From assembly GCA_030746935.1 (NCBI GenBank), contig JASLLV010000006.1, positions 1-36,043 on the forward strand: a DNA stretch of 36,043 nucleotides, in the 5' to 3' direction. The notes under the pieces were generated by a model that was not told the origin of the DNA, searched no databases, and saw nothing but the letters and a program-made list of their open reading frames with translations. Below are positions 1-36,043 of this stretch, one piece after another (the stretch's first letter is position 1; each line of letters opens with the position of its first letter). Position numbers and translations under genes: made by a program. This DNA is from Rhodospirillales bacterium (GTDB lineage: Bacteria; Pseudomonadota; Alphaproteobacteria; Rhodospirillales; JASLLV01).

Positions 1-10
1 CGCTAATGGT

Positions 11-24
11 ACACTGTGTGTCAA
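11..24. promoter_or_regulatory. Possible divergent promoter/operator at left edge
   Basis: The first roughly 80 bases are visibly richer in A/T than the rest of the window. They hold a short dyad ACAC-T-GTGT (11-19) and, on the minus strand, a perfect TTGACA (19-24) pointing out of the window. This suggests a shared regulatory region between the aminotransferase gene and a divergent gene to the left that is not included. The -10 element of that promoter would lie outside the window, so it cannot be tested here. Confidence 0.2.
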
Positions 25-158
25 CCTTTGTGGTAATGATTTGCCACCAGCTATCTTTGGTGAATATGCCTTTAGCCGGCACTGGTATGCGACCCCCCTC
101 GACGCGGGCCCGTGCTTGCTTCATTCTTGCGCCCGGCATTCGGCTAGGTGCGTCCCCG

Positions 159-1550
159 ATGGAAAGCGCGATGAACGAGGCAAGCCTCACGAATTCCCGA
201 ATCGAGGCGGCGTATCGGGCGACAACGCCGAAATCGGCGGCATTATTCGCCGAGGCCAAGGAAGTGCTTCCCGGCGGCCTCGTCCACGATTCGCGGCAGA
301 TGCACCCCTATCCGTTCTATTGCGAGCGCGCCTCGGGTCCGCTGAAGTGGGACGTGGACGGCAACGAATACGTGGACTACTACGGCGGCCACGGCGCGTT
401 GCTGCTCGGCCATTGTCACCCAGACGTGATGGAAGCCGTCCGCCGCCAACTCGAGCGCGGCACACATTTCGCGGCCTGTACCGAGCTCGAAGTGCGCTGG
501 AGCCAGCTGATCCGGGAGTTGATGCCGAGCGTAGAAAAGGTTCGTTTCACGGCGTCTGGCACCGAGGCCAGCCACATGGCGATCCGTCTGGCGCGGGCGC
601 ATTCGGGCCGGCGCAAGATCGTCCGTTTCATCGGCCACTTTCACGGCTGGCACGATCACGTCGCCTTCGGCGTGCGCTCGCACCTCGACGGCTCGCCGAC
701 CCCGGGCGTGCTCGAGGCGGTGGCGGACGCGGTCGTCCTCGTTCCGCCCAACGCGCTGGACCAGCTCGAGGCCGTGCTCGCCGAAGACGACGACGTGGCC
801 GCGGTCATGATCGAGACCATCGGCGTTCACACCGGCTCCGTGCCGACGCCGGCGGACGTGCTCGAGAGGCTGCGCGCGCTGACCGCGAAGGCCGGCGTCC
901 TGTTGATCTTCGACGAGGTGGTCACCGGCTTCCGGGTTTCACCCGGCGGCGCCCAGGGGCTATACGGCGTCACCCCGGACTTGACGCTCCTGGGCAAGAT
1001 CGTCGCCGGCGGATTTCCCGGCGGCGCGGTGGCAGGGCGCACCGACATCCTCGAATGGCTCGATTCCGACGCCGCCGCCCGCTCAGGGCGCGAGAAGATC
1101 GCTCACCAGGGCACCTTCAACGCCAACCCGGTCTCGGCGGCGGCCGGTATCGCGGCCCTCGAGATCGTCCGCGATACCGACGCCTGTGCGCGGGCCGCCG
1201 CAACGGCAGGCGCGATCCGGGCGGGGTTGAACCAAGTGCTCGAGGACGAAGGAATCCCGTGGGCCGTCTATGGCGATACGTCGGTCTTTCATATCTTCAC
1301 CAACCCCGATGGCCTCGCCTTGCGCCCGACCCAATTCGACGCGAGCGCGCTTCCGCCCTCGGCGTTCGCTCACGATTCGCGCGCCGACATGCTCGCCAAG
1401 CTCAAGCTCGCGATGGTGGTCAACGGTGTCGACTTGCAGGGATGGCGGGGCGGAATCGTGTCGGCGACGCACGGCGAAGCCGAGGTCGAGCGAACCATCG
1501 AAGCCTGGCGAATAAGCCTGCGGGCGCTGAAGGACGAGGGCGATCTCTAG
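159..1550 (+). CDS. Class III PLP aminotransferase (glutamate-1-semialdehyde aminomutase-like)
   Basis: A fold-type I PLP enzyme of about 463 residues, the usual size for class III aminotransferases. Visible motifs are the N-terminal DVDGNEYVDYYGGHGALLLGH block, the cofactor aspartate in DEVVTGFR and the probable Schiff-base lysine in LGKIVAGGFPGG. The last two closely resemble HemL-type glutamate-1-semialdehyde 2,1-aminomutases. Its neighbours are catabolic, so a catabolic transaminase or aminomutase is more likely than haem synthesis (inference). The open frame extends upstream to base 6, but that extension looks non-coding and is AT-richer. ATG at 159 (AGGTG upstream) or ATG at 171 (GGAAAG upstream) are the credible starts. 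It is convergent with the FAD oxidoreductase at 1625. The substrate cannot be read from sequence. Confidence 0.9.
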   Translation: MESAMNEASLTNSRIEAAYRATTPKSAALFAEAKEVLPGGLVHDSRQMHPYPFYCERASGPLKWDVDGNEYVDYYGGHGALLLGHCHPDVMEAVRRQLERGTHFAACTELEVRWSQLIRELMPSVEKVRFTASGTEASHMAIRLARAHSGRRKIVRFIGHFHGWHDHVAFGVRSHLDGSPTPGVLEAVADAVVLVPPNALDQLEAVLAEDDDVAAVMIETIGVHTGSVPTPADVLERLRALTAKAGVLLIFDEVVTGFRVSPGGAQGLYGVTPDLTLLGKIVAGGFPGGAVAGRTDILEWLDSDAAARSGREKIAHQGTFNANPVSAAAGIAALEIVRDTDACARAAATAGAIRAGLNQVLEDEGIPWAVYGDTSVFHIFTNPDGLALRPTQFDASALPPSAFAHDSRADMLAKLKLAMVVNGVDLQGWRGGIVSATHGEAEVERTIEAWRISLRALKDEGDL

Positions 1551-1580
1551 GGCCGATCCACGCGACCGCGGCGATCCGCT

Positions 1581-1596
1581 CCCGGCCTGATCCGGG
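1581..1596. terminator. Weak hairpin in convergent gap
   Basis: CCCGG-cctgat-CCGGG forms a 5-bp GC stem in the 74-base gap between the convergent aminotransferase and FAD oxidoreductase genes. It could act as a bidirectional terminator, but there is no T-run on either strand. Confidence 0.25.
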
Positions 1597-1624
1597 CTTG
1601 CGAGGCGGGTACAGCCCGGTCCGT

Positions 1625-2803
1625 CTACGACGCCGCCGCAGAGCGGCGCACAGCAAACCGGGCGGGCGAGAACGGGGCTATGTCGAAGGGCGCGCCTTTG
1701 CCCTGGACGATGGCGGCGACGGCCCGCCCTATGAGCGGCGCAAGGGTATATCCGGAATGCGCGCTGACGGCGACGATGAAGCCGGGCGCGTCCGCGGCTT
1801 CGCCGAGGATGGCCTTGCCGTCGGTGGAAATGCTGGGGCCCGCCCAGGTGCGCAAGAGCCGAAGCCCACAGATCGCCGGAACGATCCGTTGCGCCACCCA
1901 CAGACCACCTTCGATGCTCGCACGTAGCACCGAGGCGTCTGCGCCGTCGGGGTTCGCGCGCGCCGGCCAGCCGCCGCCGATCAGGAGATTGCCGCGCGCC
2001 GCCTGCTTAAGCGTCAACATGGCGCCTGCGTGTTGGACCAAGTGGGGAACGACGGACTCTGTTGGCTCGCTCACGCTCATGTGCAGCGGCTTGCCCCGGA
2101 CCGGGATGTCGAGCCCCGCCATCGCCGCGACGGCCGCCGCCTGCGCGCCGCAGGCGTTCACGACCTTGGCCGCACGGATCGGCCCGGCCGTTGTGCGCGC
2201 GGTGAACCCGCCTCTTTCGATCGTGAGCGCGAGAAGCTCGGTATGGTTGCGGAACCGGGCCCCATCCGCCTTGGCGGCGCGAACGATTGCCGGGGTCGCG
2301 GCGGCCGGATTGACTTTACCCTCGGCGGCGCAGAACTCGGCCGCGATGACGCGTTCGGAGAGATACGGCGCGATCGCTCGAACCTCGCCGCCATCCAACA
2401 GCTGGACGTCGAGCCCACATGCGCGCTCGCGCGCCATCTTGGCCTCGAGAAGGCGCACCTGGTCATCGGTCTCGGCGACCATCAGTCCGCCGGACGCGCG
2501 GTATTCGATGTCGTCCTCGAGCTCTTCGGCGAGGACACGCCAGGCGACGACCGCGTCAGGGTTCAGCGCAATCATGCTCTCAAAGGCCGCTTGCTTGGCC
2601 GGGTCGGTGTCGCGGGCCATGCTCGACTGGATCTGGACATGCAGGCTACCGGCGTTCATGCCCGAGGCCTGGGCGTTGAGCTCGCCGCGCTCGATCACGA
2701 TGCACTCGACCCCGGCTCGGGCCAGGAAAGAGGCGGCGCAGCACCCCATGACGCCGCCGCCGACCACCAGAACGTCGGTCTCGAGTCCTGCGCTTCCGGT
2801 CAT
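1625..2803 (-). CDS. FAD-dependent amine/amino-acid oxidoreductase (DAO family)
   Basis: A protein of 392 residues with an N-terminal Rossmann dinucleotide-binding motif GGGVMGCCAASFLARAG (about residues 15-31) followed by an acidic strand end (IVIERGE), typical of the D-amino acid oxidase / sarcosine oxidase beta / glycine oxidase family. The C-terminal block ILGEAADAPGFIVAVSAHSGYTLAP is the second conserved FAD/substrate region of the family. Expected chemistry is oxidation of a secondary or primary amine or amino acid to an imine. It is the last gene of a minus-strand operon, 7 bases after the VOC gene, which suggests it acts on the product or substrate of the decarboxylase and aldolase encoded upstream (inference). 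Substrate unknown. Confidence 0.9.
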   Translation of the reverse strand: MTGSAGLETDVLVVGGGVMGCCAASFLARAGVECIVIERGELNAQASGMNAGSLHVQIQSSMARDTDPAKQAAFESMIALNPDAVVAWRVLAEELEDDIEYRASGGLMVAETDDQVRLLEAKMARERACGLDVQLLDGGEVRAIAPYLSERVIAAEFCAAEGKVNPAAATPAIVRAAKADGARFRNHTELLALTIERGGFTARTTAGPIRAAKVVNACGAQAAAVAAMAGLDIPVRGKPLHMSVSEPTESVVPHLVQHAGAMLTLKQAARGNLLIGGGWPARANPDGADASVLRASIEGGLWVAQRIVPAICGLRLLRTWAGPSISTDGKAILGEAADAPGFIVAVSAHSGYTLAPLIGRAVAAIVQGKGAPFDIAPFSPARFAVRRSAAAS

Positions 2804-2810
2804 TTTCGTC

Positions 2811-3725
2811 TCACGACCACGGATCGGTCCCGCTTTGGTGAAAGACGAGGCTCGCGCCGAGCGCGGCGTCGCCCGAGACGATAAGGCGGCCGTCGTCGGT
2901 ATCGAGATGGTCGACGCCGCGCGCCTTCAAGAGCCGCCGCGTCGCCGCGATCTCGGAGACCGCGAAGGCAGCGGCGGCGACGAAAGGAAGCGCTGGGACC
3001 GTGGCCTCGGGAAGCGCGTCCGAAAGCTGCGCGGGCGTGACGAAATCGACGCGCCCTCGATCGAGATCGAGTGTGCGCGCGCGCGCGCCGCCATCCCGTC
3101 CAGTCACGCGGCCGAAGCGGGCCCGGGATTCGCCGACATCCTCGGCGCAGACGAGGGCGCCGGTAAGCGCCTGGGTCCCGTTCTCGTGATCGAGGAAGCG
3201 GGGCTGCCAGACGAGCGCGGGCGTGTGGTGGGTGACGAGCTGGATGCGACCTTCGGGCATGGTCGCGGGCGGAACCCGGAGCACGTCGAAGCGCGCACTC
3301 GCCTCGCCGTCGGGCGTCGGCACCGTTCGGCGCAGCCGGACCAGGGATACGGGATCGAACCCGGCGTCGTTCAGGCGGGCGCGGTGGGCCGGGCTATCGG
3401 CGACGGAAAATGCGATCAGATGGAGGCCGGGATGGCGCTCGAGCCGATCGGCGAGTTGACGCGCGAGCGGTGTGTCCTCACCGGTGGGGCCGAGCACCTC
3501 GAGATAGCCGGCGCGGAACATCGCGCAAATATTCGCGGTGCCGCTCGGCGCCGGCGCGCCTTCGGTCGAAGGCGCGTTCCCGTGTTTTGCGAACGGCGTC
3601 GACGCGAAGCCAAGGCGCCCGAGGGACTCGGCGACGGGGGGGAGGTCGGGAACGAATATGCCCAAGTGGTCGAGGTAGACCTGTTCGGCCTCGGGCACCA
3701 ACGGGGGCTCGGGGGTGCGCGCCAT
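2811..3725 (-). CDS. VOC-superfamily (glyoxalase-like) protein
   Basis: A 304-residue protein beginning with a VOC-type strand-helix module (DHLGIFVPDLPPVAESLGRLG, about residues 19-39). It then has GTANICAMFRAGYLEVLGPTG, the pattern of the glyoxalase-like domain family (Pfam Glyoxalase_3 type). Length and a second repeat-like half suggest two paired beta-alpha-beta-beta-beta modules. VOC proteins use a metal centre for isomerase, lyase, epoxide-opening or dioxygenase chemistry; which one applies here is not evident. It sits between the LysA-like decarboxylase (7-base gap) and the FAD oxidoreductase (7-base gap), so it is almost certainly co-transcribed and probably acts on a shared intermediate (inference). 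Confidence 0.8.
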   Translation of the reverse strand: MARTPEPPLVPEAEQVYLDHLGIFVPDLPPVAESLGRLGFASTPFAKHGNAPSTEGAPAPSGTANICAMFRAGYLEVLGPTGEDTPLARQLADRLERHPGLHLIAFSVADSPAHRARLNDAGFDPVSLVRLRRTVPTPDGEASARFDVLRVPPATMPEGRIQLVTHHTPALVWQPRFLDHENGTQALTGALVCAEDVGESRARFGRVTGRDGGARARTLDLDRGRVDFVTPAQLSDALPEATVPALPFVAAAAFAVSEIAATRRLLKARGVDHLDTDDGRLIVSGDAALGASLVFHQSGTDPWS

Positions 3726-3732
3726 TCCGTCT

Positions 3733-5160
3733 TCACGCGCGGGCGCCGGACAATTCCATCAGATGTGCCGGAACTCGGAACCGCGCCATCACGTCCGTCA
3801 GCCGCTCGCGCTCGGTGGTGACCTCGGCGTTCGAGCCTGTGACCATCACCGTCGCCGGCCGGCATTCGGCGTTGAAGTTCAGCGACACGCACTCGCAATA
3901 CGCGCCCGTATCGAGGGACGCGAGCAAATCGCCACGCGCGATCGCCGGCAATTCGCGGCCGGCGCCGAGGATGTCCGGGATGCAAAGCCCGCCGACCACG
4001 TCCACGGTTTCCGTGCACGGCGCCGACGCCCTGTCGGCGGCGACGATGTGGTTGTAGACGGTGGTCATGGCCCGCGGCAGGTGATTCGAGCTCAAGTCCA
4101 CGTGGACCCAGGTCTTTCCGTACTCGGGCTGGGTCTTGATGGCGCCGACGCGCCCCAGCGCGATCCCGCACGTGCCAGCGATGGCGCGCCCGGGCTCGAT
4201 GCGAAGCCCGGGAAGTGGCAAGCCGTGCGCTTCGCACGCCTCGATGATCGCCGGGCAGACGGCGGCAGCGAAATCCTCGAAACTGGGCGTGTTCTCGTCG
4301 TCGAGGCCGAATGGCCCGGTCTTCTCGGGCCGCCCGTAGGCCCAGCCGCCGCCGATGTCGATGGTGGGCGGCGCCCAGCCGGTGTCGCCGTGAAGCCGGG
4401 CGCACCAATCGATCATCTCGCGCGCCATCACTGCGAAGTCGTCGGCATTGTTGTCCATCCGGCTCAGGTGGTAGCTGATCTCCCGCAGGCGCAAGGATTC
4501 GATTCCCTGGATGCGCTTCACCATCGCCACCGTCTGCGGGTACGTCATGCCCCATTTGCAGGCGTGCGACTGCTCCGCCATGCTGCCCTCGCCGTGCATC
4601 GGAATGCCGAAGCGGTTCTCGAGCGGCTTCAACTCGAGCTTGGTTCGGATGCCCACTTCGGCGACGCGCCCGCATTCCAGCGCTACCGCGGCGACCATCT
4701 CCACCTCGTCATCGGAATCGAGATTGATGCAGACCCCGTTCTCGACGGCGATCGCGATCTCGGCCGGCGACTTGTTCGAGCCATTGAGGACGAGCTTGGA
4801 GCCCGGCGTGCCACACAGCAAGGCGAAGTACATTTCGCCGACCCCGAATGCGTCACCGCCCGCACCCTCTTGGGTCATGATGTGGCGGACCGCAAGTGCG
4901 TTGTTGGCCTTGTTGGCATAGAGCACCTCGACGTCCGGATAGTGCGCCCCAAACGCGTCGAGAAAGCGGCGGGCGTTGTGACGGAACTGGCCCTCGCTCA
5001 GCACGTAAAGCGGGGTTCCGAAGGTCTCGGCCAACTCGACGCAATCGCGCCCGTCGACCCACAGATGGCCGTCGTCGGCGACGCCGATGAAGTCGGAGAA
5101 ATGCCTCTTGAACTTGGGGTACGCGAGCGCGACGCGCCCGGGTTCCGACGCTGCGGCCAT
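3733..5160 (-). CDS. Fold-type III PLP-dependent decarboxylase (LysA/ornithine decarboxylase family)
   Basis: A 475-residue alanine-racemase-fold decarboxylase. The PLP lysine is in YANKANN (about residue 84), the glycine-rich phosphate loop in IDIGGGWAYG, and the cofactor-anchoring glutamate in IEPGRAIAG. The C-terminal GAYCECVSLNFNAECRPATV matches the GAY...RP motif of diaminopimelate decarboxylases. The CESGD substrate motif of true LysA is replaced by CIPDILG, closer to the C-x-P-x-D variant seen in non-LysA members. It is therefore probably not diaminopimelate decarboxylase and may act on another amino acid or on a carboxylated adduct made by the upstream DapA-like enzyme (inference). 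Second gene of the minus-strand operon; 41 bases separate it from the DapA-like gene. Confidence 0.88.
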   Translation of the reverse strand: MAAASEPGRVALAYPKFKRHFSDFIGVADDGHLWVDGRDCVELAETFGTPLYVLSEGQFRHNARRFLDAFGAHYPDVEVLYANKANNALAVRHIMTQEGAGGDAFGVGEMYFALLCGTPGSKLVLNGSNKSPAEIAIAVENGVCINLDSDDEVEMVAAVALECGRVAEVGIRTKLELKPLENRFGIPMHGEGSMAEQSHACKWGMTYPQTVAMVKRIQGIESLRLREISYHLSRMDNNADDFAVMAREMIDWCARLHGDTGWAPPTIDIGGGWAYGRPEKTGPFGLDDENTPSFEDFAAAVCPAIIEACEAHGLPLPGLRIEPGRAIAGTCGIALGRVGAIKTQPEYGKTWVHVDLSSNHLPRAMTTVYNHIVAADRASAPCTETVDVVGGLCIPDILGAGRELPAIARGDLLASLDTGAYCECVSLNFNAECRPATVMVTGSNAEVTTERERLTDVMARFRVPAHLMELSGARA

Positions 5161-5201
5161 GACCGGCCCTCCCTTCTTATTTGAATGCGCGATCGCGGGA
5201 G

Positions 5202-6113
5202 CTATTGCGCGGCAGCCTCCTTGCCGGCCATGAGGCCGAGGTCGACGAGGCCTTGACGGAGCTCAGCCAGATGCGGCTCCGCGAGCGGGCGGAGCGGAAG
5301 CCTGGGAACCCCACCCGAGAGCCCGAACATCGCCATGATCGCCTTGACCGAGCAGTACATGTTGCGATCCCGGGCTATGGTGAGGTCGCGAAGCGCGATC
5401 GCCGTGCGGTTCAGCGCCCGCGCGCGCTCGATATCGCCCTTCGTATACGCGGTGTGGATCTCGGCCAGCCCGCTGGCCCAGAAGTTCGGATTGGTCTCGA
5501 TCGCACCCGCGGCGCCGATCAAGCGGCCGGCGAGCGAGAAACCGAACACCCGAAGGCGGTCGCCGGCAACGTCAAGCGTCCGGGTGTAGTTGGTGAAGTC
5601 CATCGAGCTTTCCTTGATCGCCACCACGTTGTCGATGTCGGCGAGCCTATCGACCAACTCAGGCACCAAGGCGTTCACGGCATTGCCGGGGATGTTGTAG
5701 AGCAGGATCGGGATGTCGACGGCGTCCGAGACGGCCTGATAGTGGGCGACGATGTCGTCCGTACTCGGCTTGACGAAGAAGGGTGGCAGCACCATGACGC
5801 CTGCGCAGCCCGCGCCCTTGGCTGCTTCGGTCAGCGCGATCACGTCCGGGGTGCGGATGGCGCCAGTGCCGCCAATCACCGGTACCTGGCCGCCCGCCGC
5901 CTCGACGCACACCTTGATCACGCGATTGCGCTCGTCGTCCGTCAGCGCCCAGAACTCGCCGGTGCACCCGGCGGCGACGATGCCGCTCACGCCTTCGGCG
6001 ATGCACCAGCCCACGTGCGTGCGTAACGCGTCCTCGTCGATCGCGCCGGCCGCGTCGAACGGCGTGACGATGGCGACCCAAAGGTCCTTCCAGGCGACCG
6101 AGTTCTTGTCCAT
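5202..6113 (-). CDS. DapA/NAL-family class I aldolase-lyase, copy 1
   Basis: A 303-residue (beta/alpha)8 enzyme of the dihydrodipicolinate synthase / N-acetylneuraminate lyase superfamily. The Schiff-base lysine is in VAIKESS, the catalytic tyrosine in LLYNIPG, and the carboxylate-binding loop in AAGCTGE. Residues expected in true DapA are missing: the partner tyrosine of the second loop is Phe (PPFFVKPS), and the arginine just after the YN(V/I)P motif is absent (YNIPGNAVNA). It is thus likely a pyruvate-dependent aldolase or lyase, or a dehydratase, of other substrate. First gene of the minus-strand operon, with a strong AGGAGG ribosome site four bases before ATG. A close paralogue lies at 21683-22609. 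Confidence 0.92.
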   Translation of the reverse strand: MDKNSVAWKDLWVAIVTPFDAAGAIDEDALRTHVGWCIAEGVSGIVAAGCTGEFWALTDDERNRVIKVCVEAAGGQVPVIGGTGAIRTPDVIALTEAAKGAGCAGVMVLPPFFVKPSTDDIVAHYQAVSDAVDIPILLYNIPGNAVNALVPELVDRLADIDNVVAIKESSMDFTNYTRTLDVAGDRLRVFGFSLAGRLIGAAGAIETNPNFWASGLAEIHTAYTKGDIERARALNRTAIALRDLTIARDRNMYCSVKAIMAMFGLSGGVPRLPLRPLAEPHLAELRQGLVDLGLMAGKEAAAQ

Positions 6114-6216
6114 GGGATCCTCCTCCGGAATTAGGTGAGCGGAACCAGTATGGGCGCTTGCCCGGCGCTTGACAAACCGGTTCGGGGTGGCGCGTCCGGC
6201 TCCTTTCGCCGGTGCG

Positions 6217-6245
6217 TTGACAAGGACGCGTACGGCCGCGACACT
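6217..6245 (+). promoter_or_regulatory. Candidate sigma70-type promoter for the DMT/epimerase pair
   Basis: Perfect TTGACA (6217-6222), 17-base spacer, then GACACT (6240-6245; three of six to consensus) in the 188-base divergent region between the DapA-like gene (-) and the permease gene (+). A second TTGACA occurs about 53 bases upstream (near 6163). It would place the transcript start about 50 bases before the permease ATG. Read by eye only. Confidence 0.35.
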
Positions 6246-6301
6246 TCGCTCCCGCCCCGCCCTTTGTGCCGCGGCCCGCGTGCCTTTGAACCCCGCCCAC
6301 C

Positions 6302-7219
6302 ATGAACTTTAGATCTGAGGCCCGGGCCGCGGTCCCGACGATGGGCATCCTTTTGCTCGTGGGCCTGACGATGGTCTGGGGCGTCAACTGGCCGGTGATG
6401 AAGATCTCGCTGAACGAGATCCCACCGTGGACGTTCCGCGCCATGACGACACCGGCGGGCGGCCTCGTGCTTCTGATCTGCGCTCGTGCAACCGGCCACT
6501 CGCTCGCGGTGCCGCGAAGGCTGTGGGGCGCGATGCTTGTCGTCGCGCTCTTCAACTTCGCGATCCTGCCCCTGCTTTCGTCCTACGGTCTCAGCTTGCT
6601 GACCGCGGGGCGGGCGGCCATCCTCGTCTTCACCATGCCCATCTGGGCCTCGGTGTTCGCGGTCTTCCTCCTCGGCGAGGCGATGACGGCGAGGCGCGTT
6701 GCCGCCTTGGTCGCCGGCACCTTGGGGATCGCGACGCTCATGTGGGGGGAACTCGGCTCGTTCGGGGCGACGCCCAAGGGCGCCGCCTTGATGCTGGCAG
6801 CCGCTCTCTCGTGGGGGCTGGGAACCGTGCTTTTGAAGCGGATCGACTGGTCGATCCCCACCGTGACGCTGACCGGCTGGCAACTGATGATCGGCGGCGT
6901 GCCGCTGATCGTCGGCAGCCTCGCGGTCGAGATCCCGGCCTGGCAGCCGGCGTCGCACGCCGCCTGGGCGGGCGTCGTCTACAACGTCTTCGCGGTGATC
7001 GGCCTCGGCATGTATCTTTGGGTCCGCGCCGTCCGTCTGTTGCCCGCGGGCGTGTCCGCGCTCGGCACCTTGATGATCCCGGTGATCGGCGTGATCTCGG
7101 GCGCGCTCTGGCTCGGCGAGCCCTTGGGCTGGCGCGAGGCCGGCGGTCTCGTCTTCATCCTGGCGGCGCTTTGGCTGACGCTTTTCGGAAAGCGTGGGGA
7201 CTCGCCTGAGCGATCATGA
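6302..7219 (+). CDS. DMT-family (EamA) inner-membrane transporter
   Basis: A 305-residue membrane protein with about ten hydrophobic helices arranged as two EamA halves. Examples are GILLLVGLTMVWGVNWPVMK near the N terminus, FTMPIWASVFAVFLLGE at the end of the first half, and LGTLMIPVIGVISGALWLGE in the second; the two F/L-GE motifs at equivalent positions are typical of drug/metabolite transporters. The family exports or imports amino acids and other metabolites across the inner membrane. It lies 30 bases before the epimerase gene on the same strand, so the pair may handle one compound. No strong ribosome site precedes ATG 6302; ATG 6341, just before the first helix, is an alternative. Confidence 0.92.
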   Translation: MNFRSEARAAVPTMGILLLVGLTMVWGVNWPVMKISLNEIPPWTFRAMTTPAGGLVLLICARATGHSLAVPRRLWGAMLVVALFNFAILPLLSSYGLSLLTAGRAAILVFTMPIWASVFAVFLLGEAMTARRVAALVAGTLGIATLMWGELGSFGATPKGAALMLAAALSWGLGTVLLKRIDWSIPTVTLTGWQLMIGGVPLIVGSLAVEIPAWQPASHAAWAGVVYNVFAVIGLGMYLWVRAVRLLPAGVSALGTLMIPVIGVISGALWLGEPLGWREAGGLVFILAALWLTLFGKRGDSPERS

Positions 7220-7249
7220 TCGTCTTTATCGCAACCGAGTGATTCCGCC

Positions 7250-8233
7250 ATGCCGCCGTCGCTCACGGTTCGCGCCGAGACCTGGCCGCTTAAAGGCGCG
7301 TTCGCGATATCGCGAGCCGCCAAGACGGCCGTCCAAGTGGTCGTCGCCGAGATCGCCGACGGCCATATCGTGGGGCGCGGCGAGGCGGTGCCCTATCCGC
7401 GCTACGCGGAAACGGTGGCGGGCGTGGTCGCGGCGATCGAAGCACAGGCCGTCGCCGTCGCCGCCGGGATGGACCGCGCAGGCCTCGCGTCCGCACTTCC
7501 GGCGGGTGCGGCGCGTTGTGCGCTGGACTGCGCGCTCTGGGATCTGGCGGCCAAACGCGAAGGAGCGCGTGCCTGGACGCTCGCCGGTGTGTCCGAGACC
7601 CAACCGTCGCCGACCTTCGATACCCTTTCTTTGGACGCACCCGAGGCCATGGGCCGGGCAGCGGCGGCGCTTCGCGACTGGGGCGCGCTCAAGGTCAAAC
7701 TCGGAAGCGCCTCGGTCGTCGAGTCCATGCGCGCCGTTCGCAAAGCGGCGCCCGCGGCGCGCCTGATCGTCGATCCCAACGAAGCCTGGACCATCGAGGA
7801 TTTGCGCGCCCACTCAGGCGCGCTCGCCGATCTCGGCGTCGAGATGATCGAGCAGCCCTTGTCCGCGGACGCCGACGAGGCGCTTTCCGGGTTCGCCTCG
7901 CCGGTCCCGTTGTGCGCCGACGAATCGTGCCATACCGCCCGGGACTTGAGCGCGCTTGCCGGGCGCTACGACTTGGTCAGCATCAAGCTCAACAAGACGG
8001 GCGGGCTCACCGAGGCGCTCCGTCTCGCCGATGCCGCGCGGGCCGCCGGTTTCGGGATCATGGTGAGCTGCATGGTCTCAACCTCGCTGGCGCTGGCGCC
8101 GGCGATGCTGCTGGCCGAGGGTGCTGCCATCGTCGATCTCGACGGACCGCGCTGGCTCACCCGCGACCGCGACCACGGCCTTTTCTACGAAGGCGGCCGG
8201 GTGCATCCGCCCACGCCGGAGCTTTGGGGGTAG
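7250..8233 (+). CDS. Dipeptide epimerase / N-acyl-amino-acid racemase (enolase superfamily)
   Basis: A 327-residue mandelate-racemase/muconate-lactonizing family enzyme. It has the KxK base motif in LKVKLG, metal ligands in IVDPNEAW, MIEQPL and CADESCH, and the opposite-face base lysine in SIKLNKTGG. The ending VDLDGPRWLTRDRD and overall pattern match L-Ala-D/L-Glu epimerases and the related N-acetyl-D-glutamate racemase (DgcA) group of alphaproteobacteria. It would invert the alpha carbon of a glutamate-containing dipeptide or N-acyl glutamate, using Mg2+. The usual DgcA partner (DgcN, DUF1611) is not in the window, so dipeptide epimerase and N-acyl-glutamate racemase both remain possible. 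Probably co-transcribed with the upstream permease. Confidence 0.9.
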   Translation: MPPSLTVRAETWPLKGAFAISRAAKTAVQVVVAEIADGHIVGRGEAVPYPRYAETVAGVVAAIEAQAVAVAAGMDRAGLASALPAGAARCALDCALWDLAAKREGARAWTLAGVSETQPSPTFDTLSLDAPEAMGRAAAALRDWGALKVKLGSASVVESMRAVRKAAPAARLIVDPNEAWTIEDLRAHSGALADLGVEMIEQPLSADADEALSGFASPVPLCADESCHTARDLSALAGRYDLVSIKLNKTGGLTEALRLADAARAAGFGIMVSCMVSTSLALAPAMLLAEGAAIVDLDGPRWLTRDRDHGLFYEGGRVHPPTPELWG

Positions 8234-8279
8234 GGGGCGGCGCCGGTATTTCGCGGGGCGGGCAAAACCGCGGCGCCGG

Positions 8280-9170
8280 TCAATCCGATGACGCCGGTAA
8301 GCTCCGATACCACGCGGCGACGGCGCGCCCCACATGGTCGGGCGAGTCCTCGGGCACGTAGTGCTTGCCGGGGACGTCGACCTCGCGCTGGTTGGGCCAC
8401 GACCGGCACGCCGCCAGCGCCTTGCCGGTGAGGATGGCGCCGGGCTCGGCCCGGACGAGGAGCTTGGGGACGCTTGCCCCGGCGAGCCAGCGGGCGTTGG
8501 CGTCGACGATCTCGGCCACGTCCGCCGGCGCGCCGTCGATGGGCAGCTCGCGCGGCCAGACGAGCGTCGGCCGCCGGGCCTCGCCGGGCTCCACGTAGGG
8601 GCGGCGGTAGGCCGCGAGATCGGCCTCACTCAGCGGATTCATCAGGGCGTTCGGCAACATGTCTTCGAGAAAGAAGTTCTCCTCCAACACCATTCTCTCG
8701 CCCTCGGGCGAGCGCAGGCGCTCGATCCTTGGCCGTGCTTCGGGCCGCCAGTCGGACCACTCGAAGGCGCGGACGATGGTCTCCATGTACGCGATGCCCC
8801 TGAGTGCGTCTGCGTGTCGGCGTGCCCAGTCGAAGCCCAGCGGTCCGCCTCAGTCGTGCAGGACCAGGGTGGCCGACCGCGCGAAGCCGATCGCGTCGAG
8901 AAACCCGTCGAGAAACCGTAAGTGCTCCACCAGTCGGTAGCGGCCGGGTCCCGAATCGGCCAGCTTGTCCGAATTCCCCATGCCGATCAGGTCGGGGGCG
9001 ACGCATCGTCCCGGCTCCGCCAGGTGCGGGATCACGTTGCGCCAAAGGTGCGAGGACGTAGGGTTGCCGTGCAGGAGCACGATCGGATCGCCGGCCCCGG
9101 CCTCGAGATAGGCCATGGCAAGCCCCTCGACGATTACGGATTTTCTCTCGATCGCCGGCGTCCCTGCCAT
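8280..9170 (-). pseudogene. Haloalkane dehalogenase (DhaA-like) with one in-frame TGA
   Basis: A single reading frame of 296 codons encodes a complete alpha/beta-hydrolase haloalkane dehalogenase, except that codon 107 is TGA (8850-8852). Upstream are the oxyanion/halide loop LLHGNPTSS and the nucleophile in VLHD (Asp106). Downstream, in the same frame, are GGPLGFDWARRHAD, the acid in AYMETIVR (Glu130) and the catalytic His in VPGKHYVPED. In the family the residue after the nucleophile is a halide-binding Trp (Asp106-Trp107 in Rhodococcus DhaA), so TGA is one base from TGG. The rest shows no decay. As read it would yield a 106-residue fragment, plus possibly a restart at ATG 8786. It may be a recent nonsense mutation, a sequencing error, or stop readthrough. 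It follows hyuB by 20 bases on the same strand. Confidence 0.88.
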
Positions 9171-9190
9171 CGCGTCCGAAGGGCGTTGCG

Positions 9191-10951
9191 TCAGCGGGAT
9201 TTGGCCGCACGCGATTTCGGTCGCGGCTTCCTTTGCGCCCGAAGCGTCCGCGTCCGGTGCGCGTCCACGGCGCCCTCGGGCGTCATCACGACGGCGTAAT
9301 CGCGCTTGGCGGCGGCGCGCGAGACCACGCCATTGGCCACGTCGTCTGCGACGCGTTCCGGCGCCCGACCAAGGGGATCACCGAGCCCGCCGCCGCCCGG
9401 GATATCGAGAACCAGTCGGTCGCCCGCCGCGATCGCTTGGCGGCCCTTGCCGCGAAGGGTCGCGCCGGCGGTCGTCGAAACCCGGCCCGCACCACCTTTA
9501 TGGCCGCCGCGGCGGCCGCGGGCCGGGTGCGCGATACGGTCGAACATCGCCGACAGCACGAACGGCGCGCCGTCGGCGTGGCCGATCTCCATCACCTGGC
9601 CCGTGCCGCCCCGCATCTCGCCGGCGCCGCCGGAATCGCATACGTATTCCTTGCGCCAAATCACGATGGGCGCGACGGTCTCGTTGACCTCGGCCGGCGT
9701 GCTGCGCACCCCGGACGGAAACGCCGTCGCCGACATCCCGTCCTTTCCCGGGCGTGCGCCGGTGCCGCCGGTATGGAAAAGCGCCACGGTGAAAGGTCGC
9801 GAATCCTTGGCGCCCGCGTCGCCCGAAATCCCGTGCCCGCCCATCAGGATCGGAACCCAGAGGCACGACGCCCCTTCCGCCGGGACCGCACCCCCGAGCG
9901 CCTGATCGAGGCACCCCAAGACCACGTCGGGAAGCATCTGGCCGATCACGTGGCGGGCGGCGACCGCCGACGGGTGCGGCGCATTCAGGATCGTACCTTC
10001 GGGCGCCGTGACCCGCACCGGCGCCAACGAGCCCGCGTTGTTGGGGATCCGCGCGCCGACGACGCAGCGCACACCGAACGAGGCGTAGGCCTGGGTGTAG
10101 GTGATGGGTACGTTGATCCCGTAGCCCGAGACCCCGGACGTGCCGGCGAAGTCGATGTCGATATGATCGCCCGCCACCGTCATGGCGGCGACCAGATCGA
10201 CGTCGCTATCGTAGCCGTCGATGCGCATGCGGTTCTGGTACGTCCCGGGCGGCACCTTCCGGATCTCATCGATCATTGCGGCCCGCGATTGGGCGATGAT
10301 GGAATCCGCGAGGCGGTCCAGCGAATCGAGCTCGAACTCCGCCATCATCTCGACCAGGCGCTTGCAACCCATGTCGTTGCAGGCGGCCAGCGAGTACAAG
10401 TCCCCTTCCACCTGCACCGGCTCGCGCACGTTGGCGGCGACGATGTCCAGGAGCGTCCGGTTGATCACGCCACCCTCGGCGAGCGGCATGATCGGGACGT
10501 TGAGCCCTTCTTCGAACACCTGGCGACCGTCGGGGCCGAAGCCCACGCCGCCGATGTCGACGACGTGACAGGTGGCGGCCAACAGCGCCACGACGCGACC
10601 CTTGTGGAAGGCCGGCGTCACCACCGTGAAGTCGTTCAGGTGCCCGGTCCCGAGCCACGGGTCGTTGGTGAGGTACACGTCGCCTTCGTTCATGGTCGAG
10701 GGCGGAAACTTGGCGCGGAAGTGGTTGACCGACGCCGCCATGGCGTTGACGTGGCCAGGCGTTCCGGTCACCGCCTGGGCCAGCATCCGGCCGCCTAAGT
10801 CGAAGACCCCGGCCGACAGGTCGCCGCACTCGCGGACCGCGGTCGAGAACGCGGTCCGGACCAGGGTCTGGGCCTGCTCCTCGACCACCGCGATCAGGCG
10901 GTTCCACATAAGCTGAGTGTGGATCAGCTCTAAATCCGAGTTCCGTTTCAT
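9191..10951 (-). CDS. hyuB: Hydantoinase B / 5-oxoprolinase beta-type subunit
   Basis: A 586-residue protein with the HyuB signature EGDVYLTNDPWLGTGHLNDF (about residues 91-110), a His-rich follow-up (ATCHVVDIGGVG) and the C-terminal glycine-rich segment DRLVLDIPGGGGLGDPLGRA. HyuA and HyuB together hydrolyse cyclic amides such as hydantoins or 5-oxoproline with ATP; related acetone-carboxylase-like enzymes also exist. It starts at ATG 10951, only three bases after the HyuA stop codon, indicating translational coupling. The substrate class (hydantoin or 5-oxoproline) cannot be assigned from sequence. A basic C-terminal tail rich in Arg, Lys and Ala ends the protein. Confidence 0.92.
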   Translation of the reverse strand: MKRNSDLELIHTQLMWNRLIAVVEEQAQTLVRTAFSTAVRECGDLSAGVFDLGGRMLAQAVTGTPGHVNAMAASVNHFRAKFPPSTMNEGDVYLTNDPWLGTGHLNDFTVVTPAFHKGRVVALLAATCHVVDIGGVGFGPDGRQVFEEGLNVPIMPLAEGGVINRTLLDIVAANVREPVQVEGDLYSLAACNDMGCKRLVEMMAEFELDSLDRLADSIIAQSRAAMIDEIRKVPPGTYQNRMRIDGYDSDVDLVAAMTVAGDHIDIDFAGTSGVSGYGINVPITYTQAYASFGVRCVVGARIPNNAGSLAPVRVTAPEGTILNAPHPSAVAARHVIGQMLPDVVLGCLDQALGGAVPAEGASCLWVPILMGGHGISGDAGAKDSRPFTVALFHTGGTGARPGKDGMSATAFPSGVRSTPAEVNETVAPIVIWRKEYVCDSGGAGEMRGGTGQVMEIGHADGAPFVLSAMFDRIAHPARGRRGGHKGGAGRVSTTAGATLRGKGRQAIAAGDRLVLDIPGGGGLGDPLGRAPERVADDVANGVVSRAAAKRDYAVVMTPEGAVDAHRTRTLRAQRKPRPKSRAAKSR

Positions 10952-10954
10952 GGC

Positions 10955-13060
10955 TCAGCGGCCTCCTTGCGTCGCCATCTTCCGCGTCAGAACAATGTAG
11001 CCGAGCGCGTTGATCTGCGCATTGAAAGAGGCGGGCACCACGGTGGTCGTCTGGTCTTCGGCGATCAGCGCCGGGCCGCGAATTCGCGCACCGGGCTTCA
11101 AGTCCTCGCGCCAAAAGACCGGCGCGTCTGCGTAATCGGCGCGGCTCGCCTCGAACAAAGGGCGCACGCTCCGGGCTTCCGGGTTCTTGCGACGAGCCCG
11201 CGCCCGGCCCACCGGCGCTCGCTCGGGCACGATCGAGCGGATGGTCAACGTCCAGCTCAGCGCCGCGACGTCGAGGCCGGGAATGGTGCGCCCGCAAAGG
11301 GTCTCGTAGGTCTCGTCGAAGGCGCGGCGCAGCGTCGCCACGTCGTCGACGCGAAGTTTTCGCACCGGCAGCGCGACCTCGATCTCGTGGCCTTGGCCGA
11401 TATAGCGCATGTAGGCGGACCGCGATTCGTCCAACGCGCCGCGTGGCGCCGCCTGGCGGACCACGTGAAGCGCTTCGGCATGCATCTCGCGATGGAGGGC
11501 GTTGACCGGCGCGGCCGCGAATTCCGAAAGCCGCAAGTGGCGGCTGCGCACCACCTCGTAGGACACCGGGGCGCGCAGGAAACCGATCGCGGCACCGACG
11601 CCGGCGCCGGTGGGCACGACAATCGTGTCGATCCCGAGCTTGTCGGCGAGGCGCGGCGCATGCAGCGGCGCCGCACCCCCGTAAGCCACCAACGCCCGGC
11701 CCGCGGCCGAGCGGCCCCACTCGATGGCGTGTACCCGGGCCGCGTTGGCCATGTTTTCGTCCACCACCTCGCTGACGGCGAAGGCGGCAAGCGGCTCGGA
11801 AAGGTTCAGCGACGCCCCGATTGTGCCGGCGAGCGCCGCGCCCGCGCGTTCGGGCGCCAGCTTGACCGCGCCGCCGGCAAAGCGCGCCGTGTCCAGCCGC
11901 CCGAGCACCAGATCGGCGTCGGTCACCGTCGCGAGCTCGCCGCCGCGATCGTAACAAGCCGGCCCCGGCTCGGCGCCCGCGCTTTCGGGCCCCACGGCCA
12001 CGCGCCGAAGCGTGTCCACGTCGGCGATAGACCCGCCGCCGGCGCCGATCTCGACCATCTCGATCGCCGGGATGCGAAGCGGCAGGCCGCTTCCCTTTAA
12101 GAACCGGTAGACCCGGCCCACTTCGAAGGCGCGCGTGGTCAAGGGCTCGGCGCCGTCGATCAGGCAGACCTTGGCCGTGGTGCCGCCCATGTCGAACGAG
12201 AGGACGCGTGCCAGCCCGCATTCGGCGGCGATCTGGCCAGCCAGGATCGCGCCGCCGGCCGGTCCCGATTCGACGAGGCGAACGGGAAAGCGCATAGCGG
12301 TCTCGAGGGTCGCCAGCCCGCCCGACGACGTCATCAGCAGGAACGGCGCCTTGATTCCGATGGTGCGCAGTTTCACGTCCAGCGCTTTCAGATACCTCGC
12401 CATCAGGGGCTGGACGTAGGCGTTGGCGCAGGTGGTGGACTGACGCTCGTACTCGCGGATCTCGGGGCAGACGGCGGACGCAAGCGAGATGTTCAAATTG
12501 GGGTAAGCGGCGGCGATGATCTCGGCGATCCGGCGCTCGTGGCGGTCGTCCACGTAGGCGTGGATCAGGCCGATGGCGACGCTCTCGATCCCTTCCGCTT
12601 TGATGCCAGGAACGAGCGCCGCGACCGAATCCTCGTCGAGCGGAATCAGGACCCGGCCCTGGGCGTCGAGGCGCTCGCGCACCGGCCAGCGGAGCCTTCG
12701 CGGCACCAGCGGGGCGGGGCGGTCGATCAGGATATCGTACTGCTCGAAGCGGTTCTCGTGCGCCATCTCCAAGGAATCGCGGAACCCCTCGGTCACGATC
12801 AGCGCGGTTTTTGCGCCTTTGCGCTCGATCAGCGCGTTGGTCGCCAGCGTCGTCCCGTGGACGACAAGCTCGATCCGTTCGGGGGCGAGACTGGCGCTGG
12901 CGAGCACCTTGTCGATCCCCTCAAGGACGCCGCGCTCGGGTGCCTGCGCCGTGGTCAGCACCTTGGCGGTGGTCAGGCGCTCGCCGACCGCCGCCACCAC
13001 GTCGGTAAAGGTGCCGCCGATGTCGACGGCGAGGCGGACGGATTCCTTTTTTTCTGCCAA
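10955..13060 (-). CDS. hyuA: Hydantoinase A / 5-oxoprolinase alpha-type subunit (ATPase)
   Basis: A 701-residue protein with the N-terminal ASKHA-like ATPase motif VDIGGTFTDVVA (about residues 13-24), VVHGTTLATNALIERKGAK and MGGTTAKVCLI in the middle, and GAGGGSIADVD after it. This is the complete HyuA domain order (Hydant_A_N then Hydantoinase_A). It provides ATP-dependent activation of the cyclic amide; HyuB follows three bases downstream. The only in-frame start at the expected place is TTG at 13060, preceded by GAGGGC. A run of seven A bases sits within the first five codons, a possible slippage site. The middle gene of a minus-strand series beginning with N-formylglutamate amidohydrolase. 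Confidence 0.92.
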   Translation of the reverse strand: MAEKKESVRLAVDIGGTFTDVVAAVGERLTTAKVLTTAQAPERGVLEGIDKVLASASLAPERIELVVHGTTLATNALIERKGAKTALIVTEGFRDSLEMAHENRFEQYDILIDRPAPLVPRRLRWPVRERLDAQGRVLIPLDEDSVAALVPGIKAEGIESVAIGLIHAYVDDRHERRIAEIIAAAYPNLNISLASAVCPEIREYERQSTTCANAYVQPLMARYLKALDVKLRTIGIKAPFLLMTSSGGLATLETAMRFPVRLVESGPAGGAILAGQIAAECGLARVLSFDMGGTTAKVCLIDGAEPLTTRAFEVGRVYRFLKGSGLPLRIPAIEMVEIGAGGGSIADVDTLRRVAVGPESAGAEPGPACYDRGGELATVTDADLVLGRLDTARFAGGAVKLAPERAGAALAGTIGASLNLSEPLAAFAVSEVVDENMANAARVHAIEWGRSAAGRALVAYGGAAPLHAPRLADKLGIDTIVVPTGAGVGAAIGFLRAPVSYEVVRSRHLRLSEFAAAPVNALHREMHAEALHVVRQAAPRGALDESRSAYMRYIGQGHEIEVALPVRKLRVDDVATLRRAFDETYETLCGRTIPGLDVAALSWTLTIRSIVPERAPVGRARARRKNPEARSVRPLFEASRADYADAPVFWREDLKPGARIRGPALIAEDQTTTVVPASFNAQINALGYIVLTRKMATQGGR

Positions 13061-13123
13061 GGCTGCCCTCGCTGGGACGCAGGTATCAGGCGGGCGGGAT
13101 GGGACGGCGCCGGGGGCTAGAGC

Positions 13124-13143
13124 GGATCGCGCTCAAGCGATCC
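13124..13143. repeat. Inverted repeat between quinone oxidoreductase and hyuA
   Basis: GGATCGC-gctcaa-GCGATCC, a perfect 7-bp stem with a 6-base loop, in the 102-base gap. The CTAGAGCGGATC context around it resembles dispersed palindromic elements common in alphaproteobacterial genomes (recall, not searched). It may act as a processing or attenuation hairpin inside the operon; no T-run follows. Confidence 0.4.
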
Positions 13144-13165
13144 CGACCGACCGCGATCTGGGCTA
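13139..13165 (-). repeat. 27-base dispersed repeat, copy A
   Basis: On the minus strand this matches the plus strand at 18432-18458 in 25 of 27 bases, with core AGATCGCGGTCGGTCGG. It overlaps the TAG stop codon of the quinone oxidoreductase gene and runs into the inverted repeat at 13124-13143. Function unknown. Confidence 0.5.
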
Positions 13166-14143
13166 ATCGATGGTGAGCACGATCTTTCCGAAGTTCTCAT
13201 TCCTCTCCAGCATGGCGTGCGCCTCGCTCACCTGCTCGAGCGGGAAGGTGGCGTGCACGATCGGCTTGATGGCGCCGCTTTCGAGCGCCGGCAGCCATCG
13301 GGCGCGGAACCGCTTGATGAGCGCGCGCTTCTCGTTCACGGACTGGGCACGGAGCGTGAAGCCCAGGATGCGGAGGCGCTTCCGCATCATGACGTTCATT
13401 TGAAAGCTGTCGATGTTTCCGCCCATGGTTCCGACCATGATCAGGCGCCCCCGCACTTTGAGCAGCGCAAGGTTGCGCATGAACGCGCCGGCGCCGACGA
13501 AGTCCTCGATCACGTCGACGCCTTTGCCCTTCGACTGGTTGAACGCCATCTCGACGAAGTCATGGGTCTTGTAATTCCAGCCCGCGTCCGCCCCCAGCGC
13601 CAAAAGGCGTTCGACCTTGCCGATGTCGCCGGCCGTGAAATAGACGGTGGACCCTTGATGCTTGGCCATCTGGATCGCGGCGGTACCAACCCCGCTGCCG
13701 CCGGCGTGCACCAACAGCGTCTCGCGTTTTTTGAGCTCGCCGAGCCCGAAGACGGTCTCCTGGGCGGTCAGGAACACTTCGATCACTGCGGCGCCTTCGG
13801 CGAAGCTCCAGCCCGCGGGCATCGGAACGGCGAGGCCCCGGTCCATGCGCGCGTACTCCGCATAGGCGCCCTCGGCCACCAGCCCCATGACCTTATCGCC
13901 CGGCTTCCACTCGTCCACGTTGGCGCCGACCGAGTCGACCTCACCGGCGAGCTCGAGGCCGAGGATGTTGCCGACGCCGGGAGGCATTGGATACTGGCCC
14001 TGCCGCTGGATCGCGTCGGCGCGGTTGATGCCGGCGGCGCGCACCCGCACCAAGATGTCTTCCGGCCCGGGCGCAGGCTTCGGCGTATCCGCGATCAGCA
14101 TGACCTCGGGCCCGCCGTACGTGGGTATCGTCACGGTGCGCAT
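13163..14143 (-). CDS. Zinc-free MDR-family NAD(P)H:quinone oxidoreductase
   Basis: A 326-residue medium-chain reductase. It has the N-terminal GroES-like domain (AGINRADAIQRQGQYPMPPG, GLELAGEVDSVG), the cofactor motif HAGGSGVGTAAIQMAK, and the C-terminal RLRILGFTLRAQSVNEK typical of the PIG3/zeta-crystallin quinone oxidoreductase group; the zinc ligands of alcohol dehydrogenases are absent. It would reduce quinones or alpha,beta-unsaturated carbonyls with NADPH. ATG 14143 follows a GGAGAG ribosome site; the open frame extends about 330 codons further upstream, but there it only shadows the N-formylglutamate amidohydrolase gene. Located between that gene and hyuA on the same strand. Confidence 0.93.
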   Translation of the reverse strand: MRTVTIPTYGGPEVMLIADTPKPAPGPEDILVRVRAAGINRADAIQRQGQYPMPPGVGNILGLELAGEVDSVGANVDEWKPGDKVMGLVAEGAYAEYARMDRGLAVPMPAGWSFAEGAAVIEVFLTAQETVFGLGELKKRETLLVHAGGSGVGTAAIQMAKHQGSTVYFTAGDIGKVERLLALGADAGWNYKTHDFVEMAFNQSKGKGVDVIEDFVGAGAFMRNLALLKVRGRLIMVGTMGGNIDSFQMNVMMRKRLRILGFTLRAQSVNEKRALIKRFRARWLPALESGAIKPIVHATFPLEQVSEAHAMLERNENFGKIVLTID

Positions 14144-14184
14144 CGTTCTCTCCTCGCTCGCCCGCTCGCGCGCGAACGCCCCGA

Positions 14185-15042
14185 TTAGGTCCGCGTCGCG
14201 TATTCGCAGATTGCCTCGATCATGCGGGTGATGTTGGCCTTGAGATCGGCGTAGCCGTCGTGCGGCACCAACGTCTCTTCGTCCATATAAAGGGTGCGGT
14301 TGATCTCGATCTGGATGCTGTGGCGCTCGCTCGCGGGATCGGAATAGGCTCGCACCAGCTCGACGCCTTTGAAGGGATCGTTGAGCTTCACCTCGTAACC
14401 CAGGCTTGCGAGAACGTCGCGCACAAAGGCGGTGAATGCGGGATCGCAGGTTGTGCCGTCGCGGTCGCCGAGAATGAAGTCGGCCCGGTGAATGCCGGCC
14501 TTGCCTTCCGGAGAATTGGGGGCGCTGATCGAGGTGGTGGAGTGGCAGTTCACGTGCCAAAGCCGGCCGTGGCGCGCGTACACTTCGTCGAGCGCCTCCT
14601 TCAGCGTCGTGTGATAGGGCTTGTAGAACGTCTCGACCCGGTTCTTGACCTCGTCGACGCCGAGCTTGCGGTCGTACATGGGAATCGCGCCGTCGCAGAT
14701 GTTCCAGATCAGGCCGTGTCCCATGCGCGTCTTTTGGCCCGGCGCCAGCGGCTCCGGCCACTCGCCGTCGAGGATGTTGGGGTCCAGATCCTCGAGCGAG
14801 CGGTTGGGATCGATGTACGAGCGCGGGAACAGCGCTCCCAGTAGATGCGCACCCTTGGCCGGGGCGTGTTCGTAGATGTCTTCGACGAAGGTATCCTCGG
14901 CCTTGCGCAGCCGCGCCATCGGCGCGACGTGCCCGAAATCGTCGGGGTAGTGCGTGCCGCTGTGGGGCGAATCGAAGACCACCGGAATCTCGTTTCCGAT
15001 CGGGTCCCGTTTGACGAGCACGCGGTCGATTGTCTTGGCCAT
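14185..15042 (-). CDS. N-formylglutamate amidohydrolase family enzyme
   Basis: A 285-residue protein with the family motif VVFDSPHSGTHYPDDF near the N terminus, then FPRSYIDPNRSLEDLDP, HVNCHSTTS and ERHSIQIEINRTLYMDE. These hold the His, Glu and Arg residues conserved in FGase/HutG-type enzymes, which hydrolyse N-formyl-L-glutamate to glutamate and formate, normally in histidine degradation. No hut genes are present, so a broader N-acyl-amino-acid hydrolase role is possible. ATG 15042 was chosen because the family homology begins right after it; the open frame upstream to 15243 is in the divergent promoter region. It appears to head the series that includes quinone oxidoreductase and hyuAB. 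Confidence 0.9.
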   Translation of the reverse strand: MAKTIDRVLVKRDPIGNEIPVVFDSPHSGTHYPDDFGHVAPMARLRKAEDTFVEDIYEHAPAKGAHLLGALFPRSYIDPNRSLEDLDPNILDGEWPEPLAPGQKTRMGHGLIWNICDGAIPMYDRKLGVDEVKNRVETFYKPYHTTLKEALDEVYARHGRLWHVNCHSTTSISAPNSPEGKAGIHRADFILGDRDGTTCDPAFTAFVRDVLASLGYEVKLNDPFKGVELVRAYSDPASERHSIQIEINRTLYMDEETLVPHDGYADLKANITRMIEAICEYATRT

Positions 15043-15208
15043 AAGGGGGTCTCTTTGGTTGCGCACCGATACGAGGCCCCGATTTTGTGCCCGAATTCCG
15101 GGCTTGCGTCCAGCCGCGAACGACCGCGCCGGCGCCGCCGGGCATTGCGCGTCCGCCGCGATTCCGGGTACCACGAGGCAGGCAAACGAAATCGCAAACG
15201 GCGCAACA

Positions 15209-16624
15209 ATGACGGATTGGCTCGATCGGCCGCTCGCAGGCATCGCCGCCGGCTTGCGCGCCCGCGAAGTAACTTCAGACGCGCTCTTGGACGCGGCCTG
15301 CGCCCGGCACGCGCGATGGGAATCGGAACTCGCGGCCTATATCCACTTCGACGAGGAAGCCGCGCGTCGGGCGGCCGCCAAGGCCGATGCGGCCTTCGCC
15401 TCGGGTGCCGATCACGGCCCCCTTCAGGGAATCCCGATCTCGGTCAAGGATCTTTACGGGGTCGTCGGAATGCCGACCTACGCGGGATCCCGGCGCCGCC
15501 TGCCCGGGCGCTGGGAAACGGAAGGCCCGCTCGTCGCCGCGCTGTGCGACCAGAGCGCGGTGATCGTCGGCAAGACCCACATGGTGGAGTTCGCCTTCGG
15601 CGGGCTTGGCGTCAACGCCCACTGGGGCACGCCGCGAAACCCCTGGGACGCGAAGCGCTACCGGGTGCCGGGGGGATCGAGCTCGGGCGCCGCCGTGAGC
15701 CTTGCCGAGGGTTCGGCGCTCATCGCGCTCGGCTCGGATACTGCGGGCTCGATTCGGGTGCCTGCGTCGATGACCGGGTGCGTCGGTCTCAAGCCTACGG
15801 CCGGGCGCTGGCCGCTCGACGGCATCGTGCCTTTGAGCCCGACGTTCGACACGCCCGGCTATCTTGCGCGCACGCTCGCTGATTACGCCTTCACCTTTCC
15901 GGGACTCGACGCGTTCTGTCGCGGCGTGCCCGCGCCCGAGCCCTTGCCCGCGGTCGCGCTTGGCGACGTCCGCCTCGGGATCGCCGACGATTTCTTCTGG
16001 GACGACTGCGCGCCCGGAATCGCAGAAGCGGTCGAGGACGCCGTCGGCGAGCTTTGCGCCGCCGGCGCGCATCGCGCACCGTTCCGCCTGGAAGAAGCGG
16101 CAGACGCGTACGCGATCTTCAGGGCGGGCGGCCTTGCGGCCGCCGAGTTCAACGCCTTCCTAAAGGCGGAGCTTCCGGACCGCTTCGACGACCTCGATGC
16201 GGTCGTGGCGGCGCGCATGGCGGACGTGGACCAGATGCCGGCGCACGAATACGCCCGGCGACGGACACGGTTTGCGGCGCTAACCGCCGCCGCCAACGCA
16301 CGCTTCGCCGGCGTTGACGCGATCGTGTTTCCCAGTAGCGCAGTCTCGCCGCCGACCGTCGACGAGATTCGGGACCCGGAAGCCTATCGCGAGAACAATA
16401 TGGGGGCGCTGCGCAACACTTCGATCGCGAACCTGCTTGGGCTTTGCGCGATCACCTTGCCGGTGGGACGCGATCGCCTCGGCCTTCCGGTCGGGCTCCA
16501 ACTGATGGCCGCAGGCGGCGACGACGCGCAGCTCGTGGCGCTGGCGCTCGCGGCCGAGCGGGTTCTCGGCACGGCGGAGGTGCGCATCGGCCCGCCGCCG
16601 CTCGGCGCCTCCGCGGGTCTGTGA
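15209..16624 (+). CDS. Amidase (amidase-signature family)
   Basis: A 471-residue amidase-signature enzyme. The Ser-cisSer-Lys triad is visible: lysine in GIPISVKDLYG (about residue 79), the cis-serine region in VPGGSSSGAAVSLAEG, and the nucleophile serine in GSDTAGSIRVPAS. The family hydrolyses linear amides to acid and ammonia (amidases, GatA-like and allophanate or biuret hydrolases). No GatB/GatC lies nearby, which favours a catabolic amidase. ATG 15209 lies at the beginning of family homology; the longer open frame from 14954 overlaps the divergent N-formylglutamate amidohydrolase gene and is unlikely. It converges on the anti-sigma gene with only four bases between stop codons. Confidence 0.93.
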   Translation: MTDWLDRPLAGIAAGLRAREVTSDALLDAACARHARWESELAAYIHFDEEAARRAAAKADAAFASGADHGPLQGIPISVKDLYGVVGMPTYAGSRRRLPGRWETEGPLVAALCDQSAVIVGKTHMVEFAFGGLGVNAHWGTPRNPWDAKRYRVPGGSSSGAAVSLAEGSALIALGSDTAGSIRVPASMTGCVGLKPTAGRWPLDGIVPLSPTFDTPGYLARTLADYAFTFPGLDAFCRGVPAPEPLPAVALGDVRLGIADDFFWDDCAPGIAEAVEDAVGELCAAGAHRAPFRLEEAADAYAIFRAGGLAAAEFNAFLKAELPDRFDDLDAVVAARMADVDQMPAHEYARRRTRFAALTAAANARFAGVDAIVFPSSAVSPPTVDEIRDPEAYRENNMGALRNTSIANLLGLCAITLPVGRDRLGLPVGLQLMAAGGDDAQLVALALAAERVLGTAEVRIGPPPLGASAGL

Positions 16625-16628
16625 AGGC

Positions 16629-17216
16629 TTATTCGAGGCGCAAATCCGCCACGGACACTTCGACGCCTGCGAACGGCGCGCTCTCGGTCGCGAGCGCATC
16701 GATCAGGCTGAGGCCGAGCGTGCCGTCCGCATCCGCGTCGGCGGCGTCAGCAAAACCGTCGACGGGAAGATCCGCGACCGGAATCTCGGCTTCGAAGGCG
16801 GATGCAGGCGCGGTCGGAGTCGCGAGGTCCGCTCCGCCACCGTCGTTGCTGCCGCGCGGAATGGCAAGGCCGATGGCGACGCCTACGAGCCCCACCAAAA
16901 GAACCGCCGCGATTCGGGTCAACGCCGCGAACCCCGATCGGCGAATCGCCGAAGCGGCCTCGGGCTTGCGCGGGGGAAGGCCGCGGATCCTTTCGGCGAA
17001 AGCGGCGTCGAGCGGCGGCGGAACGGCCGAATCGAGGACCGAATCCAGGTGCTCGGCGGCGGCGTGGATTCGCTTCGCGTCCGCGGAACGCGCCAGCAGC
17101 TTAGACGCCGGCGCCCTTTCCTCGGCCGGCCAGCGGTCCGGCGACGCGCCGTAGGCGTCGAGGATCGCCTGAAACCGATCGAAGTCGAGTTCAGTGCCGT
17201 TTTCGTTTTCGCCCAT
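16629..17216 (-). CDS. Probable membrane-anchored anti-sigma factor
   Basis: A 195-residue protein with an N-terminal soluble part (about 1-100, with ILDAYGASPDRWPAEERA near the start), one hydrophobic helix (IAAVLLVGLVGVAIGLAIP, about 111-129) and an acidic, Ala/Asp-rich C-terminal tail. No zinc-binding HxxxCxxC motif of ZAS-type anti-sigma factors is visible. The assignment rests mainly on context: its ATG shares one base with the TGA of the sigma gene (TGATG, 17214-17218), so translation is coupled. The expected role is to hold the sigma factor at the membrane until a periplasmic signal arrives (inference). Confidence 0.7.
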   Translation of the reverse strand: MGENENGTELDFDRFQAILDAYGASPDRWPAEERAPASKLLARSADAKRIHAAAEHLDSVLDSAVPPPLDAAFAERIRGLPPRKPEAASAIRRSGFAALTRIAAVLLVGLVGVAIGLAIPRGSNDGGGADLATPTAPASAFEAEIPVADLPVDGFADAADADADGTLGLSLIDALATESAPFAGVEVSVADLRLE

Positions 17217-17806
17217 CACGATTCTCCAAGAAGGTCTCGAATCAAGTGGCTGAGCTGGCGCCGGATCGCACGGCGCCCCCTGGCCAGCAGGGACTCCAGC
17301 GCATCCACGCTGATGCCCAAGATATCGGCGGCCTCGCGGTTTGCGAGCCCGCGGTAGTGGACCAGTGCGATGGCCACGCGCTGGCGTTCGGGCAGCGTGC
17401 GAAGCGCCTTGCGAACGGCGCGGGCTTGGTCGAGCGGGCGGATCACGTCGCCCTCGCCGGAGTCGTTGAGATTTGCGGGCGCCGCCGCCTCCGGTCGTGC
17501 ACGCCGCGCTTTGCGCCATCTGTCGGTGCTCAAATTCGTCGCCACCCGGAAGAGCCAAGTCCGAAGCTTCGCGCCGCCGGGCTGCCAGTCGGGGGCCTTG
17601 CGCATGAGGCGGACGAAGGCCTCCTGGGCGACGTCCTCGGCCTCCGCGCGGTCGCCGAGCACGGTCCACGCGAATCCGGTCACCGCGCCCAGATGCCGCT
17701 CGACGAGCCCCGGCCAAGCGCTGGCGTCGCCGCGGGCGACCCGCCCTACGAGGTGGTCGTCGGCATCGATGACCTCGCCGGCGCCGTCCGCGTGCCCCGG
17801 CGCCAT
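17216..17806 (-). CDS. ECF-type RNA polymerase sigma factor
   Basis: About 196 residues from ATG 17806. Region 2 is recognisable in AEAEDVAQEAFVRLMRK and the following LRTWLFRVATNLSTDRWRK. Region 4 is in RTLPERQRVAIALVHYRGLANREAADILGIS with a helix-turn-helix ending ALESLLARGRRAIRRQL. There is no region 1.1 or 3, as expected for group 4 sigma factors. The frame stays open to a TTG at 17875, 12 bases after the EF-hand gene stop; GTG 17812 is another option, so the start is uncertain. It lies between the EF-hand gene and the anti-sigma gene in one transcription unit. Its regulon is not evident from the window. Confidence 0.92.
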   Translation of the reverse strand: MAPGHADGAGEVIDADDHLVGRVARGDASAWPGLVERHLGAVTGFAWTVLGDRAEAEDVAQEAFVRLMRKAPDWQPGGAKLRTWLFRVATNLSTDRWRKARRARPEAAAPANLNDSGEGDVIRPLDQARAVRKALRTLPERQRVAIALVHYRGLANREAADILGISVDALESLLARGRRAIRRQLSHLIRDLLGES

Positions 17807-17887
17807 TGCCACCGACGACGATCGATCTCCACCCACAATCGCACCGGGTTCAGTGCGGGCGGTGCGCGTCGTCAAGGCGGGTTGCCG

Positions 17888-18325
17888 TCAACGCTGTCTC
17901 CAGTTCGCGATCTCGTTCGCGTTCAGTTTGCCGTCACCGTCGGTATCGTATCGCGCGAACCACCGACTCGAGGGATCGAAAACCTCAGGCCCGGCGAGGG
18001 TCTGGCTGCCGTCCACGTCCATCAGGTCGAACAGGGTCGTGGTGTTGAGCGACTGAAGCAGACGCCCGCGGCGGCGGAACTCGTTCACCGACAGCAATCC
18101 GTCGCCGTCCACGTCGGAGGCGGTGAACAGCCTTTGCTGCTCGGCGGTGATCTCGGCGCCCGCGATGAGGCCGTCACCGTCGGTATCGAAGATTTTGATG
18201 AATCCCTCGACATGGCCGTTTTTCCGGTCGCCGGCACGCGGACCTTGTGCCTCGGCCCCGGCGCCCGCAAGCACGAGGACGAATGCGCCCAACGCGCCCG
18301 CCGTGAGCGCTCGCAAATGTTTCAT
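17888..18325 (-). CDS. Secreted EF-hand calcium-binding protein (four EF loops)
   Basis: A 145-residue protein with a signal peptide (MKHLRALTAGALGAFVLVLAGAGAEA would be cut after AEA). Four EF-hand-like loops follow: DTDGDGLIAGAE, DVDGDGLLSVNE, DVDGSQTLAGPE and DTDGDGKLNANE, each with acidic residues at loop positions 1, 3, 5 and 12, except the third, which has Ser at position 5. It should bind calcium in the periplasm or outside the cell. GAGGAGAG precedes the ATG. It is the first gene of the operon with the sigma and anti-sigma genes, so it may sense or buffer calcium for that regulatory pair, or simply be autoregulated with it (inference). Confidence 0.9.
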   Translation of the reverse strand: MKHLRALTAGALGAFVLVLAGAGAEAQGPRAGDRKNGHVEGFIKIFDTDGDGLIAGAEITAEQQRLFTASDVDGDGLLSVNEFRRRGRLLQSLNTTTLFDLMDVDGSQTLAGPEVFDPSSRWFARYDTDGDGKLNANEIANWRQR

Positions 18326-18431
18326 GGGTGGCTCTCCTCGGTTAATCGTCCAGCCCGACCCGAACCGCCGGAGGTGGCGGCAGGGCGCTGCGTATATCCA
18401 TACACGGGGCGGGGGAGCCGAATCCGTCGCA

Positions 18432-18458
18432 TAGACCAGATCGCGGTCGGTCGGAATC
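18432..18458 (+). repeat. 27-base dispersed repeat, copy B
   Basis: This matches 13139-13165 (opposite strand) at 25 of 27 bases, with two substitutions. It lies in the 166-base gap between the EF-hand gene start and the 3' end of the deacetylase gene, so it could fall in the EF-hand operon promoter region. Function unknown. Confidence 0.5.
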
Positions 18459-18491
18459 TCCCGTGGCGACCCAGCGGACGAGGCCGCATCG

Positions 18492-19358
18492 TCAGCCGGC
18501 GTCGCGGTACCAGTCCAGGATCTCCTCGTTGGTCCAGAACAGCACGCCCGGGCGCTGCGACAGCTCTTCGAAGATCCGCTCGAAGGCTTCGATTCGGTGC
18601 GGTACGCCGGTGACGTAGGGGTGCACGCAGATCGCGAGCACCCGGGCCGATTCCTTGCCATCCTGATAGAGACGTTCGAACTGCGCCATGGTGCGCTCGT
18701 ACAGCACCCGCGCCTCGTGGTGCTGGATGATCATGATGGAGATGTCGTTAAGTTCGACCGAATACGGCACCATGACGATGGAACCCGCCCGCGTCTTCAT
18801 CACGCACGGCTGCTCGTCCATCACCCAATCGCAGATGTACTCGATCCCCTCTTCGGCGAGGATATCGAGCGTTTCCGCGGTTTCCTGTAGGCCCGGGCCC
18901 AGCCAACCGCGCGGCGCGCGGCCCGTGAAATCGCGAATCGTTTCGATCGATTTGACGATCGCCGCGCGTTCGTCGTCGAGCGCATGCATCACACGTTGCG
19001 AGAATCCGTGCCCCATGAATTCCCAACCCGCGTCGCGGATCGCTTCGGCGATGCGCGGATATTCCAGGCAGACCGAGGCGTTGATCGAGGCCGTGACGCG
19101 GACGTCGAAGCGCTCGAGCGCCGCCTTGAGGCGCCAGAAACCGACCCGCATGCCGTATTCGTGCCAAGCCCAGTTGGGAACGTCGGGAAGCGCGCTCGCG
19201 CCAGCGGGCGTGGTCATCACCTGGCGCGGGATGCGCGCGTTGAAATCCCAGTTCTCAACGTTGACCACGGTCGAGACCGCCACCCGGGCGTCGCCGGGTA
19301 GCCTGAGTGGCTTGCGGTCGACGATCGCCGAATAATCGAATCGTTCCTTTGGTTGCAT
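18492..19358 (-). CDS. Polysaccharide-deacetylase-family protein (PuuE/allantoinase-like)
   Basis: A 288-residue NodB-fold (carbohydrate esterase 4-like) protein. Recognisable blocks are NVENWDF in place of the TFDD metal motif, ALERFDVRVTASINASVC, the GHGF segment in place of HTxxH, RGWLGPGLQETAET, and ICVHPYVTGVPHR at the C terminus. These features match the cofactor-independent or divergent PuuE-type allantoinase and related amidohydrolases rather than chitin or peptidoglycan deacetylases. It has no signal peptide, which supports a cytosolic small-molecule substrate. With hyuAB and amidase nearby, a ureide or cyclic amide is a reasonable guess. A strong inverted repeat precedes it (19386-19416). 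Confidence 0.85.
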   Translation of the reverse strand: MQPKERFDYSAIVDRKPLRLPGDARVAVSTVVNVENWDFNARIPRQVMTTPAGASALPDVPNWAWHEYGMRVGFWRLKAALERFDVRVTASINASVCLEYPRIAEAIRDAGWEFMGHGFSQRVMHALDDERAAIVKSIETIRDFTGRAPRGWLGPGLQETAETLDILAEEGIEYICDWVMDEQPCVMKTRAGSIVMVPYSVELNDISIMIIQHHEARVLYERTMAQFERLYQDGKESARVLAICVHPYVTGVPHRIEAFERIFEELSQRPGVLFWTNEEILDWYRDAG

Positions 19359-19385
19359 CGCGTCTCACTCCCATCAGGCGCGCCC

Positions 19386-19416
19386 ATCCGGTCTGCTTCA
19401 ATAGGATAGACCGGAT
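19386..19416. promoter_or_regulatory. Perfect 9-bp inverted repeat upstream of the deacetylase gene (operator candidate)
   Basis: ATCCGGTCT, 13-base spacer, AGACCGGAT. It ends 28 bases before the deacetylase start codon. On the minus strand the spacer and arm include TATCCTATT, a plausible -10 element, so a repressor bound here would cover the promoter. No transcription factor gene is next to it. It could instead form an RNA hairpin in the leader. Confidence 0.5.
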
Positions 19417-19456
19417 TCACGTGGCCGGTCCCTAGTCGATCGCCTGAATCAGCGGT

Positions 19457-19480
19457 CCCGGATCAGGGGCCCCGGATCAG
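19457..19480 (+). repeat. Short direct repeat CCCGGATCAG
   Basis: Two exact copies of CCCGGATCAG (19457-19466 and 19471-19480) separated by four bases in the 203-base gap between the deacetylase and glutathione transferase genes. The rest of this gap shows no coding potential. Role unknown; it may be chance in GC-rich sequence. Confidence 0.3.
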
Positions 19481-19561
19481 CGGCAAGCGGTGACGAGACC
19501 GTGTTCCACAAGCTCGGCCACCAATGCGGCGACGTCGACCGGTCGCCTTCGTCAATCCCGC

Positions 19562-20266
19562 TCATAGCGGCATCTCGATCACGTTCGCGCGAAAGTCGGG
19601 GCGATCGGCGAGCCGCGCGTACCAGGCGTCCAGATGCGGGAGATGCGGCCTTTCCGCCGGCACCCGGGTCCAGCGGTGGTACCAGGGCCCAGGCGCGAAG
19701 TCGCCCATGGAGATGGCGTCTCCGGCGACGAAACGATTGTCGGCAAGGTGCGTATCAAGCCGGCGCCAGAGCTCGCCCGCGTGCTTGAGCGCCCAGGCGA
19801 CCGCGTGTGGGTGGAGCTCGTACGGCCGGCGAAGCGACGCCCGCGTGCCACCCCCTCGGCCGTCGGCGCCCGGCGTGAGCAAACGCGCCACCCGCTCGCG
19901 GCGCTGGGCCGGCGTCTGGACCAGCCCGACGTAGACCGTGCGGATCACCGGATTCAGGATGCCGAGCGTCCAGTCCATCCACTGGTTCGCCAGCGTGCGT
20001 GCGCGAACGTCCGCGGGATACCAGGGTGGGCCGCCGTATGCCTCGGCCAGGTAACGGACGATGCTGTTCGACTCCCAGACGACGAACGCGCCATCGCGGA
20101 GCACCGGCACCATCGCGTTCGGGTTCATGGCGAGAAACGCGGGCGTCCCCGTGCCCCCGAACGGGCCACCCACGTCGACGCGATCCCACCCGACGCCCAC
20201 TTCGGCGCAACACCACATCACGCGTTGCACGTTGACAGAGCTCGCGCGCCCGAAAACCGTAACCAT
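19562..20266 (-). CDS. Glutathione S-transferase family protein
   Basis: A 234-residue protein with an N-terminal thioredoxin-like domain (VTVFGRASSVNVQRVMW, then NAMVPVLRDGAFVVWESNSIVRYLA with the cis-Pro and the glutathione-binding ES pair) and an all-alpha C-terminal domain (RFVAGDAISMGDFAPGPWYHRW). It would conjugate or reduce electrophiles with glutathione in the cytosol. It is about 28 residues longer than usual because of a Gly/Arg-rich stretch (about residues 137-165, TPGADGRGGG...) before the helix ending HAGELWRRLD. ATG 20266 begins the family homology; the open frame upstream to 20728 is not supported. Confidence 0.9.
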   Translation of the reverse strand: MVTVFGRASSVNVQRVMWCCAEVGVGWDRVDVGGPFGGTGTPAFLAMNPNAMVPVLRDGAFVVWESNSIVRYLAEAYGGPPWYPADVRARTLANQWMDWTLGILNPVIRTVYVGLVQTPAQRRERVARLLTPGADGRGGGTRASLRRPYELHPHAVAWALKHAGELWRRLDTHLADNRFVAGDAISMGDFAPGPWYHRWTRVPAERPHLPHLDAWYARLADRPDFRANVIEMPL

Positions 20267-20428
20267 GTTTCCCGCCCCACGATGCGGTCGTATTCGCCCT
20301 CGTGCCCCGGATCCGCGTGCGCCGGCCCTTCGCATCCGCCCGGCCGGGTTGCCGGCCACGACTGCCGCCCCCATTTCTATCCCAGTCGCCTGTGCCCCGC
20401 CCAACGAAAGCGGAAGCGAAAGGATCGT

Positions 20429-20779
20429 ATGGCCTTCCACCGGATTCGCGCCACCCTCGCAGGGCTTGCCCTCGTCGTCGGCCTCGTCGTCGGACTCGCG
20501 GCAACCGCCGACGCCGACGAGCACCCATGCCGGCCCGTCGTCGAACGCGAGATCGACCGCCTCGGCATCGGGCGCGCCGACATCCGCAAGATTTTCATCC
20601 TTGAGAAGCTCGGCCCCTCCACCAGCGACGGCAATGTCCGCCGCGATGGATTCGACGCCTGGATCCAGTTCCGTTCGTGCAAGGGCGCCCTGATCGTTGA
20701 CATGGGCAACGGCTGTCGCACCCGCCAAGTCTATACGCGTGGCGAATGCCGGGTGCCCGGGCTAAAGAACTTCTGCTGA
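20429..20779 (+). CDS. Small secreted cysteine-containing protein, unknown function
   Basis: A 116-residue protein that I do not recognise. It has a clear signal peptide (hydrophobic LAGLALVVGLVVGLAATADA, cut near ADA-DEH). The mature part of about 87 residues has five cysteines (in EHPCR, FRSCK, GNGCR, GECR and the C-terminal NFC), suggesting disulfides in the periplasm. AAAGGA lies six bases before ATG. The region FDAWIQFRSCKGALIVDM looks like a beta-hairpin, and the final CxxRxVYTRGEC segment could resemble a small alpha/beta periplasmic domain. It is divergent from the glutathione transferase gene. Confidence 0.75.
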   Translation: MAFHRIRATLAGLALVVGLVVGLAATADADEHPCRPVVEREIDRLGIGRADIRKIFILEKLGPSTSDGNVRRDGFDAWIQFRSCKGALIVDMGNGCRTRQVYTRGECRVPGLKNFC

Positions 20780-20882
20780 CACGGGACTGCGGGCCGAGGA
20801 CGGGTTTTCCGCTCGGCGTTGATCGAGCGCAAGGCGGTCGTCCGGGCGCCGTGTCAGCCTACGCCGGCAACGACGGGATCGG

Positions 20883-21572
20883 ATGATGCGCCGCAGCTTC
20901 CCGCTCATTATCGCGCTTGCGCTATCGGCGTGCGCCTATACGGGCGCCGAGGATCCGATTTCGCGCAAACTCAGCTGGTATTCGTACTTGGATGCTGCCG
21001 ACATCCGCGCCTCATGCGCCCCCGGCGCGCCCGCGCGTTACCGCTTCGTCTACAACGCGATCTACGTGGAACAGGTGCGCGCCTACGACGTAACCGAGGT
21101 TCCGGGCAGCGGTCGGCACCCGATGCGCGTTCGCGTCTTCGGGCCCGCGATCATCGCCACGATCCGCCTCGCCGAGCCGCAGGACGTCCTCGCGCCCTGG
21201 TGGGGCGAGGCCGAGACCGCGTGGCTCGACGACGACGATCTCGCCCGAATTGACGAGGCCATAGCGGCGGACGGCGCGTTTTCGGGCGCGCCGACGGGTC
21301 TTAGGCTCCACTCCGACGGGTTCTACTGGATCGTCGCGGCATGTCGGGATGGGCGGTTCGGCTTCAGCGCCTACCGCTGGCCCGACCCGCGGTTCGAGCG
21401 CGCCCGATTCCCGGAGCTTCTGTTCGTCTGGGACCCGGTCTCGGTCCCGGTCAACGCCCCGCGAGCGGCCGAGGCGCTCGAGATTCACGGCGGCACCGAG
21501 CGCGACGACGATTTCCAGTTCGAAGTCGAAGTGGGCGAGCGCGGCCTCGTCGGCCCAGCATCCTTGTTTTAG
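20883..21572 (+). CDS. Putative lipoprotein, unknown function
   Basis: A 229-residue protein with a short positively charged start (MMRRS), a hydrophobic stretch and a lipobox LSAC (Cys about residue 17), so it is probably a lipid-anchored envelope protein. The mature part is Trp/Tyr- and Asp-rich (EDPISRKLSWYSYLDAADI near the start; FVWDPVSVPVN late). It contains two further cysteines (IRASCAPG and VAACRDG). The family is not recognised. It lies 103 bases after the small secreted protein gene and 110 bases before the second DapA-like gene, all on the plus strand. Confidence 0.8.
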   Translation: MMRRSFPLIIALALSACAYTGAEDPISRKLSWYSYLDAADIRASCAPGAPARYRFVYNAIYVEQVRAYDVTEVPGSGRHPMRVRVFGPAIIATIRLAEPQDVLAPWWGEAETAWLDDDDLARIDEAIAADGAFSGAPTGLRLHSDGFYWIVAACRDGRFGFSAYRWPDPRFERARFPELLFVWDPVSVPVNAPRAAEALEIHGGTERDDDFQFEVEVGERGLVGPASLF

Positions 21573-21682
21573 GGCACGATCCGGCACCGAAGCGGGTTGA
21601 AAATCTCTCACCCGGCTGCCATGCTCACGGTCGCGCAAAAGGCCCGCTTGCGGCCGTGCGATCCAAACATGAGGTCCCGGAA

Positions 21683-22609
21683 ATGGACAAGCGATCCGTC
21701 GACTGGCAAGGCCCGTGGCCGGCCCTGATCACGCCGTTCGACACCGACGGCGCAATCAACGAGGGCAAATTCCGCGAAAACGTCGAAAACGCCATCGCGA
21801 ACAAGATGGAAGGCGTGATCGTCGCCGGGTGCACGGGCGAGCCGTGGGCCATGACGAACGAGGAGCGAAGCCGGCTCTACGGTATCTGCGTCGACGAGGT
21901 CAAAGGCCGGGTCCCCGTGGTGGCCGGCACCGGTGCGATCCGGACTGAGGACGTGATCGCGCTGAGCCAGAGCGCCAAGGACGCGGGCTGCGACGGCGTG
22001 ATGATCCTGCCGCCATTTTTCGTCAAGCCCACAACCGACGACATCATCGCCCACTACCAGGCGGTCTCGGACGCGGTCTCGATTCCCATCATGCTCTACA
22101 ACCTGCCGCAACATGCGGTGAACGAGCTGACGCCCGCCCTCGTCGCACGGCTCTGCGCAGTGCCGAATGTCGTCGCGATCAAGGATTCGACCGACGATTT
22201 TGCCGCCTTCTATCGAATGCTGACCCTGGCCGGCGAGAGCATTCGCGTCTTCACCGGCCAGCAAACGAAGTACGGGCTCGCCGCGGTCGAGCTGGGCGCC
22301 GTCGGTACCGTTGCCTCGATGCCCAATTACTGGGGGCGTGCGTTCGCCGAGTTCTTCGACGCTTGCCGCACCGCCGATCTGATGCGCGCCCGCGCCTTCC
22401 AGGCAGAAGCGACGGCGCTGACCGAGCTGATCACCGGAGACGGGCGCAACCTCTATTGCGGGACCAAGGCGGCGATGAACATCCTCGGGCTGCCGGGCGG
22501 CGATCCCCGGCTTCCGCTCCGCCCCTTGGGCGAGCCTCACCTCGCGGCGTTGCGCGCAGGCCTCGAACGCCACGGCCTGCTCGCGACCACGACCGCGGCC
22601 GCCCAATAG
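21683..22609 (+). CDS. DapA/NAL-family class I aldolase-lyase, copy 2
   Basis: A 308-residue protein closely similar to the protein encoded at 5202-6113. Shared stretches include DGAI, VAGCTGE, VSDAVSIPIMLYN versus VSDAVDIPILLYN, LPPFFVKPTTDDI versus LPPFFVKPSTDDI, and PRLPLRPLGEPHLA versus PRLPLRPLAEPHLA. The Schiff-base lysine is in VAIKDST and the tyrosine in MLYNLPQ. As in copy 1, Phe replaces the loop tyrosine and the DapA arginine after YNLP is missing. ATG 21683 gives the same N terminus (MDK-SV-W) as copy 1; the frame upstream to 21341 overlaps the lipoprotein gene. It precedes a class III aminotransferase by 67 bases, suggesting a shared catabolic route. Confidence 0.93.
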   Translation: MDKRSVDWQGPWPALITPFDTDGAINEGKFRENVENAIANKMEGVIVAGCTGEPWAMTNEERSRLYGICVDEVKGRVPVVAGTGAIRTEDVIALSQSAKDAGCDGVMILPPFFVKPTTDDIIAHYQAVSDAVSIPIMLYNLPQHAVNELTPALVARLCAVPNVVAIKDSTDDFAAFYRMLTLAGESIRVFTGQQTKYGLAAVELGAVGTVASMPNYWGRAFAEFFDACRTADLMRARAFQAEATALTELITGDGRNLYCGTKAAMNILGLPGGDPRLPLRPLGEPHLAALRAGLERHGLLATTTAAAQ

Positions 22610-22650
22610 ACGGGTTCGGCCGAGCGCCGCGCGTAAGGGACCCGGTCCAG

Positions 22651-22665
22651 CCTCGCGAAGCGAGG
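22651..22665 (+). promoter_or_regulatory. Hairpin covering a candidate ribosome-binding site
   Basis: CCTCGC-gaa-GCGAGG, a perfect 6-bp stem with a 3-base loop between the DapA-like and aminotransferase genes. The 3' arm contains GAGG, the only reasonable Shine-Dalgarno for ATG 22677 (11-12 bases away). If that start is real, the hairpin could limit translation; if GTG 22698 is used, it is simply an intercistronic hairpin. Confidence 0.35.
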
Positions 22666-22676
22666 GTGCGCCGGCA

Positions 22677-24044
22677 ATGGAAGAAAGACGGAACCCAGTG
22701 GACACCAACGACATCACGGCCGAAAACAAACAGTATGTGATCTTCCCCTGGTCCAAGCAGGGGCAGGTCTCGCCGCTCGCCGTTACCCGGATGGAGGGCG
22801 TCTATTTTTGGGACGCCGATGGCAACCGTTACCTCGACTTCGCGGCCCAGCACGTGTGCGTGAACGCGGGCCATCAGCACCCCAAGATCGTCGCCGCCAT
22901 CAAGGAGCAAGCGGCCCGGCTTTGTTACGCCGCGCCGAGTTTCGCGACCGAACCGCGTGGGCGCCTCGCGCGGATGATCGCCGAAGTCGCGCCGGGTGAT
23001 CTGAACAAGACCTATTTCACCTGCGGCGGCGCCGAGTCCAACGACTATGCGCTCAAGATCGCAAAGATGTTCACGGGCCGGCCCAAGGTCATCGCCCGTC
23101 ATCGCTCGTACCACGGTGCCAGTTCCGGTGCCATCGCGCTCACCGGCGAAGCCCGGCGCGCCCACATGGAGCCGGCGATGCTCGGCGTCCTGCACGCCTT
23201 TCCGCCGTACTGTTACCGCTGCAGCTTCGGTCAGGAGCCCGAGACCTGTCATCGCGAATGCGTGAGCGCGATCGAAGAAATGATCGAGTTCGAGAATCCC
23301 GAGTTCGTGGCCGCGATCGTCGTCGAAACCATCACCGGCACCCATCTGGGCGTTCCCGTACCGCCCGACGACTATCTGCCGCGCCTGCGCGCGCTCTGCG
23401 ACAAATATGGGATTTTGCTGATCGCCGACGAGATCCTGATGGGTTGGGGCCGCACCGGTAAGTGGTTCGCGGTCGACAACTACGGCGTGGTGCCGGACAT
23501 CATGACCATCTCCAAGGGCGTCAACAACGCCTCGGTCCCCTTGGGCGGCGTCGTCGTCTCGGACAAAATCGCCGAATTCATGGAAACGCATACGCTGTGG
23601 TCGGGCTCGACGTATTCGGGCCATGCGCTCGGTTGCGCCGCCGGGGCCGCCACACTCGGCGTGTATCACGAAGAGGGCCTGGTCGAGAACTCGGCCCGCC
23701 TCGGCGTCGTGCTGGCCGAACGGTTCGCGGACATGAAAAGGCGCCACCCGTCGGTGGGAGACGTACGCAGCATCGGGCTCGTGGGCACCATCGAGTTGGT
23801 CCGCGACCGCACGACTCGCGAGGCCCTCGGCCCGCGCGGCGACGACGATCCCCTGGCGCCCGTTCGGGCCGCTATCCGCGCCGGCGGGGTGCACACCTCG
23901 CTCTGGGGCAACTACATCTCGCTTGGACCGGCGCTCAACATCACCGACGAGCAATTTCAAGAAGGGCTCGACGTCATCGACAACGCGCTCGATCTGGCGG
24001 ACGAGCACGCAGACGCAACATCCTCGAACGCCGCCGCTGAGTAA
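22677..24044 (+). CDS. Class III PLP aminotransferase (omega-aminotransferase type)
   Basis: A 455-residue enzyme from ATG 22677, or 448 from GTG 22698. Class III motifs are visible: FWDADGNRYLDFAAQ, CGGAESNDYALKIA (phosphate loop), RHRSYHGAS, the cofactor aspartate in LLIADEILMGWGRTG, the Schiff-base lysine in MTISKGVNN, and SGSTYSGHALGCAA. The pattern is that of beta-alanine/taurine/diamine:pyruvate aminotransferases. A small Cys cluster (PYCYRCSFG...TCHREC) lies in the middle, as in some members of this group. It removes an omega or alpha amino group to form an aldehyde or keto acid. Downstream are RidA genes, which clear enamine by-products of PLP enzymes. Confidence 0.93.
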   Translation: MEERRNPVDTNDITAENKQYVIFPWSKQGQVSPLAVTRMEGVYFWDADGNRYLDFAAQHVCVNAGHQHPKIVAAIKEQAARLCYAAPSFATEPRGRLARMIAEVAPGDLNKTYFTCGGAESNDYALKIAKMFTGRPKVIARHRSYHGASSGAIALTGEARRAHMEPAMLGVLHAFPPYCYRCSFGQEPETCHRECVSAIEEMIEFENPEFVAAIVVETITGTHLGVPVPPDDYLPRLRALCDKYGILLIADEILMGWGRTGKWFAVDNYGVVPDIMTISKGVNNASVPLGGVVVSDKIAEFMETHTLWSGSTYSGHALGCAAGAATLGVYHEEGLVENSARLGVVLAERFADMKRRHPSVGDVRSIGLVGTIELVRDRTTREALGPRGDDDPLAPVRAAIRAGGVHTSLWGNYISLGPALNITDEQFQEGLDVIDNALDLADEHADATSSNAAAE

Positions 24045-24146
24045 CTCCGCAACGGATCCCTGAGCGGCGTCGCGGAGAGATCACCGTTCGCCGTTCTTCG
24101 AGCACGTCATTCAGACCACAATGTCAATCGGACAGAAGGAGGTTCC

Positions 24147-24545
24147 ATGCTGCAACGACGCAACCCATCTTCGATCGCTGCGCCCTTGGGGCGTTATACC
24201 CACGGCGTCGAAGCGCCCGTGGGCGCGCGCTTCCTGTTCGTTTCCGGCCAGGTGGGGATCGGCCCCGACGGAAGCCTGGCCGAAGGCCCGGCGGGCCAGA
24301 TCGAACGTGCTTTCCTGAACGTCAAGGCGGTCCTCGATGACAATGGCTACACCCAGGACGACTTGATCAAGACGGTCACGTTCATGACCCGGCGCGAGGA
24401 CATCGCCGTCCTGCGCGAGATGCGCGAGCGCGTTTTCCCGGCCGCCGGGGCGGCGGGAGACCCGGCCGCGACCCTGATCTTCGTCGCCGGCCTCGCCGAT
24501 TCCGAGTGGGTGGTCGAGGTCGAGGCCGTCGCCGCCAAGGCCTGA
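24147..24545 (+). CDS. RidA-family (YjgF/UK114) protein, copy 1
   Basis: A 132-residue protein with the RidA fold signatures LFVSGQVGIGPDGSL near the N terminus, QIERAFLNVKAVLDDNGYTQDDLIKTVTFM in the middle, and AATLIFVAGLADSEWVVEVEAVA at the C terminus. The usual catalytic arginine (as in P-x-R near the C terminus of RidA) is not seen at the expected place (AAGDPAATLIFVAGL), so it may be a RidA-subfamily member without imine deaminase activity. AAGGAGG five bases before ATG 24147 decides the start. Trimeric cytosolic protein expected. It follows the aminotransferase gene by 102 bases. Confidence 0.9.
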   Translation: MLQRRNPSSIAAPLGRYTHGVEAPVGARFLFVSGQVGIGPDGSLAEGPAGQIERAFLNVKAVLDDNGYTQDDLIKTVTFMTRREDIAVLREMRERVFPAAGAAGDPAATLIFVAGLADSEWVVEVEAVAAKA

Positions 24546-24606
24546 GCGAGACGAAGACGCCCGGGGCCGCCGCCGGCAGGGCGTGAACGCCATTTGCGGC
24601 GGCACA

Positions 24607-24634
24607 TTGATCGCCGAGTAGCGCGTGGTAGTCT
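24607..24634 (+). promoter_or_regulatory. Candidate promoter for the ChaC-like gene
   Basis: TTGATC (24607-24612), 16-base spacer, TAGTCT (24629-24634). The transcript start would fall about 10-12 bases before GTG 24653, leaving just the GAGGAG ribosome site, or about 50 bases before the alternative GTG 24692. Read by eye. Confidence 0.35.
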
Positions 24635-24652
24635 CAGCGCCCGCGAGGAGCG

Positions 24653-25357
24653 GTGGCGCTCGCTCGCCGGCTTGAGAAGGGCAACGCATTGGTGCTGACT
24701 CGAGAGAACATCAAAAGCGGTTTCCTCCAGAAGATGCTTGCCGACGGAGACCGCTCGCTTCGCCTCCTTAGCGACGAGGAGCGCGAGGCGTCTCTCACCG
24801 CGATGCTGGTGGACGTGGCGCCGAACGAAGACGTCTGGGTCTTCGCGTACGGCTCTTTGATCTGGAACCCGGCATTCCACTTCGCCGAGAAGCGAATCGC
24901 GACCGTCCACGGCTGGCACCGGCGCTTTTGCTTGTGGGTGCAGTTGGGGCGCGGATCGCCCGGGAACCCCGGCCTGATGCTGGGCCTTCAACGCGGGGGG
25001 GCGTGCCGGGGGCTGGTCTATCGCATCGCCCGGCCCCATACGAGGACCGAGCTCGAAATCGTCTGGCGCCGCGAGATGGTGGCTGGCGCCTACCGGCCGC
25101 GCTGGGTCGCGGCCCGCACGGCCGAGGGCCCGGTCCGCGCCATCGCGTTTGCCATCAACGACGGCCACGACCGGTACGCGGGCGGGCTGTCGGACGAAAA
25201 GGTGGCGGCGTCCATCGCCACCGCCGAGGGTCGGATCGGTCCTTGTTGCGACTATCTGTACAACACCGTCGCGCATCTGGAGGAGCTCGGTATCCACGAC
25301 CGCCGGCTCCACTGGACCCGCAAACGGGTGGACGCGCTGCGCGCGGCGGCGCGCTGA
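24653..25357 (+). CDS. ChaC-like gamma-glutamylcyclotransferase
   Basis: A 234-residue protein with the defining motif VFAYGSLIWNP (about residues 62-72), followed by HGWHRRFCLW, LGLQRGGACRGLVYRI and the region ELEIVWRREM holding the probable catalytic glutamate. ChaC-type enzymes cleave glutathione or gamma-glutamyl peptides to 5-oxoproline. This fits functionally with the 5-oxoprolinase-like hyuAB in the window, although the genes are over 11 kb apart. The first start is GTG 24653 close to GAGGAG; GTG 24692 is an alternative about 13 codons later. It is flanked by two RidA-family genes. Confidence 0.92.
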   Translation: MALARRLEKGNALVLTRENIKSGFLQKMLADGDRSLRLLSDEEREASLTAMLVDVAPNEDVWVFAYGSLIWNPAFHFAEKRIATVHGWHRRFCLWVQLGRGSPGNPGLMLGLQRGGACRGLVYRIARPHTRTELEIVWRREMVAGAYRPRWVAARTAEGPVRAIAFAINDGHDRYAGGLSDEKVAASIATAEGRIGPCCDYLYNTVAHLEELGIHDRRLHWTRKRVDALRAAAR

Positions 25358-25408
25358 TCGCGTCGCGAACCTTTATTGACCGCCGAACTGGAACTTGAGG
25401 AGGCTCCG

Positions 25409-25753
25409 ATGGAGATCGTACGTCAGGAAATTAAACCGACCATGAGCCACGTGGTCGAGCACAACGGCGTGGTCTATCTCGCCGGTATGATGGCCGACGA
25501 CCACAGCGCGTCGACCACCGTCCAGACCGAACAGGTGTTGGCAAAAATCGACGCGCTGCTCGCCATGGCGGGAACCGACAAGTCGCGATTGCTGACCGCG
25601 ATGGTCTTCGTTTCCGACATCGGTATCCGGCCCGAATTGAACAAGGTGTGGCAAGCCTGGATCGCCCCCAACAACCCACCGACGCGCGCCTGCGTCGGTA
25701 TCCAGCTCGAAGGTCCGGCGAAGGTCGAGATCATCGTCACCGCCGCCAAATAG
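25409..25753 (+). CDS. RidA-family (YjgF/UK114) protein, copy 2
   Basis: A 114-residue protein with VEHNGVVYLAGMMADD, TEQVLAKIDALLAMAGTDKSRLLTAMVFVSDI and the C-terminal PPTRACVGIQLEGPAKVEIIVTA. The Arg in PTRAC matches the catalytic arginine of imine deaminases, so this copy, unlike copy 1, looks active in hydrolysing 2-aminoacrylate-type enamines. ATG 25409 preceded by TTGAGGAGG is the clear start; the TTG at 25376 only opens the frame. It lies 51 bases after the ChaC-like gene and may share its transcript. Confidence 0.93.
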   Translation: MEIVRQEIKPTMSHVVEHNGVVYLAGMMADDHSASTTVQTEQVLAKIDALLAMAGTDKSRLLTAMVFVSDIGIRPELNKVWQAWIAPNNPPTRACVGIQLEGPAKVEIIVTAAK

Positions 25754-25776
25754 CAGGCGTTTTCGCCCGGCCCGCC

Positions 25777-25805
25777 TTGACAGGCGCGCGCCTGCGCTTT
25801 AGCTT
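25777..25805 (+). promoter_or_regulatory. Promoter of rpmJ
   Basis: Perfect TTGACA (25777-25782), 17-base spacer containing the palindrome GGCGCGCGCC, then TAGCTT (25800-25805). It stands about 72 bases before the rpmJ ATG and follows the end of the RidA gene. It is the best sigma70-type match in the window. Confidence 0.55.
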
Positions 25806-25877
25806 CCGCGCCTTCCGGCGGCGGGTGTACCGCATGTCCGCATCGCCTTGGCACGCCGGCAAAAAGGTCGGGCACGC

Positions 25878-26003
25878 ATGAAGGTCAAGAACTCGCTCAA
25901 GACCGCCAAGCTCCGCGAGCGCGGCTGCCGCGTCGTCCGCCGTGGCCGGCGTGTGTACGTCATCAACAAGCGCAACCGCCGCTTCAAGGCCCGCCAGGGC
26001 TGA
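25878..26003 (+). CDS. rpmJ: 50S ribosomal protein L36
   Basis: A 41-residue, very basic protein that begins [20 protein letters not shown] and ends [16 protein letters not shown]. This is the long alphaproteobacterial form of L36 with its characteristic FKARQG end. Only one cysteine remains, so the zinc ribbon (C-x2-C...C-x4-H) of the short form is absent: a zinc-independent version. It binds 23S rRNA in the large subunit. It has its own promoter and sits alone between catabolic and secreted-protein genes, as is common for rpmJ in alphaproteobacteria. A start without a strong Shine-Dalgarno (GGTCGGGCACGC precedes it) is not unusual. Confidence 0.95.
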
Positions 26004-26068
26004 TCGCGCCGCTCCGCGCAGCGAATTCGCGTCGCGACCGCCCAAGTCGGCGCGCCGTTGATAACCAT

Positions 26069-26096
26069 TTGCAACACAGCGCCTTCAAGTTACCAT
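26069..26096 (+). promoter_or_regulatory. Candidate promoter of first tandem secreted-protein gene
   Basis: TTGCAA (26069-26074), 16-base spacer, TACCAT (26091-26096; four of six to TATAAT). It lies in a locally AT-richer stretch in the 175-base gap after rpmJ, about 82 bases before the ATG. Confidence 0.35.
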
Positions 26097-26178
26097 CTTC
26101 GTGACCGGCTCACGGCGGGACGCGCGCGGCCGTCCCTTATGGCGCTCTCCCGGGGCCTGGAACGGAGGAGTATCCGCC

Positions 26179-26997
26179 ATGCGCTCGATCATCGTCGTAC
26201 CGATTTGCGCCCTTGGGCTCGGCCTTTTCGCCGGAGCGGCGGATGCCGGCGTACCCCAAGCACTTCTCGTTGCCGCCCAGGGTGAGATCACGCTGCGGTG
26301 CGAGGCCGGCGAATGCGCCGCCGACGTAACCACCGTCTGCCTCCGGCGCGACCGCGACATGCCGCTTCCCGGGACCCCGTATGCGCCGATCGAGCTTGCC
26401 GGCGCGCCTGGCGCCTTGACGCTCGTCGGGCGAACCGCCGACGGACGCGATGTGCCGCTTACGAGCCTGGTCCCGGTTGCGTTAAGCGCCGCCCGCGGAC
26501 ACTTGGCGGTGAAGCTCAGCGTGCCCGCGGACGTTCGCGACCGTTTTGGGATCGAAACCCTTGCGGCCCACGTCACGGGCACTGTGGCCCTGGCCCCGGT
26601 GGTTTCCGGAAACGTCGCGGATGCAGGTTCGTTGGCAGAGCTTGCCGAGGCCCTGGCGGCGTTGCGTCCCGTCGCCGAGACCGTGCTGAGGGCCCGCAGT
26701 GAAGTGCTCGCCGCCGCCTGGCTGGTTCACGACGTTTACAACGCCCTTCCCCGCGCGCGCCAATCGAGCCCGGCCGAGAACGGCCACGCCTGGGTCGCGG
26801 CAATCGACGCATGGCGGGACCGGGCGCCGAGCCCCGTCGCCGAAGAAGCACTCGCCCGCGGCCGTGACGTGTTCGATTTTTGCACGGCGCCCTGGCGGAC
26901 GAACTTTCCGCTGCGAAGCTGTTTGGGGCATATGCACAACGAGCTGATGCAGCGGGTCAACGACGACTACTGGCGGAAGACCCACACCGGTTCGTGA
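26179..26997 (+). CDS. Secreted protein of unknown family, tandem copy 1 (intact)
   Basis: A 272-residue protein with a signal peptide (PICALGLGLFAGAADA, cut before GVPQ). It has a striking Cys block CEAGECAADVTTVCLRRDRD at mature positions near 20-40, then MPLPGTPY. A beta-rich middle contains GHLAVKLSV and ETLAAHVTGTVALAP. A helical second half (LHDVYNALPRA-like stretch, with AWLVHDVYNALPRAR) leads to a C-terminal RSCLGHMHNELMQRVNDDYW ending in HTGS. The family is not recognised. Strong GGAGGAG lies before ATG 26179. It is followed by a related gene at 27136. Location should be periplasmic or extracellular. Confidence 0.85.
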   Translation: MRSIIVVPICALGLGLFAGAADAGVPQALLVAAQGEITLRCEAGECAADVTTVCLRRDRDMPLPGTPYAPIELAGAPGALTLVGRTADGRDVPLTSLVPVALSAARGHLAVKLSVPADVRDRFGIETLAAHVTGTVALAPVVSGNVADAGSLAELAEALAALRPVAETVLRARSEVLAAAWLVHDVYNALPRARQSSPAENGHAWVAAIDAWRDRAPSPVAEEALARGRDVFDFCTAPWRTNFPLRSCLGHMHNELMQRVNDDYWRKTHTGS

Positions 26998-27056
26998 CGA
27001 AAGCGCTGGCCCTTGTCCGGCGCTGATTTTCCTTTCCGGGCTGCCGCCGATTGCGC

Positions 27057-27062
27057 TACACT
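27057..27062 (+). promoter_or_regulatory. Candidate -10 element of second tandem gene
   Basis: TACACT (five of six identical to TATACT-like, four to TATAAT) in the 138-base gap, in the context GCGCTACACTTTTGCC, about 74 bases before the ATG at 27136. No good -35 element is present at 16-18 bases, so this is weak. Confidence 0.25.
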
Positions 27063-27135
27063 TTTGCCAACCCCGAGTCGCGCCTGCGCCCTCGCGGTTA
27101 TCGGTGCGCGACCGACGATTCAAGGAGTGAATCCA

Positions 27136-27974
27136 ATGCGCAAGATCAGTTTGGCCGTGGCCGCAATCGGACTGGCGGGATTCGCGGGCACCGCGGCGGC
27201 GGCCCCGCAGAGCCTGCTCGTGGCCTCGAAGGGGACGTGCCCCTTTTGTGCGAAGGCGGCGAATGCGCCGCCGACATCACCACGATCTGCCTGCAGCGCG
27301 ACCGCGACATGCCCCTTAAGGGCACGGTCTACGACATCATGACCGAAGCGCCCGACGACCAGCCCTTGCGCATCGTCGGCCTGCTCGCCGACGGTGGCGA
27401 GGTCGAGCTGGCCTCGGCGGCGGCACCGGTCTCGATCGTGGCCGAACGCGGTCATCTGGCCGTCAAGCTGAGCGTTTCCGCCAGCGTCGTCGATCGTTTC
27501 CAGCTTTCGCAACTGATCGCGCGCGTGAGCGGACCGGTGGTGCTCGCGCCTCGCCCTGAGCCTGGCGACGACAATCCTCAGACGGAAACCGACCTCGCCG
27601 AGTCCCAGGGTACGTTGAGGTCGCTGGCCGAAGAGACGATCGCCGCGAACCCGGCGAAGATGGCCGTGGCCGCCGTCCTTCACGAGGCGGTCAACGCGTT
27701 GCCCAGGCTTCGCGCCACCACGCGTGCGGACCACCAGGCGGCTTGGCGGCGCGCGTCGGCGAGCGCCTCGGGGGCCGAGGCCGAAAAGGCAATCGAACAG
27801 GCGCGCAACGCGTTTCGCGCGTGCTCGAGCGTCGCGCTTGGATCGGGCCGCAAGCCCCATGAGGAGCCGACCTGGGAGAAGTTCACGTTCCGCGATTGCC
27901 TCGGGACCATGCACAACGGCGCCGTCAATCCGGTGAACGAGACCTACTGGAAGAACCTCTATCACGGCAGTTGA
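27136..27974 (+). pseudogene. Secreted protein of unknown family, tandem copy 2 (frameshifted)
   Basis: A paralogue of the gene at 26179. ATG 27136 (AAGGAG upstream) starts a signal peptide (LAVAAIGLAGFAGTAAAA) and PQSLLVASKG. The frame then breaks at the G run 27231-27234. Continuing in the -1 frame restores GDVPLLCEGGECAADITTIC, LQRDRDMPLKGT, RGHLAVKLSV, LHEAVNALPR and the C-terminal FRDCLGTMHNG, ending YHGS. One missing G (four instead of five) explains it. The intact product would be 279 residues. As written, the first frame ends after about 69 codons. Downstream sequence is well conserved with copy 1, so the break is recent, an error, or bypassed by slippage. Confidence 0.85.
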
Positions 27975-28062
27975 AGCGCCGGCGCCTAATCCGTCTTCGG
28001 CGCGCGCGCCGTCGCTAGGGCGGCGGCGGCGGTGACTTTGGGCGCCTGGAAAGCGTGACGCC

Positions 28063-29550
28063 ATGCGCATGCCGAAACCCGACGCCAGCGTCGTCGGCCG
28101 CCGCGACGCGATCGTCGGCCAGCTTCGCGAAATCGTGGCCACCGAGGGCGTGATCGTCGATGAGGACGAGATGCGCGCGTACGAGTGCGACGGCCTCACC
28201 GCTTACCGCCAGCTTCCCTTCATCGTCGTCCTGCCCGAAACGACCGAGCAGGTCTCGCGAATCCTGAAGCTGTGCCACGCGGAAGGCGTGAAGGTGGTGC
28301 CCCGCGGTGCCGGGACCTCGCTTTCCGGCGGCGCGCTGCCGCTGGCGGACGCGATCACTCTCGGGCTCGCAAAGTTCAACCGCATCCTCGATGTGGATTT
28401 GGACAATCGCTGCGTCGTCGCCCAGCCCGGCGTGACGAACCTCGGCATCACCGACGCCGTCAAATCTCAAGGCTTCTATTACGCCCCCGATCCCTCGAGC
28501 CAGATCGCCTGCACCATCGGCGGCAACGTCGCCGAGAACTCGGGCGGGGTCCACTGTCTGAAATACGGCCTCACCACCAACAACCTGCTCGGTCTCGAGA
28601 TGGTGCTGATTACGGGCGAGGTGATCCGGATCGGCGGCAAGCACTTGGACAGCGAGGGCTACGACCTTCTCGGCCTGGTCACCGGCTCCGAAGGCCTCCT
28701 CGGTGTCGTGACCGAGGTCACGGTCCGCATCCTTCCCCGACCGGAGATGGCGCGCGCCCTTCTCGCCGGTTTCCCGTCGAGCGAGGCCGCAGGCGCCTGC
28801 GTCGCCCAAGTGATCGGGGCGGGCATCATTCCGGCCGGCATGGAGATGATGGATCGGCCCGCCATTCACGCGGCCGAGGATTTCGTCCATGCGGGCTATC
28901 CGCTCGACGCCGACGCCTTGTTGATCGTCGAGCTCGACGGGCCGGAGGCCGAGGTTGCCCATCTCGTCGACCGGGTGACCGGGATCGCGCGGGAATCGGG
29001 TGCCGGTGAACTGCGCGTGAGCGCCGATGATGAGGAACGCGAGCGGTTCTGGGCCGGGCGCAAGGCGGCGTTTCCGGCGGTCGGTAGGATTTCGCCCGAC
29101 TACTACTGCATGGACGGAACCATTCCCCGGCGCCGGCTCGCGGAAGTGCTTCGGCGCATGGCCGAGATGTCGAGGCGCCACGGCCTTCGCGTCGCCAACG
29201 TCTTTCACGCCGGCGACGGGAACCTGCACCCGCTGATCCTGTATGACGCCAACCGGCCGGGCGAGCTGGAAAGCGCCGAGACGTTCGGCGCAGAAATCCT
29301 CAAGTTGTGCGTCGAGGTCGGCGGAGTCTTGACTGGCGAGCACGGCGTCGGCGTCGAGAAGCGCGATTTGATGGGCGTCATGTTCACCGAGGACGACCTG
29401 AACCACCAGCAACGCGTGAAGTGCGCATTCGACGCCGAAAGCCTTCTCAATCCCGGCAAGGTCTATCCGATCCTGCGCCGCTGTGCCGAGTTGGGCCGGC
29501 TCCACGTGCGGGCAGGTCAGGTCCGCTTCCCCGACATCCCCCGGTTCTGA
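28063..29550 (+). CDS. glcD: Glycolate oxidase subunit GlcD (FAD-linked)
   Basis: A 495-residue PCMH-type flavoprotein. The FAD-binding segment includes VVPRGAGTSLSGGALP and CTIGGNVAENSGGVHCLKYG, then GSEGLLGVVTEVTVRI. The C-terminal domain has the metal/substrate motifs NVFHAGDGNLHPLI and LTGEHGVGVEKRDL, and NPGKVYP at the end. It oxidises glycolate or another 2-hydroxyacid to the 2-oxoacid, passing electrons through GlcE/GlcF to the quinone pool. The order glcD-glcE-glcF with short gaps (19 and 12 bases) is the classic operon, and it distinguishes this gene from the single-subunit paralogue at 34535. Confidence 0.95.
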   Translation: MRMPKPDASVVGRRDAIVGQLREIVATEGVIVDEDEMRAYECDGLTAYRQLPFIVVLPETTEQVSRILKLCHAEGVKVVPRGAGTSLSGGALPLADAITLGLAKFNRILDVDLDNRCVVAQPGVTNLGITDAVKSQGFYYAPDPSSQIACTIGGNVAENSGGVHCLKYGLTTNNLLGLEMVLITGEVIRIGGKHLDSEGYDLLGLVTGSEGLLGVVTEVTVRILPRPEMARALLAGFPSSEAAGACVAQVIGAGIIPAGMEMMDRPAIHAAEDFVHAGYPLDADALLIVELDGPEAEVAHLVDRVTGIARESGAGELRVSADDEERERFWAGRKAAFPAVGRISPDYYCMDGTIPRRRLAEVLRRMAEMSRRHGLRVANVFHAGDGNLHPLILYDANRPGELESAETFGAEILKLCVEVGGVLTGEHGVGVEKRDLMGVMFTEDDLNHQQRVKCAFDAESLLNPGKVYPILRRCAELGRLHVRAGQVRFPDIPRF

Positions 29551-29569
29551 ACGCGGCTTCGAAGCGCCC

Positions 29570-30787
29570 ATGACCGATGTGCTTGCGCCTCGCGACGCCG
29601 ACGACGTGCTCGACGCGGTTGCAGAATCGCTCGCGACGGGGCGGCCGGTCGACGTGGTGGCAGCGGGCAGCAAGCGGAACTTCGGCCGCCCGTGCGAGAC
29701 GGCGTGCGAACTCGACGTAAGCGCGCTTTCGGGTATCGATCTCTACGAGCCCGACGAGCTGGTGGTCGGCATGGGCGCGGCGACCCCGCTCGTGGCGCTC
29801 GAGGCGGCGCTTGAGGCCGAGCGGCAGATGCTCTCATTCGAACCCCCGGACCTCGGTCCCGTGCTCGGCGCGCCGGCGGGCCAAAGCACGGTCGGTGGCG
29901 TGCTCGCATGCAACCTCTCGGGCCCACGGCGCATCATGGCGGGCGCCGCGCGTGACCACTTCCTCGGCTTTAACGCCGTCAGCGGTCGCGGAGAAGCGTT
30001 CAAGTCCGGCGGCCGCGTCGTCAAGAACGTTACGGGCTTCGATCTCTCGAAGTTGATTGCGGGCTCGTTCGGGACGCTGGCTGTGCTGACCCACGTGGTG
30101 CTTAGGGTTCTTCCGTCGCCAGAGGACGAGCGCACGGTGCTGATCGCCGGCCTCGCCGATGCCCAGGCCGTGAGCGCCATGTCGGCGGCCATGAACGGCC
30201 CATACGATGTCTCAGGCGCGGCCCATCTTCCGGCACCCGTCGCGTCAGCTTCGGCGAACGAGGCGGTCTCGGGCCTGGGCGCCTCGACGACGGCAATTCG
30301 GATCGAAGGGCCCGCACCATCGGTCGAGGCGCGGACGCGCGCCGTCAGCGCCCTCGTATCCGAATTCGGCCCGACGCACGTGCTGGATCGAGCGCAATCG
30401 GGCTCGCTGTGGCGCGAGGTTCGCGACGTCTCGTACTTCGCCGCCGACGGGCGCCAAGTCTGGCGGATTTCGGTCGCGCCGGCGGCAGGCGCGGGCGTCG
30501 GCGGGCAAATCGCGGCCGCAACCAACGGAACGGTTTTCTACGATTGGGCCGGGGGGCTGGTGTGGCTCGCGATTCCGGCGCTGGACGACGCCGGCCACGA
30601 GACGATTCGGGGCGCGATCCGGGATATCGGCGGCCACGCGACGCTCGTTCGCGCAGACCCCGAAGTGCGCGCCGCGGTGTCCGTCTTTCAACCCCAGCCC
30701 GCGCCGCTGGCGGCGCTGGCGGCGCGCATCAAGGACAGCTTCGACCCCCGCCACGTCCTCAACCCCGGGCGCATGGCACAGGTTTGA
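29570..30787 (+). CDS. glcE: Glycolate oxidase subunit GlcE (FAD-binding)
   Basis: A 405-residue protein with the half-PCMH FAD domain typical of GlcE: VDVVAAGSKRNFGRP, APAGQSTVGGVLACNLSGPRR and GRVVKNVTGFDLSKLIAGSFG followed by LAVLTHVVLRVLPSP. The C terminus FDPRHVLNPGRM is the usual family end. It forms the second flavin-containing subunit of glycolate oxidase. ATG 29570 lies 19 bases after the glcD stop; the frame upstream to 29483 overlaps glcD. Confidence 0.95.
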   Translation: MTDVLAPRDADDVLDAVAESLATGRPVDVVAAGSKRNFGRPCETACELDVSALSGIDLYEPDELVVGMGAATPLVALEAALEAERQMLSFEPPDLGPVLGAPAGQSTVGGVLACNLSGPRRIMAGAARDHFLGFNAVSGRGEAFKSGGRVVKNVTGFDLSKLIAGSFGTLAVLTHVVLRVLPSPEDERTVLIAGLADAQAVSAMSAAMNGPYDVSGAAHLPAPVASASANEAVSGLGASTTAIRIEGPAPSVEARTRAVSALVSEFGPTHVLDRAQSGSLWREVRDVSYFAADGRQVWRISVAPAAGAGVGGQIAAATNGTVFYDWAGGLVWLAIPALDDAGHETIRGAIRDIGGHATLVRADPEVRAAVSVFQPQPAPLAALAARIKDSFDPRHVLNPGRMAQV

Positions 30788-30799
30788 GGGCGCGCGGTC

Positions 30800-32137
30800 G
30801 TGCAAACCCGTTTCACCGCCGCCCAGCTCGCCGACGCCGACATCCGCGATGCCGACGCCATCCTTCGCGCCTGCGTGCATTGCGGGTTTTGCCTCGCCAC
30901 CTGTCCCACCTACGTTCAGCTCGGCGACGAGTTGGACAGCCCGCGCGGGCGCATCTATTTGATCAAGGACATGCTCGAGGGCGACCGTACGCCGAGCGCC
31001 AAGGTGGCGGGGCATATCGATCGCTGCCTTTCGTGCCTTTCGTGCATGACCACGTGCCCGTCGGGCGTCGACTATATGCACCTGGTCGACATTGCCCGCG
31101 CCCGCATCGAGACGCGCCTCGTCCGCCCGGTCGGCGAACGATTCTTGCGAGGCATGCTGGCGGCCGTGCTTCCCAGGCCCGCGGTGTTCCGCCTCGCGCT
31201 CATCGCCGGCGCGCTCGCGCGCCCCTTCCGGCGGCTTTTCCCGGCCCGCTGGCGCGCCGCCCTGGCGCTGGTGCCGCCGCGCATCGTCCCGCTCTCGTCC
31301 GGTGACCGGCCCCAGACCTTCCCCGCCTCAGGCGCGCGTCGCAAGCGGGTGGCGATCCTGCCCGGCTGTGCGCAGCAGATTCTGCGCCCAGCCATCAACG
31401 AGGCGGCCACGCGCGTGCTTACGCGCATGGGCTGCGAGGTCGTCGTGCCCGAGGGATTGGCCTGCTGCGGGGCGCTGGTCCACCACATGGGGCGCAGCGA
31501 AGACGCGCGCGTCTCGGCGCGCGCCGTGGTCCGCGCGTTCCACGACGCGCTTGACGACGGCGGGCTCGACGCCGTGGTCGTCACTGCGTCCGGTTGCGGC
31601 ACCATGGTCAAGGATTACGCGCACCTGCTGCGGGGCGACGCTGAGTTTGGCGCGAGGGCCGCAAAGATTGCGGCGCTCGCTCGGGACGTCTCGGAAGTGA
31701 TCGACGATCTTGGGCTCGCGGGTGCGGCGGCGGGGACGGTAGCGCCGTCGCTACCGGTCGTCGCCTACCACGCGGCGTGCTCGCTCGCCCACGGCCAGCG
31801 GATCCGCGAGACGCCGGCGCGGCTGCTGAGCAGCGCCGGATTCGTCGTCCGCGAGCCCGTCGACGCCCATCTGTGTTGTGGCTCGGCCGGGACCTACAAC
31901 ATGCTGCGGTCCGAATTGGCCGAGCCGTTGCGTGCGCGCAAGGCGGCGGCGCTCGCAGAACTGGGCGCCGATGTGATCGCGACGGGCAACATCGGCTGCC
32001 TCACCCAGCTTGCGGGTGCTGCGCCGGTCCCGGTGGTGCACACGGTCGAGCTTCTCGACTGGGCGACGGGCGGCCCGCCACCCAGCGAGCTTGCCACCCA
32101 TAAGCCCCGGGCGCGCCCGAGGCTTGGCAACGACTAG
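30800..32137 (+). CDS. glcF: Glycolate oxidase iron-sulfur subunit GlcF
   Basis: A 445-residue protein with two 4Fe-4S ferredoxin motifs (CVHCGFCLATCP about residues 25-36; CLSCLSCMTTCP about 76-87). It has two C-terminal CCG domains, with CCGALVHHMG and CCGSAGTYN. It carries electrons from GlcD/GlcE to the membrane quinone pool. The start codon is GTG at 30800, 12 bases after the glcE stop. The length is within the usual range for GlcF. Confidence 0.95.
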   Translation: MQTRFTAAQLADADIRDADAILRACVHCGFCLATCPTYVQLGDELDSPRGRIYLIKDMLEGDRTPSAKVAGHIDRCLSCLSCMTTCPSGVDYMHLVDIARARIETRLVRPVGERFLRGMLAAVLPRPAVFRLALIAGALARPFRRLFPARWRAALALVPPRIVPLSSGDRPQTFPASGARRKRVAILPGCAQQILRPAINEAATRVLTRMGCEVVVPEGLACCGALVHHMGRSEDARVSARAVVRAFHDALDDGGLDAVVVTASGCGTMVKDYAHLLRGDAEFGARAAKIAALARDVSEVIDDLGLAGAAAGTVAPSLPVVAYHAACSLAHGQRIRETPARLLSSAGFVVREPVDAHLCCGSAGTYNMLRSELAEPLRARKAAALAELGADVIATGNIGCLTQLAGAAPVPVVHTVELLDWATGGPPPSELATHKPRARPRLGND

Positions 32138-32158
32138 GTGCGCGCGTATCGTCGATCC

Positions 32159-32713
32159 ATGAGGGTGGGAATCGGCGCATGCGCGTTCGCGATTGCGTTC
32201 GCGCTCGCTTCGCTCGCCGCGGCGGGGCAGGACGACGTGCGTCTCGACGCACTGTTCGGGCGCTTGAAGGAAACCCCCAACATCCTCGAGGCCTTTGCGA
32301 TCGAGCAGGACATCTGGGGGATTTGGCTCGAGAGCGGAAACAACGACGTGGACGCCGAGATGAAGGTGGGGATGCAGTCCATGGGCGCTGGCGATTACGC
32401 AAGCGCGCTTCGGGCCTTCAATTCCGTCATCGAACGCCGGCCCGAACTTGCCGAGGGCTGGAACAAGCGCGCCACGCTCTATTGCCTCATGGGCGAGTAC
32501 GAATTCTCGGTGCGCGACATTCAACAAACGCTCGCGCTCGAACCTCGCCATTTCGGGGCGTTGTCGGGCCTGGGCCTTATCTACCGCGCCATGGGAAAAG
32601 AGGGCGGAGCCGCCGACGCCCTCGAAGAAGTGCGTAAGATTTACCCCCTCATGCCCGGGCTCGACGAGCGCATTCGCGAACTTCGCGACGCGGAAAAGGG
32701 AAAACAGATCTGA
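32159..32713 (+). CDS. Exported TPR-repeat protein
   Basis: A 184-residue protein with a signal peptide (ACAFAIAFALASLAAAG, cut before QDD). About three tetratricopeptide repeats follow: YASALRAFNSVIERRPELAEGWNKRA, EFSVRDIQQTLALEPRHFGALSGLG and GLIYRAMGKEGGAADALEEVRKIYP. Such proteins are common in alphaproteobacteria as periplasmic scaffolds; the specific partner is unknown. It begins 22 bases after the glcF stop (ATG 32159), or right after it if GTG 32138 is used, so it may be transcribed with glcDEF. Confidence 0.85.
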   Translation: MRVGIGACAFAIAFALASLAAAGQDDVRLDALFGRLKETPNILEAFAIEQDIWGIWLESGNNDVDAEMKVGMQSMGAGDYASALRAFNSVIERRPELAEGWNKRATLYCLMGEYEFSVRDIQQTLALEPRHFGALSGLGLIYRAMGKEGGAADALEEVRKIYPLMPGLDERIRELRDAEKGKQI

Positions 32714-32788
32714 GGGCAAGCAATCGGGCCGGCGCGTGCCCCCCTCGGGCCGGCGGTCGGCCGTCGGCGAACTAGCAGCGACGGAGAG

Positions 32789-33508
32789 ATGATGGTTGAA
32801 CGCGAGACGGCGCTGATCGTCGGGGTCGGCCCGGGATTGGGTGCGGCGCTTGCGCGACGGTTCGCGGGCGCCGGCATGAACGTCGGCTTGGCGGCGCGCA
32901 ACACCGCCCACCTTGCGTCGCTGGTGGACAGTCTGGCGGCGTCCGGGTGCGCGTCTCGCGCTTACGACTGCGACGCCACCAACGAGGCGGCGGTCGAGGC
33001 TTTGTTCGCCGGCCTCGCTTCGGACCTCGGCGAACCGGCCCTCGTCGTCTACAACGCCGGCACCTTCGTTCCGCGGGCGATCCTCGATACCGGGACGGAT
33101 GAGTTCGAGGCCTGTTGGCGGGTCGGCTGCCTCGGCGGCTTTCTCGTCGGGCGCTCAGCGGCGCGGACCATGGCTGCGGCCGGTCGCGGAACGATCGTGT
33201 TCACGGGCGCGACCGCGTCTTTGCGCGGTGGCGCGAACTTCGCCAACCTGGCGGTGGGCAAATTCGGCCTTCGGGCGCTGGCCCAAAGCATGGCCCGTGA
33301 GCTGGGACCGCGGGGCGTGCACGTCGGCCACGTGATCATCGACGGTGTGATCATGTCCGAACGCGACGCTGCGTTCGCGGCTGGACGCGGACCCGACGGC
33401 GTTTTGGATGCCGACGCGATCGCCGAGAATTACCTGATGCTGCATCGCCAGCACCGCAGCGCCTGGACGCTCGAGATGGATCTCAGGCCCTGGGTCGAGA
33501 CGTTCTAG
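32789..33508 (+). CDS. Atypical short-chain dehydrogenase/reductase (SDR), catalytic Tyr missing
   Basis: A 239-residue Rossmann-fold protein with the NAD(P) motif VGVGPGLGAALARRFAGAG (instead of TGxxxGIG), the VYNAG strand motif, and the active-site segment FTGATASLRGGANFANLAVGKFG. The usual Y-x3-K is replaced by L-x3-K, so the catalytic Tyr is absent while the Ser and Lys remain. The late part RGVHVGHVIIDGVI is typical of this subgroup of alphaproteobacterial SDRs. It may be an altered-function oxidoreductase. GGAGAG directly before ATG 32789 suggests the second ATG (32792) may be used. It lies 24 bases before the aminotransferase gene. Confidence 0.9.
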   Translation: MMVERETALIVGVGPGLGAALARRFAGAGMNVGLAARNTAHLASLVDSLAASGCASRAYDCDATNEAAVEALFAGLASDLGEPALVVYNAGTFVPRAILDTGTDEFEACWRVGCLGGFLVGRSAARTMAAAGRGTIVFTGATASLRGGANFANLAVGKFGLRALAQSMARELGPRGVHVGHVIIDGVIMSERDAAFAAGRGPDGVLDADAIAENYLMLHRQHRSAWTLEMDLRPWVETF

Positions 33509-33532
33509 CAAGAACCGAAAGGCGAGGACCCC

Positions 33533-34465
33533 ATGGCGAGAGGAACGCACGAGACCATTGCGGACGCACGTAACGCCGACGTTCTGATCTACGTCAACGG
33601 CGCACTCGTGCCGCGCGACGAGGCCAAGGTCTCGGTCTTCGATTCCGGATTCGTGCTAGGCGACGGCGTCTGGGAGGGCGTGCGCCTGCACAACCGAAAG
33701 ATCGCCTTTCTCGATCAACACCTCGGCCGACTCTTCGAAGGCGCCCGAGCCATCGCCATGGACATTGGAATGACGCCGGACGAGCTGACCGAGGCGCTTT
33801 ACCGAACCGTCGAAGCCAACGCGATGGAATCGAACGTCCACATCCGGCTCATGGTGACCCGCGGCGTCAAGAGCACGCCGCATCAGGACCCGCGACTGAC
33901 CATCGGCACCGCCACAGTGGTGATCATCGCCGAGCACAAGCTGAAGGCACCCGAGACCGACACCGTGGGCGTTCGCTTGTTCACCTCCAGCGTGCGCCGC
34001 GCCCACCCGGACACCCAAGACCCGAAACTGAATTCGCACAGCAAGCTCAACTGCATCACCGCCCTGGTGCAGGCGTTGAATGCCGGCGCCGACGAGGCGC
34101 TGATGCTCGATCCCGAGGGCTTCGTCAGCACCTGCAACTCGACCAACTTCTTCATCGTCCGCAAGGGCGAGGTTTGGACGTCGACGGGCAAGTACTGCAT
34201 GAACGGGATCACCCGCGGCCACGTCATCGAGGTTGCCCGTGGCGACGGAAGTCCGGTTTTCGAGAAGGACTTCTCGCTCACCCAAGTGTACGGCGCCGAC
34301 GAAGCCTTCGTGACCGGCACTATCGGCGGCCTCACACCGGTGGCTGAGGTCGACGGCCGAGCCATCACGGGAAAGCTGCCGGGGCCCGTGACGGCGCGAC
34401 TCAAGGCCCTCCTTGGGGAACTCATGGACAAGGAGTGTCCGGCGCCGAGCCCAGCCCGGCGATGA
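33533..34465 (+). CDS. Class IV PLP aminotransferase (branched-chain/D-amino acid type)
   Basis: A 310-residue fold-type IV enzyme. The N-terminal YVNGALVPRDEAKVSVFDSG begins the IlvE/D-alanine transaminase domain; the Schiff-base lysine is in LNSHSKLNCI. The class IV signature DEALMLDPEGFVSTCNSTNFF and the phosphate-binding MNGITRGHVIE follow. The motif set fits both branched-chain L-amino acid and D-amino acid transaminases; the substrate is not decided here. AAAGGCGAGGACCCC precedes ATG 33533. With the SDR (24 bases upstream) and the D-lactate-dehydrogenase-like gene downstream it may form a small operon that turns an amino acid into a 2-oxoacid and 2-hydroxyacid (inference). Confidence 0.93.
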   Translation: MARGTHETIADARNADVLIYVNGALVPRDEAKVSVFDSGFVLGDGVWEGVRLHNRKIAFLDQHLGRLFEGARAIAMDIGMTPDELTEALYRTVEANAMESNVHIRLMVTRGVKSTPHQDPRLTIGTATVVIIAEHKLKAPETDTVGVRLFTSSVRRAHPDTQDPKLNSHSKLNCITALVQALNAGADEALMLDPEGFVSTCNSTNFFIVRKGEVWTSTGKYCMNGITRGHVIEVARGDGSPVFEKDFSLTQVYGADEAFVTGTIGGLTPVAEVDGRAITGKLPGPVTARLKALLGELMDKECPAPSPARR

Positions 34466-34534
34466 GGTATCCAGCGGCTCTTGATGGCGCACCGGTCGAG
34501 CGGTAGCCTCGCCGGAACGGAGTAGAGGAGAGAC

Positions 34535-35929
34535 ATGGCAGTGAGCGGCCAAGCCGCGGTGCTGGAGGACGGCCTGCTCGACGAGCTGCGCGCCATCTTC
34601 GGCGATCGGTTGTCGCTGGCCGATGCGGTTCGCGAACAGCACGGCCGCGACGAATCCTATCACGCCGCCCATGCGCCCGACGCAGTGGTTTTCCCCGCCG
34701 ACAACGAAGAAGTGCAGGCGGTGGCCCGCGCCTGCGCGCGTCATCACGTTCCCGTCATCCCGTTCGGAATCGGCACTTCGCTCGAGGGGCAGGTGGCGGC
34801 AATCTGCGGCGGGGTGTGTGTCGATTTATCACGCATGGATGCGGTCCTCGAGGTTCACGCGCAAGACATGGACGCCACGGTCCAGGCCGGCGCCACGGGC
34901 TCGAAGTTGAACAGTTATCTGCGCGATACCGGGCTTTTCTTCGCCGTCGATCCCGGCGCCGACGCCACCCTCGGGGGGATGGCGGCGACCCGGGCTTCGG
35001 GCACAAATGCGGTCCGCTATGGGACCATGCGCGAGACCGTGCTGGGACTCGGCGTCGTACTCGCCGACGGGCGCTTTATCCGAACCAGCCGGCGGGCGCG
35101 CAAGTCTGCCGCCGGATACGATCTGACGCGCCTATTCGTAGGTTCCGAGGGGACGCTCGGCGTGATCACCGAGGTGACGGTTCGCCTGCACGGCATACCC
35201 GAGGCAACCTCGGCCGCCGTCGCCGCATTCGCGGACTTGGATTCGGCAGTAAGCACGGTGATCGAAACGATCCAAAGCGGCGTCCCGGTGGCCAGGATCG
35301 AGCTTCTCGACGACGTCAGCATGGACGCCATCAACCGGTTCTCGGGTTTGAGTTACGAATTGACGCCGACACTCTTTTTCGAGTTCCACGGGTCGACGCG
35401 AGGGGTCGTCGAGCAAGCCCAGACGGTTGAAGCGATCGCCGGCGAACACGCATGCAAAGGCTTCCATTGGGCGACCGACGCGGATGAGCGCGCGCACCTG
35501 TGGCAAGCGCGCCACGACGCCTATTACGCGTGTCTCGCCCTGCGCCCGGGATCCAAGGGCCTTGCGACCGACGTCTGCGTGCCGGTCTCGCGGCTCGCCG
35601 AGTGCATCGTCGAGACTCGCCGCGACATCGATGAATCGTTCCTGATCGCGCCGATTGTCGGACACGTCGGCGACGGCAACTTCCACGTGGTCATGCTGCT
35701 CGATCCCGAGAACGCCGACGAGGTGGCCGAGGCCAAGCGCCTCAATGAACGGATGGTGATGCGGGCGCTCGCCATGGACGGGACCTGCACCGGCGAACAC
35801 GGCGTCGGCACCGGAAAGATGGAGTTTCTGATGGCCGAGCACGGCGAGGCGGTGAGCGTCATGCGGGCGCTCAAGCGGGCATTGGACCCCGACAACATCA
35901 TGAACCCCGGGAAGATCCTGATCGTCTAG
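34535..35929 (+). CDS. FAD-binding 2-hydroxyacid dehydrogenase (D-lactate dehydrogenase, cytochrome type)
   Basis: A 464-residue single-subunit flavoprotein of the same fold as GlcD. The PCMH FAD site reads VIPFGIGTSLEGQ, DPGADATLGGMAATRASGTNAVRYG and GSEGTLGVITEVTVRL. The C-terminal half has GHVGDGNFHVVMLL and CTGEHGVGTGKMEFL. No GlcE/GlcF partners follow it, so it resembles cytochrome-linked D-lactate dehydrogenase (Dld type) rather than glycolate oxidase. AGGAGAG lies six bases before ATG 34535. It follows the class IV aminotransferase by 69 bases. Confidence 0.93.
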   Translation: MAVSGQAAVLEDGLLDELRAIFGDRLSLADAVREQHGRDESYHAAHAPDAVVFPADNEEVQAVARACARHHVPVIPFGIGTSLEGQVAAICGGVCVDLSRMDAVLEVHAQDMDATVQAGATGSKLNSYLRDTGLFFAVDPGADATLGGMAATRASGTNAVRYGTMRETVLGLGVVLADGRFIRTSRRARKSAAGYDLTRLFVGSEGTLGVITEVTVRLHGIPEATSAAVAAFADLDSAVSTVIETIQSGVPVARIELLDDVSMDAINRFSGLSYELTPTLFFEFHGSTRGVVEQAQTVEAIAGEHACKGFHWATDADERAHLWQARHDAYYACLALRPGSKGLATDVCVPVSRLAECIVETRRDIDESFLIAPIVGHVGDGNFHVVMLLDPENADEVAEAKRLNERMVMRALAMDGTCTGEHGVGTGKMEFLMAEHGEAVSVMRALKRALDPDNIMNPGKILIV

Positions 35930-35934
35930 ATCGT

Positions 35935-35950
35935 TTCCACTCACGTGGAA
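35935..35950 (+). terminator. Hairpin after the D-lactate-dehydrogenase-like gene
   Basis: TTCCAC-tcac-GTGGAA, a perfect 6-bp stem with a 4-base loop, five bases after the stop codon. It could serve as a terminator, though no T-run follows. Similar GATTCCAC...GTGGAATC elements recur in many alphaproteobacteria (recall, not searched). Bases 35951-36043 show no gene. Confidence 0.45.
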
Positions 35951-36043
35951 TCGCACCGGCCCACACCCCCGCCCGGCCGCCCACGGAATGGTACCCTTGG
36001 GGCAGTCGGGCAGGGGTGCGGGCTGGAGCCGAATGTACGGATA

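Follow-up and report, generated by a model that had tools for sequence, protein, structure and literature searches.

Two adjacent genes of a marine alphaproteobacterium point to a new family of exported proteins with conserved cysteines

Two adjacent genes in a 36,043-nucleotide stretch of a Rhodospirillales genome (the whole analyzed stretch is called the window) are real paralogues, and they very probably represent a new family of exported proteins. The host of the window's genes is a marine alphaproteobacterium known from a draft genome (203 contigs, 83% complete). As a whole explanation, we tentatively favor a soluble, periplasmic, Sec-exported and vertically inherited family, whose members would be non-enzymatic binding or adaptor proteins that use a patch around cysteine C54 (gene 1 numbering). 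The features of the pair are listed in Table 1.

Table 1. Features of the two genes and the evidence for each
Feature	Position	Strand	Basis
Gene 1, intact exported protein, 272 aa	26179..26997	+	single open frame; 82% identical sister-genome orthologue, dN/dS 0.32
Gene 1 signal peptide, predicted cleavage ADA|GVPQ	26179..26247	+	sequence; family conservation of A at -3/-1, Q27
Gene 1 Cys block, C41-x4-C46-x7-C54...P62	26299..26364	+	conservation, up to 73 members
Gene 1 predicted N-terminal beta-sandwich domain, residues 24-142	26248..26604	+	AlphaFold2, mean pLDDT 76
Gene 1 predicted C-terminal five-helix bundle, residues 152-272	26632..26994	+	AlphaFold2 models
Gene 2 5' part read from its ATG, 68 aa, covering the signal peptide and first strand before the frame is lost	27136..27342	+	frame reading; DNA alignment
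Gene 2 remainder in other frame, 243 aa, Cys block and C terminus	27243..27974	+	dN/dS 0.34 vs sister copy
Gene 2 site of the one-base difference, G run of four here and of five in the sister genome	27232..27243	+	DNA alignment

The alignment of the gene 1 and gene 2 products, which spanned their whole shared length, scored 427, compared with a mean of 37.6 (sd 6.1) and a maximum of 65 in 500 shuffles. The Cys block was 80% identical, the surroundings of the GHLAVKLSV segment 52-56% and other stretches 24-41%, in agreement with the initial annotation, which had described common blocks in otherwise diverged products. That annotation also gave the two exported proteins as 272 and 279 residues long. 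The first length stands, and the N terminus of gene 1 reads MRSIIVVPICALGLGLFAGAADA|GVPQ, a signal peptide followed by the mature start; the second is a bridged reading, because a one-base frameshift breaks gene 2.

Gene 2 begins at the ATG at 27136 with a good ribosome-binding site and its frame stops at 27342, and the stretch CEGGECAADITTICLQRDRDMPL...CLGTMHN...YW sits in the other frame (27243-27974). DNA alignment with the intact copy in the sister genome (G001, Rhodospirillales MAG ETNP2_MAG_87; locus L028, on the same contig as L024) showed that one base is absent near 27232. Both genes are intact in the sister genome, and the neighbors there are the same (RidA, ChaC, RidA, the pair, GlcD). 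The dN/dS 3' of the break was 0.34, as compared with 0.32 for gene 1 and 0.13-0.18 for two neighbors of another paralogue. Since the downstream codons are still under selection, the break either arose recently or is an artifact of assembly. The broken frame could also mean that gene 2 is a real pseudogene here and that the pair is being lost, which we hold to be a distinct possibility but not a probable one: the dN/dS beyond the break is like that of intact gene 1, and a break in a G run of a fragmented draft is explained equally well by a very recent change or by faulty assembly. Another broken copy was seen in genome G038, in which the family member at L039 2711-3526 is interrupted by TGA and has no open N-terminal part.

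Conservation was assessed over up to 73 members, with a family alignment of 67 rows. The family scaffold consists of Q27, C41-x4-C46-x7-C54, P62, Y68, G89, C235 and R-x-C248. Conservation was complete for Q27 (70/70), C41 (71/71), C54, P62, C235 and C248 (72/72 each) and nearly so for C46 (71/72), Y68 and G89 (72/73 each), followed by W265 (68/72) and R59 (67/72). The spacing was equally rigid, with C41-x4-C46 found in 70/71 members and C46-x7-C54 in 71/71. Exactly five cysteines from C41 on were counted in 69 of 71 members, the sole exceptions being one member with six and a truncated one with three. The near-invariant Cys block of the initial annotation was thus borne out in the wider homologues as far as C41, C46, C54 and their spacing are concerned, but its ECAAD and RDRDMPL parts proved specific to close paralogues; the family-wide core of that long block is C-x4-C-x7-C-L-Q-x2-R-x2-P. 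The family-wide forms of GHLAVKLSV and VNALPR are R-G-[HFY]-x-A-V and N-x-L-P, respectively. At the signal-peptide end, alanine was present at -3 in 56/71 and at -1 in 62/71 members, and a near-invariant mature start, A-P-Q-x-L, follows the signal-peptide-like N terminus. A signal peptide with a mature A/G-x-P-Q start is present in gene 1 and in the gene 2 fragment, and C-x4-C-x7-C near the N terminus together with two C-terminal cysteines is found in both, though for gene 2 this requires combining the two frames.

The initial annotation had placed the pair in an unrecognized family, and the profile searches and structure prediction that it proposed recovered no characterized family or fold. 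No match over the curated cut-off was obtained in Pfam or NCBIfam when up to 67 members were scanned as a profile or one by one; scattered one-member matches with E values of 0.002-0.05 were discarded, as they did not recur among relatives. The search of PDB sequences returned no significant relative and chance matches only. These included designed ankyrin-repeat proteins, to which the N domain has a local 'ARGHLAVKL' likeness; such matches were rejected, given that they cover one local stretch, that the family-wide profile has no such match and that the model is beta rather than alpha-alpha repeats. Scans of three proteins each against PHROGs and PADLOC gave nothing meaningful, and a literature search found no description of the family.

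AlphaFold2 models were built from a shallow input of four sequences. The model of gene 1 (pLDDT 76, pTM 0.76) and that of the gene 2 copy that is intact in the sister genome (L024; pLDDT 80, pTM 0.79) both place a beta-sandwich before a bundle of five helices. In these models, C41 and C46 lie directly across a two-residue hairpin turn (strands 35-42/45-54 in gene 1 and 11-18/21-30 in the L024 paralogue), C235 is at the end of helix 4, and C248 is near the start of helix 5. Foldseek searches against PDB (twice) and BFVD (once) gave no match at E ≤ 1e-3. Immunoglobulin-like and CRP-like beta folds resemble the N-terminal domain in being beta-sandwiches or barrels of similar size, but they differ in that their TM-scores were low, none reached E ≤ 1e-3, and the helical domain of the family was unmatched.

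The window's genome carries five copies of the family and the sister species four. Profile searches, which reached up to phylum level and gave lower bounds because few candidates per genome were scored, found the family in at least 54 of 317 genomes of the order, at least 41 of 385 genomes of the class (a few being weak partial matches) and at least 2 of 399 genomes sampled across the phylum, both from that class (Alphaproteobacteria). Outside Alphaproteobacteria, that 399-genome sample yielded no relative. Judged by the family labels of matched genomes, the carriers fall into about 30 alphaproteobacterial groups at family level. Two members searched against 72,556 plasmid records gave no match, a single-protein scan of viral contigs, able to detect close relatives only, was negative, and a genome-contig scan matched the sister genome only.

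In a tree built by a quick method, four orthologue pairs common to the two sister species were each well supported; therefore, the four shared copies predate the split of these species. The tandem pairs of genus g27, genus g36 and G386 sit elsewhere in the tree, and tandem duplication has thus occurred several times. In 16 loci from both sides of the tree, a trmFO-like (GidA-family) gene in divergent orientation is found 1-7 kb away from the family gene, and in about a dozen of them uvrA stands on the other side of the family gene. The occurrence of this setting in both parts of the tree suggests that the locus is ancestral and chromosomal, and that it was passed on vertically and lost at times. 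The neighborhood survey that had been proposed for the homologues yielded a repeated setting but no functional theme: a tally of the neighbors' Pfam domains showed nothing recurrent of that kind and pointed to no partner. One paralogue in the window's genome (L025 3262-6983; G000 contig C165) lies antisense between two genes of a peptide transporter operon, one for an ABC ATPase and the other for a family 5 solute-binding protein, a setting also seen in the sister species. A link to peptide transport was considered and rejected, since the adjacent peptide-binding protein recurs only with the sister species' orthologue.

Several other genes of the window were noted. The gene for ribosomal protein L36 (rpmJ) is located just upstream of the pair (about 25880-26002), and frame-shifted readings of rpmJ sequence precede the family gene in L028 and L031, which suggests that synteny is conserved here across two families. 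A ChaC-like gamma-glutamylcyclotransferase gene lies between two RidA-family genes (24147-25754). The product of ChaC is 5-oxoproline, and 5-oxoprolinase-type Hydantoinase A/B genes occur in the same window (9191-13060). A glycolate-oxidase-like GlcD-GlcE-GlcF cluster, with GlcE assigned by position only, occupies 28063-32137; a second GlcD-like gene is found at 34535-35929, and a class IV aminotransferase gene (33533-34465) lies between the two.

The arrangement of the cysteines leads to a possible mechanism. Judging from the secondary structure of the models, C41 and C46 would form one disulfide across the tight beta-hairpin, and C235 and C248 a second one from helix 4 to helix 5. These two pairs would leave one invariant cysteine over, C54. 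The hairpin register would place it near the mature N terminus with Q27, and in the sequence it is not far from R59, P62 and Y68; these residues may form a functional patch at that end of the beta-sandwich. C54 might take part in an intermolecular disulfide, either in a homodimer or with a partner. We consider binding or adaptor activity through this patch, possibly via such a disulfide, the likeliest mechanism, though with low confidence. C54 could also be buried, or paired with C41 or C46 instead, and the invariant cysteines may mark the fold rather than a functional site. In a more far-reaching reading, which we consider rather unlikely, the protein is an old component of the alphaproteobacterial envelope, its two domains form a new fold, and a conserved cysteine is free or links subunits; it would serve as a redox-linked adaptor or sensor in the periplasm and would have been duplicated repeatedly for different partners.

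The invariance of C54 and the odd number of cysteines would also suit an exported enzyme with C54 as nucleophile or a thiol-redox enzyme. We regard this as unlikely, as there is no CxxC motif, H253 is lost in 10/72 members, and no fold match to any enzyme was found. A non-enzymatic protein is preferred because, cysteines aside, Q27 and Y68 are the only polar residues kept in ≥95% of members (H253, 62/72; D/N254, 64/72). Metal or heme binding with C41, C46 and C54 as ligands would account for three invariant cysteines with close and rigid spacing, but it is very unlikely: no CxxCH motif is present, and in both models the cysteines are strung along one long hairpin, whose register, deduced from secondary structure, puts C54, eight residues from C46, too far away to share a metal. 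A lysozyme inhibitor of the LprI/DUF1311 type, in which a divergent LprI-type helical hairpin formed by the C-terminal C-x12-R-x-C-L-x3-H-D-x6-L-N-x2-Y-W would block a muramidase, is highly improbable: a likeness by eye to what we take to be the LprI motif (C..MN.C....Y..aD..LN..Y), in exported, alpha-helical proteins with a Cys pair, and a PF07007 match at E 0.066 for 1 of 16 C-terminal segments stand against an hhalign probability of 0.2% (E 0.28) with true LprI sequences from related genomes, no PF07007 match at E ≤ 0.05 among 67 members scanned at full length, none above threshold in the searched family-carrying genomes, no PDB match, the absence of the second LprI half (W..fR...C...C...R...L) and the extra beta-sandwich domain of the family.

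The soluble periplasmic family favored here is of a common sort, exported and cysteine-stapled, and by itself it answers no open question. It occurs across these alphaproteobacterial groups, often in multiple copies, and has no Pfam or NCBIfam entry. A profile built from the family alignment would annotate such genes, and the odd invariant cysteine offers one direct experimental handle on the family.
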